The notes beneath the pieces were generated by a model. That model did no database searches. It was not told where the DNA came from and was given only the letters and a program-made list of their open reading frames with translations. From NCBI GenBank assembly GCA_024402405.1, contig JAKSTW010000006.1:1-60880 (forward strand): a stretch of 60,880 nt of DNA, written 5' to 3'. The stretch comes from Spirochaetia bacterium. Its GTDB lineage: Bacteria; Spirochaetota; Spirochaetia; CADAEX01. Shown piece after piece: positions 1 to 60,880 of the stretch; the stretch's first letter is position 1, and each line of letters begins with the position of its first letter. The translations under genes were made by a program, and so were the position numbers.

Positions 1-950
1 TTCCTTATGACTGACTGTCTGGCACCAAGAGCCTTTCTAATACCGATTTCCCTTTTGCGCTCAGTTACAGATACGATCATGATATTCATGATCCCTATGC
101 CACCGACCAGAAGAGAGATGGCTGCCACGCCGCCCAGCATGAGACTCAATGTTCCCATTATCTCATCAAACTGCTCCATCATGCTCTGCATGGACATGAC
201 CCTCACTACCCGGTCCTGCCCTGTAACTTTCCTGGCATAATCCTCGATTTTTGTCTTCAGCGCAGAGGCCTCACCCTGAGAAACAGCCTTAACTATCACA
301 GTGCTGGCCTTGGGATTAGGTTCTATTTTCTTCCTGTAGAATCCGCTGGTGACATATACCATATTGTCAGGTGACTCCATTCCGGCACTGGACTGCTCCT
401 TCAGCACCCCCACTACCTTCAGACCGAACCTGACACCGTTGACATCCAGAGTCAGTACCTTACCTACAGCATCTCCATCAGGGAAAAAATTGGCCATAAC
501 CTCAGAACCTATCACAGCACGCTGGGTGCCATAGTAATCATCTGTGGCTGTCAGCATCTCCCCCATCTCTATCTCCATGCCGCTCATCTCCAGATATCCG
601 ACCTCCACAGCTTTGGTGGTGACACTTCCCTCAGTAGCACCATACCTGATATTTCCGCTGAGATTGTTACAATAATAGACATGTTTGGTTTCCGGAAATC
701 CCTCCAGTGTCTCTCTGAAATCATCATCAAAATCCATGGTGACAGTACTGCGCATCCATCCGCTGCTGACCTGCACCAGATCAAGCCCTGATGCATTGAA
801 GGAACTTTTCACATTGGCAGTGGCACTCTGCCCCAGAGTAGTCACTATTATGACTGATGCCACACCTATGATTATACCCAGCAGTGAAAGGCTGGTTCTG
901 ACCTTGTTATTCTTAAAGTTATGAAGTGCACTGATAAAATCTTCAAACAC
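1..950 (-). CDS. MacB/FtsX-type ABC exporter permease (C-terminal end outside window)
   Basis: This is the inner-membrane permease of a MacAB-like tripartite ABC exporter. The start is a GTG at 950-948, preceded by a GGAGG-type ribosome site, and it overlaps the end of the ATPase gene by a few bases. The N-terminus shows the typical cytoplasmic lead-in ([21 protein letters not shown]) followed by a first membrane helix containing [15 protein letters not shown] large extracytoplasmic region follows. Near the window edge the sequence [14 protein letters not shown] is the family motif that precedes the second membrane helix, so only the last two or three helices are missing. The ATPase is a separate gene here rather than fused as in E. 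coli MacB. Substrate cannot be told from sequence. Confidence 0.9.
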
Positions 951-1629
951 GGCTGTCCTCCACAATAAGTCCGTCCTGGAGACGTATCATTCTTCTGGCA
1001 GACCGTCCGACAGTGATATCATGAGTTACAATGATCACTGTGGTTCCAGCCTCATTGATCTCATGGAAAAGATTCAGCACTGAGTGTCCTGTCTCGCTGT
1101 CCAGGGCACCGGTAGGCTCATCAGCCAGAATAATGGCCGGCTGGGTCACAGTGGCCCTGGCTATAGCCACACGCTGCCGCTGTCCTCCTGAAAGCTCTGC
1201 AGGCCTGTGATATATACGGTTTCCCAGATCCATCCGCTCCAGTGCAGCCACTGCCATATCTTTCCGCTGACTGATATCGATCCCCTTATATCTGAGAGGC
1301 AGCATCACATTTTCCAGTACATTAAGATTTGGCAGCAGGAAATATTGCTGGAATACAAAACCGATGGTCCGGTTCCTCAATGATGCCAGCTCATCCTCAC
1401 CCATATCCTTCACAGATTTACCACGGATCAGGATATCACCCTCAGTAGGTTTATCCAGACAGCCTATCATATTCATGCATGTAGATTTGCCCGAACCTGA
1501 AGGTCCCATTATGGAAAGGAACTCTCCGTCATCCACTGCAAATGAGATTCCTCGTAATGCCTGAACCACCACTGTCCCCATGGTGAATGATTTCTTCACA
1601 TTCTCCAGCGAGATCACAGGAACTGCCAT
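943..1629 (-). CDS. ABC exporter ATP-binding protein (MacB/LolD-type)
   Basis: A 228-residue ATPase that powers the neighbouring permease. It has a Walker A motif GPSGSGKS near residue 43, a Q-loop [12 protein letters not shown], the signature [14 protein letters not shown], Walker [13 protein letters not shown], and the H-loop VTHD. The [14 protein letters not shown] stretch is typical of the MacB/LolD/YknY branch. Its ATG overlaps the stop of the adaptor gene by one base (TAATG), and its stop overlaps the permease start, so the genes are translationally coupled in the order tolC-adaptor-ATPase-permease. Confidence 0.95.
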
Positions 1630-2654
1630 TATCTCTTTCCTCCCGGCATAGGAACCCCAGGCATACGCATACCGCCCATGGCACCTCCCATTCTGGCATT
1701 GCCGGAAATATTCTCTTTCTGAGCCAGCAGCACATCACCAGGCTTTGCACCCTCAAGAATCTTCACCATTCCATTGGTGAATGTATCCACTTTCACGCTG
1801 CGGCGCTCTGTCTTTCCATCAGCATTTCTGACATCAATGAAAGCAGAACCTTTCTCATATCCAATGGCCCTGGAATCCACCAGCACCACATTCTCAGGCC
1901 GGCTGACCACAATATCGGCAGTGAATGAGAATCCAGGCAGGATCTCTTCCGGCGGATCATCAATACGGATCTCCACATCAATGACTGTGGCACCACGGCT
2001 GGTTATACGTCCGATGGCAGGATATGAATCAACATAACCTTTGACCTTCATATCAGGATAGGCAGGAAATGAAAAAATAACATCCTGCCCTACTCTCAGT
2101 CTGGCAGCGTCAGTCTCCACAACCTCAACCTCAGCATACAGATAAGATCTGTCTATGATCGTTCCGATATCGTTGGCCAGGTCAGTGTTCAGATAGTCAC
2201 CCTCGTTTATATTCAGATCTACCACTATACCGTCAAAACGTGCCGTTATGGTTCTGTCCTCCAGCTTGTTCACAAGCATGGCTTTCTGCATTTCCATCAC
2301 ATTCAGTTTTTTCGGTGAGCCGTTGATCCTGGTCTGTTCCATCTCATACATATGATTTGCCAGGTTGTATTCCTGCTCAGAGGCATCAAGCTCTACGATA
2401 GGATCGCCTTTCTTGACATAATCCCCGACTTTCACATTTACTTTCTTGACAGTACCATCATTCTTGGTCTTCATGACCTGTTCCTGGGCTGCCTCCACAT
2501 TACCTGAAATCTCAATTATATTCTCATGGATCTGCCCCATGACAGTATATGACGTATTATCCCTGTCCTTATCCTTTCTGACAGCTAAAAGCAGGACAGC
2601 AAGGACAACAACAGCAGAAGCAATGATCATAAAGATTTTTTTTCTGGATTTCAT
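1629..2654 (-). CDS. HlyD/MacA-family periplasmic adaptor
   Basis: Membrane-fusion protein joining the ABC permease to the outer-membrane channel. The ATG at 2654 is chosen because GAGGAG lies five bases upstream; an in-frame GTG at 2660 would sit directly on that site. Residues 5-25 form a membrane anchor (KIFMIIASAVVVLAVLLLAV). Next come a lipoyl-like half with VKVGDYVKKGDPIVELDA, a short hairpin, the second lipoyl half ITARFDGIVVDLNINEGDYL, and a beta-barrel domain. The alpha-hairpin is short compared with MacA of E. coli. The C-terminus is rich in Gly, Met and Pro (GNARMGGAMGGMRMPG), probably disordered. Confidence 0.9.
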   Translation of the reverse strand: MKSRKKIFMIIASAVVVLAVLLLAVRKDKDRDNTSYTVMGQIHENIIEISGNVEAAQEQVMKTKNDGTVKKVNVKVGDYVKKGDPIVELDASEQEYNLANHMYEMEQTRINGSPKKLNVMEMQKAMLVNKLEDRTITARFDGIVVDLNINEGDYLNTDLANDIGTIIDRSYLYAEVEVVETDAARLRVGQDVIFSFPAYPDMKVKGYVDSYPAIGRITSRGATVIDVEIRIDDPPEEILPGFSFTADIVVSRPENVVLVDSRAIGYEKGSAFIDVRNADGKTERRSVKVDTFTNGMVKILEGAKPGDVLLAQKENISGNARMGGAMGGMRMPGVPMPGGKR

Positions 2655-2656
2655 AT

Positions 2657-4057
2657 TCACTCCTCGATGAACAGGTTGATGAGTTTTTTATTGTATATAA
2701 GCCGGTCAAGCCTGAGAGCCAGATTGGTGATCTTAGATGTCTCCCAGTGAGTGCGGCTCTCGTCGTACTTAAGCTTGGTCACGACTCCTGACTTATAGAA
2801 TCTATCATATTTCTGATACAGCTGATAATACAGATCCTCTTCCTCGGCATACTGAGTACGCTTCCATTCCAGATCCTTATAGGAAGTGATCATCTCATCA
2901 CATGTATCACTGTAATCATCAAGAGCATCATCAATGTTTATCTGATCCTTCTCAAGAGATAGTTTGTCATACTGCAGATCCAGCTTATCCAGCTTGGACT
3001 GATTCGGTGTCCAGGTAACAGCAAAGGATATGGCAGTCTTATCCAGATCTGTGACAGGGATCTTCAGCCCCACATCCGCAGACAGGCTGCGCCAGCTCAT
3101 GCCCACACCAGTCAGCACGGAATGATTCTTCTCCCGGAGATAATCATTGCTGCCCATATCTCCGTAGGCATATCCAACTTTGCCATTGAGTTTGAATCCA
3201 GGTTCTGTACTTTCCCTCTCCTTGGAATTATAGTAGATGTCCCACAGTGAATTCTCATATTCCTTATATTTCTCAATATCAAAGTCATTTATTGACAGCA
3301 GCTCCACTTCCGGTATCTCCTCAGGCAGTCCGTCGATCTCAGGAAGATCACAGTCGTTGGCCAGCTGCTTCAACCCCTGATCCAGCAGACGCATCTTCTC
3401 ATCATATTCACGGCTGGCAGTGCGGAGAAGCAGTTCCTTATCCTGATATTCAGTCTGATCAGAAGTATAACCCTGGGTCCTGACCAGCTGGAAATTCTCA
3501 TTGGCCTCGTTATAATCATCCATATAATTAAGAGCATCAATGCGTATGGAAAAAAGATCACGGAGTTTGCTCAGAAACTCCTGCTCAGCCTCATTGCATC
3601 TGGAAGTATAACTCCGTTCTTTCATGGTAACAGCCCTTTCCAATGCCAGTCGCTGAACTTCTATGACTGTAGTCTTCTTTGCAGGAAGCAGATCTCTGGA
3701 TAATGTGGCCTCAACCCCTGCATCCTCACGGGAACCTCCTATAATGACAGGAACTTTGACCTGCAGCTCCGTATTGTGCGCATCAGGGACTGTGACAGTG
3801 ACTGAAGGCTCCATATCGATCACTGTCTCGGAACCATCACGGTAAAGAGTGCTGCTGCCTGTCTGAGCCTTGAAATTAAGCCCGTTCTGAATATTATATT
3901 TCTCAAGATCGATCCTTGCCTGCTCCAGTTCAAGTTTCAGCTTGGCAATATCATTATCAGCCTCCAGATATTTTTCAAGAAGATAGGAAAAATCTGAGCT
4001 GAAAGAATTAAATACCGGAAAAATCAAAAGAATAAACAATAAAAATTTCTTCTTCAT
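2657..4057 (-). CDS. TolC-like outer-membrane efflux protein (ABC cluster)
   Basis: The start ATG at 4057 gives a clean signal peptide, MKKKFLLFILLIFPVFNSFSS; an upstream extension in the same frame would place about 27 residues before it and is unlikely. The protein is about 466 residues. It contains long amphipathic helices, such as the residue 25-55 stretch ADNDIAKLKLELEQARIDLE and the C-terminal LDDYSDTCDEMITSYKDLEW, separated by beta-strand segments, which is the usual duplicated TolC architecture. Similarity to TolC is by pattern rather than by strict motif. It is first in the exporter operon, with its stop overlapping the region of the adaptor start. Confidence 0.8.
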   Translation of the reverse strand: MKKKFLLFILLIFPVFNSFSSDFSYLLEKYLEADNDIAKLKLELEQARIDLEKYNIQNGLNFKAQTGSSTLYRDGSETVIDMEPSVTVTVPDAHNTELQVKVPVIIGGSREDAGVEATLSRDLLPAKKTTVIEVQRLALERAVTMKERSYTSRCNEAEQEFLSKLRDLFSIRIDALNYMDDYNEANENFQLVRTQGYTSDQTEYQDKELLLRTASREYDEKMRLLDQGLKQLANDCDLPEIDGLPEEIPEVELLSINDFDIEKYKEYENSLWDIYYNSKERESTEPGFKLNGKVGYAYGDMGSNDYLREKNHSVLTGVGMSWRSLSADVGLKIPVTDLDKTAISFAVTWTPNQSKLDKLDLQYDKLSLEKDQINIDDALDDYSDTCDEMITSYKDLEWKRTQYAEEEDLYYQLYQKYDRFYKSGVVTKLKYDESRTHWETSKITNLALRLDRLIYNKKLINLFIEE

Positions 4058-4145
4058 ACTGAAAATATATTCAACCTTATGAAAATTAACAATACAGATA
4101 AAATTATATAACATATATAACAAAAAATTACAGAACATAACTTTG

Positions 4146-4174
4146 TTGACACCTGCAAAGCCTTAGGATAATCT
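4146..4174 (+). promoter_or_regulatory. Sigma-70-type promoter for the 4183 membrane protein
   Basis: A perfect -35 TTGACA at 4146-4151. The -10 is either GATAAT at 4167-4172 (15-bp spacer) or TAATCT at 4169-4174 (17-bp spacer). Either places the transcription start within a few bases of the ATG at 4183, with no Shine-Dalgarno sequence at normal distance. Confidence 0.6.
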
Positions 4175-4182
4175 GTTGATAT

Positions 4183-4617
4183 ATGAAAAAATTTCTGGCT
4201 TTTTACCCAGCATTCTTCAAGTGGCTGCTTATAGCAGCTCTGTCCCTGGGTTCCGGTGCACTTGTTGCAGCAATAATTGTATATCCGCTGTGGTTTACAG
4301 CCACAAGATCCACAGTTCTGTATAACTGGCTGGTTCTGACAGCTGTGATCGTAATAGCGGCATCTGTAATATCGGTAAAATTCATAAAAACAAGGCATGA
4401 GGGCGCAACAACAGGAGAAATACTGACATGGAAATTTTTCCCTTTCATGCTGAAACTGTTCATATGGGCTCTTATCTTCATGGCCGCGGTGCTGGGTACC
4501 GTGCTTTTCATGAACAGATCTGTCACAGGAGGCATAATAGCAGGAGCTGTGCTGCTAGGACTGGCAGGACTTCTTTATATGTTGAAAAATCTGAAAGAAT
4601 CTGATAAAAACTGTTAA
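4183..4617 (+). CDS. Small multi-spanning membrane protein of unknown function
   Basis: A 144-residue, strongly hydrophobic protein with about four predicted membrane helices (near residues 10-35, 45-65, 85-108 and 112-132) and short basic loops such as KFIKTRHEG. I recognise no family. It stands alone: divergent from the tolC gene, with its own promoter and a strong terminator at 4696. No ribosome site is visible in front of the ATG, and the promoter is so close that the message may be leaderless. The closest impression is of a small spirochaetal membrane protein, but no function is implied. Confidence 0.7.
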   Translation: MKKFLAFYPAFFKWLLIAALSLGSGALVAAIIVYPLWFTATRSTVLYNWLVLTAVIVIAASVISVKFIKTRHEGATTGEILTWKFFPFMLKLFIWALIFMAAVLGTVLFMNRSVTGGIIAGAVLLGLAGLLYMLKNLKESDKNC

Positions 4618-4695
4618 TGTTTAAACAGAAAATACCGAAGATAAAGTATCGAGACAATATAGTTCCCCTCCCAGTTAACTATATCATCCGATGCT

Positions 4696-4728
4696 TAGGC
4701 TGATTCCCATAATCAGCCTAATTTTTTT
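4696..4728 (+). terminator. Rho-independent terminator after the 4183 gene
   Basis: Perfect 10-bp stem TAGGCTGATT/AATCAGCCTA with a 5-base loop (CCCAT), followed by ATTTTTTTAT. It works in the plus direction only, as there is no A-run on the left side. Confidence 0.95.
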
Positions 4729-4739
4729 ATGGGGCGTCT

Positions 4740-4752
4740 GAGCTCTGTCCCC
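4740..4752 (+). repeat. REP-like motif, copy downstream of the RAYT gene
   Basis: GAGCTCTGTCCCC, identical to the copy at 5369-5381. It lies 12 bases past the stop codon of the RAYT gene, which is read on the other strand, and just after the terminator of the preceding gene. Confidence 0.6.
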
Positions 4753-4764
4753 TGTCTTATATTG

Positions 4765-5244
4765 TCAGTCGTCATCAAACAGTGCCATATATATCGGACT
4801 CGCCATAAGCCGAAAATATCCGAACTCATACTTTTTAGCCGAAGTCACCATGCCTGCCTTAACCGGGTTATTGCATATATATTCAAACACCCTCAACGCA
4901 GATTCCGTTGTCTCGATCAGCACACTCTTGAAACGTCCCATCCACAGGTGCCCCTGCCTCCCATTCATTCTGTTGTACCTCATAGCAAACACGGAGAATA
5001 CCCACTGCATCAACTTCGACAAGCTCTGTCCCTGCCTCATCCGCAACATTATATGCACATGGTTGTCCATTATCGTGATGTTCTTCATGTGAAAACGGAA
5101 CTTCTTCTGTGTCTTCGCCTGCCTGAGGACCGTGAGGAACAGATGCTTGAAATGCGCATCCCTCAGCAGCTCTTTTCCTTCATTTATCCTGTTTATCACG
5201 TGATATGTGCCACCATCCTTTATGACCCTAGCTCTCCTAGCCAT
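4765..5244 (-). CDS. REP-associated tyrosine transposase (RAYT, Y1/TnpA_REP family)
   Basis: A 159-residue single-domain HUH-type nuclease related to IS200/IS605 transposases. The N-terminus MARRARVIKDGGTYHVINRINEG matches the family opening (YHVINR). The metal-binding pair lies in MDNHVHIMLRM, with the H-V-H in place of the HUH. The C-terminal half has GHLWMGRFKSVLIE and FEYICNNPVKAGMV, both typical of RAYTs, where a Tyr such as that in YICNNP is the presumed catalytic residue. Ribosome site GGAGG lies nine bases upstream. RAYTs are thought to move or copy REP palindromes; here the gene is bracketed by a shared GAGCTCTGTCCCC motif. Length is normal and the frame is intact. Confidence 0.9.
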   Translation of the reverse strand: MARRARVIKDGGTYHVINRINEGKELLRDAHFKHLFLTVLRQAKTQKKFRFHMKNITIMDNHVHIMLRMRQGQSLSKLMQWVFSVFAMRYNRMNGRQGHLWMGRFKSVLIETTESALRVFEYICNNPVKAGMVTSAKKYEFGYFRLMASPIYMALFDDD

Positions 5245-5368
5245 TATTCATAACCTCCAATATCTGCACCATCAATGTGCTTTTACTGCATAACATTCTG
5301 TTTCTTCGTTTTGATTCAAATTCTGTGATTATTTTTCTCATTTTTTATGTTTTCATGCTATGATTACC

Positions 5369-5426
5369 GAGCTCTGTCCCCAACACACAACAACTCCTTT
5401 ATGACTGGAAGTCGGGGACAGAGCTT
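5369..5426. repeat. REP-like inverted pair upstream of the RAYT gene
   Basis: GAGCTCTGTCCCC at 5369-5381 and its reverse complement GGGGACAGAGCTT at 5414-5426 form a 12-bp perfect inverted repeat separated by 32 bases, like the paired REPs (BIMEs) that accompany RAYT genes. The same motif is also found beyond the other end of the gene at 4740-4752. Confidence 0.65.
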
Positions 5427-5444
5427 GCAGTCAGCATATTACGC

Positions 5445-5473
5445 AAAAAAAATCCCCGGCATATACCGGGGAT
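5445..5473 (-). terminator. Terminator of the EF-G-like gene
   Basis: On the minus strand an 8-bp stem ATCCCCGG/CCGGGGAT with a 6-base loop is followed by eight T. It lies 24 bases beyond the EF-G-like stop codon. Confidence 0.93.
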
Positions 5474-5496
5474 CATAACCTTATCAAGCCAGAAAC

Positions 5497-7581
5497 TCAG
5501 ACCTGTGCAGCTTCCATTCTGGCCTTGGCATCAGCAATGACAGCATCAGCTATCTTGCCGTTTATCGGACTGTAATGGTCAAACTCAACTTCAAAAGATC
5601 CGGTTCCTGATGTTATAGAACGGAGATCCACAGCATATCTCAGCAGTTCAGCCTGAGGTACCTCAGCGTTCACCTGCTGGAGACCGCCACCCATGCTGTC
5701 CTGTCCCAGAACTTTTCCTCTCTTGGAGCTCAGATCAGAAAGGACATCACCAAGGTACTGATCCTCAACGAAAACAGCCAGCTTCATGACAGGTTCCAGA
5801 AGCACAGGAGAAGCCTTGGAGATGACTTCTTTCAGACAGCCTTTTGATGCCATCTTGAATGCCATCTCAGAAGAGTCCACCGGATGTTCCTTTCCATCAA
5901 ACAGGTTGACTTCAATATCAACAATAGGATAACCAGCCAGATATCCTTCCTGCATTCCCTCAGCAATACCTTTCTCAATTCCAGGTATATATCCCTTGGA
6001 GACAGCACCTCCTTTAATCGTATTGATGAATCTCAGGTATTCACCGCGCTCTATCGGCTGCACCTCAAAATGAACTTCAGCAAACTGTCCGTGTCCGCCA
6101 GACTGCTTCTTATGTCTGTAACTGCCGGCAGCTTTCTTTGTGATCGTCTCACGGTATGCCACCTGAGGAAGCTTTGTTGATATACTTATCTTCTGTTTGT
6201 CACGGATCTTGTCCAGAATCATGTTGACCTGAAGCTCACCCATTCCAGATACGATCGTCTCTGTGGTCTCCTTGTTATAGGAGATACGGAATGTGGTATC
6301 CTCAATGGCAGCCTTCTGCATGAACTGTGCCAGCTTGTCCTCATTCTTCTTGTCATCCGCAGAAACTGTGATCTCAAATGTAGGGGTCGGCAGACGCAGA
6401 TGTATGAATGTATCCTTCAGCTCGCCGGTATAAAGTGTATCATTTGTAAGGGTAAGAGGCATCTTTGCAGCAATACCGATATCACCGGCAACAAGTTCTT
6501 TCACTTCCACCAGTTTCTTGCCGACACAGGTATAAAGCTTTCCGACCTTCTCTTTCTTGCCTTCCCTGGAGTTCATAAGCTCCATATCCTGTGTTATGAC
6601 ACCACAGATACATTTCCAGAAAGAGAGCTTTCCGGAGAACTGGTCAATATTTGTCTTGAATGTGAAGCATCTGACATCGCCATCAGGAGTAATAGGAACC
6701 AGAGTTCTGTTCTTCTCTTCATCCAGAAGCACATCATTGAATCCCAGCGGTGACGGTGATATCTCAGATATAAAGTCGATCAGTGCTGCAATACCTGAGC
6801 ATTTCACAGCAGAACCTGCCAGAACAGGCACGATCTTATTATCATGCAATCCATTAATAAGGGCTTTTTTTACATCTTCCATGGAGAGAGTTCCATCATT
6901 GAGATATTTCTCCATGATCTCATCATCACCCTCAGCCGCACCTTCGATCATAAGCTCTTTGAATCCAGCAGCCAGATCAGCCATATCGGCAGGAATATCA
7001 CAGGCAGCTTCCTTTGCCCCGGCAGCAGGGATCATATATGCCTTATCGGTCAGAAGACTGATGACTCCCTTATAATCTTTTGCTTCTCCCATAGGAATGA
7101 CAACAGGAACAAATGTCATGCCGAATTTTTTCTTCATATCGGCAAGGGCATCCTTGAAACATGCTCTGTCCTTATCCATCTTGTTGATAAAAACCATACG
7201 TGGAATATTTCTTGCATCCAGTCGGCGCCATATCTTCATGGTCTCGATCTGTGCACCTGTATCCGCACCTATGACCATAAGATCTGTCTCACATGCACGC
7301 AGACCAAGTGTGACTTCACCGATAAAGTCAGAAGCACCAGGTGTATCAATAAAATTCAGTTTCTTATCATCTTTAACGATATATGCCAATGTGGAATGGA
7401 AAGAAATTTTCTTCTCAATCTCTTCCTCTGAATAATCACTTACAGTTTTACCGCTCTCTACAGTTTCTGCTTTCGAGATTGCTCCCCCAGAAAACAGGAT
7501 TTGTTCCAGTAATGTTGTTTTTCCAGTGCCAACATGCCCGGTCAATGCAGTATTTTTTAATTGTACTGTTGTAAAGTCCAT
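5497..7581 (-). CDS. EF-G-like translational GTPase (FusA2-type)
   Basis: A five-domain elongation factor G relative of about 694 residues. The ATG at 7581 with GGAGGA upstream is preferred to an earlier in-frame start. P-loop GHVGTGKT is at residues 15-22, NKMD is present, and the C-terminal half carries the domain IV pattern GYIPGIEKGIAEGMQEG and a complete domain V. Two switch features differ from canonical EF-G: switch I reads EKKISF where RGIT is usual, and switch II reads DTPGASDF (79-86) where the catalytic His of DTPGHVDF is expected. This marks the EF-G-like paralogue group seen beside a normal EF-G in spirochaetes and actinobacteria. It may act as a slow or regulatory GTPase on the ribosome rather than as the main translocase. 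Monocistronic, with its own terminator. Confidence 0.9.
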   Translation of the reverse strand: MDFTTVQLKNTALTGHVGTGKTTLLEQILFSGGAISKAETVESGKTVSDYSEEEIEKKISFHSTLAYIVKDDKKLNFIDTPGASDFIGEVTLGLRACETDLMVIGADTGAQIETMKIWRRLDARNIPRMVFINKMDKDRACFKDALADMKKKFGMTFVPVVIPMGEAKDYKGVISLLTDKAYMIPAAGAKEAACDIPADMADLAAGFKELMIEGAAEGDDEIMEKYLNDGTLSMEDVKKALINGLHDNKIVPVLAGSAVKCSGIAALIDFISEISPSPLGFNDVLLDEEKNRTLVPITPDGDVRCFTFKTNIDQFSGKLSFWKCICGVITQDMELMNSREGKKEKVGKLYTCVGKKLVEVKELVAGDIGIAAKMPLTLTNDTLYTGELKDTFIHLRLPTPTFEITVSADDKKNEDKLAQFMQKAAIEDTTFRISYNKETTETIVSGMGELQVNMILDKIRDKQKISISTKLPQVAYRETITKKAAGSYRHKKQSGGHGQFAEVHFEVQPIERGEYLRFINTIKGGAVSKGYIPGIEKGIAEGMQEGYLAGYPIVDIEVNLFDGKEHPVDSSEMAFKMASKGCLKEVISKASPVLLEPVMKLAVFVEDQYLGDVLSDLSSKRGKVLGQDSMGGGLQQVNAEVPQAELLRYAVDLRSITSGTGSFEVEFDHYSPINGKIADAVIADAKARMEAAQV

Positions 7582-7665
7582 AATAGATAAATCCTCCTGT
7601 TTTTTTATCTTATTTAAGGATAAACCCAGAAATTTACAACCGTCAATCAAAAAGTTTAAAAAGTG

Positions 7666-8043
7666 TTAAATTGATGTTTTTATACTGTTCAGATGTTCTT
7701 TAAGTTTAATAAAGGTCTCTTCGCTGATATCATGCTCTATCTTGCAGGCATCGGCATAGGCAGTATCATGATCCACTCCCAGCATCTCAAAAAAACTGCC
7801 GATGATCACATGCCGTTCATAAATACGTCTGGCCACAGCCTCTCCCTTATCAGTGAGAGATATATTGCCATCTGAGGATATCCTGATATATCCATGCTCT
7901 TCCAGCCCATGGACTGCCACACTGACAGACGCCTTGGAAAATCCCATATGATGAGCTATTTCCACTGCCTTCACTGTGTCAGACTGCATGTGGAGAACAT
8001 GGATAGTCTCCAGATACATCTCAGATGACTCATACATTTTCAT
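7666..8043 (-). CDS. DtxR/MntR-family metal-dependent repressor
   Basis: A 125-residue regulator. The opening YESSEMYLETIHVLHMQSDTVKAVEIAHHMGFSKASVSVAVHGLEEHGYI is the family winged helix. The dimerisation and metal region follows with ERHVIIGSFFEMLGV and ADACKIEHDISEETF, which supply the His/Glu/Cys/Asp metal ligands. It lacks the C-terminal SH3-like domain, so it resembles MntR-length proteins (manganese or iron sensing). Its ATG overlaps the stop of the ankyrin gene (ATGA, 8040-8043), so the two are co-translated. No metal transporter gene is next to it. Confidence 0.9.
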   Translation of the reverse strand: MKMYESSEMYLETIHVLHMQSDTVKAVEIAHHMGFSKASVSVAVHGLEEHGYIRISSDGNISLTDKGEAVARRIYERHVIIGSFFEMLGVDHDTAYADACKIEHDISEETFIKLKEHLNSIKTSI

Positions 8044-9203
8044 GGACGCAGCCTTTCCATCACTCCCGAAACAGTGGATACAGGACTGTTGTTGTCTTTT
8101 GCCAGATCATAGGCTGTCTTGCCCTCAGGTGACTTGATGCACGGATCTGCTCCGTTGTCAAGCAGTGTTTCCACAACTCTTGAACTTTCATTGAAAAGAG
8201 CAGCCAGCATAAGAGGAGTGATTCCTCTCTTGTCCACAGCATTCACCTTGGCACCTGCATCAATAAGTGTTTTGGTATTGATGGAGTTTGTATTTGACAT
8301 AGCAGCATACATAAGGGCTGATATTCCCTCATTATCTGTCTGATTAGGATCAGCTCCCAGTTCCAGAAATTTCTCTATGACGGAAGAGCTGAAGTTGAAA
8401 GCACAGGCATACAGGAATGGGGAGAATCCCTTGTCATTCTTCTCACTGATGGAGACACCCTTGCTGTTGAGGAAGTTTATAACCTCAGGATCAGGATTGA
8501 AACATGCGGCAATGACCATAGGGGTAAATTCACCGACCTTGAAATCAACATCTCCGCCAAGCTCCACGATCTTCTTTATGACATTCACATTATGATTTGA
8601 GAGACAGGCCTGCATCAGGATGGAATGTCCCTTTCTGTTCAGCATATTCCTGTCAGCTCCCCTTTTGATAAGGGTTTCCAGAACTGCAGGATTCTCATTC
8701 TTTGATACTGCATACATAAGCGCAGTGAATCCGTCATAGTCCATATCATCTATTCTGGCACCGCCATCCACCAGCACATCAATGACCTCAGCCTTCTGGT
8801 TTCCGCCGGCAGCAGCCATAAGAGGTGTCAGACCATCATTGTTCCGGACATTGGCATCAGCACCAGCCTTTACCAGTTCTCTGAAAATATCAGCGTTTGC
8901 AGTTGTCTGTGCAGCCAGCAGCAATGCTGTATTTCCATGGATATCAGTCTCATTCACCTTAGCTCCTGCCTTGATAAGAAGCTTCACAACATCAAGAGCC
9001 TCATCATTCTGTGCAGCAATCATAAGAGGTGTGGTAGCAGAATCTCCGCTGCCCACATTCACATTGGCACCATCTTTTATAGCCTGCTCAACAGCAGCAG
9101 TATTATTCATCATGACCAGCTGGTCAAACGGTGTCTTCTCACAAAAAGCATACCCAGGAATCAACGCAATGACAAAAAGTACAGATAAAAATTTTCTACG
9201 CAT
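8040..9203 (-). CDS. Exported ankyrin-repeat protein
   Basis: A 387-residue protein with a signal peptide (MRRKFLSVLFVIALIPGYAFC) and then about ten consecutive 33-35-residue ankyrin repeats filling the rest. Typical units read NGLTPLMAAAGG, DGFTALMYAVSKNENP and GITPLMLAALFNES, each followed by the VVKLLIKAGAKVN type helix and loop. It probably sits in the periplasm or on the membrane as a protein-binding scaffold. A Cys follows the signal sequence (AFCEK), but the preceding residues are a weak lipobox. It is translationally coupled to the DtxR-type repressor, an unusual pairing. Confidence 0.88.
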   Translation of the reverse strand: MRRKFLSVLFVIALIPGYAFCEKTPFDQLVMMNNTAAVEQAIKDGANVNVGSGDSATTPLMIAAQNDEALDVVKLLIKAGAKVNETDIHGNTALLLAAQTTANADIFRELVKAGADANVRNNDGLTPLMAAAGGNQKAEVIDVLVDGGARIDDMDYDGFTALMYAVSKNENPAVLETLIKRGADRNMLNRKGHSILMQACLSNHNVNVIKKIVELGGDVDFKVGEFTPMVIAACFNPDPEVINFLNSKGVSISEKNDKGFSPFLYACAFNFSSSVIEKFLELGADPNQTDNEGISALMYAAMSNTNSINTKTLIDAGAKVNAVDKRGITPLMLAALFNESSRVVETLLDNGADPCIKSPEGKTAYDLAKDNNSPVSTVSGVMERLRP

Positions 9204-9218
9204 CTCATAACTCCAATC

Positions 9219-10511
9219 TTATTTTTTGAATCTGCTGATGGAATCTCTCATCCTTGCCTCAAGAGAAGCCATATAAGCCTCTTTTGAACTGTATGGAGTC
9301 CCTGCCACACCACTTGCAACAGCAGCCTCAGCCACTGCTGCTGATACGAATACAAAAGCCCTCGGGTCAAATGGCTTAGGAATGATATAATCTCTGCCGA
9401 ACTCAATATGCTCAGCATGATATGCCCTAAGCACCTCTTCAGGAACCTCCAGTTTGGCCAGAGCTGCCAGAGCCTTAGAGGCAGCCACCTTCATCTCCTC
9501 GTTGATGGCAGATGCATGTACATCCAGAGCACCCCTGAAGATGAACGGAAATCCCAGGACATTGTTCACCTGGTTAGGATAATCAGAACGGCCTGTAGCC
9601 ATTATCACATCTTTTCTGGCAGCCACAGCTTCAGGATATGTGATCTCAGGATCAGGATTGGCCAGAGCGAAAACCACAGGATCGTCAGCCATCGTTCTCA
9701 GCATATCTCCGGTGACCAGTCCCTTACCGGAAAGTCCCAGGAACACATCAGCCCCCACCATGGCATCAGCCAGGGTACCTGCCTCTGTTCCATTGGCAAA
9801 GAATTCCTTGTATGGATTCATACCTGCCTGGCGTCCCTTATAGATGATGCCCTTGGTATCACACATCGTTATATTTTCTCTCCGCACACCAAGTGAGATA
9901 TAGAATCTGGCACAGGCAATTCCAGCCGCACCGGCTCCGTTGACAACAACTTTGATCTGGTCTATCTTCCTGCCTGTTATCTCCAGTGCATTCAGAAGAG
10001 CCGCACCTGTGATGATGGCAGTTCCGTGCTGATCATCATGGAATACAGGAATATTCATCACCTTCTTAAGCTCATCCTCGATGAAGAAACATTCAGGGGC
10101 TTTGATATCCTCCAGGTTGATTCCTCCGAAAGTAGGACCCATCAGCTTTACAGCATCCACAAATCTCTGAGGATCCTGACAGTCCAGCTCAATATCAAAG
10201 ACATCCACATCAGCGAATCTCTTGAAGAGAACGCCCTTTCCCTCCATTACCGGCTTACCTGCCTCAGGACCGATGTTTCCCAAACCAAGGACTGCAGTAC
10301 CATTGGTTATCACACCAACCAGATTGCTCTTGTTTGTATATTCAGACACCTTTGAAATATCTTCTTTTATTTCCAGACATGGATATGCCACACCAGGAGT
10401 ATACGCACAGCTCAGTTCCTCCTGAGTCTTGCATGGTTTGGACGGAAGCACCTCCACCTTGCCTGCAGAAGGAAATCTATGATAATTAAGGGACTTTTCT
10501 TTTAAATCCAT
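9219..10511 (-). CDS. NAD(P)-dependent malic enzyme (short, bacterial type)
   Basis: Oxidative decarboxylation of malate to pyruvate. The ATG at 10511 with AAGGTGG upstream gives 430 residues, normal for the short bacterial form. Visible are [52 protein letters not shown] (the metal and substrate region), [11 protein letters not shown], and the Rossmann motif [16 protein letters not shown]. No PTA-like C-terminal extension is present. It is separated by one base from the upstream aminotransferase, so both are likely on one message linking C4 acids, pyruvate and amino-group transfer. Confidence 0.95.
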
Positions 10512-10512
10512 T

Positions 10513-11808
10513 TTAAACCACCTTATCCAGCTCTTTAGCAGCCTTGAATATTTTAGCAAAAAGATCAGGAATATCTTTAGTATCAACAGAAGAGAATGCC
10601 ACTCTAAGGAATTTATCCTGGATAGATATAGTTCCTATGCCATATCTGTCCAGAAGATACTTTCTGAGAGCCTCAGCACTCATATCTCTGACAACAAATG
10701 TCATGAAATAACCTGAGTTGAAAGGAAGAGGAATCAGAGGAATATCATAAGTGATGGAACTTACAATCTTCTTCACCGCGTTATAACGGTTCTTCATTTT
10801 TTTCGCCACTTCCATCTTCTCCTGATGGTAGGAGCTGCTCTTCAGCCCTTTCAGGATCAGGTTCTGGGAAACAGTGGAACAGGATGAGACTGTGGAACGG
10901 ATGGCTCCCATCGTCTTCTTCTCAAGAGCCGCATAACTCTCATCATCCAGTGCCTTGCCTCCATAAGTGATGAATCCTGTACGGAATCCCCATACAAGAT
11001 CCTCTTTGGTGGAGCCATCAATTTTTACCGCAGTTATATTATCGTGGGCATCACACAGAGATGCAAAAATAGACTGAGTCTCAATGTAATTCTCAAAGAA
11101 AAGGCCGAAATATGAGTCATCACAGATGACCAGGATGGATTTTCCCTCCTCAGCCTTTTTCTTAAGGACCTCAACTGTGGACATCTGCTCCTCGATCGTA
11201 AGAGAATATCCTGTAGGATTGTTCGGGAAATTCAGCAGCACGACCACTTTTTTTCCACACTCGTCTATTTTCTTCTCAAGATCAGCTACATTGAATCTGT
11301 AACGCTCGTCAAAGAACTTGAAGCTGTCGATCTCAGCACCCCGGCGCACAGAGAAGATCAGGCTGTAGTTACCCCAGAACATATCAGGAATCAGGACCTT
11401 GTCCCCTTTTTCAGTGAAAAGGTCTGCGATAAGCGAGATACCGTGCGTCAGTCCTGAAGTTATTATAGGCAGGGAAACTTTTTTGCCTATAAGTGAAGGA
11501 TTTTTTTTCAGCATCTCCTTCATCCATACTGTACGGAGTTCAGGTACACCGGCAGTAGGTGCGTATGCAAAAATCTCAAACAGACTCAAACCTCCCACAA
11601 GAGTTCTCATGGAAGGAAGATACATAGGCTGCCCATTTTCCATAGCCATTCCTATAGTGGCATTATAATCGTATGCATCCTTTTTTGCTTCGTTTGATTG
11701 GGATATTATTCCTTTAGGGAAATACAGTTTCTTCCCTAAATCAGATAAAAGTGAATAAACAGGCTTGTTTTCAAGCACAGAGTTAAGTTCGTCAGCTAAA
11801 CCGCCCAT
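10513..11808 (-). CDS. Class I/II PLP-dependent aminotransferase
   Basis: A 431-residue fold-type I enzyme. Substrate motifs include [11 protein letters not shown], the aspartate loop [13 protein letters not shown] and the PLP lysine in [17 protein letters not shown]. It opens with an unusual N-terminal segment, [38 protein letters not shown]. From memory this type is annotated as an aspartate or aromatic aminotransferase in treponemes. Substrate is not proven by sequence. It sits just upstream of malic enzyme, and oxaloacetate/aspartate would be a sensible link. Confidence 0.85.
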
Positions 11809-11824
11809 ATTTATATACCCCAGA

Positions 11825-12436
11825 TTAAAAATATATATTATAAAAATACATTAAAGGTGTTCCTATAATAACAGAAAAAATAACAGATAAATAGATACTT
11901 AATTTAAATTTTTTTGCAAAAATGAAATTAATTGCAAAAATGATCATGGCAGGAACCACGATCCTTATCGTTCTCCAGCCCTCAACTGTGCCTGAAAAAT
12001 CATAAACAAGACTTTTCAGCCCAAGACCATGGTCCAGTATGGAATTCTCCAGAAAAAATATCACAGCACATATCAGCAGTCCGGTCATTCCTGCACGGAC
12101 CCCGCGTATTCCATGCCGCAGGACACTGCATCCTGAGAACCTGTCAGCCAGCAGTGTTATACATAAAATAATGGCAATACTGGGGAATACAAATCCAAGG
12201 GTAGCAACGATTCCGCCCGGAATTCCAGCCAGCTGTTTTCCTATGTATGTGGCAGCATTTATGACCACCGGTCCTGGAGTCACCTGAGCTACAGCCACAA
12301 TATCCGCAAACTCAGAAGCAGTGCACCAGTTCCGGATCAGCAGCTCAGACTCAATGACTGCCAGGTTGGCATACCCGCCTCCAAAAGCAAAAAGTCCTAT
12401 CTTTGCAAAAAGAAGAAAAAGCTCAGGCAGGATCAT
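11825..12436 (-). CDS. Chromate-transporter (CHR) family protein, second half of a split pair
   Basis: A short-chain CHR protein of about 203 residues with six predicted helices. It has the family opening LFLLFAKIGLFAFGGGYANLAVIESELL and AQVTPGPVVINAATYIGKQLAGIPGG. The ATG at 12436 overlaps the stop of its partner by four bases (ATGA). Full-length ChrA has two such halves fused; here they are separate, coupled genes expected to form a heterodimer. Chromate export is only one known activity of the family, and the native substrate is unknown. Confidence 0.88.
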   Translation of the reverse strand: MILPELFLLFAKIGLFAFGGGYANLAVIESELLIRNWCTASEFADIVAVAQVTPGPVVINAATYIGKQLAGIPGGIVATLGFVFPSIAIILCITLLADRFSGCSVLRHGIRGVRAGMTGLLICAVIFFLENSILDHGLGLKSLVYDFSGTVEGWRTIRIVVPAMIIFAINFIFAKKFKLSIYLSVIFSVIIGTPLMYFYNIYF

Positions 12437-12972
12437 ACTTTCTCCCTGTAAACAAGCATTCCGAGTATGCCGCATCCAAGTATCACATAAACAGCAGGAA
12501 CATTCAGAAACATCACACAGATGAAAGCAAGTGCTGCAATAAGCACATCAATGCCACATTTAAAAGTTTTTCTGGCCATGTTGAGAACTGTGAATATGAT
12601 AAATACAGAGACAGAGGCTCTGATACTGACAAAAGCATATCCGGTCAGAGGAGAATTTCGGATAAGATCCATGAATGATGTGATGAAGAGAATAATTGAC
12701 ACAGGCGGTATCAGCACTCCGCATAATGCCGCGAAAGCACCACGTAAGCCAGCCAGTCTATGTCCTATGTAAAGAGCTGAATTCACTCCTATGGCACCGG
12801 GAAGTGAATATATCACAGACATCACACTGCTCATATCTTCAGAAGAAAGAAGTTTCTGACGGACACGGAACTCCTGGTCCATAACAGCCAGCATCACAGG
12901 TCCGCCACCAACGGTAAAAAGAGAGATCTTAAAGAAAGTGATAAAAAGTCTGAGACATTTTACTGCTGTCAT
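12433..12972 (-). CDS. Chromate-transporter (CHR) family protein, first half of a split pair
   Basis: A 179-residue partner of the gene just downstream. It carries the paralogous pattern LFITFFKISLFTVGGGPVMLAVMDQEF and YSLPGAIGVNSALYIGHRLAGLRGA. In this half the VTPGP motif of the other half is SLPGA. About five to six membrane helices. ATGA overlaps on both sides (with the AI-2E-family gene upstream and its partner downstream) place all three in one operon. Confidence 0.88.
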   Translation of the reverse strand: MTAVKCLRLFITFFKISLFTVGGGPVMLAVMDQEFRVRQKLLSSEDMSSVMSVIYSLPGAIGVNSALYIGHRLAGLRGAFAALCGVLIPPVSIILFITSFMDLIRNSPLTGYAFVSIRASVSVFIIFTVLNMARKTFKCGIDVLIAALAFICVMFLNVPAVYVILGCGILGMLVYREKV

Positions 12973-14045
12973 TTCAGGTGATGCTTCATATTCTTTGTAT
13001 AGCCAGTACTCATAAGTATGCTGATAAACCTGGTGGAATCAAAATAATAGCATATTATTCTGATGGCAACTGTAATAGGTACAGCCATGACTGCTCCCAA
13101 CGGTCCCCAGATCCAGGCCCAGAAAGCCAGTGATATAAGAATAAGCACAGGACTCAGGTTCAGGTTGCTTCCCTGTATACGAGGTTCTATGAAGTTACCC
13201 ATAAGCTGCTGGATTCCAAGGTTCAGCAAGAATATACTGGTAGGAATAAGCACACTTGGATAGAACTGTACTATACCCTGGACAGTTATGAGAATTACAA
13301 CAACTGTAGAACCGATGGTAGGCACAAAATTCAAAATAAATGCGATACATCCCCATATGACAGGGAAATCAACATTGAACATATAAAGCACGAACCATAC
13401 TTCCAGACCTGTCAGAAATGAAATGATGAACTTTATGAAAAAATAACGTCCTATCAGCTGCAGGATCCTTCCGCTGATTATATTGAACTTCTTGGCTTCC
13501 TTGAAACTGAAAGCCTCATTGATTTTCTTGGCAATATAAGGATACTCAAGAAACATGAAGAACATGAAAATAAATATAAGCAGAGCATAACCGGCTATTT
13601 TACTGAAAGAGCCAGAGATGGAGAAAGCATAGGTCTTGATTATCCTGTTCCAGTCATATCCTCTGAAAAGATCAGGATCCATCACGATATCAAAGCGCTC
13701 AGCCAGCTTCATCGTGATATCAGAATAAATATCCTTGAACTGATTAAGATATTTAGGATAATCATTCATCAGGATATTCAGGCTGGAATGAATCATAGTC
13801 GCAATCGCATAAATAAGGACCGCCAGACATGACATAATGATAATGACAGCCAATGTCCTCGGTATATGAATTTTTTCCAGAAACTGCATGAGAGGATAAA
13901 GCATGAAGCTGATCATAATGGCAAAAACAAGCGGAGCCAGCACTGTAGCAGCATACTTAAGGAAAAAAATCCCCAGTATAAGAAAAATCATTGTAATAAG
14001 AGACATAAAAGCTTTATTTTTTTTCAGTACAGTGTTATTATTCAT
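12969..14045 (-). CDS. AI-2E-family (UPF0118) permease
   Basis: A 358-residue membrane protein of the AI-2E exporter family. Hydrophobic helices at the N-terminus (SLITMIFLILGIFFLKYAATVLAPLVFAIMIS) are followed by a soluble amphipathic insert, then a block of helices containing NFVPTIGSTVVVI, QQLMGNFIEPRIQGSNLNLSPVLILISLAFWAWIWG and LGAVMAVPI, all family hallmarks. Members include AI-2 exporters and Na+/H+ or peptidoglycan-related transporters, so the substrate is open. It heads the operon that continues into the chr pair. Confidence 0.92.
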   Translation of the reverse strand: MNNNTVLKKNKAFMSLITMIFLILGIFFLKYAATVLAPLVFAIMISFMLYPLMQFLEKIHIPRTLAVIIIMSCLAVLIYAIATMIHSSLNILMNDYPKYLNQFKDIYSDITMKLAERFDIVMDPDLFRGYDWNRIIKTYAFSISGSFSKIAGYALLIFIFMFFMFLEYPYIAKKINEAFSFKEAKKFNIISGRILQLIGRYFFIKFIISFLTGLEVWFVLYMFNVDFPVIWGCIAFILNFVPTIGSTVVVILITVQGIVQFYPSVLIPTSIFLLNLGIQQLMGNFIEPRIQGSNLNLSPVLILISLAFWAWIWGPLGAVMAVPITVAIRIICYYFDSTRFISILMSTGYTKNMKHHLK

Positions 14046-14102
14046 CAGTCTTTTTAAATTATAATAATAAAACTATAATAAAACAAGGTTCAATGGGGAA
14101 AT

Positions 14103-14615
14103 ATGATAGGTAAATTTAAGGACATGATGCCTGCGATCGGAAATGCGTCATTTATCGCCGAAAATGCAGTCATAACAGGTAATGTCACCCTGAAAGATGA
14201 TTCAAATATATGGTACAATGCCGTGCTTCGCGGCGATATAGAGCCTATAGAGGTCGGAGAAGGAAGCAATATCCAGGACGGATGTGTGCTTCATACATCA
14301 GAGGGTTCACCATGTATAGTCAAAGATCATGTTACTGTAGGACACATGGCTATACTTCATGGATGCACAGTTGAGAACTACTGTCTCATAGGAATGGGTG
14401 CAATAATCCTGGATAATGCAGTCATCAATGAGGAATCAATAGTCGGAGCAGGAGCTCTGGTAACAAAGGGAAAGGCATTCCCTCCCCGCTCCATGATACT
14501 TGGAAATCCGGCAAAGGTAGTCAGGGAACTGACAGAACAGGAAATCGCAGGACTGCATGCCCATGCTCCGCACTATGTGGAAACTGCAAAGGCTACAGCC
14601 GCAAGTCTCAGCTGA
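14103..14615 (+). CDS. Gamma-carbonic-anhydrase-like hexapeptide protein (YrdA/PaaY type)
   Basis: A 170-residue left-handed beta-helix protein. Hexapeptide repeats run through NAVITGNVTLKDDSNIWYNAVLRGDIEPIEVG. The three zinc histidines are visible in VLHTSEG and VGHMAILHGC. Ribosome site GGGGA precedes the ATG. It lacks the acidic loop with the catalytic Glu of the methanogen enzyme, as most small bacterial relatives do, so anhydrase activity is uncertain. Transcribed alone, divergent from the AI-2E-family gene and convergent with the next gene (5-bp gap, no terminator). Confidence 0.92.
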   Translation: MIGKFKDMMPAIGNASFIAENAVITGNVTLKDDSNIWYNAVLRGDIEPIEVGEGSNIQDGCVLHTSEGSPCIVKDHVTVGHMAILHGCTVENYCLIGMGAIILDNAVINEESIVGAGALVTKGKAFPPRSMILGNPAKVVRELTEQEIAGLHAHAPHYVETAKATAASLS

Positions 14616-14620
14616 GAGAT

Positions 14621-15574
14621 CTATCTGAATGCCTTCTCAGAGACAAAAGACATCTTGTCCACAGGGTGGTCGATCATGCCTGTCTCCAGCATGAAGTCTA
14701 TATCATGATCCAGGGCCTGCAGATCATCATCAGAGAGAGTATTGCAGTATTCTATCCACGAATAGAGTCTTTCTGCCTCATCAATTGATATGTCCTGGAT
14801 CCTGGCAGCTATGGCAATGGCTTCATCCAGATTGTTCTCCATCCATTCCAAAGATTCTTTTTTTGCCTGTTTGAACGCATCTATTATGTCAGGATATTTT
14901 TCAGCAAAATTTCTGCCGCATGCAGATACCAGCAGTGGCTCCACATATCCTTCACAGGTAAATACTACTTCAGCACCTGCCTTTTCAGCATTTATAACTG
15001 AGGAGGCTGCAGCCATACAGCAGTCGACTTTTCCGGAAAGCATAGCTGCAATTCCTGAAGGTATGGTCATATTGATAAAATTCACATCATCAATGGTCAT
15101 TCCCTCCTTCACAAGGGCAGCAACCAGCAGTTCATGCAGAAATGATCCCTTCGGTCCTGCAATGGTCTTGCCTCTCAGATCCGCAGGCTTGGTCACTTTG
15201 CCGTTATAGTTCATTATTGCAAACACTTTACCTGGTCTGCTGAACCCTCCGAATATCTCCACAGGATTTCCTCCGGCATTGGCCAGAATCACCGATGCAG
15301 TATTAATTACAGATGCGATATGCAGAGAACCTGCGGCAATAGCCTCAGACTGCTTGGCACCTGATGAGATCTCAAAATAATTGACTTTGATTCCCTTCTC
15401 GGCAAAAATCCGGTCAGCAATCTGTTTCTCTTTCATGACTATGAGAGGCAGGTTGAACGGATCCCTGACATAAGAGATATTCAGTTCCTTAAGTTCTTTA
15501 CGTCCTGTTCCAAAAGCAAAACAGGGAACAGCCATAAGAAATACAAGCAGGATCAGCAATATATTTTTTCTCAT
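14621..15574 (-). CDS. ABC transporter substrate-binding protein (NitT/TauT/NMT1-like), orphan
   Basis: A periplasmic solute-binding protein of about 317 residues. The ATG at 15574 with GAGGTG upstream gives the signal peptide MRKNILLILLVFLMAVPCFAF. The mature part follows the SsuA/TauA plan: LNISYVRDPFNLPLIVMKEKQI, then KPADLRGKTIAGPKGSFLHELLVAALVKEGM, then LSGKVDCCMAAASSVINAEKAG. No permease or ATPase gene is adjacent, so it either uses a transporter encoded elsewhere or acts as a sensor. Ligand not predictable from this. Confidence 0.82.
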   Translation of the reverse strand: MRKNILLILLVFLMAVPCFAFGTGRKELKELNISYVRDPFNLPLIVMKEKQIADRIFAEKGIKVNYFEISSGAKQSEAIAAGSLHIASVINTASVILANAGGNPVEIFGGFSRPGKVFAIMNYNGKVTKPADLRGKTIAGPKGSFLHELLVAALVKEGMTIDDVNFINMTIPSGIAAMLSGKVDCCMAAASSVINAEKAGAEVVFTCEGYVEPLLVSACGRNFAEKYPDIIDAFKQAKKESLEWMENNLDEAIAIAARIQDISIDEAERLYSWIEYCNTLSDDDLQALDHDIDFMLETGMIDHPVDKMSFVSEKAFR

Positions 15575-15622
15575 CACACACCTCATTAAAAAAATACATA
15601 CAGAATGACAAAATATCAATAA

Positions 15623-16639
15623 TCAGAGAATGAGCATACAGTCACCATAGGAGAAAAATCTGTATCTTTCCTCAACGGCATGGGCATAGGCCTTTTTTAT
15701 CAGATCTTCAGATGCAAAGGCAGACACCAGCATCAGCAGTGTGGATTCAGGAGTATGGAAATTGGTAAACAGCCGGTCAACAAACTTGAACTTATATCCC
15801 GGATAAATGAATATGGATGTGGCACTGCGTCCCTCAGGAATAATTCCATCAATGCAGGCTGATTCCAATGTTCTCATGGATGTCGTGCCCACAGCTGTGA
15901 TTTTTTTACCTGCTCTTTTTGCCGCATTCAGCTTTTCTGCCACTTCTCTGGAAATACTGTACTCCTCTGTGTGCATCTTATGATCTTCAATATTCTCAGA
16001 CCTGACAGGAAAAAAAGTACCTGCTCCAACATGGAGGGTCACTTCCAGAATCTCAGTTCCTCTGGCTCTTATGGCATCCAGAATCTCGTCTGTAAAATGA
16101 AGTCCGGCAGTAGGAGCCGCCACTGAACCCGTCTCTTTGGCATATACAGTCTGATATCTCTCGGAGTCGGCCTCCTCATCCGATCGCTTTATATACGGCG
16201 GCAGAGGCACATGAGCATTCCTGTCCAGATAATCATCTGTAAGATACTCTGAGAATTCAATGATTTTGGAATCATTTCTATCCTCTATGATCGTCCCTGT
16301 AACGCATTCAGGAAAATCATAGGTCTTGTTCACAGTCTGTTTTCTGCTTTTTTTACATATGACTTCCCATTTTTTCATATCCAGAGGCTTCATGAGAAAG
16401 AACTCAACTCTGCCCCCAGTGTGGCTGGTACCATAGAGCCTGGCTTTGCGCACTCTGGTGTTATTTACCACCATCACATCGTCAGGACCAAAATAATTCA
16501 CGATATCCCTGACATTCATATCACTGAAAGTACCGTCCTTTCTGGACAGCAGCATCATTCTTGAAGTTCCCCGCTTCTCAGGAGGATACTGTGCTATAAG
16601 CTCCTGTGGCAGGTCAAAATAAAAGTCGCTGGTTTTCAT
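15623..16639 (-). CDS. queA: S-adenosylmethionine:tRNA ribosyltransferase-isomerase
   Basis: QueA makes epoxyqueuosine in tRNA by transferring the ribosyl group of SAM. Motifs seen: KTSDFYFDLPQELIAQYP at the start, VNNTRVRKARLYG, VAAPTAGLHFTDEIL, TLHVGAGTFFPVR, and the tail RFFSYGDCMLIL. The ATG at 16639 overlaps the ruvB stop by 26 bp; a longer upstream reading would merely be antiparallel to ruvB coding content. 338 residues, normal length. This ruvB-queA linkage is conserved in many bacteria. Confidence 0.97.
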   Translation of the reverse strand: MKTSDFYFDLPQELIAQYPPEKRGTSRMMLLSRKDGTFSDMNVRDIVNYFGPDDVMVVNNTRVRKARLYGTSHTGGRVEFFLMKPLDMKKWEVICKKSRKQTVNKTYDFPECVTGTIIEDRNDSKIIEFSEYLTDDYLDRNAHVPLPPYIKRSDEEADSERYQTVYAKETGSVAAPTAGLHFTDEILDAIRARGTEILEVTLHVGAGTFFPVRSENIEDHKMHTEEYSISREVAEKLNAAKRAGKKITAVGTTSMRTLESACIDGIIPEGRSATSIFIYPGYKFKFVDRLFTNFHTPESTLLMLVSAFASEDLIKKAYAHAVEERYRFFSYGDCMLIL

Positions 16640-17642
16640 TCTCTGTTTTCTCCAGCCCCAGATGGAGATAAGCAGCCTGGGTAGCCACCCTTCCCCTAGG
16701 GGTCCGCTGTATAAATCCACGCTGAATCAGATATGGCTCATAGAAATCTTCCAGGGTCTCAGTTGATTCTCCCATGGTTATGGCCAGAGTTTCGGCACCT
16801 ACCGGACCTCCGCCATAATTCTCTATTATGATCCTCAATATCTCACGGTCCTGTCTCTCAAGTCCGCATTCGTCAATCTCCAGTTTGTTAAGTCCGTATG
16901 TGACAGTAGCCACAGATATGGAATCTTCTCCTTTGATCTGGGCAAAGTCCCTCATACGCCGCAATATTCTGTTGGCAACACGTGGTGTGCCACGGCAGCA
17001 TGAAGCAAGGATATCCATGGCTCCGCTCTCTATATCAATGTGAAGAATGGATGCAGAACGGCGGATTATGCTGATGATATCTTCTTTATCATAGAGATTC
17101 ATCCTGATGTTGATTCCGAAACGGCTGAAAAGAGGACTGGACACATTGCCTGATTTTGTGGTGGCACCTATAAGCGTGAATGGCTGTACAGGCAGTCTGA
17201 TGGAACGGGCAGCCGGTCCCTGACCGATGATCCAGTCCAGCTCAAAATCTTCCATAGCCACATAAAGCATCTCTTCAATAGCCGGTTTCAGACGGTGGAT
17301 CTCATCAATAAAAAATACTGTATTTGGAGTCACTGTAGTAAGGAGTCCGGCCAGATCCTTTGGCTTTTCCAGAGCCGGTGCAGATGTGACCTTGAATTCA
17401 CTGCCCATCTCATGGGCAATTATGCCAGCCAGTGTGGTCTTTCCAAGTCCCGGAGGGCCGCTCAGAAACACATGATCCAGAGTCTCTTTCCTGGCTTTGG
17501 CAGCCTTCAGAAATATCCGCAGATTTTCCTTCAGAGCCTTCTGTCCTTGAAAATCATCCAGAGTCAGCGGCCGTAATGCTGTATCTTTCTTGTCCTCTGC
17601 CAGTATATTACCGGTAAGATAATTTCTTTTCTCAATATCCAT
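16614..17642 (-). CDS. ruvB: Holliday junction branch-migration helicase RuvB
   Basis: A 342-residue AAA+ motor. Walker A GPPGLGKTTL is at residues 62-71, Walker B FFIDEIHRL, sensor 1 LIGATTKSG, and the arginine finger region SPLFSRFGI. The C-terminal winged helix ends with GGGPVGAETLAITMGESTETLEDFYEPYLIQRGFIQRTPRGR. It overlaps ruvA by 11 bp and queA by 26 bp, so the ruv genes and queA form a coupled operon. Confidence 0.98.
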   Translation of the reverse strand: MDIEKRNYLTGNILAEDKKDTALRPLTLDDFQGQKALKENLRIFLKAAKARKETLDHVFLSGPPGLGKTTLAGIIAHEMGSEFKVTSAPALEKPKDLAGLLTTVTPNTVFFIDEIHRLKPAIEEMLYVAMEDFELDWIIGQGPAARSIRLPVQPFTLIGATTKSGNVSSPLFSRFGINIRMNLYDKEDIISIIRRSASILHIDIESGAMDILASCCRGTPRVANRILRRMRDFAQIKGEDSISVATVTYGLNKLEIDECGLERQDREILRIIIENYGGGPVGAETLAITMGESTETLEDFYEPYLIQRGFIQRTPRGRVATQAAYLHLGLEKTENENQRLLF

Positions 17643-18240
17643 TTTGTGAACTCAACAAAACTATAGCCTGCTTGAAAACAGCTTTTTCCAGCTCTCCTGC
17701 ATCCAGATTCTGCATCTCCGGATCCCTCATGATCTGCTCAACAACTTTCACAGTCTGCTTATAATCAAATCCCATATCAGCCAGTCCGTTGACGATATCG
17801 CTGTATTTACTCTTTGTCTCAGGCTCCTCAGCAGGAGAGACCAGACGGCCACGGAGCGAAAGAAGAATTTTCTGTGCAGTTTTCTTGCCGATACCAGGAA
17901 TTCCAGACAGCACTGCCAGATCTTCCTTGTCCAGTGCCTTCACAAGCTGTTCTACGGTAACGGAAGAGAGCATCTTCATGGCCTGCTTTGTACCTATTCC
18001 ATTGACCTTCAGCAGTTCAAGAAAGCAGCTGCGCTCATCTTCTGTAAAGAAACCATAAAGCTTCATGGAATCCTCACGGTGCAGGAAATATATGAAAAGC
18101 CGGCATTCTGTCCCCTCCTCCGGCATCATGGCCAGAGTCTTGGCAGAAACAGCAATATCCCATTCAATTCCTGATGAATTCAGAAGATATACATTTTCAG
18201 CACCCTTGTGGGTGACCAATCCGGAAAGACTGTTAAACAT
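17632..18240 (-). CDS. ruvA: Holliday junction DNA-binding protein RuvA
   Basis: A 202-residue protein that targets RuvB to four-way junctions. It has the N-terminal OB domain (MFNSLSGLVTHKGAENVYL), two helix-hairpin-helix motifs (VNGIGTKQAMKML and IPGIGKKTAQKIL), and a C-terminal RuvB-binding domain (DIVNGLADMGFDYKQTVKVVEQI). AGGAG lies eight bases before the ATG. It overlaps ruvC by 8 bp. Confidence 0.97.
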   Translation of the reverse strand: MFNSLSGLVTHKGAENVYLLNSSGIEWDIAVSAKTLAMMPEEGTECRLFIYFLHREDSMKLYGFFTEDERSCFLELLKVNGIGTKQAMKMLSSVTVEQLVKALDKEDLAVLSGIPGIGKKTAQKILLSLRGRLVSPAEEPETKSKYSDIVNGLADMGFDYKQTVKVVEQIMRDPEMQNLDAGELEKAVFKQAIVLLSSQNGY

Positions 18241-18715
18241 GATAAAAACTCCTGCTGTTCAGATGACATATGGCAGCTGACAGAGCATCTGCCGCATGGT
18301 CAGGCTTAGGTATGTCAGGAAGTCCAAGAATAAGCTTGGTCATCTCCTGAACCTGCTTCTTATCTGCCCTTCCTTCTCCGACAACTGCCATTTTTATGGC
18401 CTGAGGCGAATATTCATACACATTTATGTTGTGCATGGCAAATGCCAGATGAACCACACCTTTGGCATGAGCCACCGGAATGGCACTGGAAATATTCTTT
18501 ACAAAGAAAAGAGCTTCTATACCTGCCTCTTCAGGCTCATATTCATCCAATATATCAGATATAGAGTTATAAATAATGAAAAGCCGCTGTGACAGCGGCA
18601 ATTCAGATGAGGTGGTAATCACCCCATGATAGATATAATGAATTTTATTGCTTTCAGATTCTATGATCCCGTAACCGGTGGATGCCAGTCCGGGATCAAC
18701 TCCGATTATTCTCAC
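18233..18715 (-). CDS. ruvC: Holliday junction resolvase RuvC
   Basis: A 160-residue resolvase starting with GTG. The catalytic acidic residues are visible: Asp7 in IIGVDPGLASTGYG, the Glu in AGIEALFFVKN, and the Asp pair in PDHAADALSAAICH. The start is six bases after the yebC stop and has no clear ribosome site, so it probably depends on coupling to yebC. Together with ruvA and ruvB it completes the resolvasome. Confidence 0.97.
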   Translation of the reverse strand: MRIIGVDPGLASTGYGIIESESNKIHYIYHGVITTSSELPLSQRLFIIYNSISDILDEYEPEEAGIEALFFVKNISSAIPVAHAKGVVHLAFAMHNINVYEYSPQAIKMAVVGEGRADKKQVQEMTKLILGLPDIPKPDHAADALSAAICHLNSRSFYHV

Positions 18716-18721
18716 TTACTG

Positions 18722-19465
18722 TCAGTCTTCCATCTCAAAGTCATCAGGAACATCCAGGTCTGTGGAAACATTCTGAACATCATCCAGATCTTCCAGTCTC
18801 TCAATAAGTTTGAGGACCTTTGATGTCTTTTCTTTATCCAGTGACTTCATGACTTCCGCATTTCTCTCGACTTCAGCTGAAGTCTGCTCAAAGCCAGCTT
18901 TGTTCAGAGCTTCCAGAACTGCAAGGAAATCCTCAGGAGCAGTCTTTACAACAATGTCACCATCATCTGAGCTGACATCATCAGCACCTGCATCCAGAGC
19001 AGCTGCAAAAATATCATCCTCACTGTATTTTGATCCATCAAAGCAGATGACACCCTCTTTCTTGAAAAGGTGTGATACACATCCGGTTGTACCCATGTTT
19101 CCGCCGCCTTTTGTAAGAATGCTTCTGACATCAGCAGCTGTTCTGTTTTTGTTATCGGTAAGTGTCTCAACCATCAGTGCAACTCCGCCCGGGCCATAAC
19201 CTTCGTATGTGAGTTCTACGTATTCAACACCCTCAAGTTCACCTGTACCTTTCTTGATTGCCTTGTCGATATTGTCTTTAGGCATGTTTGCTGCTTTTGC
19301 CTTGAGAATGGCTGTACGAAGTCTTGCATTTCCTTCTTCGTCACCGCCGCCCATTTTAGCAGCTACAGTAATTTCCTTGATGATCTTTGTAAAAACCTGA
19401 CCACGTTTTGCGTCAGCAGCACCTTTTTTATGCTTAATACTTGCCCATTTGCTATGACCGGACAT
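18722..19465 (-). CDS. yebC: YebC/PmpR-family protein
   Basis: A 247-residue member of the YebC/TACO1 family, recognised by [63 protein letters not shown] and [21 protein letters not shown]. Family members act as transcriptional regulators or ribosome-associated factors that ease translation of proline stretches. Ribosome site AGGAG six bases upstream. It heads the yebC-ruvCAB-queA operon; the gap before it contains the tyrS terminator and a TATAAT. Confidence 0.97.
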
Positions 19466-19509
19466 AAAGTCTCCTTAAATTATAAAAGTATAGTTAAAGT
19501 TATCACAGT

Positions 19510-19536
19510 AAAAAATGTTTGTCTATATAGACAGAC
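19510..19536 (-). terminator. Probable terminator after tyrS
   Basis: On the minus strand GTCTGTCTATATAGACAAAC forms a stem with one mismatch, followed by A and then six T, directly after the tyrS stop codon. Confidence 0.7.
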
Positions 19537-19542
19537 TCTTTA

Positions 19543-20760
19543 TTATTTTGTGATAATCCTGAAGAATTTCTTCTTTCCTGCGCGGATGACAACCTCGCCA
19601 TCCTTATCCAGCACATCTGCCTTTATCACTGCCTTAGGATCTGTTACAGCAGTATCACCTACCAGTGCACCGCCCTGCACCACCAGACGGCGGGCATCAC
19701 TCTTTGTTCCACCCATAGCGCTGAAGAACAGATCGATCACGCCGATTCCAGCCTCAAAATCTGCTCTGGCGATCTCAACTGCAGGCATATGCTCCCTGTT
19801 TCCCTGACCGCTGAATGCCGCTCTGGCACCTGAAAGCGCCTTGTCAGCCTCTTCCTTGCCGTGAATAAGGGCAGTGACTTCCCATGCCAGCCTTTCCTTG
19901 GCAGCATTGATGTCACCGGCACAAATCTGTGCGATCTCATCCAGAGAAAGGAATGTGAACAGCTTGAAGAATTTCTCAACATCAGGATCGTTGACATTTC
20001 TCCAGTACTGGAAGAAATCATAAACAGGTGTAAGGTCTGGATCCAGGAATATCGCACCCTTCTCGCTCTTACCCATCTTCTGACCGTCAGCTCTGGTGAC
20101 AAGCGGGAATGTGAGTCCGTACGCATCATGAGTTGTGAGACGGCGGATAAGGTCGATTCCAGCCACAATGTTGCCCCACTGGTCATCACCGCCGATCTGC
20201 AGACATGCATTGTATTTGTTATGAAGGTTAAGGAAGTCAAAACTCTGAAGAAGCTGATAGTTGAACTCGATGAAAGAAAGTCCTGTCTCCATTCTCTTTC
20301 TGTATGACTCGAATGTGAGCATCTTGTTCACAGAGAAATGTGATCCGATCTCACGGAGGAAGTCAATATAGTTAAGGTCAGCCAGCCAGTCTTTGTTGTT
20401 CACGGAGAATGCTGTCTTGCCGTCAAAACCGATGAATCTGTCCAGCTGTTTCTGGATGGACACTGTGTTCTGGTCAAGAATATCATAGGAAAGCATCTTC
20501 CTCATCTCAGTCTTGCCGGAAGGATCTCCGATCCTGGCAGTACCGCCGCCTACCAGAGCTATTCCGTTATGCCCCATGGCACGGAGATGGCGCAGTGCAA
20601 AAAATGGCACCATGTGTCCGATATGAAGGCTTGGTCCTGTAGGGTCGCATCCTACATAGAATGTGACCGGTCCCTTATCCATAAGGGCTGAGAGACCTTC
20701 CAGATCTGTACACTGCTGGAAGAATCCTCTCTCTTTTAAAACTTCAAGTGCTTTATTCAT
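19543..20760 (-). CDS. tyrS: Tyrosyl-tRNA synthetase
   Basis: Class I synthetase, 405 residues. It has the HIGH motif in GPSLHIGHMVPFFALRHL, tyrosine recognition residues in NYQLLQSFDFLNL and GGDDQWGNIVAGIDL, KMSKS as KMGKSEKGAIFLD, and a C-terminal S4 RNA-binding domain (ARRLVVQGGALVG). AAGGAA six bases upstream of the ATG. Last gene of the gltX-glyS-tyrS run. Confidence 0.98.
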   Translation of the reverse strand: MNKALEVLKERGFFQQCTDLEGLSALMDKGPVTFYVGCDPTGPSLHIGHMVPFFALRHLRAMGHNGIALVGGGTARIGDPSGKTEMRKMLSYDILDQNTVSIQKQLDRFIGFDGKTAFSVNNKDWLADLNYIDFLREIGSHFSVNKMLTFESYRKRMETGLSFIEFNYQLLQSFDFLNLHNKYNACLQIGGDDQWGNIVAGIDLIRRLTTHDAYGLTFPLVTRADGQKMGKSEKGAIFLDPDLTPVYDFFQYWRNVNDPDVEKFFKLFTFLSLDEIAQICAGDINAAKERLAWEVTALIHGKEEADKALSGARAAFSGQGNREHMPAVEIARADFEAGIGVIDLFFSAMGGTKSDARRLVVQGGALVGDTAVTDPKAVIKADVLDKDGEVVIRAGKKKFFRIITK

Positions 20761-20769
20761 AGTAATTCC

Positions 20770-22107
20770 TTAAACTCTCTTGTATTCTTTGTCAGCTTTT
20801 CTGATGACAGCAGGAATATCCTCAATCTTGATTCTGATCTGCTCCATGGAATCTCTGAATCTGAGTGTGACTGTATTATCTTCTTTTGTCTGATAATCCA
20901 CGGTGATGCAGTATGGTGTTCCGATCTCATCCTGACGTCTGTATCTTCTTCCGATAGCACCGCTCTGGTCATAATATGTTGCGAAATCATCTCTGAGGCT
21001 GTGCTCAATCTCAGAAGCCAGTTCTGCCAGACCGTCTTTCTTAACAAGAGGGAAAACTGCCAGTTTGACCGGTGCCAGTGTAGGATGGAAATGGAGCACA
21101 ACTCTTGTGTCTCCCTCTGCCACCTGCTGCTCTTCGTATGCATCGGAAAGCACTGTCAGAACTGTTCTGGTCAGACCTGCTGAAGTCTCAATAATAAATG
21201 GAATATATTTCTTGTTTGTGCCGTCTTCCAGATATGACTGATCTTTTCCGGAATACTGTGTATGACGTGTCAGGTCGAAGTTTGTCCTGTTGTGAACACC
21301 CTCCAGCTCCTGGAATCCCATAGGGAATTCATATTCGATATCATAAGCGCACTTTGCATAATGAGCCAGCTCGTCCGGTCCGTGCTCGTGCCAGCGGAGC
21401 TTGTCCTCTCTGATACCCATCTTCTTATAGTAGTTCCAGCGCTCGCCTCTCCAGTACTCGAACCATTTCATATCGTCCTCTGGCTGTACGAAGAACTGCA
21501 TCTCCATCTGCTCGAATTCGCAGGTCCTGAAAATAAAGTTCTTTGTGACGATCTCATTTCTGAAAGCCTTTCCTACCTGGGCAATTCCGAATGGAACCTT
21601 CATTCTGCAGTTCTGGACAACATTCTTGAAATTGACATAGATACCCTGTGCTGTCTCAGGACGGAGATATACAATGCTGCTGTTGTCATCCTCGACAGGT
21701 CCGATATGTGTCTTGAACATCAGGTTGAACTTTCTTGTGTCTGTCAGCTCACCGCCGCACTCAGGACAAGTTCTGCTCTTTCTGTTCTCCTCAGGAATCT
21801 TATCCTCTCTGAATCTCTGCTTGCATTTCTTGCAGTCAACCAGAGGGTCTGTGAAATTCTCCACATGGCCGGAAGCTTCCCATACCCTTGGATGCATCAT
21901 GATAGCCGCATCGATTCCAACGATATTGTCATGAAGTCTGGTCATCTCTTTCCACCAGAATTCCTGGATATTCTTTTTAAGTGCTATACCAAGAGGACCG
22001 TAATCCCATGCAGATGAGAGTCCTCCGTAAATCTCACTTGACTGGAAGATGAAACCTCTTCTCTTGCAAAGTGAGACAAGTGTGTCCATAGTAAGATTGT
22101 TGCTCAT
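20770..22107 (-). CDS. glyS: Glycyl-tRNA synthetase, single-chain dimeric type
   Basis: Class II synthetase of the alpha2 (archaeal/eukaryotic-like) type, not the alpha2beta2 GlyQ/GlyS enzyme. The opening LVSLCKRRGFIFQSSEIYGGLSSAWDYGPLGIALKKNI is diagnostic. Motif 2 is in GKAFRNEIVTKNFIFRTCEFEQMEMQFF, a Cys-x2-Cys zinc-type pair lies in DCKKCKQRF and CPECGGEL, and the anticodon-binding domain is at the C-terminus. Its start overlaps the gltX stop by one base. 445 residues, typical. Confidence 0.97.
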   Translation of the reverse strand: MSNNLTMDTLVSLCKRRGFIFQSSEIYGGLSSAWDYGPLGIALKKNIQEFWWKEMTRLHDNIVGIDAAIMMHPRVWEASGHVENFTDPLVDCKKCKQRFREDKIPEENRKSRTCPECGGELTDTRKFNLMFKTHIGPVEDDNSSIVYLRPETAQGIYVNFKNVVQNCRMKVPFGIAQVGKAFRNEIVTKNFIFRTCEFEQMEMQFFVQPEDDMKWFEYWRGERWNYYKKMGIREDKLRWHEHGPDELAHYAKCAYDIEYEFPMGFQELEGVHNRTNFDLTRHTQYSGKDQSYLEDGTNKKYIPFIIETSAGLTRTVLTVLSDAYEEQQVAEGDTRVVLHFHPTLAPVKLAVFPLVKKDGLAELASEIEHSLRDDFATYYDQSGAIGRRYRRQDEIGTPYCITVDYQTKEDNTVTLRFRDSMEQIRIKIEDIPAVIRKADKEYKRV

Positions 22108-23582
22108 TATTTATCCCCGCTTTTTAATAAATTTATCGTATTTTTAATTCTTCTTTCTGTTTCCTCAGCCCCCAGCAGTTTGATCGAACCGACTATAGGA
22201 GGTGAGATCCTTGTTCCTGTGACAGCCACTCTCAGAACCATAAGGAAATCTCCAAGTTTGACTCCGAGCTCAGCGCATTTATCTCTGAGAACAGGTTCTA
22301 TCTCTTCTTCTGACATGGTAATGAACTTATCCAGCATACCTGAAAGGACATCCAGGATCTCCAGAGTTTTAGTCTGATCCAGCTTTTTAGGTATCAGATC
22401 TTCCCTGCAGTAATTCTCAGGAGCCTTGAACAGGAAGCCAATGACTTCAGGAATATCAGACAGATATTTAAGCCGCTCCTTTGCCAGAGGAACCGCAGCT
22501 TTCAGCACCGCAGTCTCTGCCTCAGTCATAGGTGTGCTGACTGTTCCGGCTTTTTCCAAGTATGGAATCAGCAGAGCCATAAGCTCATCATCACTTTTCT
22601 TTCTTATGTATTGTCCGTTGAACCAGTCAAGCTTCTTGTAATCAAACACACCCGGTGCCTTATTCAGCTTGTCCAGTGTGAAAAGTCTCTCCAGCTCTTC
22701 CCTGGTGAAGAATTCCCGGCTGTCATCGTAGGACCAGCCAATAAGTGAGACATAATTCAAGATAGCCTCTGGCAGATATCCTTTGGCCCTGAAATCCCTG
22801 ACTGATGTGGAACCATGACGCTTGGAAAGTTTCTGTCCGTCGCTGCCCATGACCATAGGAAGGTGACAGTATACAGGAGGTTCCCATCCGAAAGCCTTGT
22901 ACAGTATGACATGCAGAGGAATTGAAGGAATCCACTCCTGGGCTCTGAGAATATGTGTTATTCCCATAAAATGATCGTCAATGACATTTGCCAGATGATA
23001 TGTCGGGAACCCATCAGACTTCAGCAGTATAGGATCAGGATTCACATCTGTATTTTTCTTTTTCATCTTTCCCAGCAGGAAATCCTCATATTCTGTATAT
23101 CCATCCAGTGGGATCTTCAGCCTGATAACAGGTCTGATACCCTGATCTCTCAGTTTCTGCTGCTCTTCTTCAGAAAGGTCACGGCATTTTCTGTCATATC
23201 CAAACTCTTTCTTCTCCACTTTCTGCTTTTCGCGCAGCTGTTCCAGACGTTCTGAAGTACAATAACAGTAATATGCATGACCGGTCTCCACCAGTTTTCT
23301 GGCATATTCCCTGTAAAGCTCAGTCCGTTCAGACTGCACATAAGGACCGCATGAACCACCTACGATAGGCCCCTCATCCCATTTTATCCCCAGCCATTCC
23401 AAAGTGGAGTATAAATCCTCCAGGGATTCATCAGAATATCTTTCCCGGTCTGTATCTTCTATACGGAGGAGAAATTTTCCGCCGTTGGCTCTTGCAAAAA
23501 AATAATTGAAAAGTGCGGTTCTCACACCTCCGATATGCTGCAATCCTGTAGGAGAAGGTGCATATCTGACTCTAACTTCCAT
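22107..23582 (-). CDS. gltX: Glutamyl-tRNA synthetase
   Basis: Class I synthetase, 491 residues. The HIGH-equivalent lies in YAPSPTGLQHIGGVRTALFN, and the KMSKS-equivalent is KLSKRHGSTSV. Substrate residues appear in LLRIEDTDRERYS and ILKSDGFPTYHLANVIDDH-like order. The C-terminal helical anticodon-binding domain is present. GGAGG lies upstream of the ATG. It starts the translated gltX-glyS-tyrS run, but a lipoprotein and a beta-barrel gene precede it on the same strand with short gaps. Confidence 0.98.
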   Translation of the reverse strand: MEVRVRYAPSPTGLQHIGGVRTALFNYFFARANGGKFLLRIEDTDRERYSDESLEDLYSTLEWLGIKWDEGPIVGGSCGPYVQSERTELYREYARKLVETGHAYYCYCTSERLEQLREKQKVEKKEFGYDRKCRDLSEEEQQKLRDQGIRPVIRLKIPLDGYTEYEDFLLGKMKKKNTDVNPDPILLKSDGFPTYHLANVIDDHFMGITHILRAQEWIPSIPLHVILYKAFGWEPPVYCHLPMVMGSDGQKLSKRHGSTSVRDFRAKGYLPEAILNYVSLIGWSYDDSREFFTREELERLFTLDKLNKAPGVFDYKKLDWFNGQYIRKKSDDELMALLIPYLEKAGTVSTPMTEAETAVLKAAVPLAKERLKYLSDIPEVIGFLFKAPENYCREDLIPKKLDQTKTLEILDVLSGMLDKFITMSEEEIEPVLRDKCAELGVKLGDFLMVLRVAVTGTRISPPIVGSIKLLGAEETERRIKNTINLLKSGDK

Positions 23583-23599
23583 AAAATAAAATCCTCCGC

Positions 23600-24772
23600 T
23601 TACTCTCTGTTCCAGCCCCTCTCAGAACCCTTCAGAGAGTTTTTCCAGACACCATATCCATAAGTCATGGCATAAATATCAAAGTTAATGCCATCATCAT
23701 AATAATCAACAAAGAAATTAGTCACAGCAGCCTCGCTGATATCAAAGGCCAGATAATCATAATAATCACTGATATACTCATTGCTGTGCTTAGGACGTTT
23801 AGGGTTGATCTTATCCCTGTCACTCTTATCGACTTCAGGATCCCATACCTCATAGTATCCCTTTCCGCCTGTGATACCTGATCCTATCAGCAGCACACTA
23901 TGATTTTTGCCGCCTGAAGATCTCACATTCACCTGGACCATACCTTGGATACCTATACCACTAGGAGTGTTGTTGTCACTCTGGATCCAGTCTTTCTCAC
24001 CGGCAGAAGCAGGTGAATTCACAGCATAGAGATAACCGTCTGTATCAGATGCATAAAGCCTGTCCGCATCACCATTATAATAAAGTCTGGTATAAGTCTC
24101 GTCCTTATCTTTCCATCGGCTGCCATCATTCTCACGCGGCTGGAACGGAGTCCAGCTGTTGCATTTTCCCTTATATATCGTATACTGGGCATTCAGATAA
24201 CATACTGAACCGTCAGTGACCAGATCAAAATATCCTGTAGAAGTTGAAAAAAGCTTTTGCCCCGGCAATGATGTATCCTTATTGAATGACGATCCCTTAT
24301 CAGTTGAATAATAGAAGTTGCCATTTTTATCTGACAGATATATCACATCATTGGCAATACGCATTTTGGAAAGCTTTCCGTCAGCAGGTGTCGACACTTT
24401 CTCCCAGGTACCGGAACCATCGCCTTTGAACATCATGGTCTTCGCATCATCCACATCATAGGATATGATGAAAATAGTGCCGTCAGACAGGGCAGCCATC
24501 TCAGAGGCAAATCTGTATCCGTCAGGACTGCTCACCTTGGTCCACTCCCTCTTGCCTCCTCCGCTTGGCTTCGTATAAATAGTACCGGCAGCCAGATAAA
24601 GCTGTCCATTGACCTTCACGATGGTATCAGAAGTCAGATGGTTAGGAAGAGAATAATCAGATACTTTCTCCTCATTGCTGAGTCCGTAGAAAATACCTAC
24701 ATTACTGTCATTGCATGAACAATATATAATGGCAGACATAAAAGCTGCCAGCAGAAAAATCTTTCTTATCAT
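23600..24772 (-). CDS. Putative lipoprotein, beta-propeller-like
   Basis: A 390-residue exported protein. The signal peptide MIRKIFLLAAFMSAIIYCSC ends in a relaxed spirochaetal lipobox; lipidation at the Cys is likely. The mature part repeats short beta units of the kind VNGQLYLAAGTIYT, LSDGTIFIISYDV, YLSDKNGNFYYSTDKGSSF and LYASDTDGYLYAVNSP, which suggests a beta-propeller of the sialidase or BNR type. It lies 17 bp upstream of gltX on the same strand, together with a beta-barrel gene. Function unknown; an outer-membrane-associated role is an inference. Confidence 0.7.
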   Translation of the reverse strand: MIRKIFLLAAFMSAIIYCSCNDSNVGIFYGLSNEEKVSDYSLPNHLTSDTIVKVNGQLYLAAGTIYTKPSGGGKREWTKVSSPDGYRFASEMAALSDGTIFIISYDVDDAKTMMFKGDGSGTWEKVSTPADGKLSKMRIANDVIYLSDKNGNFYYSTDKGSSFNKDTSLPGQKLFSTSTGYFDLVTDGSVCYLNAQYTIYKGKCNSWTPFQPRENDGSRWKDKDETYTRLYYNGDADRLYASDTDGYLYAVNSPASAGEKDWIQSDNNTPSGIGIQGMVQVNVRSSGGKNHSVLLIGSGITGGKGYYEVWDPEVDKSDRDKINPKRPKHSNEYISDYYDYLAFDISEAAVTNFFVDYYDDGINFDIYAMTYGYGVWKNSLKGSERGWNRE

Positions 24773-24781
24773 ACGCCCACC

Positions 24782-25396
24782 TCAGAACCTGAACATTACG
24801 CAAAGACTGGTCTCAAGGAAATTTCCGTACATAGTATGGTCAGAAGAAACTTTTCCTGAACCGTTATAGATCTGCGGAACCCACCAGTAAGTGGCATTGG
24901 CGCCGAAGATCCATTCATTGTTAAATGCCCAGTAGATACCCAGGGAAGGTTTGGCAATAAAATCTATATGCCGGCTGTCCCCCAGAGAGCAGTAACATCC
25001 GCCAAGTCCAAGAGAAAAAGGAATCTCTATATGAGAAAACCTCAGCCAGTAAGAAAGCTTGGCAGTAAGAGGGATCATATACAGAACTCTGTCATTAGGG
25101 CTGAATGCAAACATACCTCCGAATTCAGCTCCCAGCGAAAAATGGTTGCTGATGAAAGTCTGCCACATGAGAGATCCCACGCCACCCAGTTTCAGGTTGG
25201 TATCTGTCACATCTGCCTTGGTATCCATAAAGAAAAGAGGAATGAACAGACCTGCATTCACAGAAAACAGCTGGTCGCCCAGTCCACGCATCTCCACATA
25301 TTCATCATCTTCGTCATCACTGTCTACTGCTTTTCCAAAAACAGGACAGGCAAGAAATGCAGTTATGATAAACAATAAAAAAATTCTTTTTTTCAA
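24782..25396 (-). CDS. Small outer-membrane beta-barrel-type protein
   Basis: About 204 residues. No ATG is available: the start is taken as TTG at 25396, seven bases after AAGGA, giving the signal peptide MKKRIFLLFIITAFLACPVFG. After an acidic stretch (DSDDEDDEYVEM) the mature protein alternates polar and aromatic residues in barrel-strand style (LFSVNAGLFIPLFFM, FSLGAEFGGMFAF, KPSLGIYWAFNNEWIFGANATYWW) and ends in aromatic Phe, as outer-membrane proteins do. Eight strands are plausible. It precedes the lipoprotein by nine bases. Confidence 0.65.
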   Translation of the reverse strand: MKKRIFLLFIITAFLACPVFGKAVDSDDEDDEYVEMRGLGDQLFSVNAGLFIPLFFMDTKADVTDTNLKLGGVGSLMWQTFISNHFSLGAEFGGMFAFSPNDRVLYMIPLTAKLSYWLRFSHIEIPFSLGLGGCYCSLGDSRHIDFIAKPSLGIYWAFNNEWIFGANATYWWVPQIYNGSGKVSSDHTMYGNFLETSLCVMFRF

Positions 25397-25469
25397 TATC
25401 AAATCCTTAAAATCAGATGATAATATTATATCAATAATTTATCAATGTATGCAATAATGAAAGGAATAG

Positions 25470-25501
25470 AAAAAAAAAGCCGGACCTTTAAAAGATCCGG
25501 C
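25470..25501 (-). terminator. Terminator of the tRNA-Phe gene
   Basis: Minus strand: GCCGGATC/GGTCCGGC stem (8 bp with one GT pair), 7-base loop, then nine T, immediately after the tRNA. Confidence 0.93.
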
Positions 25502-25504
25502 ACT

Positions 25505-25577
25505 TGCCACCGATCAGAATCGAACTGATGACACATTGATTTTCAGTCAATTGCTCTACCGACTGAGCTACAGCGGC
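25505..25577 (-). tRNA. tRNA-Phe (anticodon GAA)
   Basis: A 73-base tRNA including the discriminator A; CCA is not encoded. Acceptor GCCGCTG pairs with CGGTGGC (two GT pairs). The D arm is GCTC...GAGC, the anticodon stem ATTGA/TCAAT closes the loop CTGAAAA with anticodon GAA, the variable loop is GTGTC, and the T arm is ATCAG-TTCGATT-CTGAT. It has its own promoter (TTGACT, 17 bp, TATAAA) and terminator, so it is a single-gene unit. Confidence 0.97.
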
Positions 25578-25589
25578 TTGACAGTGTTA

Positions 25590-25618
25590 TTTATATAATA
25601 GCATAAAAAAAAAGTCAA
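25590..25618 (-). promoter_or_regulatory. Promoter of tRNA-Phe
   Basis: TTGACT at 25618-25613, 17-bp spacer, TATAAA at 25595-25590, giving a predicted start about seven bases before the mature 5' end. Confidence 0.85.
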
Positions 25619-25633
25619 TAAGATTGCAAAAAA

Positions 25634-26083
25634 TTATTCAGGAATTGAACCGTTCACAGTAAAAACTATCCTGTCGATTCCGTTATAATTTTTCCTCAGG
25701 GTCTTCTCCAGAATATCCAGACTTTCAGGAAAAGTCAGCCAGAACATGGAATCACTCATAGCAGCTCTGCTGTTCATATCAATATAAAGAATCCCATCTC
25801 TGAGGAATATATGATTGAGTCTGGTCCCATCAGGAAACACTCTGTCAAGTGTCAGCAATGAAGGTCCCAGAAACACCTCTTTGACCATAAGCTCCAGATT
25901 CTTCTCAAGGGTATCCTGCACAGGAAGCAGTCTGTATTCTGTCTTCAATGTCTTTGAGACCGGTTCAGGGAAAAAGAAAGTCCGCTCCACCATCTTATAT
26001 TCCTGACGGTTGCAGAAATATACAGATGCGGCAGCACAGAGCAGGAGCAGCACAGAAAGCACGATTATCCTTATTTTCTTCAT
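25634..26083 (-). CDS. GerMN-domain protein
   Basis: A 149-residue protein with an N-terminal membrane anchor or signal (IRIIVLSVLLLLCAAASVYF) and one GerMN domain, recognised from TLEKNLELMVKEVFLGP, FPDGTRLNHIFLRDGILYIDMNSRA and LDILEKTLRKNYNGIDRIVFTVNG. The domain was named from a spore germination protein but occurs widely in cell-wall contexts. Here it directly follows an amidase gene (TAAATG junction, GGGAG ribosome site), which supports a peptidoglycan-related role in the periplasm. Confidence 0.85.
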   Translation of the reverse strand: MKKIRIIVLSVLLLLCAAASVYFCNRQEYKMVERTFFFPEPVSKTLKTEYRLLPVQDTLEKNLELMVKEVFLGPSLLTLDRVFPDGTRLNHIFLRDGILYIDMNSRAAMSDSMFWLTFPESLDILEKTLRKNYNGIDRIVFTVNGSIPE

Positions 26084-27124
26084 TTATTCTCCCGTATCCG
26101 AATGTTCAAAGTCATACACGAAATCCTGGACACCATTATAAATCCCTTCAGATATTTTCTGCAAGTAGGAAGGAGTGCTCAGGAGAAGCGACTCAGAGGG
26201 ATTGGTGACAAAACCGACCTCGATGAGAATTGACGGCATCTTGGCCTTACGCACCACATACCATGACTCAGCCTTCATACCACGGCTCGGGATCTCCTTC
26301 CCCACTTTTGCGCACATACCGTCAAGAACAGAACGTGCCAGCAGCACACTGTCCCTGTTCACCTCGTCCTCAGTGATATTATTGAGTATAGAATAAAGAT
26401 TCTTATTGCCACCGGTAGTCTTGCTGTCCACCAGAGTACGGTTATATTCCGGAGGCAGATACCACACCTCAATGCCTGAAGCCTTCGAGTTCATGGAAGC
26501 ATTGGCATGGACAGAGATGAACAGCATGGTCTCATTAGGCTTAAGTTTGAAGTTATTGGCCATGACTACTCTCTGATCCAGAGTCGGATAGGTATCACCG
26601 GTCCTTGTCATCATTATCTTTTTGTCCGGATATGCGTTGGAAAGCATTTTCTGCAGCCTGGTGGAAATATCCAGCACAACACTTTTCTCATAGACTTTCT
26701 GTGTCTTGCCATTCCGCTTATGGGTGCCCACAGCACCAGGATCCTTGCCTCCATGCCCCGGATCTATGAAGATAGCAGCCACTCTGTGTCCGCTGCTGAC
26801 TTCGACCACAGCTGAAGCCTTGTCATACTTGCGTATCTCATCAGCCAGAGCTTCCGGCACCATAAGCATACCATTCTTCATATAAACTGAAGATGAGCCT
26901 ATTTTTTTGGAGGAATCAGTCACGACCCATGGGATGCCAGGTTTAAATGTATAAATATACCTGTCTGTCATCAGCTCTCCAGTCTCATTTCTCTGATCCC
27001 AAAGCACTTTGGCCTTAATGGATGATGCAAATGAAAAAATATCCACATCAGCACAGAAAGCATGGACAGGGAGAAAAAAAATCATGAGCAACAGCAGGAA
27101 ATAAAACGATCTTCTGAAATTCAT
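26084..27124 (-). CDS. N-acetylmuramoyl-L-alanine amidase (Amidase_3)
   Basis: Zinc amidase that cuts the peptide from muramic acid. The ATG at 27124 gives the signal peptide MNFRRSFYFLLLLMIFFLPVHAF. The catalytic domain has zinc ligands in FIDPGHGGKDPGAVG, YEKSVVLDIS and FISVHANAS, and the catalytic Glu in PSILIEVGFVTNPSE. An N-terminal region of about 100 residues, which could be an AMIN-like or copper-amine-oxidase-like beta domain, precedes it. Length about 346 residues. Co-transcribed with the GerMN gene. Confidence 0.95.
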   Translation of the reverse strand: MNFRRSFYFLLLLMIFFLPVHAFCADVDIFSFASSIKAKVLWDQRNETGELMTDRYIYTFKPGIPWVVTDSSKKIGSSSVYMKNGMLMVPEALADEIRKYDKASAVVEVSSGHRVAAIFIDPGHGGKDPGAVGTHKRNGKTQKVYEKSVVLDISTRLQKMLSNAYPDKKIMMTRTGDTYPTLDQRVVMANNFKLKPNETMLFISVHANASMNSKASGIEVWYLPPEYNRTLVDSKTTGGNKNLYSILNNITEDEVNRDSVLLARSVLDGMCAKVGKEIPSRGMKAESWYVVRKAKMPSILIEVGFVTNPSESLLLSTPSYLQKISEGIYNGVQDFVYDFEHSDTGE

Positions 27125-27138
27125 CTGCAAACACTCTA

Positions 27139-28077
27139 CTATTCAGGCTGCGGCCAGGATTCGATCATAGCTCTGCTGCTCAGCCTGAATCTGAATCTGT
27201 TCTCACTGACCCATTCAGCAGCAGCCCGGAATCTGTGTATTGCTGTTCCGAGTCCCTCACCTGATTTGACAATATAGCTGAAAATTCTGATCTTAGGAAG
27301 ATATCCATAATCGCCATTATACTTTACAGCAAGATTTTTCAGATAAAACCTCCGGTAATCAGCCCCCGGAGTTATGTCATCCTGGCTGAAATCAGAAATA
27401 TAGAATATCCTTATACCGCAGCTGGTGGAAAACTTCTCGCCCCAGAGATATGTGCGGAATCCCAGATCCATCTTCTGCCAATACGGACTTGGTATCCGGC
27501 TGTCATATCCTCCCACGCTCTCGAAAATCTTTTTGTTATAGATTCCTGTATAATCAAATGGGAAAACAGTGTCCATTCCCGACCGCAGAGGAGGAACAGG
27601 GAGAGTCTTGATCACACGTCCATTGCTGACAGGTATCTGGACAGAAGGTATCAGATCATCATGGCAAGAATGAAGCACAGGCACAGTGCACATGGCATTA
27701 TTGACCCTGACGACCTCCATTATGGCTCCGTTCAGAGGAGTCTGCATCCGCATGTCATTCCACATGACAGCCACATGCTGGCAGGCAGCCTCACGGATCC
27801 CCATGTTTATCTGCTCTCCTGCCCCGGTATCTTTATCCACCAGCAGAAATCTGACAGAAGGCAGCTTTCTGGCCAGCATATCATAGTCATGCACAGACCT
27901 GGAGGCATATTCCACAGAAATGATTTCCGAGAAACCTTTTTTCATCAGTTCCTGAAGATCCTCCAGCCTGTTTCCAGACCTGTTTCTGTTCCGCCGAAGC
28001 AGCGTCAGCGGGACAGCCGTATCTGACACAGTCTTCTTCTCACCTCTCACAAATGTATAAGACTGGGTATTCAGCAT
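27139..28077 (-). CDS. Glycosyltransferase-like (GT-A/GT2-type) protein, uncertain
   Basis: About 312 residues; the ATG at 28077 follows AAGGA. The middle resembles a GT2 fold: VRFLLVDKDTGAGEQINMGIREAACQHVAVMWNDMRM matches the pattern in which a family-2 enzyme lists the residues around its D-x-D (here WNDMRM is the equivalent). A later segment, GIYNKKIFESVGGYDSRIPSPYWQKMDLGFRTYLWG, looks like the acceptor/ED-x-x-R region. The donor sugar and product are unknown. It precedes the amidase and GerMN genes on the same strand, so a cell-envelope role fits. Confidence 0.55.
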   Translation of the reverse strand: MLNTQSYTFVRGEKKTVSDTAVPLTLLRRNRNRSGNRLEDLQELMKKGFSEIISVEYASRSVHDYDMLARKLPSVRFLLVDKDTGAGEQINMGIREAACQHVAVMWNDMRMQTPLNGAIMEVVRVNNAMCTVPVLHSCHDDLIPSVQIPVSNGRVIKTLPVPPLRSGMDTVFPFDYTGIYNKKIFESVGGYDSRIPSPYWQKMDLGFRTYLWGEKFSTSCGIRIFYISDFSQDDITPGADYRRFYLKNLAVKYNGDYGYLPKIRIFSYIVKSGEGLGTAIHRFRAAAEWVSENRFRFRLSSRAMIESWPQPE

Positions 28078-28119
28078 GATATTCCTTATCAAATAATATC
28101 GTCAGCATATCTGATTTTA

Positions 28120-28148
28120 TTGACTCTTTTCTTTATAAATGATAGAAA
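28120..28148 (+). promoter_or_regulatory. Probable promoter of the infC operon
   Basis: TTGACT at 28120-28125, 17-bp spacer, TAGAAA at 28143-28148. It leaves a leader of about 35 bases before the infC start. Confidence 0.55.
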
Positions 28149-28189
28149 TATGAAAATCACACATTTTTACATTATTTTTAGGAGGACTA

Positions 28190-28708
28190 TTGGCTGAAAA
28201 AGAATTAAGAATCAATGAAGAAATCAGAGTTAGGGAAGTTAGACTGTTGGATGAGAACGGCGAACAGCAGGGAGTCGTTTCAATTCAGGAGGCACTTACT
28301 TTAGCGAAAGAACGGGGCTACGATCTCGTAGAAGTGGCACCACAGGCCAGTCCGCCTGTCTGCAAGCTTCTGGACTACGGCAAATATCTTTTCGTTCAGG
28401 AAAAGAAACTTAAGGAATCACAGAAGAAGCAGAAGTTAATTAAAATTAAAGAAGTAAGAATGCAGCCATTAATTGAAATTCATGATTTGCAGTTCAAGAC
28501 AAAACACATCAAGGAATTTCTCGACGAAGGTAACAAAGTAAAGATCACCGTAAGATTCAAGGGACGCCAGCTGGCACACACCGATCTGGGACGTGAGACA
28601 CTGGATAAGATCCTGGAGCTTCTGAACGGTGAGTTTATCCTGGACAAACCCCCTATGATGGAGGGAAGATATATGTCCATGTTATTATCACCAAAAGGTA
28701 AAAAGTAA
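28190..28708 (+). CDS. infC: Translation initiation factor IF-3
   Basis: 172 residues, complete: an N-terminal domain ([29 protein letters not shown]), the linker, and the C-terminal domain ([32 protein letters not shown]). No ATG is available; the reading frame begins at TTG (28190) four bases after AGGAGG. Rare start codons are typical of infC, since IF-3 discriminates against them and so limits its own synthesis. First gene of infC-rpmI-rplT. Confidence 0.97.
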
Positions 28709-28722
28709 TAGGAGGCTTTTAT

Positions 28723-28920
28723 ATGCCAAAAATGAAAACAAGAAAAGCTGCGGCTAAAAGATATTCCCTTACAGGTACTGGAAAGATCAAGTACAAGAAA
28801 ATGGGATTGCGCCATATTCTGACAAAGAAGGCAACAAAGAGAAAGAGAAACCTGAGACATGCAGGAATCCTCAGCAAGTCTGAGGCAGCAAGAGCAAGAG
28901 TATTATTGCCTTACAGTTAA
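28723..28920 (+). CDS. rpmI: Ribosomal protein L35
   Basis: 65 residues; MPKMKTRKAAAKRYSLTGTGKIK and KATKRKRNLRHAGILSKSEAARARVLLPY are diagnostic. AGGAGG precedes the ATG. Standard position between infC and rplT. Confidence 0.98.
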   Translation: MPKMKTRKAAAKRYSLTGTGKIKYKKMGLRHILTKKATKRKRNLRHAGILSKSEAARARVLLPYS

Positions 28921-28942
28921 TCAAGTATAAAGGAGTAGAATT

Positions 28943-29302
28943 ATGCCAAGAGCAGTGGACGGAACAAGACGTCATGATAGAAGAAAGAAAATTTTAGACA
29001 GAGCAAAAGGTTTCAGAGGTTCAAGAAGCCTTCTTTTCAAGACAGCCAAAGAGACAGTGGCAAGAGCTCTTCAGAACTCATATGACCACAGAAAGCAGAG
29101 AAGAAGAAATTTCAGATCTCTGTGGATCGCCAGAATTTCAGCCGAATGCAGAAATCAGGGTACAACATATTCACAGTTTATGAATGGCCTTAAGAAAGCA
29201 AATATCGTGCTTAACAGAAAGGCTCTTTCAAACATGGCCATTGAAGACAAGGCAGCTTTCACAGCACTTGTAGCAAAGGCAAAGGCAGCCCTGGAAGCCT
29301 GA
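28943..29302 (+). CDS. rplT: Ribosomal protein L20
   Basis: 119 residues with the basic N-terminal helix (RHDRRKKILDRAKGFRGSRS) and the globular part FRSLWIARISAECRNQG, ending near KAKAALEA. AAGGAG seven bases upstream. Last ribosomal gene of the operon; the following coiled-coil and zapA genes continue on the same strand with short gaps. Confidence 0.98.
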   Translation: MPRAVDGTRRHDRRKKILDRAKGFRGSRSLLFKTAKETVARALQNSYDHRKQRRRNFRSLWIARISAECRNQGTTYSQFMNGLKKANIVLNRKALSNMAIEDKAAFTALVAKAKAALEA

Positions 29303-29324
29303 CCCGGGCATGACGGAGATTTAA

Positions 29325-29711
29325 ATGAACACACTGGAACAGATCAAACTGCTTGGAAGCCGCGTAGAAAAGGCACTGGAGCTTATCAAAGCCCTCAGGA
29401 CTGAAAACACACAGCTGAAGCAGATCTTGCTCAAGTCAAAGGAGCGTGAGGAAGAGCTGGAAAGCATTGTATCTTCCATGAAGAACGGCAATGAGGAATT
29501 TGAGAGCGAGCTCGAAAATGCAATCAAACTTCTGGATGAAATTGATGCCCAGGAGCCTGCTGACAAGGATGCAAAATCCGAGATCGCAGAGCTTGATGCC
29601 CAGCTGGCCGGACTTTCCTTCCCTTCCGGAGAGGAAGAAAGCATTCCTTTGGATTTTCCGGGAACTCAGTCAGATGCAGCTGAGCAGAAAAGCCAGCTGG
29701 ATATATTCTGA
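29325..29711 (+). CDS. Short coiled-coil protein, possibly ZapB-like
   Basis: 128 residues. Residues 1-75 are a continuous predicted coiled coil (LLGSRVEKALELIKALRTEN, LKQILLKSKEREEELESIV), followed by an acidic, Ser/Gly-rich tail. GGAG is seven bases before the ATG. Its size, coiled coil and place immediately before zapA suggest a cell-division cofactor of the ZapB kind, but the sequence itself is too simple to prove this. Confidence 0.55.
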   Translation: MNTLEQIKLLGSRVEKALELIKALRTENTQLKQILLKSKEREEELESIVSSMKNGNEEFESELENAIKLLDEIDAQEPADKDAKSEIAELDAQLAGLSFPSGEEESIPLDFPGTQSDAAEQKSQLDIF

Positions 29712-29720
29712 TCTGCTGTC

Positions 29721-30005
29721 ATGAAAAACCCGATTTCAATAAATTTATTAGGAACCTCATTCACCATACAGGTGGATGAGGATCCTGAATATATCAAACA
29801 GATCATTTCCTATCTTGAAGAAAGAATAAATAAAACCAGAAACGCATTTCCTAAGCAAGAGCCCTTGAAAATATCTTTATTAGCTTGTATCTTTCTAATT
29901 GATGAGCTCTTCAGGGAAAGAAATTATTCCAAAGAAGAACAGCAGAATGCAAGTGCTGTTGCGGAGAGTCTCATAGACAGACTGGATTCAGTCCTTGACA
30001 ATTGA
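29721..30005 (+). CDS. zapA: Cell-division protein ZapA
   Basis: 94 residues. The N-terminal beta part ISINLLGTSFTIQVDEDPEYIKQIISYLEERIN and the helical tail KISLLACIFLIDELFRER are typical of ZapA, which bundles FtsZ filaments. No clear ribosome site; translation probably follows from the gene 9 bases upstream. A 6S RNA candidate begins only a few bases after its stop, as in many bacteria. Confidence 0.9.
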   Translation: MKNPISINLLGTSFTIQVDEDPEYIKQIISYLEERINKTRNAFPKQEPLKISLLACIFLIDELFRERNYSKEEQQNASAVAESLIDRLDSVLDN

Positions 30006-30011
30006 TTATTT

Positions 30012-30184
30012 GCCTGCGGAGTTCGGGCGGAGCACTACAATCTCTTGGGACAAACCAAAGTGAAGGGATTTTTTAAAGATATAATTGATACTCCCATGCG
30101 GAATTATCATGCTGTCTGATTATTTAAAGCCCACGTGAACATTGAGTTCAAGAGATTATCTCCAAGCGGCTTTGCGGGTTTTTT
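30012..30184 (+). ncRNA. ssrS: Probable 6S RNA
   Basis: About 173 bases starting a few bases after zapA. The 5' GCCTGC can pair with the 3' GCGGGT to close the molecule, and AATCTCTTG near the 5' side pairs perfectly with CAAGAGATT near the 3' side; GGAG and CTCC extend this helix. Between them lies a large, weakly paired region with GGGATTTTTTAAAG and ATTATTTAAAGCCC arms and an AT-rich internal hairpin. This closing stem, central bubble and long terminal arm is the 6S plan. The 3' end runs into six T, a terminator. The zapA-ssrS order is conserved widely. 6S RNA sequesters the housekeeping RNA polymerase holoenzyme. Judged by architecture and position only. Confidence 0.7.
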
Positions 30185-30201
30185 ATATTTATGGAGCATC
30201 T

Positions 30202-31065
30202 ATGAATAAAGTTTTAGCCATTATGGCACTGTCCTTCTGCATTGCCCTATCCTCTTGTCTTTCCACAGGTCAGAACACACAGACAGGTACCAGACAGACT
30301 GAAACTTCCAAAAGTCATGAGGAGCCGCAGATACCTGAGAAGATCCTGATCCCCCTGCAGGAAATAAAGAAGCAGAATAATATACTGGTATCTGTCACAA
30401 ACCATAAATATTCAAAAGATCCACTGAATCCATCAGTGACAGAAGTCCATGACAGTCAGAATGTTCTTATGGAGAAAACAGTCACAGAAGAAATCGAATA
30501 TCTCACTGAAAAGAAAAGCTTCATGGATGCGGACAACAATATCCTCCGTTATTATGTCATAACCAAGAATGAGTCAGGAAAGATCATTGAGAAAGTTCTG
30601 TACAGTGCCACCAGCAAACTCATTGCCGTAGAGGAATTTGATTACGACAAATACGGTAACAACACTCAGTGGAGAGTCTACAACAGCAATGAATCACTGC
30701 TGGCATACAACAACTACATCTATGTGAACGGACTCAACACCAGGGTCGACAGTTATCATGCCAATGGAACACTGGCTGAGTATTTCATAAAGGAATATTC
30801 AAAGTCAGGCACACTTCAGAACATAAGCCGTTATAATGCGGATGGGAAACTGACAAGCATCAGGAAGAAGTCATTCAAAAACGGAATGATCTCAAAAGAA
30901 GAATTCTACAATGGAGACAGAACGCTGATGTGGTACACAAATTATATATATGTGTACTCAGGACAGTATATAAAAGTGACAAAAACAACCAGCTCAGGTG
31001 ATGGTAAGGAAAAAGAGACTGTAGAACAGACCTGCAGATTATATAACAGAAAAATCGAGGGATAA
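30202..31065 (+). CDS. Putative lipoprotein with YD/MORN-like repeats
   Basis: About 288 residues from the ATG at 30202, which has GGAG five bases upstream. The signal peptide MNKVLAIMALSFCIALSSC ends with a good lipobox (LSSC). After a low-complexity linker rich in Thr, Glu and Gln, the protein contains repeated short beta segments of the form NSNESLLAYNNYIYVNGLN, YHANGTLAEYFIKEYSKSG and YNADGKLTSIRKKSF. These resemble the YwqK/MORN or YD-type repeats found in secreted and surface proteins. Function unknown. Followed after four bases by the HEAT-repeat gene. Confidence 0.7.
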   Translation: MNKVLAIMALSFCIALSSCLSTGQNTQTGTRQTETSKSHEEPQIPEKILIPLQEIKKQNNILVSVTNHKYSKDPLNPSVTEVHDSQNVLMEKTVTEEIEYLTEKKSFMDADNNILRYYVITKNESGKIIEKVLYSATSKLIAVEEFDYDKYGNNTQWRVYNSNESLLAYNNYIYVNGLNTRVDSYHANGTLAEYFIKEYSKSGTLQNISRYNADGKLTSIRKKSFKNGMISKEEFYNGDRTLMWYTNYIYVYSGQYIKVTKTTSSGDGKEKETVEQTCRLYNRKIEG

Positions 31066-31068
31066 GTC

Positions 31069-32253
31069 ATGATAAAAAAAATCACATCTGTCCCTACCCT
31101 CATATCAGCTGTATATTTTCTGCTGGCAGCTATAGTGATATTTCCATTTTCTTATGCATTCTGCGACGATCTTGACCAGACAGCCACATGGCAGCGCATA
31201 TATGCACATTCAGACACTGATACAAAAACCGATATACTCAGCACTGTACTCTGGAATCCTGACAGGACCATGGAACCTCTGCTGCTGGAAGACTTCCACA
31301 GGACTATGACTGGAGCTGGAACCCCTGAATTGCAGTCCATGCTTATAAGTCATCTTGCCAGTCTTAATGTCCGGAGTGAGGCTGATAATTTTCGTTCTGT
31401 AATGAACACTGCCGGCAGCAGCATGGTAAAACGCAGTGCGGCCGAAGCGCTTGGACTGACAGACAGCATAAATGCTGTTCCTGATCTGACTAAAATATTG
31501 TCAGCTGCCAATACCAGACAATTCTATCTGATATCCAATGGTTACGAAAAAGAAGCGGCTGCCAATGAAAAGCTGGCCTATTCCATATTGCGTGCTTTGG
31601 AAAACCTTCATGCAGAAACCGCATATGAGGCTGTATTCAGAACCTCAAGAAGCAGCTACTCAGATAAGTCTCATGTCAGGGACAGAGCTGCCAGAACACT
31701 TGAGATAATCTCTGAGAATCCAACAGAAATACTGAAAAAAATCTCAGATAAGGAACCAGGAGGAGATGACAGAAGCTATATTCTTTCTCTTGAGACGCAA
31801 TCAAATGCATCTGACATATCTAAAGTTGAGCTGGCATATTACATTCTTGAACAGTCTGTGGAAAAAGAACTGCCGGAACATGAGCATTATTTTCAGGCAT
31901 GCAGCATCATACAGAATTCTCCTGTGAAAGTCAGCCTAGGAACAGGTCTGGAAAAAATAATCTCCGATCCGGATTACAGCCGCGATCTGAAGACAGCCGC
32001 GATCCATGCCATAGCCAACTGCGACAACAGCACACAGCTTTTTGTATCTTATCTGAAAAGACAGAACGAACTGAACAGAACAGGTCTGGGCGATTTCAGC
32101 AGCAGAATCTATGTCACAGAAGTGATAAATACCCTTGGAAACCAGCGTGATGAAAATGCCATAGAAGAACTTATAAATACAAAAAATTCAGGATGGCCGG
32201 TTTCCGTCACAGCTGCGGCAGACAGAGCCATCAATAACATCATAAAAAACTGA
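31069..32253 (+). CDS. Exported HEAT-repeat-like protein
   Basis: 394 residues with a leading hydrophobic segment (LISAVYFLLAAIVIFPFSYAF) and then only helical repeats: MVKRSAAEALGLTDSINAVPDLTKIL, KSHVRDRAARTLEIISEN, DLKTAAIHAIANCDNSTQLF and YVTEVINTLGNQRDENAIEELI. The last three have HEAT/PBS-type features (helix, Asp/Asn turn, helix). Probably a periplasmic or membrane-attached binding scaffold. Co-transcribed with the preceding lipoprotein. It converges on priA with a 2-bp gap and no terminator. Confidence 0.72.
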   Translation: MIKKITSVPTLISAVYFLLAAIVIFPFSYAFCDDLDQTATWQRIYAHSDTDTKTDILSTVLWNPDRTMEPLLLEDFHRTMTGAGTPELQSMLISHLASLNVRSEADNFRSVMNTAGSSMVKRSAAEALGLTDSINAVPDLTKILSAANTRQFYLISNGYEKEAAANEKLAYSILRALENLHAETAYEAVFRTSRSSYSDKSHVRDRAARTLEIISENPTEILKKISDKEPGGDDRSYILSLETQSNASDISKVELAYYILEQSVEKELPEHEHYFQACSIIQNSPVKVSLGTGLEKIISDPDYSRDLKTAAIHAIANCDNSTQLFVSYLKRQNELNRTGLGDFSSRIYVTEVINTLGNQRDENAIEELINTKNSGWPVSVTAAADRAINNIIKN

Positions 32254-32255
32254 CA

Positions 32256-34193
32256 TCACATAAGATTTGAGGGATCCACATCTATTTCTATATAAATTCC
32301 ACTGGGAACTCTGAATTTAGACAGGACAGCACTTAAGATACCGTGGGTCAGGGCAAAATTATCAGTCACTATGATCAGCTGGAATCTGTGATTGTCAGAT
32401 ACCACAGCCAGAGGACATTCTGCAGGCCCCATAATTCTGAAAGGAGCATCCGGAACAGCATTCAGGCTTCCGGCAAAAGCACTGGCTGCACTCTCTGACT
32501 TCTCTTTGGATTTACCGCGGAATACAAAGCGGAAAAGTCTTGAGAAAGGAGGAAATCCCAGCTGCCTTCGGGTCTCCAGCTCCATAGCATAAAAACCTTT
32601 GTCATCCCTATTGGCTGCACATACAACCGCACAGTTGCCAGGCCGGTAGGTCTGTATGACAACTTTCCCATCAGGAGCAAACCGCCCTGCTCTGCCTGAA
32701 ACTTGGGTAAGCAGCGAGAAAGTACGCTCTGCAGCTCTGAAATCCGGCATCTGCAGTGTTGTATCGGCCAGAACAATTCCAACCAGTGACACATCCGGGA
32801 AATTGAATCCCTTGGCTACCATCTGAGTACCAAGAAGTATATCTGCCTTATGGTGCAGAAACTGATCCAGTATCTCGTCACGGCGTCCTGCAGTATCGCT
32901 GTCCAGCCGCAGAACCTTCATATACGGAAAAAGTCTTCTGACATCATCCTCTATTTTTTCTGTTCCGAACCCTGTATATCCCACATTCAGAGAACCGCAC
33001 TGCGGACATATCTTCACAGGTCTTGCAGAATATCCACAATAATGGCAGACCAGCCGTCCTTCCGACTTATGATATGTGAGAGGTATGGAACAGTGAGTGC
33101 ATTTCATCTCGAATCCACAGTCTCCGCAGGAAAAATTGAAGAAAAAACCACGTCTGTTCAGAAAAAGTATGGCCTGTTTTCCGCAGGAATAAGCATTGAT
33201 GATCTCATCTCTCAGAGTATCGGATATGGAAGACTTCTGGTTCAGCATATTCACTATCCGGATCTGGGGAAATGTCCCTCCAGCAACACGTCTGCTGAGG
33301 GAAAGCCTGCGGATCATCCCCTTCTCCATAAGATAATAGGCTTCCACTGACGGTGTTGCACTCCCCATAACCAGTGCTGCATTTTCCCGTTTTGCTCTGT
33401 ACATGGCAACCTGTCTGGCATGATAACGCGGAGATGAGTCAGACTTATATGAACTCTCATGCTCCTCATCTATTATTATGAGTCCAAGAGAACGAACAGG
33501 AGCAAAGACAGCACTTCTGGCCCCCACCACAAAAACAGCCTCTCCACGCTGGATTCTTCTCCACTGGGCAGTACGGTTGCTCTGGGTCAGTCCGGAATGA
33601 AGCACAGCTACCTTATTTCCAAAGCGGACTCTGACAGTCTCTATCATCTGATGTGTCAGCGCGATCTCAGGAACCAGATAAATTATGCCACGTCCCTGCT
33701 CTATCATCTTCTCAGCAAGTGACAGGAAAACCTCGGTCTTGCCCGATCCTGTGACACCATGGAGATAAAACACAGATCCATTTCCGGCAAGAACAGTATT
33801 CACAGCTTCCTGCTGCTCCTGTGTAAGTTCTACAGAAGATTTCTCGTATGTGCAATCATCAGGCTTTTTCTCACGTTTACCTTTGCCCGGCAGCATGGCA
33901 AACAGCGCCTCTCCGGTGCCGCACATATACATATCTGACATCCATCTGGCAGTACTCCAAAAACTGCTGTCAAAAATAGGAACAGGATCCAGCACTTTCA
34001 ATATGCTTTTCAGTGCATAATCCACAGCAGGTGCAGCAGATGAAACATCGACCACATATCCCTGGACCTCCCTGGAACCGAAAGGAACAGAGACACGCAT
34101 ACCAACTTCATAGCTCACATCATCCTGTCCAATATATGTGAAAGTCCTGCTGACGGGAAGATTCAGTGCGATCTGGAGATACTCAGCAGCCAT
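32256..34193 (-). CDS. priA: Primosomal replication restart helicase PriA
   Basis: 645 residues, shorter than the 732 of E. coli but complete. N-terminal 3'-DNA binding domain (VSRTFTYIGQDDVSYEVGMRVSVPFGSREVQGYVV), Walker A GVTGSGKTEVF, the DEEH box in IIIDEEHESSYKSD, helicase motif VLGTQMVAKGFNFPDV-like region, and eight cysteines for two zincs in CGDCGFEMKCTHC, CHYCGYSARPVKICPQC. Restarts stalled replication forks. It overlaps udg by 11 bp. Confidence 0.97.
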   Translation of the reverse strand: MAAEYLQIALNLPVSRTFTYIGQDDVSYEVGMRVSVPFGSREVQGYVVDVSSAAPAVDYALKSILKVLDPVPIFDSSFWSTARWMSDMYMCGTGEALFAMLPGKGKREKKPDDCTYEKSSVELTQEQQEAVNTVLAGNGSVFYLHGVTGSGKTEVFLSLAEKMIEQGRGIIYLVPEIALTHQMIETVRVRFGNKVAVLHSGLTQSNRTAQWRRIQRGEAVFVVGARSAVFAPVRSLGLIIIDEEHESSYKSDSSPRYHARQVAMYRAKRENAALVMGSATPSVEAYYLMEKGMIRRLSLSRRVAGGTFPQIRIVNMLNQKSSISDTLRDEIINAYSCGKQAILFLNRRGFFFNFSCGDCGFEMKCTHCSIPLTYHKSEGRLVCHYCGYSARPVKICPQCGSLNVGYTGFGTEKIEDDVRRLFPYMKVLRLDSDTAGRRDEILDQFLHHKADILLGTQMVAKGFNFPDVSLVGIVLADTTLQMPDFRAAERTFSLLTQVSGRAGRFAPDGKVVIQTYRPGNCAVVCAANRDDKGFYAMELETRRQLGFPPFSRLFRFVFRGKSKEKSESAASAFAGSLNAVPDAPFRIMGPAECPLAVVSDNHRFQLIIVTDNFALTHGILSAVLSKFRVPSGIYIEIDVDPSNLM

Positions 34194-34872
34194 TCTTTAT
34201 CCTGTCCAACTCGCTCCGCAAAAAACGGAGATCATCCCATACAGCCTGCCGCAAAGACGGATTTCGCAATACGGCGCTGGGGTGATATGTAGGTATGACA
34301 GGAATACCGTCAAAATAGAAAATATGACCGCGAAGACGCCCCATGACAGGCTCCTGTCCTGATATAATGCCACCGGAGATACGTCCCACAGTCAATATCA
34401 TCTTGGGCTTCAGAATAGCTATCTGGCGTTTCAGATATGGCAGGCAGAATGTAATTTCATCTGGCTGAGGATCACGGTTTCCAGGAGGACGGCACTTGAC
34501 CACATTGCCGATAAAGCAGTTCTGATTTCTGTCCAGCTGAATGGCTGCCAGCCACTTGTCCAGATACTTGCCGGCAGCACCTACAAATGGAAGACCCTGC
34601 ACATCCTCGTCTCCTCCGGGTCCCTCACCTATGACCATCACATCAGGATGCATAACTCCCATACCAGGCACAGCCTTATGCCTTCCCTGACAGAGTCTGC
34701 ATTTTCTGCATCCGCATACTTCCGCAGCAATATTATCCAGTGTGTCAGCTTTTTTTACAGCAACTTTTCTGAGAACTGCCTCCGGAATTTTCCGTCCTGA
34801 AAGCTGTCCGAATTTTATATAATCTTCAAAATCATTTATAAGTTTCCAATACTCAGAATCAAAATTTTCCAT
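34183..34872 (-). CDS. Uracil-DNA glycosylase, family 4 ([4Fe-4S])
   Basis: About 229 residues from the ATG at 34872 with GAGG seven bases upstream. Motif 1 GEGPGGDEDVQGLPFVGAAG and motif 2 TYHPSAVLRN identify the family. Iron-sulphur cysteines appear in CRKCRLCQGRHKAVPG, VVKCRPPGNRDP and ITFCLPYL. It removes uracil from DNA. Between truA and priA, a position it shares in several bacteria. The N-terminal 70 residues before the first Cys are an extra region with no recognised motif. Confidence 0.93.
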   Translation of the reverse strand: MENFDSEYWKLINDFEDYIKFGQLSGRKIPEAVLRKVAVKKADTLDNIAAEVCGCRKCRLCQGRHKAVPGMGVMHPDVMVIGEGPGGDEDVQGLPFVGAAGKYLDKWLAAIQLDRNQNCFIGNVVKCRPPGNRDPQPDEITFCLPYLKRQIAILKPKMILTVGRISGGIISGQEPVMGRLRGHIFYFDGIPVIPTYHPSAVLRNPSLRQAVWDDLRFLRSELDRIKNGC

Positions 34873-34880
34873 GCTATACC

Positions 34881-35627
34881 TCAGTAAATCACCTGATGAA
34901 GGAAAAGTCCCTTGGCAGGAGCACACGGTCCCGCACTGACACGGCTCTCAGCTTCCAGAATGCGTCTCATATCCGAGGCATCACCGCCATCATTGTACAG
35001 TTCCAGCACAGTCCCCACAATGGATCGGACCATTTTGCGAAGGAAACCATCTGCTGAGATCTTGAAAACCAGGAACTCACCGCTGCGGTAGAACACAGCA
35101 CTGCGAACATCACGTTCCATAGGATATCCGTCCTCCATGACAGCTGAGAAAGATGCAAAATTATGCACACCGGCAAGTGGCGACACCAGACTGTTCAGCA
35201 CATCCAGAGAAAGCACTTTTTTCACCGAGAGACAGTATCTTTCCTGCCACGGAAATACATGCTGCCCTTCCAGTATATAATATTTATAAATCCTTTCTTT
35301 TGCATCAAATCTGGCATGAAATCCATCAGGAACCAGCTGGCTGTCCAGAATCCTTATATCCTTAGGAAGAAATGCATTTATGGCATCCCTGAACTTCTCC
35401 GGAGGAATATTCATGTCCGTCATGAAATTCGCGCATTGCCCGGCTGCATGTACTCCGGCATCTGTACGTCCGGCCCCGGTAATTCGAACAGCCTGTCCGC
35501 CATGAAGTCTGGACAGTGCATTCTCTATGCGTCCCTGGACTGTATCATCTTGGTTCTGCACCTGCCATCCGCAATAAGAGGTACCATCATAGGCCAATGT
35601 CAGCCGGATATTATGCAAACTCATCAT
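34881..35627 (-). CDS. truA: tRNA pseudouridine(38-40) synthase
   Basis: 248 residues. The catalytic Asp56 lies in ITGAGRTDAGVHAAGQ. LAYDGTSYCGWQVQ at the N-terminus and FLRKMVRSIVGTVLELY near the C-terminus are standard for TruA. Two in-frame ATGs overlap the preceding stop (ATGATGA), so the start is either 35627 or 35624. Downstream of ybbR and upstream of udg-priA. Confidence 0.95.
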   Translation of the reverse strand: MMSLHNIRLTLAYDGTSYCGWQVQNQDDTVQGRIENALSRLHGGQAVRITGAGRTDAGVHAAGQCANFMTDMNIPPEKFRDAINAFLPKDIRILDSQLVPDGFHARFDAKERIYKYYILEGQHVFPWQERYCLSVKKVLSLDVLNSLVSPLAGVHNFASFSAVMEDGYPMERDVRSAVFYRSGEFLVFKISADGFLRKMVRSIVGTVLELYNDGGDASDMRRILEAESRVSAGPCAPAKGLFLHQVIY

Positions 35628-36601
35628 TCCGCCGGCTTCGATTCATGTGCAATATCTGATTTATCCTGGGCAGTTACTGTCACCTCCACATAGGAAGGTG
35701 TGAAACTGGCAACATCAATTCCATCAGGAACAGACGGTTTCAATGGAATCCTGTATTTTCCCGCTTTTGTAATTCCACTGAGATCACCAGTCAGATACAG
35801 CAATGATGATGACACCTTATCAACATCACCGCTGCCAGCCTCGATCTTCATGCTGCCTGATACAGCCGAAGCAGACACTGCAAACTCAGGAGCAACATTC
35901 TGCAGAGTTATATCCACATGAGGAAAATTTCTGCTCAGACGGATTCTGGAAATATGAACATTCAGACGGATCTCATCGTCAGAAACAATGATTTTATGAT
36001 TACTGTTCTCCACATCAACAGAAAGTGTGAAATCAGAAGATCTGCCTGAAACATTCACAGGAACAGTCTTCATGCCAAAAATATTCTCCACAACGCTGGC
36101 AGGTCCCTGTATTGTGGCATAATCAGGTGTCAGAAAAGAAGACACCATCTCATATCCGTCTTCAGGCATTCCACTGAACACAGCTGACAGAGGAACACGC
36201 TTGACCACCTTATCTTCAAAAGAATAACGAACTTTTTTCGGCTCTACCGAGATCTCCAGCGGAGTAACATGAATGGCATTGCCAAGACGCTCCACCTTTA
36301 TTGCACGTTCATATACTCCGGCAGCCGCAACATCTGAAAAATCAGCATAGGCATTAAGTTCAGAAGTGGTGATGGAATAAATATCATCTTTGTTTCCACG
36401 CAGGAGAACACGCACATTTGCCACCACATCATCAGCAGTCATATAATCACCAGCAGAGATGATCTTAAACGGAATATTGAGATAACGGGTATCAACGCTG
36501 CTCATGCCATAAATCATGGAAATAAGGACTGCCACCGAAAAACAGATAAGCTTTGCAGGCCAGTTTCTGGAAATTATCTGGTAAAATTTATGTATCTTCA
36601 T
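35624..36601 (-). CDS. YbbR-domain protein (CdaR-like regulator of the diadenylate cyclase)
   Basis: 325 residues with one N-terminal membrane helix (NWPAKLICFSVAVLISMIYGM) and a periplasmic part of repeated YbbR-type domains. These are visible as VKRVPLSAVFSGMPEDGYEMVSSFLTPDYATIQGPASVVENI and a final KYRIPLKPSVPDGIDVASFTPSYVEVTV. In Firmicutes CdaR binds and modulates CdaA. The gene follows cdaA with an ATGA overlap, so the same partnership is likely here. No glmM gene follows. Confidence 0.85.
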   Translation of the reverse strand: MKIHKFYQIISRNWPAKLICFSVAVLISMIYGMSSVDTRYLNIPFKIISAGDYMTADDVVANVRVLLRGNKDDIYSITTSELNAYADFSDVAAAGVYERAIKVERLGNAIHVTPLEISVEPKKVRYSFEDKVVKRVPLSAVFSGMPEDGYEMVSSFLTPDYATIQGPASVVENIFGMKTVPVNVSGRSSDFTLSVDVENSNHKIIVSDDEIRLNVHISRIRLSRNFPHVDITLQNVAPEFAVSASAVSGSMKIEAGSGDVDKVSSSLLYLTGDLSGITKAGKYRIPLKPSVPDGIDVASFTPSYVEVTVTAQDKSDIAHESKPAE

Positions 36602-37395
36602 TTATCAGCCTCCTGCTCCTCAAACTTGACCATACCCTGCACAACCAGGCTGTTCAGCATATTCTTAAGCTCATCCTCCTGCAGGTCATAATATATTTTA
36701 GAACTGAAAGCCAGAGAAATGGCACCTGTCTCCTCAGAGACGACCAGGACAACAGCATCAGATGATTCTGCAGTTCCAAGGGCAGCACGGTGTCTGGTTC
36801 CAAAACTGGCATTGATCCCCTTCTGCTCAGAGAGGGGCAACAGACATCCGGCAGCCACGATCTTTTTTCCCGATATTATCATGGCACCGTCATGGAGAGC
36901 TGTATCCTTTCCGAACACTGTCAGTATGAGACTGGAAGAAATATCAGCATTCAGCACAGTACCTGTATCTATTATATCCTTCAGGCCTGACTGCCTTGTG
37001 AACACGATAAGGGCACCACGTCGGGCCGATGACAGAAGCTTGGCTGCAGTCAGTATGGTCTCCACTTCAGTACCCACTATTCTGCGCCGTGCAGTGAATA
37101 TATGGCTCTGCCCTACCTTTATGAAAAAACTTTTGATCTCAGACTGGAATACAATGGCAATGATGATTATGAACGCATTTCCCAGCTTGTTCAGTATCCA
37201 CAGCAATGTGTCCAGCTTCAGTATGAAAGCCAGAGCATACAGTGTGACTATGGCAAGAATACCTCTTACCACCTGCAGCACCCTGTTCTGCAGCAACGTC
37301 TTATAGACCTGATATATCAGGAACGCCAGAATGAAAACATCCAGAGTCGGACGCAAATAAGTCACAAAAAAATTATACAACCAGGCCAAAGTCAC
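36598..37395 (-). CDS. cdaA: Diadenylate cyclase (c-di-AMP synthase)
   Basis: 265 residues. Three predicted N-terminal membrane helices (YLRPTLDVFILAFLIYQVYK, VVRGILAIVTLYALAFILKL, LGNAFIIIIAIVF) lead to a DAC domain with the catalytic DGA motif (LHDGAMII) and the RHR motif (FGTRHRAALG). Makes c-di-AMP from two ATP. Overlapping ATGA junctions with folP and ybbR show one operon folP-cdaA-ybbR. Confidence 0.95.
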   Translation of the reverse strand: MTLAWLYNFFVTYLRPTLDVFILAFLIYQVYKTLLQNRVLQVVRGILAIVTLYALAFILKLDTLLWILNKLGNAFIIIIAIVFQSEIKSFFIKVGQSHIFTARRRIVGTEVETILTAAKLLSSARRGALIVFTRQSGLKDIIDTGTVLNADISSSLILTVFGKDTALHDGAMIISGKKIVAAGCLLPLSEQKGINASFGTRHRAALGTAESSDAVVLVVSEETGAISLAFSSKIYYDLQEDELKNMLNSLVVQGMVKFEEQEADK

Positions 37396-38213
37396 ATCCT
37401 TTTCAAATTTTCAGAGAACGCATCATACATTCTGATCAGATCCACAGTCTCACTCACATCATGGACCCTCAGAATATCAGCGCCATTCTGCAATGCCACC
37501 AGCTCTGCGGCAAGAGTGCCAGGCAGGCGGCTGTCCACATCACGGCCGGTGACATGTCCGATGAAACGTTTTCTGGAACAGCCCACAAGCACAGGATAAC
37601 CTCTTGCTTTCAGACAGTCCAGATGGTTCAGCACAGACAGGTTACCATCAGTATCCTTGCCGAAACCGATCCCAGGATCAAGGATCATCCGGTCAGACAC
37701 TATCCCATGATTCCGGATCTGTCCTGCTCTGTCTGCCAGCCATGCGGCAATACACTCTGAGAGATCTCCATTGCATGAAGTCCTCTCCTGCATATCCATC
37801 AATATAATATCACAATTATAATTTTTTACAATTTCAATTAACGATAAATCGGAACATAAGGATGAAATATCATTGATGATACAGGCCCCTTCATCCAGAG
37901 CCATCCGGGCAACTGTTCCTTTCCTGGTATCCACAGAAACAGGGATATGAATATGACGGCATATTTCGTGCAGTGCAGGCACAAGACGCGATATCTCAAG
38001 CTCTTCATCAATGTATGACGAGCCGGGACGGGTGGATTCAGCACCAATATCCAGGATATCAGCACCTTCCTGCTCCATTCTCAGTGCGGCACCAACAGCA
38101 TCGGCAATACTGTCATGTCTGCTTCCAGGGAAAAAGGAGTCAGGTGTGACATTCAGTATGCCCATCACCAGCGGCTTTTTTTTCTGTTCCAATAATCCTG
38201 TGATAATTCCCAT
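37392..38213 (-). CDS. folP: Dihydropteroate synthase
   Basis: 273 residues. TIM-barrel motifs include MGILNVTPDSFFPGS, GADILDIGAESTRPGSSYI, PVSVDTRKGTVARMAL, NDISSL and ILDPGIGFGKD, plus VGCSRKRFIG near the end. Joins pterin pyrophosphate to p-aminobenzoate in folate synthesis, the sulfonamide target. First of the folP-cdaA-ybbR-truA-udg-priA chain of overlapping genes. Confidence 0.97.
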   Translation of the reverse strand: MGIITGLLEQKKKPLVMGILNVTPDSFFPGSRHDSIADAVGAALRMEQEGADILDIGAESTRPGSSYIDEELEISRLVPALHEICRHIHIPVSVDTRKGTVARMALDEGACIINDISSLCSDLSLIEIVKNYNCDIILMDMQERTSCNGDLSECIAAWLADRAGQIRNHGIVSDRMILDPGIGFGKDTDGNLSVLNHLDCLKARGYPVLVGCSRKRFIGHVTGRDVDSRLPGTLAAELVALQNGADILRVHDVSETVDLIRMYDAFSENLKRM

Positions 38214-38237
38214 AACGGCAATATACCATATTATGGC

Positions 38238-38327
38238 TTAAGGGAAAAGCAATTTATAAGAGATATCAACTGGCATCATCTGAACTGTCTTGCAGATATT
38301 TACAAATTCTTTTTCATCCATCCCCAT
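38238..38327 (-). CDS. Candidate 29-residue small ORF at the argS terminator
   Basis: A short frame beginning MGMDEKEFVNICKTVQMM and ending in YKLLFP. Its ATG lies seven T after the 3' arm of the argS terminator, whose CAGGAGG doubles as a well-spaced ribosome site. If the hairpin ends transcription, the frame is read only by readthrough into folP. No recognised family. May be a chance frame. Confidence 0.3.
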   Translation of the reverse strand: MGMDEKEFVNICKTVQMMPVDISYKLLFP

Positions 38328-38368
38328 AAAAAAACCTCCTGTCATATTTCTATTCTACGGCAGGAGGT
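38328..38368 (-). terminator. Terminator after argS
   Basis: Minus strand: ACCTCCTG/CAGGAGGT (8 bp), loop of about 17-19 bases, then seven T. Confidence 0.85.
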
Positions 38369-38399
38369 GTATCAAATAATGCTACAGCTTAAAGATAGA

Positions 38400-40136
38400 T
38401 CACATTTTTTCAAGGAAAGGAATGCCGATCAGGGCAAAACCGTTCTTCAGCACCTGGAGAACAGCCTTTGACAGAGCCACTCTGGCCACTGTCACTTTCT
38501 CATCATCATTCTTCAGAATTGAATAATCATGGTAATACTTGCTGTAATGCTTTGCCAGATTATAGAGGTAAGTGGCAATCAGCATAGGGTTGTAATCAGC
38601 GCCGGCCTGCTTCACCACATCACTGAAGTTGCCCAGGCTCTTCACCAGCTCCCACTCATCATCACCGGTGATAAGGGAGAAATCCACATCATCGGTATTT
38701 CCCTCGTACTTCCGCAGCATACTGCAGATCCTGGCTCCTGTGTACTGGAGATAAGGTCCTGTGTTGCCGTTGAATGAAAGGGACTCAGCCGGATTGAACA
38801 CCATATCCTTGCTTGGCATCGTGGAGAGAAGGAAATAATTCAGAGCACCCAGGGCAATGGCTTCTGCAGCCTTGTCAATATCGTCGATCTCGTTTTCACG
38901 TCCTTTTGCAATGATCTCATCCTTGGCCATCTGTTCCAGCTCCTCGATCAGGTCATCGGCGTCCACCACCTTGCCCTCACGGGATTTCATCTTTCCCTCA
39001 GGCAGGTTCACCATGCCGTATGAAAGATGATAAAGGCTCTTGGCCCAGTCATAACCCAGCTTCTGGAGCACATAGAACAGCACCTTGAAGTGATACTGCT
39101 GCTCAGAGCCAACCACATAGTAGAGGCGGTCAAAAGGCCAGTCCTCATGACGTGCAATGGCAGTTCCGATATCCTGGGTCAGATAAAGTGATGTTCCGTC
39201 ACCGCGGAGCAGCACCTTCTTGTCCAGCCCTATCTCAGCCAGATCCACCCATACAGTGTTCTTCTCATCTTTATAGAAAAGCCCCTTCTCCAGTCCGTCC
39301 AGAATAGCCTTCTTGCCGGATTTGTAGGTCTGGCTCTCATAATATATCTTGTCAAAGGAAATGCCTGTCTTCTTATATGTCTCCTGGATCCCGCCGATAG
39401 TCCAGCTGTTCATAAGTGTCCACAGTTTCCGGACCTCCTCATCGCCAGCCTCCCACTTCACCAGCATCTCACGTGCCACAGGCTCAGCAGTCTCATCGCT
39501 CTGAGACCAGGTGTTATATCTGACATAATAATCACCTACAAAATGGTCTCCCTTTATGTGCTCTGACTCAGGAGTCTTGCCCTCACCGAACTTCTGGTAT
39601 GCTGCCATGGACTTGCAGATATGGATACCACGGTCATTTATCAGATTCACTTTCTTCACATCACCATTGTTGAATGCAAAAATGCGGGACACGCTCTCAC
39701 CTATTGAGTCGTTTCTCAGGTGTCCCAGATGAAGAGGTTTGTTTGTGTTAGGACATGAGAACTCAACCACGATCTTATTCCCCTTCAGAGAATCATTGCG
39801 GCCGAAATCATCCTTTTCAGATGCGACTGATGAAAGGATTCCCTGAACCACAGCCTTTCTGTCGATCTTGAAATTCACATAAGGACCTGCCACAAGGACC
39901 TGAGCATCAGGAGTGCTGATCTTGCCTGCCACAGCAGCCGCTATCTTCACAGGGGCTGTCCGGAATCTTTTTGCGAAGGCGAACATAGGGAAAGCCATGT
40001 CACCATATTCAGGCTTCGGAGGAATCTCGCAGGAAATTGAATCCATGGAGAAATCCACATCAATATTGCTATCTTTGCAAACTGCGCACAATGCGTCATA
40101 AACTAATTTTGTAAGCTGTTTTCCTGTATCTGTCAT
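38400..40136 (-). CDS. argS: Arginyl-tRNA synthetase
   Basis: About 578 residues from the ATG at 40136. An upstream in-frame start exists, but it would add 37 residues that overlap the end of pgeF. Class I signature HLGH in NTNKPLHLGHLRNDSIGE, the KMSKS-equivalent region MVNLPEGKMKSREGKVVDADDL, and the DALR anticodon-binding domain (VARVALSKAVLQVLKNGFALIGI). The N-terminal Add-1 domain is present. It lies ten bases after pgeF on the same strand and has a strong terminator. Confidence 0.97.
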   Translation of the reverse strand: MTDTGKQLTKLVYDALCAVCKDSNIDVDFSMDSISCEIPPKPEYGDMAFPMFAFAKRFRTAPVKIAAAVAGKISTPDAQVLVAGPYVNFKIDRKAVVQGILSSVASEKDDFGRNDSLKGNKIVVEFSCPNTNKPLHLGHLRNDSIGESVSRIFAFNNGDVKKVNLINDRGIHICKSMAAYQKFGEGKTPESEHIKGDHFVGDYYVRYNTWSQSDETAEPVAREMLVKWEAGDEEVRKLWTLMNSWTIGGIQETYKKTGISFDKIYYESQTYKSGKKAILDGLEKGLFYKDEKNTVWVDLAEIGLDKKVLLRGDGTSLYLTQDIGTAIARHEDWPFDRLYYVVGSEQQYHFKVLFYVLQKLGYDWAKSLYHLSYGMVNLPEGKMKSREGKVVDADDLIEELEQMAKDEIIAKGRENEIDDIDKAAEAIALGALNYFLLSTMPSKDMVFNPAESLSFNGNTGPYLQYTGARICSMLRKYEGNTDDVDFSLITGDDEWELVKSLGNFSDVVKQAGADYNPMLIATYLYNLAKHYSKYYHDYSILKNDDEKVTVARVALSKAVLQVLKNGFALIGIPFLEKM

Positions 40137-40146
40137 AATAGTAAAT

Positions 40147-40866
40147 TTATTCCAAAAATCTGATATATGCAAGCATCCGTGGAAAAACCGGACTGCCACT
40201 TCTGCGGCAGGAGAAAAACCTGTGGTCACAGTAAGTGCAGTAATCACATATCTTTATATTTTTTAAGTTTAATTCTGATAAAATCAAATAATTTATCTTT
40301 TTTAAGTCCAGATAATACTTATTATCTGATCTCCTCAATCCCTCACTGCCATGATCTCTGAGAAACTGATCGTATAAATCAGCGCTGACCTCATAACAGC
40401 AGCCCCCGATAGCCGGTCCTATCAGAGCCTCAATATCCTCCCGCCGGCTGCCGAACTCTTTCTCCATCTGCAGCACACCCTCTGCCGCAATACCTGTTCC
40501 GCGCCATCCGGAATGAAATGCACCGGCAGCACCAGTCCTGGTATCCAGCAGGAAGATCGGAACACAGTCAGATATGGACACAGCCATGGAAGCTCTGTCC
40601 CCGGTAATAATGCCATCCCCTTTCAGCAGCCCACGACCTGCATCAGCAGCAGCCCTCACCTCCTGTGAATCCAGGATAATGCGGGAATGGATCTGCTCCA
40701 GTACCAGAGGCGGCACAGCAGCACCAGTGATGCGGAAAAATTCCTGTCTGGCATCGGTAGGAGCAGTATTTGCACCCATATCACCAGCTGCGGCCAGTGA
40801 CATATATACAGCCGCCATATCCGAAGACGGAAATGAAAATCTCATGTATCTGTCATTTTTATCCAT
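40147..40866 (-). CDS. pgeF: Peptidoglycan editing factor PgeF (laccase-domain protein)
   Basis: 239 residues of the YfiH/Cu-oxidase_4 family. Active-site residues appear in LVLEQIHSRI, VSISDCVPIFL, AFHSGWRGTGIA and IGPAIGGCCYEV, giving the His/Cys/His zinc set. It is now understood to remove misincorporated amino acids from muropeptide precursors; purine nucleoside activity is also reported for relatives. It is followed by argS. Confidence 0.92.
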   Translation of the reverse strand: MDKNDRYMRFSFPSSDMAAVYMSLAAAGDMGANTAPTDARQEFFRITGAAVPPLVLEQIHSRIILDSQEVRAAADAGRGLLKGDGIITGDRASMAVSISDCVPIFLLDTRTGAAGAFHSGWRGTGIAAEGVLQMEKEFGSRREDIEALIGPAIGGCCYEVSADLYDQFLRDHGSEGLRRSDNKYYLDLKKINYLILSELNLKNIKICDYCTYCDHRFFSCRRSGSPVFPRMLAYIRFLE

Positions 40867-40919
40867 AGCCCAATTATATACATCTTGTATTTAAATTCAA
40901 AGTCATATATTTTTTAACT

Positions 40920-41273
40920 ATGGAAAATTATGTTATAGTGCGTCCGCAGCATCTGAATCATAACGGACATCTTTTCGGTGGCCAGACACTGCAGTGGATA
41001 GATGAGTTCAGCTGGATAGCAGCCACCATTGAATTTCCAGGCAATAAATTTGTCACTAAATATATAGGTGAAGCATCCTTCAACAGGGGAATTCCCCTCG
41101 GTGCAATTGTAAAATTTGACATAAAGATGAAAAGAAAAGGCATCACCAGTGTCACATACCAGTGTGATGTCTATATTGTTGATGATAAGCCGGAGAATAG
41201 GGAACCTGTGTTCTCATCCCCTATAACCTTCACAGCTGTAGGTGATGACGGACACAGAACAGCAATAAAATAA
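40920..41273 (+). CDS. Acyl-CoA thioesterase, hotdog fold (YciA-like)
   Basis: 117 residues, one hotdog domain. NHNGHLFGGQTLQWIDEFSWIAA carries the family HxxNxxGxxFGGxxLxWxD-type motif with the catalytic Asp. EASFNRGIPLGAIVKFDIKMKRKGITSVTY is the beta-sheet part. Lacks the longer C-terminus of YciA. No ribosome site; a possible promoter (TTGTAT 40885-40890, TATATT 40906-40911) would start the message within a few bases of the ATG. Confidence 0.88.
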   Translation: MENYVIVRPQHLNHNGHLFGGQTLQWIDEFSWIAATIEFPGNKFVTKYIGEASFNRGIPLGAIVKFDIKMKRKGITSVTYQCDVYIVDDKPENREPVFSSPITFTAVGDDGHRTAIK

Positions 41274-41291
41274 TCAATCTGACCCTATGCA

Positions 41292-41360
41292 TCAGCCGGT
41301 CATAAGCACAACAAATGCAATCATAATAATAAATACACCCAGCAGAATATACTCTTTCAT
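41292..41360 (-). CDS. 22-residue hydrophobic microprotein (candidate)
   Basis: A frame starting MKEYILLGVF and ending FVVLMTG is a single predicted membrane helix with a charged N-terminus (Lys2, Glu3). AGGAG lies ten bases before the ATG. A strong promoter (TTGACA, 17 bp, TAGAAT at 41445-41417) and a perfect 17-base palindrome lie just upstream on the same strand. The frame does not overlap another coding gene; it sits between a hotdog thioesterase on the other strand and an unknown membrane protein gene. Small membrane helices of this kind include subunits of complexes and type I toxins, but no family is recognised. Confidence 0.55.
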   Translation of the reverse strand: MKEYILLGVFIIMIAFVVLMTG

Positions 41361-41374
41361 AATCAAGTGTCTCC

Positions 41375-41391
41375 TGTAAATATTATTTACA
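41375..41391. promoter_or_regulatory. Palindromic operator or RNA hairpin in the microprotein leader
   Basis: TGTAAATATTATTTACA is a perfect palindrome (8-bp arms, one central base). It lies between the predicted transcription start (about 41410) and the ribosome site, and its end touches the Shine-Dalgarno bases. As DNA it looks like a repressor site; as RNA it could fold a weak hairpin next to the ribosome site. Confidence 0.5.
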
Positions 41392-41416
41392 ATCCAGAAA
41401 AATCTCAATTTTCGTT

Positions 41417-41445
41417 ATTCTATTTATCCTGGCTCAAATTGTCAA
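41417..41445 (-). promoter_or_regulatory. Promoter for the microprotein gene
   Basis: TTGACA at 41445-41440, 17-bp spacer, TAGAAT at 41422-41417. Best-scoring promoter in the window apart from the tRNA one; it points at the 22-residue frame, leaving a leader of about 50 bases. Confidence 0.75.
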
Positions 41446-41464
41446 TGACTTATATCAGTGTTCT

Positions 41465-42289
41465 TCAGGCAATACCAGCAGGCACATCAGGATCACGCAC
41501 ATCCATTTTTATAACAGAAGCCTCAGGAACCAGCATAACCTTGCACAGCCCTAACATAAACAGGAATATCAACGCAGGGATGACAATGCTGTTCATAAGA
41601 AGCACCACTATATATTTCCACATACCGTTCACAGCATCTGACACGATCATATTACGCTTTTCCAGTATTTCCATGACTTTAGCACTGAAGAACTTGGAAT
41701 TATCCTGCAGCTGCTTTGTCTGTCCCACTATATTGTACCATTTCAGATCCTCCTGACGTTCCATGCCATCCAGTGAAAATATCTCAGACAGTTCCTGGAG
41801 ATTCTTCTCTGCATCCAGTTTCATGGGCTCCATATAATGAGTGGCAGCACCTGTACCGGCAATGAAAAATGGAATGGAAGCACACAGAAATGCGCAGAAC
41901 ACCATATACTTTCCAACTTTCTTATGCATCATAAATATTATACCGGCAGCCAGCAGAAACAGCAGTGCCAGCACTGACGGACCGACAAACAGCATCTTCA
42001 TGCTTCCCCAGAATGCCAGTGCACACAGCAGAAACTTCCAGAGTACATTCAGACAGTCAAGCACAGGTTGGGAGATATCACCCACTTCCACACCGGCCAG
42101 AGAGGTACCCTCTATTACGTCCACCACTCCTTTTATCACACTGACTGTGACAAATGTTTTTGTTGTATCATCCAGCATATCATCAATTACTTTATGGTTA
42201 TGACTTTTCAGACCAAGTCCGGCAAAGGACAAAAATACGATCAGCAATACAAGAATCACATTCCGCATATTTTTTCTGACATTTTTCAT
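41465..42289 (-). CDS. Unknown membrane protein with central soluble loop
   Basis: About 275 residues from the ATG at 42289, with AGGAGG upstream. Hydrophobic segments near residues 10-28, 95-115, 116-140, 145-165 and 235-262 suggest five helices. Loops include a Gln/Lys/Asn-rich soluble segment (ETKQLQDNSKFFS-like) between helices four and five. I recognise no family. It follows the secF terminator on the same strand and precedes the microprotein promoter, so it has no obvious operon partner. Confidence 0.6.
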   Translation of the reverse strand: MKNVRKNMRNVILVLLIVFLSFAGLGLKSHNHKVIDDMLDDTTKTFVTVSVIKGVVDVIEGTSLAGVEVGDISQPVLDCLNVLWKFLLCALAFWGSMKMLFVGPSVLALLFLLAAGIIFMMHKKVGKYMVFCAFLCASIPFFIAGTGAATHYMEPMKLDAEKNLQELSEIFSLDGMERQEDLKWYNIVGQTKQLQDNSKFFSAKVMEILEKRNMIVSDAVNGMWKYIVVLLMNSIVIPALIFLFMLGLCKVMLVPEASVIKMDVRDPDVPAGIA

Positions 42290-42304
42290 ATATTCCTCCT
42301 GAAT

Positions 42305-42336
42305 AAAAAAAAACCCCATATCATCAGATATGGGGT
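42305..42336 (-). terminator. Terminator after secF
   Basis: Minus strand: perfect 10-bp stem ACCCCATATC/GATATGGGGT with a 4-base loop, followed by nine T. Confidence 0.96.
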
Positions 42337-42358
42337 CAATATCTACACAATGAACAGT

Positions 42359-43498
42359 TTATCTGATCTTCTGCATCTGATGGATCCTGTCCCTGCGTGT
42401 GCCTTTAAGGCGCTTTCTCACAGCAACAGCAGCCGCATCAGCATCATCCGCAGCTTCTTCCTTAACTTCTTCAACAGCATTCTCAGCTGCACTTTCAGCC
42501 TTTTCCTCGACCTCAGCAGCTTTCTCAGCCACTTCCTCAACAGCAGCAGGAATCTCTGCAGCAGGTGCATCAGCAGCCAAGATCATCTCCTTGGAATACT
42601 TCTTCTTCTGGATCTTTGCCATCCAGATATACAGCAGTGAAGGAGCGATGAAGAATGATGAATAAGTACCTACACAGATACCGACTATCAGGTTGAATGC
42701 GAAGTTCTTGATCACTCCCACACCGAATACATAGATCGCAACTACAGCAATCAATGTAGTGAAAGAAGTGATGATACCTCTGGACAATGACTGTGATACA
42801 GAAGTATCAATGATCTGTCTGATCGGTTTATCCTTCAGCAGAATGATATTCTCCTTAACTCTGTCGAAGATAACGATGGTAGCGTTAAGGGAATAACCGA
42901 TGATCGTCAGAACTGCGGCAATTGTCGTTACATCAACTTCCAGCTGGAGACATCCGATCGTAGCAACCATGATCAGAGCATCGTGTGTCAATGCCAGGAT
43001 AGAAGAAACACCATAAGCCAGCTTGAATCTGAACCAGATATAGATCAGCATCAATGCCAGTGAACATACGATCAGCCATATAGCCTGGAAGCTGAGGGCC
43101 TGTGAGAATCTAGGACCGGAGAACTCAGACTGTTTGATTATAACATTGGCTGCACCATATTTTGCCTGGAGCAATCCCTTTACCCTATCAGAAACAGCAA
43201 CACCTGTCTGCTCGACAGTCTCTCTGACTCTGATGCTGAATTCCTGTGCAGAAGCATCACCAACCACCTGGATCTGTGTGGAACCAACAGGAGAAAGCAC
43301 TGTTCTGATATCACTGATATTTGTCTGTACTGCTGTCGGAGCAATCTGGACACGCATATTCAGACCTGACAGGAAGTCGATTCCCAGGTTGAATCCGCCG
43401 CGCACACCGGTGATAATAAAGAAAATAACAATTACAGTCAAAGATGCGATTGGAGCGATATATCTAAACTTTGTAAATTCAAAAACTTTATTTTTCAT
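42359..43498 (-). CDS. secF: Protein-export membrane protein SecF
   Basis: Six-helix partner of SecD. The start at 43498 has GGGGG eight bases upstream; an in-frame ATG at 43504 overlaps the secD stop (ATGA) and is the alternative. Diagnostic segments: FNLGIDFLSGLNMRVQI, TIIGYSLNATIVIFDRVKENI and the final helices GICVGTYSSFFIAPSLLYIWM. The last 75 or so residues are unusual: a low-complexity Ala/Glu-rich acidic stretch (AEIPAAVEEVAEKAAEVEEK...) ending in a basic tip (RKRLKGTRRDRIHQMQKIR-like). The normal SecF core ends before that tail. Confidence 0.96.
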   Translation of the reverse strand: MKNKVFEFTKFRYIAPIASLTVIVIFFIITGVRGGFNLGIDFLSGLNMRVQIAPTAVQTNISDIRTVLSPVGSTQIQVVGDASAQEFSIRVRETVEQTGVAVSDRVKGLLQAKYGAANVIIKQSEFSGPRFSQALSFQAIWLIVCSLALMLIYIWFRFKLAYGVSSILALTHDALIMVATIGCLQLEVDVTTIAAVLTIIGYSLNATIVIFDRVKENIILLKDKPIRQIIDTSVSQSLSRGIITSFTTLIAVVAIYVFGVGVIKNFAFNLIVGICVGTYSSFFIAPSLLYIWMAKIQKKKYSKEMILAADAPAAEIPAAVEEVAEKAAEVEEKAESAAENAVEEVKEEAADDADAAAVAVRKRLKGTRRDRIHQMQKIR

Positions 43499-43500
43499 TT

Positions 43501-45228
43501 TCATTTCCCCCAACCGATGCTAAGTTTTTTCATTTTTCCAACATCAAGGCAGAAGTCAAAGATAAGTCTGGAAACAAAGATTGCTGTGAACATTGAGGTT
43601 ACGATACCTACTGCCAGTGTATATGCAAATCCCTGGATAGGACCGGTTCCCAGCTGTGACATGAACACCGCTACAATGAATGTGGTGATGTTAGAGTCTG
43701 CAATGGCCCAGAATGATTTCTGGAAACCGGACTTAACAGCTGCAGCAGCACTCTTGCCCAGTCTGTACTCTTCCTTGATTCTTTCAAAGATAACGACATT
43801 GGCATCCACAGACATACCTACGTTAAGTATAAGTCCGGCAATACTTGTCAGTGTCAGTGTAAGGTTGAAAGCAGAGAGAATACCAACCATCAGGAACAGG
43901 TTCAAGATGAGGACGAAATCTGCAATAAGACCTGCACCCTTATAATAGATAGCCATGAAGATGATTACCAGAATGATACCAAGCAGCATGGCTCTCATAC
44001 CCTGTCTGATGGAGTCTTCACCCAGTGATGCACCTACGGCCTGCTGGTTCAGGATCTCCAGTGAAACAGGAAGTGCAGCAGTTCTCAGCACCAGAGCGAT
44101 GTCTGAAGCTTCCTGCTTGTCCAGTCCTGACATTCTTACCTGACCGCCTGAGATCGCTTCCTGAATTGTGGCACCAGCCTTCACATTGTCATCAAGAACA
44201 ATAGAAAGTGTCTTCTTCACGTTGGCAGCTGTGAGCTTGAAGAAAATATCAGCTCCTTCCTTATCCAGTGTGAAGTTGATTATAGGACGTCCTGTCACAG
44301 AATCGTTACCGACCTGCGCATCCACGATGTGTGAACCGTCAAGTCCCACTTCCTCTCTGATCGCAATATAATTAACAGTGTAGTCAATTCCGTAGCTGTC
44401 CTTCTGAACAAAGCGTCTGCATACAACACCTGCAGGAAGAATTGACTTGTCAAGAGGCTGATCGTCAGCATCCAGTGCATGACCAGGATTATTATCAATA
44501 TAATTTCTGAGAGCCTGTGTGGCATCATCATCAACAATATGGAAATTCAGCTTACCCTTACCCATAAGGAATGCATTGACTCTCTCAGGGTCTGCGGCAC
44601 CAGGGATCTCAATATTGATCTCTGTATCGCCCTGTTTTCTGATCTGTGGCTCTGTGATACCGAACCGGTCGATTCTGTTGTTAAGGATCTCGATGGCTCT
44701 GTCAATGGCACCTTTCTTGTCCTCAGCACTCGGCTCACGTCCCAGTCTCTCTGCAAGACCGTCCATATCTGCCTCAAGGAGAACTGTCATACCGCCAGAA
44801 AGGTCAAGACCCAGCTGGAGGATGCTCTTGCTCTTTTCCTTAAGAGCCATGACATTATCACGGTAATATGACTCGATGAAACTGAAAAGCTGTTTCTTTG
44901 ACTTGAAACTTCCCAGAACCTTTTCAACTGACCATTCAGAAGGCATTTCCTTCTTGGCTGCCTTATAGTTAGCCACAGCTTTATTCTTTAAGAATGCATA
45001 GCTGTCAGGAATCTTCTGACCAGGCGCTTCCTGAACAAGCTTTTCCAGGCTTGCCAGATCTTCAGAAGCCCTGCCCTGAGCATAATTTCTGATCTGTTCC
45101 CTGGATCCTGATGCAACAGCCTTGTCAGCGTCACTTGTTCCGAAATACCATTTGTATGTCGGAGCAAGGAAAGCAGCAGCTGTGAACAGAACCACAAGTA
45201 CTATGCATAATCTTGCTTTCTTACTCAT
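43501..45228 (-). CDS. secD: Protein-export membrane protein SecD
   Basis: 575 residues. N-terminal helix, large periplasmic P1 domain (LGLDLSGGMTVLLEADMDG, NRIDRFGITEPQIRKQG), and six C-terminal helices with VGMSVDANVVIFERIKEEYR. SecD and SecF use the proton gradient to help release exported proteins. Follows yajC and precedes secF. Confidence 0.97.
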   Translation of the reverse strand: MSKKARLCIVLVVLFTAAAFLAPTYKWYFGTSDADKAVASGSREQIRNYAQGRASEDLASLEKLVQEAPGQKIPDSYAFLKNKAVANYKAAKKEMPSEWSVEKVLGSFKSKKQLFSFIESYYRDNVMALKEKSKSILQLGLDLSGGMTVLLEADMDGLAERLGREPSAEDKKGAIDRAIEILNNRIDRFGITEPQIRKQGDTEINIEIPGAADPERVNAFLMGKGKLNFHIVDDDATQALRNYIDNNPGHALDADDQPLDKSILPAGVVCRRFVQKDSYGIDYTVNYIAIREEVGLDGSHIVDAQVGNDSVTGRPIINFTLDKEGADIFFKLTAANVKKTLSIVLDDNVKAGATIQEAISGGQVRMSGLDKQEASDIALVLRTAALPVSLEILNQQAVGASLGEDSIRQGMRAMLLGIILVIIFMAIYYKGAGLIADFVLILNLFLMVGILSAFNLTLTLTSIAGLILNVGMSVDANVVIFERIKEEYRLGKSAAAAVKSGFQKSFWAIADSNITTFIVAVFMSQLGTGPIQGFAYTLAVGIVTSMFTAIFVSRLIFDFCLDVGKMKKLSIGWGK

Positions 45229-45246
45229 AAAATATCTCCGGTTGTT

Positions 45247-45609
45247 TTATTTTTCTTTAATTTCCTTGGTCTCTTTCTCGTCCTTCTCAGCCTTCACATC
45301 ATGGCTTTCAAGAACTGCGGCAATAGCGGTCTTTGTAAATTCGATCTTCGCATTGTCGTCAACCTTAACAATGACTGTCTGCTCTTTGACAGTCTGAACA
45401 ACTCCCCTGATTCCGCCGATAGTTACAACCTTGTCAAACTTCTTAAGCCCGCTCAGCATTTTCTGAGCTTCCTTATTCTTCTTGTTCTGAGGTCTGATGA
45501 TGAAGAAATAGAAGATCAGGATCACGCCACCGAAAGTAAGCATGGTCGTCGCAATGGAACCACCGCCAGCAGCCTGCATAACAGGCATTCCGATAAGTAT
45601 ACTGCTCAT
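45247..45609 (-). CDS. yajC: Preprotein translocase accessory protein YajC
   Basis: 120 residues. One membrane helix (TMLTFGGVILIFYFFIIRPQNKKNKE) with the family motif RPQ, then LKKFDKVVTIGGIRGVVQTVKEQTVIVKVDDNAKIEFTKTAI. The tail is rich in Glu and Lys (KDEKETKEIKEK). First gene of yajC-secD-secF, with its own promoter. Confidence 0.96.
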   Translation of the reverse strand: MSSILIGMPVMQAAGGGSIATTMLTFGGVILIFYFFIIRPQNKKNKEAQKMLSGLKKFDKVVTIGGIRGVVQTVKEQTVIVKVDDNAKIEFTKTAIAAVLESHDVKAEKDEKETKEIKEK

Positions 45610-45641
45610 TTTAATTCCTTTAAAAAGTGTTTCCTTTAATA

Positions 45642-45668
45642 ATTATCATTTCTGAAAGGTATAGTCAA
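45642..45668 (-). promoter_or_regulatory. Promoter of yajC-secDF
   Basis: TTGACT at 45668-45663, 15-bp spacer, GATAAT at 45647-45642, followed by AAAGGAA near the yajC ATG. The same unusual 15-bp spacing with GATAAT is seen at 4146. Confidence 0.55.
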
Positions 45669-45686
45669 GGAAAATCATTATGCTTC

Positions 45687-45992
45687 TTATAGAAGAATTG
45701 ATTTTCCGATGGCTGATGCACTGTCCAGGTCCTGGTCAGTGACTCCGAAAAAGCTCTGAAGCTGACTGAAATCCTCGGCAGATCTGCCGGCTTTTCCATT
45801 ATATTTCTCCAGAACCAGCCTTTTTTCATCTGGATCTTTGCTGAAAACCGCAGAACGGACAGAAGCCTTCACCAGCCCTATGTCAAACAGTTCCTCTGTC
45901 TTCAGGTTTCCATACTGTTTTCTGGCCTTTTTATCGATAACGGCACATTCGCCGTCATAACCTATGGTAAAAACGAAATCTTCTCTTGTCAT
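45687..45992 (-). CDS. Conserved-looking small protein, unknown
   Basis: 101 residues, soluble, no signal peptide or clear motif. Opens with a beta-rich DFVFTIGYDGECAVIDKKARKQY and continues with helices (TEELFDIGLVKASVRSAVF, DFSQLQSFFGVTDQDLDSA). The gene lies between dacA and yajC; the start has only a weak ribosome site. Not an obvious shadow of another frame, as no gene is on the other strand. No function proposed. Confidence 0.6.
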   Translation of the reverse strand: MTREDFVFTIGYDGECAVIDKKARKQYGNLKTEELFDIGLVKASVRSAVFSKDPDEKRLVLEKYNGKAGRSAEDFSQLQSFFGVTDQDLDSASAIGKSILL

Positions 45993-46046
45993 GATTCATC
46001 CATTATATCAGAAATTACAGATTCTGCAACAAATTAAAGATAAAAG

Positions 46047-47273
46047 TCATCTCTCAGGTCTCAGCACAAAATCATAGGCAGATTTTCTATGCGGCTTTGT
46101 AAAGATACCGGTAAATTTTTTCACCAGCGGACATTCAGCCACATCATCAGCCAGAATCAGATCCACCTCACCAAGTGTTCTGTCACCCATTGTCACAGTG
46201 CATGTGCCGGCCTTGGTTCCGGCTGCAGACGGAGCAGGAATATTCTTCTCCAGATGAATATGATACTCAATGTCAGACATCATGCAGTATGGAACAGTTA
46301 TCTTTCCGCCATCGCCACATCTCACAGCACATTTTCCACCAGGCACAGGCGCCTTCAGCTCAGGCAGCTCAGGAACAAAAGTCCGGAACACCGAGAAACC
46401 GTAAGTCAGCAGTGCTGTACCATCAGCAAGTCTCTTCATGCGCCCGTCTGTCTGCTTCGGAGACATGACACCCATGATCACAGCCACCAGATTCATTCCG
46501 TCATGATGCGCAGAAAGTGCCACATTATATCCTGATTCATCTATGAAACCGGTCTTGAGTCCGTCAACTCCGCACACACGTCCCAGAAGGTCATTATTGT
46601 TAATCTGTGTCATACCGCCATAGGCAGCCCTGTTTCCATTAAGATTTCTTGTCTTCGGATATGTAAAGCTGTCAAGAGATACAGTGGAAGGAAAATAATC
46701 ACTGCAATCCCTGATGAATATCCTGCAGAATTTACAGAAATCCATGGAATTGACCACATTCTTATCATCAAAACCTGATGCATCTGTAAAATGCAGAGAC
46801 TCAAGCCCCAGTTCCTTTGCTTTGGCATTCATAAGCTCAACAAAACTTTCGGCACTGTCCGCAACCAGCTCTGCGGCAGCTACAGCACTGTCATTGCCTG
46901 AGCATACAGCCAGTCCGGAAAGAAGCTCACCGACTGTAAGTTTCTGTCCCTTTTCCAGGAACATAAGCGATGAATGGGCAGGAGCACTTCGGAAATCAGC
47001 ACGGGAAGATACGGTAAACACATCATCCAGTGACAGCTCCCCTGCGTTTATTTTCTCTATGACCAGATACATGGTCATAAGCTTTGTCATGGATGCAGGA
47101 GGTATCAGCTCCCCGGCATTCTTCTGATACAAAACGGCACCTGTGTCATAATCCATAAGAACCGCAGCACGGCAGTTCAGCTCAGGAGGCGCAGGAAAGT
47201 TACCGGAACCGCCCCAGACGATTCCGCATCCCAGCATCAGCAGCAGAATGAGAGACAGAAATATTTTCTTCAT
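46047..47273 (-). CDS. dacA: D-alanyl-D-alanine carboxypeptidase (PBP5/S11 family)
   Basis: 408 residues. Serine peptidase with SxxK at Ser61-Lys64 (PPASMTKLMT), the SxN motif in VCSGNDSAVAAAE and KTG in VDGLKTGFIDESGYN. A C-terminal beta domain precedes the tail. The signal peptide MKKIFLSLILLLMLGC contains a possible relaxed lipobox (Cys16), so it may be membrane-anchored by lipid rather than by the usual C-terminal amphipathic helix. It removes the terminal D-Ala of pentapeptides. Overlaps lysC by four bases. Confidence 0.93.
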   Translation of the reverse strand: MKKIFLSLILLLMLGCGIVWGGSGNFPAPPELNCRAAVLMDYDTGAVLYQKNAGELIPPASMTKLMTMYLVIEKINAGELSLDDVFTVSSRADFRSAPAHSSLMFLEKGQKLTVGELLSGLAVCSGNDSAVAAAELVADSAESFVELMNAKAKELGLESLHFTDASGFDDKNVVNSMDFCKFCRIFIRDCSDYFPSTVSLDSFTYPKTRNLNGNRAAYGGMTQINNNDLLGRVCGVDGLKTGFIDESGYNVALSAHHDGMNLVAVIMGVMSPKQTDGRMKRLADGTALLTYGFSVFRTFVPELPELKAPVPGGKCAVRCGDGGKITVPYCMMSDIEYHIHLEKNIPAPSAAGTKAGTCTVTMGDRTLGEVDLILADDVAECPLVKKFTGIFTKPHRKSAYDFVLRPER

Positions 47274-48517
47274 ATCAGACTTGCCACGATATCAACAGCT
47301 TTTTCATACTCGGTCTCAGGAACTGAGAAAACAGCTGAGACAGCAGAGCCGCCATAATTGAAGCTTCTGACTGAAACTCCGCCAGCCTGCAGTGCCGCAA
47401 GAATCTTCACAGCAGAAGTACAGCAGCATCCAAGTCCCTGCCCGACCACACCTACAACAGCAAGTCCAGTCATGCAGGATACATTCAGATCACTCTCCAG
47501 CTTCTTCCAATCCACAGTTCCAGGATCGGAGACAAAAATATTCACAGTGTCAATTCCATCCAGTCTGAATGCAGGAGAAAGTCCGTAAGCAGCCAGTCTG
47601 TCCTTCATGCATCCGCAGCTTTTGCAGACAGTGATTCTGGCAAAACCGCACTTTCCGGCAACACCCACCAGCGGAATATCGGAGGAATCTCTGCCAGCTC
47701 TGATGAATGTGCCTGCATCATCAGGTCTGTTGGTATTTTTTATGTTGATGGAAATTCCGGCATCCTTGGCAGGAGCAATAGCCTCCTCATGGAATACATT
47801 GGCTCCGAGATATGCCATTTCCCTCATCTCTGTATATGTTATCTCGGCAATAGGCTTACCATTCTGTGTGATTCTTGGATCGGCAGTATATATACCTGAT
47901 ACATCAGTCCAGTTCTCATAGACATCTGCCTTCACAGCCTTGGCAAAAATGGAGCCGGTGATATCAGAGCCGCCTCTTGAGAATGTCTTGATATTTCCGT
48001 CAGGTCCCTTGCCATAAAATCCAGGAACCACATATTTCTTTGAAGAATCTGTCCTTGCGGCCACCAGAGCATAAGTCTCAGGAAGTATCTCCCCTCTTTC
48101 ACCCAGTCTGACCACATCGGCACAGTCTATGAACTCGAATCCGAAATAGCTGGCAATAAGTCTGGCATTCAGATACTCACCGCGGCTGGCAGCATAATCA
48201 GCTGTGCATCTCTCAGCAAATTTCTTCTCTACGATATCCAGCTCGCTGCTGATAGCAGAAGTCACACCAAGAACAGATGCGATCTCCAGATATCTTCCCT
48301 TTATTTTATTCCACACAGGATAAAAATCGGCACCTGCAGCAGCCAGTTTCTGACATGCATAAAGAAGATCCGTTATTTTCTCATCCTGTTTGTTTCTTTT
48401 ACCAGGTGCAGACACAACTACGATACACCGGTCAGAATTACTTTTGACAATATTTTCTGTCTTCTTGATCTGAGCAGCATCTGCCACAGAACTTCCACCA
48501 AACTTGCAGACAATCAT
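47270..48517 (-). CDS. lysC: Aspartate kinase
   Basis: 415 residues. Kinase motifs MIVCKFGGSSVADA, VVVSAPGKRNKQDEKITDLL, FSRGGSDITGSIFAKAV and ENWTDVSGIYTADPRI. Two ACT-type regulatory domains at the C-terminus (DGIDTVNIFVSD and GVSVRSFNYGGSAVSAVF). First step of lysine, threonine and diaminopimelate synthesis; the link to dacA (ATGA overlap) fits a peptidoglycan precursor connection, as the diaminopimelate branch feeds wall synthesis. Confidence 0.95.
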   Translation of the reverse strand: MIVCKFGGSSVADAAQIKKTENIVKSNSDRCIVVVSAPGKRNKQDEKITDLLYACQKLAAAGADFYPVWNKIKGRYLEIASVLGVTSAISSELDIVEKKFAERCTADYAASRGEYLNARLIASYFGFEFIDCADVVRLGERGEILPETYALVAARTDSSKKYVVPGFYGKGPDGNIKTFSRGGSDITGSIFAKAVKADVYENWTDVSGIYTADPRITQNGKPIAEITYTEMREMAYLGANVFHEEAIAPAKDAGISINIKNTNRPDDAGTFIRAGRDSSDIPLVGVAGKCGFARITVCKSCGCMKDRLAAYGLSPAFRLDGIDTVNIFVSDPGTVDWKKLESDLNVSCMTGLAVVGVVGQGLGCCCTSAVKILAALQAGGVSVRSFNYGGSAVSAVFSVPETEYEKAVDIVASLI

Positions 48518-48585
48518 AACAATCCCCCTATGCTGGAAAACCAGTCAAATTATTTAATCAAAAATCCCCCAAAGATTCAATATTA

Positions 48586-48614
48586 TTGACTCCTGAATTA
48601 TTATAGGTTATCTT
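48586..48614 (+). promoter_or_regulatory. Promoter of the SDF-family transporter gene
   Basis: TTGACT at 48586-48591, 17-bp spacer, TATCTT at 48609-48614. The -10 ends six bases before the ATG at 48621, so transcription would begin at about the start codon. Element pair identical to 52787-52815. Confidence 0.65.
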
Positions 48615-48620
48615 TTTTTC

Positions 48621-49862
48621 ATGAAAATATGGATAAAATATCTTTTGGGAGCAGTTGCAGGAGCAATCCTGGGGTTCATATTCAGACCTTTCTTCTCAGA
48701 TCCGGACAATTTTATCATTTTCCGCAGAATCATCCTGAACATAGGCAGGTACACATTCACGCCGCTGATCTTTTTCTCAGTATGTGTAGGGATATCCAGA
48801 CTTCTGTATGCAAAACTTCTGGCAAAAATTTTTCTCAAGACAGGCATATTTGCAGTGATGACATCTGCACTGCTTACAGTCATCGGCGGGATCTCAGTCA
48901 TGCTTATTCCAGGAGGCAGGATACCGATCATCTCCATAAATACATGTGATGCATCAGATTTCACAGTCCCAGGGCTGGCACAGCATCTGACCATGATTTT
49001 CCCTGACAGTTTCCTAAGCATATTCACATCATCTGGATATCTGCTGCCGGTACTGCTTCTGGCTTTTCTCATAGGGATCAATATCCACCACAACCAGATG
49101 GCATCATCAAGACCTGTCATACAGCTGTTTGATTCACTGGACAGAATCTTTTTTGAAATAAATAATCTGATAATTGAATTTCTTCCCATTGGAATACTGC
49201 TGCTGTCCGCATTCTTTACAGCCACAGCCATAACAGACAGGAGAATCACACTGTACAGCAATATGCTCACCATCATTGCAGCAGACTGTCTGCTGGCAGC
49301 ACTGGTGATATTTCCGGCAGCCATTTATTTCTGTACCAGAAGCAATGCCAATCCGTTCAAATATCTGTATGCCATAACATCTGCATCCATAGCGGCATTT
49401 TTCTCAGGAGATATATATTTCGGAGCTGCTAATCTGATAAAGTGTGCCTTTGAAAACTGCGGAATAAAAAGGAAAATCAGCTCACCCATAATAGGTCTGA
49501 TGTCTGTATTCGGAAGAGCCGGAACTGCAATGGCAGCCGCAGTAACATTCATGACCATCATCCGGTCATTCAGCGGAATAGAGATAACAGTACCGGTATT
49601 CATGAGTGTCATGCTCCATTCATTTATTTTTTCCATGGCGCTTGGTACTGTTCCAGGCTATGGCGTCATGGCAGAACTGGTCATGCTCTGCGGATGGTAC
49701 GGTCATGGGCTGCAGGATGGTTATATGATAATGGAACCGGCACTGTTCATACTGCTGGGACTGGGAGCTCTGACAGACACCATCATCATGGCAGCAGTAA
49801 CAACAGTCATTGCCATTCAGGAAAGTCAGGCAACAGAAAAGCCTATAAACAAATTCACCTGA
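48621..49862 (+). CDS. Sodium:dicarboxylate symporter (SDF/DAACS family), divergent
   Basis: 413 residues, eight or more helices. Start MKIWIKYLLGAVAGAILGFIFRPFF and FTPLIFFSVCVGISRLL are the first family blocks; LPVLLLAFLIGINIHH and GTVPGYGVMAELVMLC follow as re-entrant hairpin 2. The canonical NMDG sodium/substrate motif is not seen: the equivalent stretch reads GRAGTAMAAAVTFM. The final helix TDTIIMAAVTTVIAIQES also lacks the usual Asp/Arg/Asn set. So the fold is right but substrate and coupling ion are doubtful. No ribosome site; see the promoter. Two bases separate it from the CPBP gene. Confidence 0.82.
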   Translation: MKIWIKYLLGAVAGAILGFIFRPFFSDPDNFIIFRRIILNIGRYTFTPLIFFSVCVGISRLLYAKLLAKIFLKTGIFAVMTSALLTVIGGISVMLIPGGRIPIISINTCDASDFTVPGLAQHLTMIFPDSFLSIFTSSGYLLPVLLLAFLIGINIHHNQMASSRPVIQLFDSLDRIFFEINNLIIEFLPIGILLLSAFFTATAITDRRITLYSNMLTIIAADCLLAALVIFPAAIYFCTRSNANPFKYLYAITSASIAAFFSGDIYFGAANLIKCAFENCGIKRKISSPIIGLMSVFGRAGTAMAAAVTFMTIIRSFSGIEITVPVFMSVMLHSFIFSMALGTVPGYGVMAELVMLCGWYGHGLQDGYMIMEPALFILLGLGALTDTIIMAAVTTVIAIQESQATEKPINKFT

Positions 49863-49863
49863 T

Positions 49864-50523
49864 ATGAAAAAATTTTTTCTTTCTATAATACTTCCACTGG
49901 TACTTTTTTTTCTTTTCTTCAGCCCCACAGGTGACAGCAGTGAACTGGATATGCTGTTCAATTCGCCGTCGGATCTAGCAATCTCGGCAGCATTTTCCAT
50001 ACTGCAGATAATCATCATACTGATACTGCTGATAAAATCTGCGGACAGAGAAACCCGCACAGGAATCATGGGACTGAAGAAACCATCAGCATCAGATATC
50101 ATGCCGATACTCCGGACATCAGCTCTGCTTATCTGTCTGTCAGTCATAATGAATCTGGCTATCTATTACATTTCAGTCAGTCTGGACATTCCGGATGAGC
50201 CCGAACTTAGCATAAAATCCGAGCTGCTTCCACTGTTGGCCATAGCAATGCTTCTGACAGGATACAACGAAGAACTTTTCTTCAGGGCATTCATGCTCGG
50301 CAATGCAGAAAAGGCTTATGGCAGGATCCCAGCTCTGATATTCAGTTCTGCAGTATTCGCCCTGGGGCATATGTATCAGGGAGTACTGAACATGATTTCT
50401 ATATTCATAATGGGAATGATCCTGGGCATGGTGTTCCAGAAGCACAGGAATATCCATATAAATGCCATTTCTCACGGTCTGTATAATCTGTTTGTGATTC
50501 TGACAGCATTCCTTGCAGTCTGA
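49864..50523 (+). CDS. CPBP-family intramembrane metalloprotease (CAAX/Abi)
   Basis: 219 residues with six or so helices. Catalytic signature complete: Glu136-Glu137 and Arg141 in GYNEELFFRAF, His169 in FALGHMYQG, and His204 in NAISHGLYN. Such proteases cleave peptides or process proteins inside the membrane, for example bacteriocin immunity. Its substrate is unknown. Two bases downstream of the transporter gene. Converges on the AroE-AroK gene with a 3-bp gap. Confidence 0.92.
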   Translation: MKKFFLSIILPLVLFFLFFSPTGDSSELDMLFNSPSDLAISAAFSILQIIIILILLIKSADRETRTGIMGLKKPSASDIMPILRTSALLICLSVIMNLAIYYISVSLDIPDEPELSIKSELLPLLAIAMLLTGYNEELFFRAFMLGNAEKAYGRIPALIFSSAVFALGHMYQGVLNMISIFIMGMILGMVFQKHRNIHINAISHGLYNLFVILTAFLAV

Positions 50524-50526
50524 AGA

Positions 50527-51831
50527 TCAGAAGAAATATCTGGAATTCACCTCATGGAAAATTCTGTCTGAAATTTTCTCAATATTGCTGCTGTCACTTT
50601 TGATGACCAGCTCTGCCACCTGGGCATAATTCTCATTGCGTCCCTCAAACAGTCTGTTTATGGTGTCTATCATGCTTATTCCAGGTTCCAGTCTGTAATC
50701 ATAGAGGCACCGTTTTTTCAGCAGCATCTCTGAATTTGACACCAGCCAGATCGGATATGTGAATTTTTTAAGCAGCTCACGGTTCACAGACGAAAGAACT
50801 GTATCACAGCCACAGGCAACAACAGTCTCCTGCTGCATTGCACATATGTTCTCCAGTATTCTTTCCTCCAGCCGGCTGAAAGCGTCATATCCATCCCCTT
50901 CCAGGATCTCAGGAATAGACTTGCCATACTGCTTCTCTATCTCTTCATCCAGATCCACAAACCTGCGTCCGGTACGTTCAGCCAAACTGCGGCCATAAAG
51001 CGTCTTACCGCTGCCAGAAAATCCGATGAACGAGAAAATATTTTTTCTGCAGTGTGCAGAATGCATGAAATCACGGGCCCGGTACAGAGTATCATCATCC
51101 ACCGTCTCGCCTGTGAATATGGAATAAGATGCGGCAGCCTGTTCCAATATGAAATCATCAGAAGGAATTATATTCAGATCAGCATTGCATATGATCTCAT
51201 TCGTACTGTACTGTGAATTCAGGAAAAGGACAGGTATATCACCAATGCAGCTGATGAATTTTTCCTGGAAATTACGGAAAGTATCAGCAAACACCAGAAT
51301 TTTTGCACCGCTGGTATATTTTTCCAGACTGTTGTACTCACCTGCCTGCGCTCCGCATTTCACAGCACACTCCACAGCCTCCACCAGAGTCCTGTTCAGT
51401 ATCACAACATCCCAGCCTAAGGATGTAAGACCACAGGCCACAGCCACACTGTCCTCGCTGGTACCCATTATCACAGCTCTGCCTGTATCCCTGCCGAACC
51501 TTCTCAGAATGAATTTTTTTATAGCTGTAAACTCAGTATTATATCCGGTCTTTCCGTCCGCGCTGAATGTGATGGTGTTGACAGCACAGATATTTTCGGC
51601 ATTGGCTTCCCGCCTGTCTGTGAAATCCATGGCTGATATTCTGAACGGATAAGCCATGTTGAGTCCGCTCACACCGGCCAGATTGGCAGTAACAAAAGCC
51701 TCCTCCACATCAGAAGCTGATATTCTGGTATAAATATGATCGTCATGACCAGAAAAAAGCCTGAACAGATGAGGATAATAACTTTCACCAGCCGGATTTC
51801 CGGCTACAGCAAAAATTTTTTTCGTGAGCAT
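50527..51831 (-). CDS. Shikimate dehydrogenase/shikimate kinase-like fusion, degenerate
   Basis: 434 residues. Residues 1-250 follow AroE (SGLNMAYPFR, ICAVNTI, GYNTEF, ILNRT, EQAAASYSIFTGE). Residues 263-434 follow AroK with Walker A GFSGSGKT (270-277) and VDLDEEIEKQYGKSIPEIL. Substitutions stand out: the catalytic Lys of the NxTxPxK motif is Arg64, the catalytic Asp of NTDG is Glu100, the NADP Gly-rich loop reads MGTSEDS, and the shikimate-kinase GGG motif reads CGCD. It therefore may not catalyse the usual reactions, or only at low rate. Upstream DAHP synthase suggests the shikimate route. Confidence 0.85.
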   Translation of the reverse strand: MLTKKIFAVAGNPAGESYYPHLFRLFSGHDDHIYTRISASDVEEAFVTANLAGVSGLNMAYPFRISAMDFTDRREANAENICAVNTITFSADGKTGYNTEFTAIKKFILRRFGRDTGRAVIMGTSEDSVAVACGLTSLGWDVVILNRTLVEAVECAVKCGAQAGEYNSLEKYTSGAKILVFADTFRNFQEKFISCIGDIPVLFLNSQYSTNEIICNADLNIIPSDDFILEQAAASYSIFTGETVDDDTLYRARDFMHSAHCRKNIFSFIGFSGSGKTLYGRSLAERTGRRFVDLDEEIEKQYGKSIPEILEGDGYDAFSRLEERILENICAMQQETVVACGCDTVLSSVNRELLKKFTYPIWLVSNSEMLLKKRCLYDYRLEPGISMIDTINRLFEGRNENYAQVAELVIKSDSSNIEKISDRIFHEVNSRYFF

Positions 51832-51870
51832 AAAAATATTTTATATCACTTTATGCAGATACGGCAAGTG

Positions 51871-52683
51871 TTAAATTGAGGAAAAAAATATTCTGGCCTT
51901 CTGAACCTTGGCAGACAGTGATGCAAATTCATCGGATGTCAGCTGCTGGGATCTGTCACTGAGTGCACTGGACGGATCATTATGGACTTCTATCAGCAGA
52001 CCGTCAGCACCTGCGGCCACAGCAGCCAGAGACATAGGCTCCACCAGAGAGGCCCGTCCTGTTCCATGGGACGGATCCACCACCACGGGCAGATGTGTCA
52101 GCTCTTTCAGAGCCGGAACAATGCTCAGATCCAATGTATTTCTGGTGTAAGTCTCAAAAGTGCGGATCCCGCGCTCACAGAGTATCAGCTCTTTATTTCC
52201 CTCAAGCAATATATACTCAGCACAGTTCAGATATTCCCACAGAGTGGCATACATGCTGCGTTTCAGCAGAACAGGTCTGCCGCACCTGCCAGCTTCTTTG
52301 AGAAGAGGAAAGTTCTGCATATTTCTGGCTCCGATCTGTATGATATCAGCATATCTGCACACCAGCTCCATATCACGGACGTCCACAACCTCTGTGATGA
52401 CAGGCAGTCCAGCAGTCTTTCCCGCGGCCTTCAGGATCTCCAGTCCCTCCTGCCCAAGTCCCTGAAAACTGTAAGGGGAAGTTCTGGGTTTGAAAGCACC
52501 TCCACGGAGAATATGCGCACCTGCCCTTCTGACAGCCAGAGCGACAGTCTCAGCCTGCTGATATGACTCAATGCTGCATGGTCCGGCCATAAGTACCAGG
52601 TCTCTGCCGAAGCAGGCATCTCCTACATTGATATATGTCCTGTCATTGCCTGATTTTTTCATAACCAGATTAAGATCGTCCAT
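51871..52683 (-). CDS. aroF: 3-deoxy-7-phosphoheptulonate synthase (DAHP synthase, type I-beta)
   Basis: About 270 residues from the ATG at 52683, with GAGGA upstream. [67 protein letters not shown] and [10 protein letters not shown] are all family motifs. The KRG block reads KRS. No ACT or chorismate mutase fusion. First step of the shikimate pathway. Upstream of the AroE-AroK fusion on the same strand (about 40-bp gap). Confidence 0.93.
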
Positions 52684-52699
52684 ATTTCCTCGTGCTGAT

Positions 52700-52728
52700 A
52701 ATCTAACTGATTCTGAACAATAAGTAAA
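52700..52728 (-). promoter_or_regulatory. Possible promoter of aroF
   Basis: TTTACT at 52728-52723, 17-bp spacer, TAGATT at 52705-52700; predicted start lies about ten bases before the aroF ATG. Confidence 0.4.
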
Positions 52729-52786
52729 GTGGCGGATCATCCGGCATTTTATGCAAATAAAAAAATTAAGCAGTCTTCTCTATATA

Positions 52787-52815
52787 TTGACTCTGAAATT
52801 TTTTCTCATTATCTT
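52787..52815 (+). promoter_or_regulatory. Promoter of the RND efflux operon
   Basis: TTGACT at 52787-52792, 17-bp spacer, TATCTT at 52810-52815, leaving about 100 bases of leader before the adaptor gene. The rest of the 52684-52925 gap shows no further gene; only a ten-codon frame without ribosome site. Confidence 0.6.
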
Positions 52816-52925
52816 TTTAGCGATATCTATAAATATACTGCCTGTATATAAGGGGTACAATATAATTCAGTGAAATGAACTCAGGAAGATGGATATATAC
52901 ACTATAAAAAAATTCTGGAGGCAAA

Positions 52926-53966
52926 ATGAATATCAGAAAATTAATTCTGGCAGCATTAGCCGCAACATTGGTATTTGCCGGTTGCACAAAGAAGCAGTCA
53001 GAGATCAACACCAAAAGTATGGCTCAGCTTTATGCTGAAGATGGAGTTCCTGTAAACACAGTGACTATCAAAACAGAAAATTTCAGATCATACCTGAACT
53101 TTGATGTCACAGTCAACGGAATCGAAGAATCCACAGCTTCTGCAAAACTTTCGGACTCTGTGGAAAAAATCCTTTATTCAGTGGGTGACATCGTGAAGAA
53201 AGATGCTGTGGTGATCCAGTTTCCAAAGAATAATATCTCAGCAAATTATTATCAGTGCAAGACAGCATTTGAGAATGCAGAGATCACATTCAAGAGAATG
53301 GCAGCACTCTATGATGCCAGCGGTATCTCAAAGCAGGACTATGACAATGCAAAGACTCAGTATGAGGCAGCAAAAGCCAACTGGAACAACGTCCGGGAGA
53401 TGGTGAATGTTCCTGCTCCTATCAGCGGAACCATCACACAGATCAATGTCCGGGAGACAGATAATGTGAAGGCCGGTGATATTCTTTTCACAGTTTCCAC
53501 CATGGACAAACTCAAGGGAAAGATCTGGATCCAGGAGAAAGATATCAGCAAAGTCCAGATCGGAGATGCTGCAGAAGCAACATGGAACGGAAATACAGTC
53601 ACAGGAAAGATCACACAGCTGGATATGTCACTGAACCAGGACAGACAGGCATTCGGTGCAGTAGCTGAGTTCAGCAATCCTGACAGTCTGATCCCAAGCG
53701 GCGTCAATGCAAAGATCAGCCTTACAACAATCGACAAACCAAATTCAATAGTAGTCGAGAGAAAAAATATAACATTCAAAAATGACAGAACCTACGTTTT
53801 TGTTGTGGAAGATAATAAGGCTGTCCTCCGCGATATAAAGACAGGTGATACCTATAATAACTATGTAGAGATAACAGATGGACTCAAAGCCGGAGAAAAT
53901 CTTATTACTGAAGGAAATAAAAATGTGTCAGACGGTGCTCTCATAAGAGTTATCGCCCAGGAGTGA
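52926..53966 (+). CDS. RND efflux periplasmic adaptor (lipoprotein)
   Basis: 346 residues, AcrA/MexA-type. GGAGG precedes the ATG. Signal peptide with lipobox LVFAGC. Lipoyl halves DSVEKILYSVGDIVKKDAVVIQFPK and VNVPAPISGTITQINVRETDNVKAGDILFTVSTM enclose an alpha-hairpin (CKTAFENAEITFKRMAALYDASGISKQDYDNAKTQYEAAKANW). A beta-barrel and membrane-proximal domain follow (LKGKIWIQEKDISKVQIGDAAEATWNGN). First gene of a three-gene pump operon. Confidence 0.95.
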   Translation: MNIRKLILAALAATLVFAGCTKKQSEINTKSMAQLYAEDGVPVNTVTIKTENFRSYLNFDVTVNGIEESTASAKLSDSVEKILYSVGDIVKKDAVVIQFPKNNISANYYQCKTAFENAEITFKRMAALYDASGISKQDYDNAKTQYEAAKANWNNVREMVNVPAPISGTITQINVRETDNVKAGDILFTVSTMDKLKGKIWIQEKDISKVQIGDAAEATWNGNTVTGKITQLDMSLNQDRQAFGAVAEFSNPDSLIPSGVNAKISLTTIDKPNSIVVERKNITFKNDRTYVFVVEDNKAVLRDIKTGDTYNNYVEITDGLKAGENLITEGNKNVSDGALIRVIAQE

Positions 53967-53971
53967 TATAA

Positions 53972-56900
53972 ATGAATCTTACAGATATATCAATAAAACG
54001 TCCTGTCCTCATCATAATGGTCATGGTGGCACTGGTACTGTTCGGATGTCTGGCATATACATCAATGCCTCTGAATATCACACCTGCCATAGACCTTCCT
54101 TATGTAATGGTACAGATAACATACCCAGGTGCATCCCCTACCCTTATAGAGACTCAGGTCTCAAAAAAAGTGGAGGACGCAGTGGCACAGATAAGCGGTA
54201 TAAAGGAAATACTCTCGTATTCCCTGGAAAATGTGTCGCTGGTCTCATTGGAATTCAACATCGACAAGGATCCTGATACTGCATTGCTGGAAGTAACCTC
54301 CAAGGTCAACAATATTCTGAAAGACCTGCCTGATGATGCCGAGGAGCCTATAATCTACAAGGTAAACATCAACGAGCAGCCTATCGTCCAGGTACTGCTG
54401 GTAGGAGACAGTGCCGTGATCTCTCCTGCAGAGCTGTATGACCTGGCAGATAAGAAAGTCAAGAACCTTTTCGCACAGGTCGACGGTGTAGGACAGACCC
54501 CTATATATGGTGGTACAGAAAGAGAGATACATGTAGAGTTTGATAATAAAGTCGTGACACAGAACCAGATATCACTGGTAGCTGTCAACTCAATCATAGC
54601 TGCATCCAACCTGAACCTCCCTGCCGGATATTCCCAGAAGGACGGACAGGAATTCTCTGTAAAGTTTGACGGTGAGTTCAAGACCATCGACAGCCTGGGA
54701 GACCTGGAAGTACCTACTGGCAAAGGATATAAAAAACTCCGCGATATAGCATTTGTATCAGATAGCCATGAGAGAGCCAGAGAGGGCAACACATATTTTG
54801 ATTATAACAACGACATAAAATATGACAGCGGTGTTCTTATACAGATAGTGAAGACATCTGAAGGAAATGCCGTTGATATCCAGAAAGAAGTGGAAAAGAT
54901 CATGGAAGGTCTCCACGAGGAACTTCCTGATGGAGTTGACATGTTCATGACATCAGAGACAGCATCCATAACAGAAGATACAGTCAACGACACACTGTCC
55001 AACATCATCCTGGGTATTGTGTTCACATCTGCAGTACTTCTGTTCTTCCTCCATTCATTGAGATCATCAATCATCATTGCCATCACCATGCCTCTCTCAG
55101 TCCTTCCTGCTTTCATAGCCATGAAGGCAAGCGGATATACCCTCAACATCATGTCACTTATGGGTATATCAACGGCTGTAGGAGCGATAGTAATGAACGC
55201 CGTAGTAATTCTGGAAAACATATTCCGTTACAAGGAAATGGGAAAACCTGGAATGATCGCGGCATCCCTGGGTACAAAAGAAATAGTCATTGCAGTAATG
55301 GCATCTGCTCTGACCAACATCGCAGTATTCCTTCCACTGGGAACCATGTCAGGTGTCATCGGAAAATTCCTGATGGAATTTGCAATATCTGTAGTATTTA
55401 CCACAGTATTCTCTCTGTTCATAGCATTCACACTGACCCCTATGATGGCAGCATATATCCTGCCGGAAAAAGATGACAAGAAACATCCTATCGGTGACAG
55501 GCTGGAAAATATGTTCCACAAATGGGAGAACAGTTACAAAAATGTCCTGGTAAAAATTCTCAGGACCAAAAAAAGATGTCTGCTGATCGTGGTCATATCA
55601 TTTGCAGCATTCTTATTCAGTATGTATCTGTTCAGATTCATTCCAATGGAGTTCATGCCGGCTATGGACGAGGATGAGATCTCCCTGGAAATTGAGCTGG
55701 CAAAGGGAACTGACCTGTCAGAGACTGAGAAGTTCGTCGATATGCTGGAAGAAAGGCTTTCCACACATTCAGATCTTATCGTCCATGGTTCAGCATCAAT
55801 AGGACGTCTTTCCCAGCAGGAGACTGGTGTCAACATGGCAAAGATCTACCTGAATGTCATTCCTAAGGCAAAACGAAAATACAACACAGTGCAGCTGGCA
55901 GGTATGATAACAAAGGAACTGGCTGATATTCCGGGAGCAACCATAAGAGTAGCATCTGCATCAAAGGTCGACCTGACACAGAGCCCTGTAGACTTCTATA
56001 TCAAGGGACCTGATATGGAAAGACTGGTAATGTACTCTGATGAGATAATGCCGAAGATCCAGCAGATTCCTGGAGTCATGAACCTGAAATCTTCCAATGC
56101 CAGCGGAGTTCCTGAGATCACACTTTATCCTGATCTGAAGAAAATATCAGATGCAGGAATCACAGTGCAGGAAATAGCCATGACTATGAGAACCGCACTG
56201 GAAGGTGTCAGCATGTCAGAATACAACGATAACGGTGAGCAGTATGATATCAAGGTATTCCTGGTAGACAAAACCATAAGCAGCTATGAGGATATAGCCA
56301 ATATCTCCATAGCCACACCTGCAGGAATCTTGCCGATGTCTCATTTTGCCAACATTGTATATACTCAGGGATTCGGAAAGATCCTGAGATCTGACAGAGA
56401 GAAAGTAATTGAATTCACATCTGATGTAGCATACGGTTATGCTACCAGTGACCTGACAGATCAGATCACCGAGATCATAAATCAGCTGGACTTCCCATTC
56501 GGATATAAATATCAGCTTGCAGGAAACTCAGAGGATATGGTAACAACAATAAAAGAAATGATTTTCATATTCTTCATCGCCATAGTGCTCACATATATGC
56601 TTCTGGCAGCTATACTTGAGAACTTCTGGCAGCCTGTACTGATCCTTCTGACAGTTCCTCTGGCTATGATAGGTATCGTAGCAATCTTCCTTATCTGCAG
56701 GACAACTATGAACTTCGTAGGTATGATGGCCATAGTCATGCTGGTAGGTATGGTTGTAAACAACGCCATCCTTATCCTGGACTATACAAACCAGCTGCGT
56801 AATGATGGACTGAGTATGCATGACGCGCTGATAGAGGCATGCCCTACAAAGCTGAAGGCCATACTGATGTCAAACATCGCCACGATCCTGGGACTTCTCC

Positions 56901-57112
56901 CTATGGCACTGGGTATCGGTGATTCAGGTGCCGAGATGAGACAGCCTATGGGTATCGTAAGTATCGGTGGTCTGATCACATCAACAATTCTGACACTGTA
57001 CGTCATACCGGCAACACAGCTTCTTGTAGCTGGCAAGAACTCAAAAATGAAGAACCACAGCAGGGACTTTGAAGAGCTTATGGCAGCAGATAATGCAGGA
57101 GCAAACAAATGA
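53972..57112 (+). CDS. RND-family efflux permease (AcrB/MdtB-type)
   Basis: 1046 residues, twelve helices, two large periplasmic loops. Opens with NLTDISIKRPVLIIMVMVALVLFGCLAY and PAIDLPYVMVQITYPGASPTLIETQV. The C-terminal half repeats the plan (ILENFWQPVLILLTVPLAMIGI). The usual proton-relay residues are altered: helix four reads GAIVMNAVVILENIF, so Asp407-Asp408 are Met408-Asn409 here, and helix ten reads MVVNNAILILDY, with Asn930 where Lys940 is expected. The Glu of ILEN is kept. Pump is otherwise complete and in frame. Overlaps tolC by four bases. Confidence 0.93.
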   Translation: MNLTDISIKRPVLIIMVMVALVLFGCLAYTSMPLNITPAIDLPYVMVQITYPGASPTLIETQVSKKVEDAVAQISGIKEILSYSLENVSLVSLEFNIDKDPDTALLEVTSKVNNILKDLPDDAEEPIIYKVNINEQPIVQVLLVGDSAVISPAELYDLADKKVKNLFAQVDGVGQTPIYGGTEREIHVEFDNKVVTQNQISLVAVNSIIAASNLNLPAGYSQKDGQEFSVKFDGEFKTIDSLGDLEVPTGKGYKKLRDIAFVSDSHERAREGNTYFDYNNDIKYDSGVLIQIVKTSEGNAVDIQKEVEKIMEGLHEELPDGVDMFMTSETASITEDTVNDTLSNIILGIVFTSAVLLFFLHSLRSSIIIAITMPLSVLPAFIAMKASGYTLNIMSLMGISTAVGAIVMNAVVILENIFRYKEMGKPGMIAASLGTKEIVIAVMASALTNIAVFLPLGTMSGVIGKFLMEFAISVVFTTVFSLFIAFTLTPMMAAYILPEKDDKKHPIGDRLENMFHKWENSYKNVLVKILRTKKRCLLIVVISFAAFLFSMYLFRFIPMEFMPAMDEDEISLEIELAKGTDLSETEKFVDMLEERLSTHSDLIVHGSASIGRLSQQETGVNMAKIYLNVIPKAKRKYNTVQLAGMITKELADIPGATIRVASASKVDLTQSPVDFYIKGPDMERLVMYSDEIMPKIQQIPGVMNLKSSNASGVPEITLYPDLKKISDAGITVQEIAMTMRTALEGVSMSEYNDNGEQYDIKVFLVDKTISSYEDIANISIATPAGILPMSHFANIVYTQGFGKILRSDREKVIEFTSDVAYGYATSDLTDQITEIINQLDFPFGYKYQLAGNSEDMVTTIKEMIFIFFIAIVLTYMLLAAILENFWQPVLILLTVPLAMIGIVAIFLICRTTMNFVGMMAIVMLVGMVVNNAILILDYTNQLRNDGLSMHDALIEACPTKLKAILMSNIATILGLLPMALGIGDSGAEMRQPMGIVSIGGLITSTILTLYVIPATQLLVAGKNSKMKNHSRDFEELMAADNAGANK

Positions 57113-58437
57113 AAAAACTTACAGTATTATTTCTGATTACAGCATTTTGTCTGATAATGACATCACCTGCCTTTGCAGCAGATTATTCGCTGGAAGATTA
57201 TCTGGCGCTGGTGCAGCAGAACAACAAGGATCTGCTGATCGCAGCAGCCAATCTCAAGCAGGCAACTGAGACAGAGAAACTGGCACGCTCACAGGCACTG
57301 CCTACCATCGGATTCTCAGCCAGTCTGAACAAGAACTTTCTGGAGGTCGAACAGACTACCCCTGTTGAGTCAAAGCCAGGCGGAGGAGCACTCATCTACA
57401 AGGATGTGGTGGTGAACACAGATTATGATTTCAGCTTCGGTCTGGGACTGTCACAGCAGCTGTTCAACATCAATGTGCTCAATGCCATCAGAGCCAGCAA
57501 GGAATACAGGAATATGTCACAGTCTGTATATGATGCCCAGAATGATGCCATCATAACTGCTGCCAAAAAGGTATTCTTCCAGTGTTTCCTTCTGGAAAAA
57601 TTCTACGACATAAAGAAGCAGACTGAAGACAGGGCTTATGACCACTATATGCTGATGAAGAAAAAATATGAGACAGGAGTGGTCTCAAAACTGGCATTCC
57701 TCAATTCCGAGGTGGACTGGAAAATGGCAGTTCCTGAGACAACCAATGCCAGAATGAATCTGGAGCTGTGTCTCATCAATCTGAAGAATCTGGCTGGAAT
57801 CGCACAGGAAGAGGAAGTGAATCTGACAGGAGATATGTCAGTATTCCCTGATATGCCTGAAAATGTGGAACTGGAGCAGGTCATGGAGTCAAGACCTGAC
57901 TATCTGGCTCTCATGAAGGAAAAATCTCTCAGAGAACTGAATATCAAGGCTAATATGGCCAATCACTTCCCTACACTGTCATTGGATGCCAGCTATGGTT
58001 ATTCTGCCGCTGATGACAAATTCTCAAAGACTTTCAACGAGAATGACAAGCAGGTGTGCAAAGTCGGTCTGACACTGTCACTGCCAGTTTACACAGGCGG
58101 AGCTTTATCAGCTCAGGACAGAACAGTAAAATTGGATGCAGAGACTACAGAGCTGAAGATCAGAAAGAAGAGAGAGGACATTATGTCTGAACTCAGAAAA
58201 ATATATCTGTCACTTCAGAGGGAATTTGAGAACATCGCCCTGGCTGAAACAACAATGACAACAGCACACCAGGCTTATGACATTGCTGAGACAGCATTTG
58301 ACAATGGCGTTATGACACAGCTTGAACTGAAGGATGTGCGTGTGAATCTGGAATCAGCAGAATTACAGCAGATCTCCTCAGTCTATAACTATCTGTGCGC
58401 TTACTTCGACTGGCAGAAAGCTACCGGAAACATGTAA
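57109..58437 (+). CDS. TolC-like outer-membrane efflux protein (RND operon)
   Basis: 442 residues with signal peptide MKKLTVLFLITAFCLIMTSPAFA and the duplicated TolC pattern: YSLEDYLALVQQNNKDLLIAAANLKQATETEKLARSQALP, FGLGLSQQLFN, YETGVVSKLAFLNSEVD, then VCKVGLTLSLPVYTGGALSAQD. Different from the TolC of the ABC cluster. ATGA overlap with the permease. Last gene before a strong terminator. Confidence 0.94.
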   Translation: MKKLTVLFLITAFCLIMTSPAFAADYSLEDYLALVQQNNKDLLIAAANLKQATETEKLARSQALPTIGFSASLNKNFLEVEQTTPVESKPGGGALIYKDVVVNTDYDFSFGLGLSQQLFNINVLNAIRASKEYRNMSQSVYDAQNDAIITAAKKVFFQCFLLEKFYDIKKQTEDRAYDHYMLMKKKYETGVVSKLAFLNSEVDWKMAVPETTNARMNLELCLINLKNLAGIAQEEEVNLTGDMSVFPDMPENVELEQVMESRPDYLALMKEKSLRELNIKANMANHFPTLSLDASYGYSAADDKFSKTFNENDKQVCKVGLTLSLPVYTGGALSAQDRTVKLDAETTELKIRKKREDIMSELRKIYLSLQREFENIALAETTMTTAHQAYDIAETAFDNGVMTQLELKDVRVNLESAELQQISSVYNYLCAYFDWQKATGNM

Positions 58438-58479
58438 GCCAAATAAACACAGAGCAGTCTGAAACTGCTGAATCTACAG

Positions 58480-58515
58480 ACACCGCTATAAATTTATTAT
58501 GGCGGTGTTTTTTTA
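58480..58515 (+). terminator. Terminator of the RND operon
   Basis: 12-bp stem ACACCGCTATAA/TTATGGCGGTGT (one GT pair), loop ATTTA, then seven T. It also marks the end of the chromosomal-type sequence before the accessory region. Confidence 0.96.
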
Positions 58516-58566
58516 TCCTAATATCATAAAGCCATCATTGAAAAGTTGTTAATTATAATACTAAAA

Positions 58567-58671
58567 TCATATTGAAAAGTCATTCAGGAAGCGTCTTTCC
58601 AGTTCCGATTGAGATTTTTTCGTTATCCATTCAACGAAATCTGCCCCTTGCTTCCTTGCGCAGGTAGTCAT
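58567..58671 (-). CDS. Short frame, possible coding remnant
   Basis: 34 codons beginning MTTCARKQGADFVEWITKK and continuing with an amphipathic SQSELERRFLND. No ribosome site, no promoter. The composition is protein-like, so it may be the end of a lost gene brought in with the accessory region. Not assignable. Confidence 0.2.
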   Translation of the reverse strand: MTTCARKQGADFVEWITKKSQSELERRFLNDFSI

Positions 58672-58682
58672 GGTCTGAAAAG

Positions 58683-59094
58683 CTGATCAAGAATAATCTG
58701 CTCAATGATCTCGTTGTGAATCTGATGAGAGCTGAAGCCGTCTTTTATTTCCGGTAGATGGAGCAGACTATGTATTCCTTCTGCTGAAGGTTTCTGGCCC
58801 GGACTATTCTGTAAGTATCACAGATATGGTATGGGACTGGTGCAACAATAACATGCATCCATACAATATTGAAATTCTCTGTCAGATGGCAGAAGAAGAT
58901 TACAAAAACTACTACTTAAGCGGAGAGATTGTCGGCTATGGTATCTTTATGTCAGTGATCTTGTAAATGATATTTGCAAACTTGGCTCAACCTTTGAATA
59001 CTATGATGTTCTTCAGAAGGTACGCTATGAATATAATGTAGCGCTTCCGATTGATGATGACCTTGATCATATGGGCTCTGTGCTACTTGCATAG
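58683..59094 (+). pseudogene. Frameshifted coding remnant of unknown family
   Basis: Three frames in turn give a protein-like reading: LIKNNLLNDLVVNLMRAEAVFYF, then (after a shift near 58755) DGADYVFLLLKVSGPDYSVSITDMVWDWCNNNMHPYNIEILCQ, then (after a shift near 58955) LVNDICKLGSTFEYYDVLQKVRYEYNVALPIDDD ending at TAG 59092-59094. At least two frameshifts and no ribosome site, so a dead gene. Its style resembles small hypothetical proteins on mobile regions of gut Firmicutes, but I cannot name a family. Confidence 0.55.
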
Positions 59095-59257
59095 CTTGCA
59101 GTATATACTTTGTTCGTCATTCAAACAAAACGAAACAATATGAAAACTAAAGCCTACTGCAATAGGCAAAAAGCAAAAGAATAAAAAAGTCTCGTCGCCA
59201 TACATAATCCTATACAGTATTATAATCCTTTGCTATTCATGAATGAAGTGCAAAGTA
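59095..59257. other. Non-coding stretch before the methyltransferase promoter
   Basis: AT-rich sequence with only very short frames. A small hairpin (GCCTA, 6-base loop, TAGGC) lies near 59153-59168; on the minus strand it is followed by a broken T-run. No gene or tRNA seen. Confidence 0.4.
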
Positions 59258-59273
59258 TCGATATTAATATCGA
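59258..59273. promoter_or_regulatory. Palindromic operator overlapping the methyltransferase -35
   Basis: TCGATATTAATATCGA is a perfect 16-base palindrome. Its last four bases are part of the -35 box, so a bound dimer would block RNA polymerase. The likely ligand is a regulator with an HTH, possibly the methyltransferase itself, which carries HTH segments. Confidence 0.6.
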
Positions 59274-59298
59274 CATTATTCGCAAACTCGCATATAAT
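59270..59298 (+). promoter_or_regulatory. Promoter of the DNA methyltransferase gene
   Basis: TCGACA at 59270-59275 (five of six matches to TTGACA), 17-bp spacer, perfect TATAAT at 59293-59298. Predicted start near 59305 gives a 20-base leader holding AGGAGG. Confidence 0.82.
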
Positions 59299-59324
59299 AA
59301 ATATTATGCAAGGAGGGCTTGGCT

Positions 59325-60880
59325 ATGCAATTACAATCCGTAAAAGAGACTGCAGAGCGCTTTAACATATCAGAGAGAAGAGTCCAAAAACTTTGCGAAG
59401 CAGGAAGGATTGAAGGCGCACAGATGATAAGCAATGTGTGGCTTATTCCAATTTCTGCAGAGAAGCCGAACGATGAACGTTTTTCTGCTGAGTTTCAAGA
59501 TATGTTATCTCTTTCTGATGCTTGCTCAGAATTATCTATATCCATTGCAACTGGACGCAACTGGGTAAAACTTGGAAAACTAATTCCTTCGGACATCGTC
59601 AAGCGCACACCTTACTTTGCGAAAGACTATATATCTAAAATAAAAGAAGAAATTGCTAACGGGGAAAACAAAGCGCTAAAAAGTAGAAGAAATAAGAAGT
59701 TCATATCTGGTAGCAACGTTTACAATTCGTATGTCTCAGATGACTCGGTAAATATTGCTACAATTCAGAAAGTTCTCGATATAATAGAACAAAATGCAAT
59801 AACGATTGATGAAAGTATCATAATTTCATTAGTTTACAATTGTGCCGCTCAACTTGTACGATCAAAATATAACGGCGATAGCAACTGCGGTCGGTTTAGT
59901 TTCTTGCTCGATGATCTTATTTCTCTAAATCCCTCTGGATTTGCTTTTATACAGAACTATCCAGAATTTGCAGATATTACTTATGAATATGAACATGGTG
60001 AGGACATCCTTGGTCTATTGTATATATCACTTAAAAATATCGGAAACAGAAAAGCTACCGGCTCCTATTATACTCCTACTGCTGTAGTTAAAAAATTAAA
60101 TGGTAGTTTATTCTTGGGCGAGGATATCGCTAAATCAACCGTTTTAGATCCCTGTTGTGGAACTGGTAATTTCATTTTACAGCTTCCGGATGTTTTTGAT
60201 TATTCAAATGTTTATGGGAATGATATTGATTCAATAAGCATCAAAATTGCACGTATCAACTATGCGCTAAAATATAACATAGCTGATAAAAGCATTATTT
60301 TCTCTCATATTACTGAAAGCGATTACCTTTCATACTCAACTGAAAAAAAGTATGATTATATTATTGGAAATCCTCCATGGGGATACAACTACACAGAAGA
60401 TGAAAAAGTGTCTCTTCGCAAACGTTTTAAGAGTGCTATAGGGAGCAGTATTGAATCGTTCGATGTATTTGTTGAGCAAGCGTTATCAAACCTTCACCAG
60501 AACGGCGTTCTTTCTTTTGTGTTGCCAGAAGCGTTTTTAAATGTCAAAGCTCATATGCCTATACGTCAACTGTTAATAAACAGCAATTCTATCCAGTACA
60601 TTGAATTTATTGGAAATGCTTTTGATAAAGTTCAATGTCCATGTATTATTTTGCAAGTTGAACATACCAATCATCCGTTATCTACCGTTGGGCTAAAAAT
60701 AAATGATGGGAATCGAATCTTCACAATTAATACTGAACGAATTGTATCTTCAGATTGTTTCTCCTTTATGATAAGCGATAACGAATATTCCATTATTAAC
60801 AAAATCGAAAATGTCAAAAACAAAGTCACATTAAAAGACAAGGCAGCCTTTGCTTTGGGAATTGTTACAGGAAATAATAA
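59325..60880 (+). CDS. N6-adenine DNA methyltransferase with two N-terminal HTH segments (3' end outside window)
   Basis: At least 518 residues, open to the right edge. AGGAGG is eight bases before the ATG. Residues 1-45 (LQSVKETAERFNISERRVQKLCEAGRIEGAQMI) form an excisionase/MerR-like HTH, and residues 62-105 (LSLSDACSELSISIATGRNWVKLGKLI) a second, weaker one. The methyltransferase core follows: motif X KATGSYYTP (243-251), SAM motif I LDPCCGTGNF (from 274) and catalytic motif IV NPPWG (349-353). Order X-I-IV is that of Eco57I/TaqI-like N6-adenine enzymes, mostly of restriction-modification systems. AT-rich third positions (TTA, CGT, ATT) differ from the rest of the window, so it is foreign. 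Specificity and any partner nuclease lie beyond the edge. Confidence 0.92.
   Translation, partial: MQLQSVKETAERFNISERRVQKLCEAGRIEGAQMISNVWLIPISAEKPNDERFSAEFQDMLSLSDACSELSISIATGRNWVKLGKLIPSDIVKRTPYFAKDYISKIKEEIANGENKALKSRRNKKFISGSNVYNSYVSDDSVNIATIQKVLDIIEQNAITIDESIIISLVYNCAAQLVRSKYNGDSNCGRFSFLLDDLISLNPSGFAFIQNYPEFADITYEYEHGEDILGLLYISLKNIGNRKATGSYYTPTAVVKKLNGSLFLGEDIAKSTVLDPCCGTGNFILQLPDVFDYSNVYGNDIDSISIKIARINYALKYNIADKSIIFSHITESDYLSYSTEKKYDYIIGNPPWGYNYTEDEKVSLRKRFKSAIGSSIESFDVFVEQALSNLHQNGVLSFVLPEAFLNVKAHMPIRQLLINSNSIQYIEFIGNAFDKVQCPCIILQVEHTNHPLSTVGLKINDGNRIFTINTERIVSSDCFSFMISDNEYSIINKIENVKNKVTLKDKAAFALGIVTGNN

What the first reader, a model, noticed from the sequence alone, without database searches (positions are those of the whole stretch)
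59258..60880. Acquired N6-adenine methyltransferase with its own HTH segments and operator
The gene at 59325 joins two N-terminal HTH-like segments to a TaqI/Eco57I-type methyltransferase (motifs KATGSYYTP, DPCCGTG, NPPWG). Restriction-modification genes often need a separate controller protein; here a DNA-binding front end is fused to the enzyme, and a perfect palindrome lies on its promoter. This suggests an enzyme that represses its own gene, or whose HTH part steers it. Codon use differs from all the genes before it, and it is preceded by gene debris, so this is the left edge of an imported island.
Basis: partly seen in the sequence, partly recalled or inferred. Interest (0 to 1): 0.75.

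Follow-up and report, generated by a model that had tools for sequence, protein, structure and literature searches.

The report
Imported restriction-modification cassette, split by assembly
The half-gene at the end of this contig is the protective DNA methyltransferase of a recently imported Type II restriction-modification system; its two nuclease genes and a separate controller gene lie on the next contig, so it is largely ordinary, but it combines two nuclease families that elsewhere occur singly and gives the methyltransferase an extra DNA-binding front end.

Summary
At 59325 an N6-adenine methyltransferase (M) with two N-terminal helix-turn-helix segments runs off the contig, behind a perfect palindrome that overlaps its -35 box. 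The gene continues on contig C36 of the same genome (27-bp overlap, same frame; M = 708 aa). Beyond it lie, tail to tail with M, two PD-(D/E)XK nuclease genes, R1 (186 aa) and R2 (248 aa), behind a C.BclI/C.AhdI-like controller gene with tandem C-box-like operators. It is an insertion: all six congeners searched have tolC directly beside the shikimate cluster, the cassette is AT-rich, and a 20-bp direct repeat found only twice in the genome bounds 4,656 bp. HTH2 is common in one branch of this methyltransferase family; HTH1 is unique to this protein among those compared, as is the palindrome. Self-repression by M is plausible (known for M.EcoRII and M.Ecl18kI) but untested. Relatives carry either an R1-type or an R2-type nuclease with M; none examined carries both. 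Verdict: a new variant of a known kind.

The parts
58478..58510 (+). intrinsic terminator of the upstream tolC-like gene (57109-58437); its 3' half belongs to the left repeat
   Evidence: 14-pair stem with T-tail
58500..58519 (+). left copy of the 20-bp direct repeat TGGCGGTGTTTTTTTATCCT that bounds the insertion; right copy at contig C36 7877-7896 (minus strand)
   Evidence: only two places in the genome at up to 2 mismatches; 4656 bp between the copies
58736..59091 (+). gene debris: two pieces of one reading frame, out of frame with each other; identity unknown
   Evidence: no Pfam hit; weak hit to a 668-aa frame in one distant genome, E 5e-4
59258..59273 (.). perfect 16-bp palindrome TCGATATTAATATCGA, candidate operator of the M gene
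   Evidence: absent upstream of 15 other M homologues
59270..59298 (+). sigma-70-like promoter of M: TCGACA, 17 bp, TATAAT; the -35 overlaps the palindrome
   Evidence: 11 of 12 consensus positions, best site in the region
59311..59316 (+). ribosome-binding site AGGAGG, 8 bp before the ATG
   Evidence: sequence
59325..60880 (+). 5' part (aa 1-518) of the 708-aa N6-adenine methyltransferase M; the rest is on contig C36 10226-9621 (minus strand)
   Evidence: PADLOC MTase_II PDLC03348, E 2.6e-142 for the joined protein
59337..59456 (+). HTH1 of M (aa 5-44), the extra DNA-binding segment of this protein
   Evidence: Pfam HTH_17 E 1.4e-8; no counterpart in the homologues compared
59502..59699 (+). 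HTH2 of M (aa ~60-125), conserved in one branch of the methyltransferase family, ending in an SRxNKK-like motif
60027..60674 (+). catalytic methyltransferase core (aa 235-450): SAM motif DPCCGTG, catalytic NPPWG

Best explanation
It is a complete Type II restriction-modification cassette, inserted as a ~4.7-kb block into the tolC terminator of a bacterium whose congeners lack it, and cut in two by the assembly. M (708 aa) methylates adenine in the recognition site. The convergent operon C-R2-R1 makes a controller protein and two related PD-(D/E)XK nuclease chains that cleave unmethylated DNA, most likely as a two-subunit enzyme. On entry into a new cell M is made at once from its near-consensus promoter, while C must first accumulate and bind its tandem boxes before the nuclease operon is switched on, so protection precedes restriction. 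As M accumulates, its HTH front end (HTH1 in particular) probably binds the palindrome over its own -35 and holds M down. Shown by sequence: gene content, domains, motifs, operator-like repeats, insertion. Inferred: delayed restriction, heterodimerisation (about 0.55), M autorepression (about 0.45).
For: Join of the contigs: unique 27-bp overlap and continued frame; the joined protein matches PDLC03348 to its C-terminus; six congeners have tolC followed directly by the aro cluster that lies on C36. Partners: R2 = REase_II PDLC03414 E 2e-34, R1 same model E 1.4e-7, C = Control_protein PDLC03665 E 3.2e-23; C is closest in the PDB to C.BclI (6e-16), with C.AhdI at 5e-12. R1 and R2 both keep the invariant positions of the family, including D...EVK and QQ-KP. 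Relatives pair this M with an R1-type or an R2-type nuclease next door. Tandem 15-bp boxes TACACTTATTGTATG/TAGACTTTTTGTATG at C36 8037-8066, the second starting at the -35 of C. Insertion. Palindrome over the -35 of M. MTase-repressor fusions of this logic are known (PMC12707154, PMC3874152).
Against: The first 8 bases of C36 differ from the window end at two positions, so the join is not proven base by base. Binding of anything to the palindrome is untested, and HTH1 occurs only once, so there is no comparative support for an HTH1-palindrome pairing. The structure models are too poor to judge the HTH folds (mean pLDDT 48 and 46). Only one methyltransferase lies in the cassette, whereas BtsI, a two-subunit enzyme with an asymmetric site, has two. 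No activity data.
Confidence: 0.88

Rival explanations
1. Same cassette, but the palindrome is the operator of the C protein, which represses M as C proteins do in some systems; the HTHs of M serve target recognition, not gene control.
For: C proteins repress the M promoter in some systems (PMC12707154). HTH2 is found in many homologues, including the orphan and systems without a palindrome, so HTHs here need not be regulators.
Against: The C-box sequence (TANACTTNTTGTATG) has no good match at the M promoter: best 12/15, and not at the palindrome.
Confidence: 0.2
2. The palindrome acts through methylation: it or its flanks hold the recognition site of M (TCGA occurs twice, ATCGAT once), and methylation of the promoter tunes M expression as in CfrBI or LlaDII.
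For: Methylation of a site in the M promoter regulates some systems (PMC3874152). The best PDB hit of M is M.BseCI, which I recall as an ATCGAT enzyme.
Against: The recognition sequence of M is unknown; similarity to M.BseCI is confined to the catalytic core (aa 238-442), not the specificity domain.
Confidence: 0.15
3. Solitary regulatory methyltransferase with no partners; the contig join is false.
For: An orphan paralogue with no nuclease beside it exists in this genome.
Against: Overlap, frame continuity, model coverage and six-genome synteny all support the join.
Confidence: 0.03
4. R1 and R2 are two independent nucleases of the same or different specificity rather than subunits of one enzyme.
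For: R1-type and R2-type nucleases each occur alone next to an M homologue and form two separate, fully supported clades.
Against: R2 and R1 overlap by 4 bp in one operon behind one C gene, and only one M is present to protect against both.
Confidence: 0.4

Closest known systems
C-protein-controlled Type II R-M systems (PvuII, BclI, AhdI)
   Same: separate M; C gene upstream of the nuclease gene(s) in one operon; tandem operator-like boxes, the second overlapping the -35 of C
   Different: two nuclease genes; M itself carries two HTH segments and its own promoter palindrome
MTase-repressor fusions (M.EcoRII, M.SsoII, M.Ecl18kI, M.MspI)
   Same: N-terminal HTH on the methyltransferase and an operator-like sequence overlapping its own promoter
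   Different: N6-adenine enzyme with a TaqI-type C-terminal specificity domain rather than (from my own knowledge) a cytosine-5 enzyme; HTH_17/MerR-like segments; a separate C gene is also present; repression not shown
Two-subunit restriction enzymes (BbvCI Type IIT; BtsI/BsrDI Type IIS)
   Same: two adjacent nuclease chains, both with an intact D...ExK motif (as in BbvCI); one chain smaller (as BtsIA is the smaller subunit of BtsI)
   Different: no sequence match to any PDB chain; one M in the cassette, while BtsI has two; heterodimer not shown
PADLOC MTase_II PDLC03348 + REase_II PDLC03414 systems of the same phylum
   Same: same M and R2 families, M next to R
   Different: those have one nuclease gene and no HTH1; no R1 in those examined
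R-M insertion with long target duplication (Nobusato et al. 2000, cited in PMC3874152)
   Same: R-M block bounded by a direct repeat, empty site in relatives, no recombinase gene in the block
   Different: repeat only 20 bp; the duplicated target is a transcription terminator

Membership tests
Type II restriction-modification system | separate methyltransferase and nuclease genes side by side | tested here: met
Type II restriction-modification system | nuclease with PD-(D/E)XK-type catalytic motif | tested here: met
   D119, E128-V-K130 of R2 invariant, also in R1
[quoted passage not shown]
   needs methylome and cleavage assay
R-M controller (C) protein | small Cro/C1-type HTH protein related to known C proteins | tested here: met
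   HTH_3 E 1.6e-15; Control_protein; C.BclI, C.AhdI
R-M controller (C) protein | gene directly upstream of R, with tandem C boxes at its own promoter | tested here: met
   as sequence only
MTase-repressor fusion | N-terminal HTH fused to the methyltransferase | tested here: met
MTase-repressor fusion | operator overlapping the M promoter, bound by M | tested here: inconclusive
   palindrome over the -35 present; binding not testable here
Two-subunit (heterodimeric) restriction enzyme | two homologous nuclease chains, each with a catalytic site | tested here: met
Two-subunit (heterodimeric) restriction enzyme | both chains needed for double-strand cleavage | not testable with these tools
   biochemistry needed; R1-type and R2-type also occur singly
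Two-subunit enzyme with asymmetric site | two methyltransferases, one per strand (as in BtsI) | tested here: not met
   one M in the cassette; a 42% paralogue lies elsewhere on C2
BREX or DISARM | PglX/PglZ/BrxL or DrmA/B/C neighbours | tested here: not met
   NCBIfam BREX PglX matches far below cut-off; no such genes on C36 next to M
Insertion with target duplication | direct repeat at both ends and an empty site in relatives | tested here: met

The most novel reading that the evidence does not exclude
A restriction-modification system with two independent brakes, a C protein on the nuclease operon and an autorepressing HTH-fused N6-adenine methyltransferase, and with a nuclease assembled from two anciently separate families (R1-type and R2-type) that elsewhere each work alone with the same kind of methyltransferase.
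Probability: 0.25. Interest if true: 0.6.

Novelty: new variant of a known kind. Interest (0 to 1): 0.4.

Why it matters
In the literature read here, C-protein control and MTase-repressor control are described as separate solutions to the problem of making methylation precede restriction (PMC3874152, PMC12707154). A cassette whose anatomy has both would let one ask whether they cooperate. The nuclease pair is a natural test of how two-subunit restriction enzymes arise: here not by recent duplication but by bringing together two families that each also occur singly beside the same kind of methyltransferase. It also shows that an apparent orphan methyltransferase at a contig end should be checked against contig joins before a new regulatory idea is built on it.

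Tried and rejected
R2 has no plasmid relative; R1 has one, in a B. licheniformis phage-like plasmid. R1 and R2 have no PDB relative. HTH1+HTH2 against the PDB gave only chance hits. Both AlphaFold models were poor, so no fold search was run. I first took R1/R2 for a recent gene duplication; the tree rejects this, R1 and R2 falling into separate, fully supported clades. I considered the Acetobacter plasmid locus as a whole R-M cassette because two genes of similar size precede M there; their sequences are unrelated to R1/R2. Codon-distance statistics alone were not trusted because native aroEK also deviates. Protein 2 was a stray sequence entered by mistake and means nothing. Orphan and BREX/DISARM readings rejected (see membership test).

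Full report
What is in the window. The window is the whole contig C50 of a 1.52-Mb, 53-contig genome. At 59325 an ATG with a good ribosome-binding site opens a frame that runs off the contig end. The 518 encoded residues hold a Pfam HTH_17 segment at aa 5-44 (35.3 bits, cut-off 27) and an N6_Mtase/Eco57I methyltransferase core. The palindrome TCGATATTAATATCGA is exact, is expected in under 1% of shuffled versions of the intergenic stretch, and occurs nowhere else in the genome within two mismatches. It overlaps the -35 hexamer of the best promoter-like site, TCGACA-17-TATAAT.

The gene continues on another contig. The last 27 bases of the window recur once at the end of contig C36 (10,226 bp, minus strand), and the reading frame continues through the overlap to give a 708-aa protein. 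The first 8 bases of C36 hold two mismatches, as contig ends sometimes do. The join is supported independently: the joined protein matches the PADLOC Type II methyltransferase model to position 711 of 727, and in all six congeners the tolC-like gene at 57109-58437 is directly followed by aroQ-aroEK-aroC-aroA-aroB, which in this genome lie on C36 beyond the cassette.

The partners. Convergent with M and overlapping its stop by 4 bp lie R1 (C36 9064-9624, 186 aa), R2 (8321-9067, 248 aa) and C (8102-8317, 71 aa), transcribed in the order C-R2-R1. Pfam and NCBIfam do not know R1 or R2, but PADLOC assigns both to the same Type II nuclease model (R2 E 2e-34, R1 E 1.4e-7) and C to the controller family (E 3.2e-23); the closest solved structure to C is C.BclI, with C.AhdI third. 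An alignment of nine members shows 20 invariant positions, including D and E-V-K of the PD-(D/E)XK motif, kept in both R1 and R2; R1 lacks about 75 N-terminal residues. Upstream of C, a 15-bp box occurs twice head to tail (TACACTTATTGTATG, TAGACTTTTTGTATG; 13 of 15 equal; P about 0.004), the second copy starting at the -35 hexamer. This is the layout described for C proteins that activate from an upstream site and repress from one overlapping the promoter (PMC12707154). The M promoter has no such box (best 12/15 and not at the palindrome).

The island. Congeners lack M and R2. The cassette genes have GC3 0.30-0.34 against 0.36-0.55 for 44 window genes. The 20-mer TGGCGGTGTTTTTTTATCCT, the 3' half of the tolC terminator, occurs twice in the genome at up to two mismatches, at 58500-58519 and at C36 7877-7896, with 4,656 bp between. 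This looks like an insertion with target duplication, a mode proposed for R-M genes (Nobusato et al. 2000, as cited in PMC3874152). The alkyltransferase-like gene and the GNAT gene beyond the right repeat have native-like GC3 (0.46 and 0.50) and seem to be a separate matter. The debris at 58736-59091 lies inside the repeats and stays unidentified.

The helix-turn-helix segments. In an alignment of 17 homologues every member compared carries HTH2, including the orphan paralogue of this genome, and none but the window protein carries HTH1. In a wider set a second branch of the family has no HTH at the same place. HTH2 is therefore part of the enzyme in one branch, perhaps for target binding, and HTH1 is an addition. 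Of 16 M homologues whose upstream 200 bp were scanned, only the window's has a perfect 16-bp palindrome. The co-occurrence of extra HTH and palindrome is suggestive, but it is one case. Methyltransferases that repress their own gene by an N-terminal HTH bound to an operator over the promoter are known (M.EcoRII, M.SsoII, M.Ecl18kI; PMC12707154 and PMC3874152). Structure prediction did not help.

What is unusual. Seven genomes of the phylum have an M homologue next to a single R2-type nuclease, one of them with a broken nuclease gene; viral contigs L088, L089/L103 and L117 have M next to a single R1-type nuclease, and G030 has M next to an R1 fragment. The two nuclease types form separate clades with full support, and the window's R1 and R2 fall one in each. 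The window M groups with the R1-type systems L088 and L089 and with the orphan (99/97 support). So this looks like an R1-type system that has gained C and R2. The specificity domain is better conserved than the catalytic core (64% against 45% with L088, 51% against 45% with the orphan), which suggests, without proving it, that these enzymes share a recognition sequence and that R1 and R2 could act on one site.

Verdict. The central idea, that a fused front end replaces a controller, is not: a controller is there. What remains open is whether M also represses itself and whether R1 and R2 form one enzyme. New variant of a known kind, interest 0.4.

Noticed in passing
window 50527-52740: A second aroE-aroK fusion (about 25% identical to the congeners' aroEK) sits beside a DAHP synthase; in six congeners the DAHP synthase lies between aroB and thrS, here aroB abuts thrS on C36, so the gene has moved.
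   Followed up: partly
L021 6738-8672 (G000 contig C2 36782-38551): Orphan paralogue of M (42% identity, HTH2 but no HTH1) beside feoB with no nuclease; could protect against, or predate, the imported cassette.
   Followed up: partly
L003 7068-7860 (contig C36): An alkyltransferase-like (MGMT-type) gene, absent from all six congeners, and a GNAT gene lie between the right repeat and aroQ.
   Followed up: no
L034 5336-5785 and L121 1546-1743: Decayed nuclease genes (stop codons inside) beside an M homologue: restriction lost, methyltransferase kept.
   Followed up: no
L102 5995-6552 (NZ_CP154900.1) and L105-L116: R1-type nuclease genes in phage-like contigs with no M of this family nearby, including a Bacillus licheniformis plasmid with phage genes.
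   Followed up: no
L039 4999-6827: An R2-type nuclease paired with a DPPY-type N4/N6 methyltransferase instead of the TaqI-type one: partner exchange.
   Followed up: no
window 18869-18884: The only other perfect 16-bp palindrome of the window, GACTTCAGCTGAAGTC.
   Followed up: no
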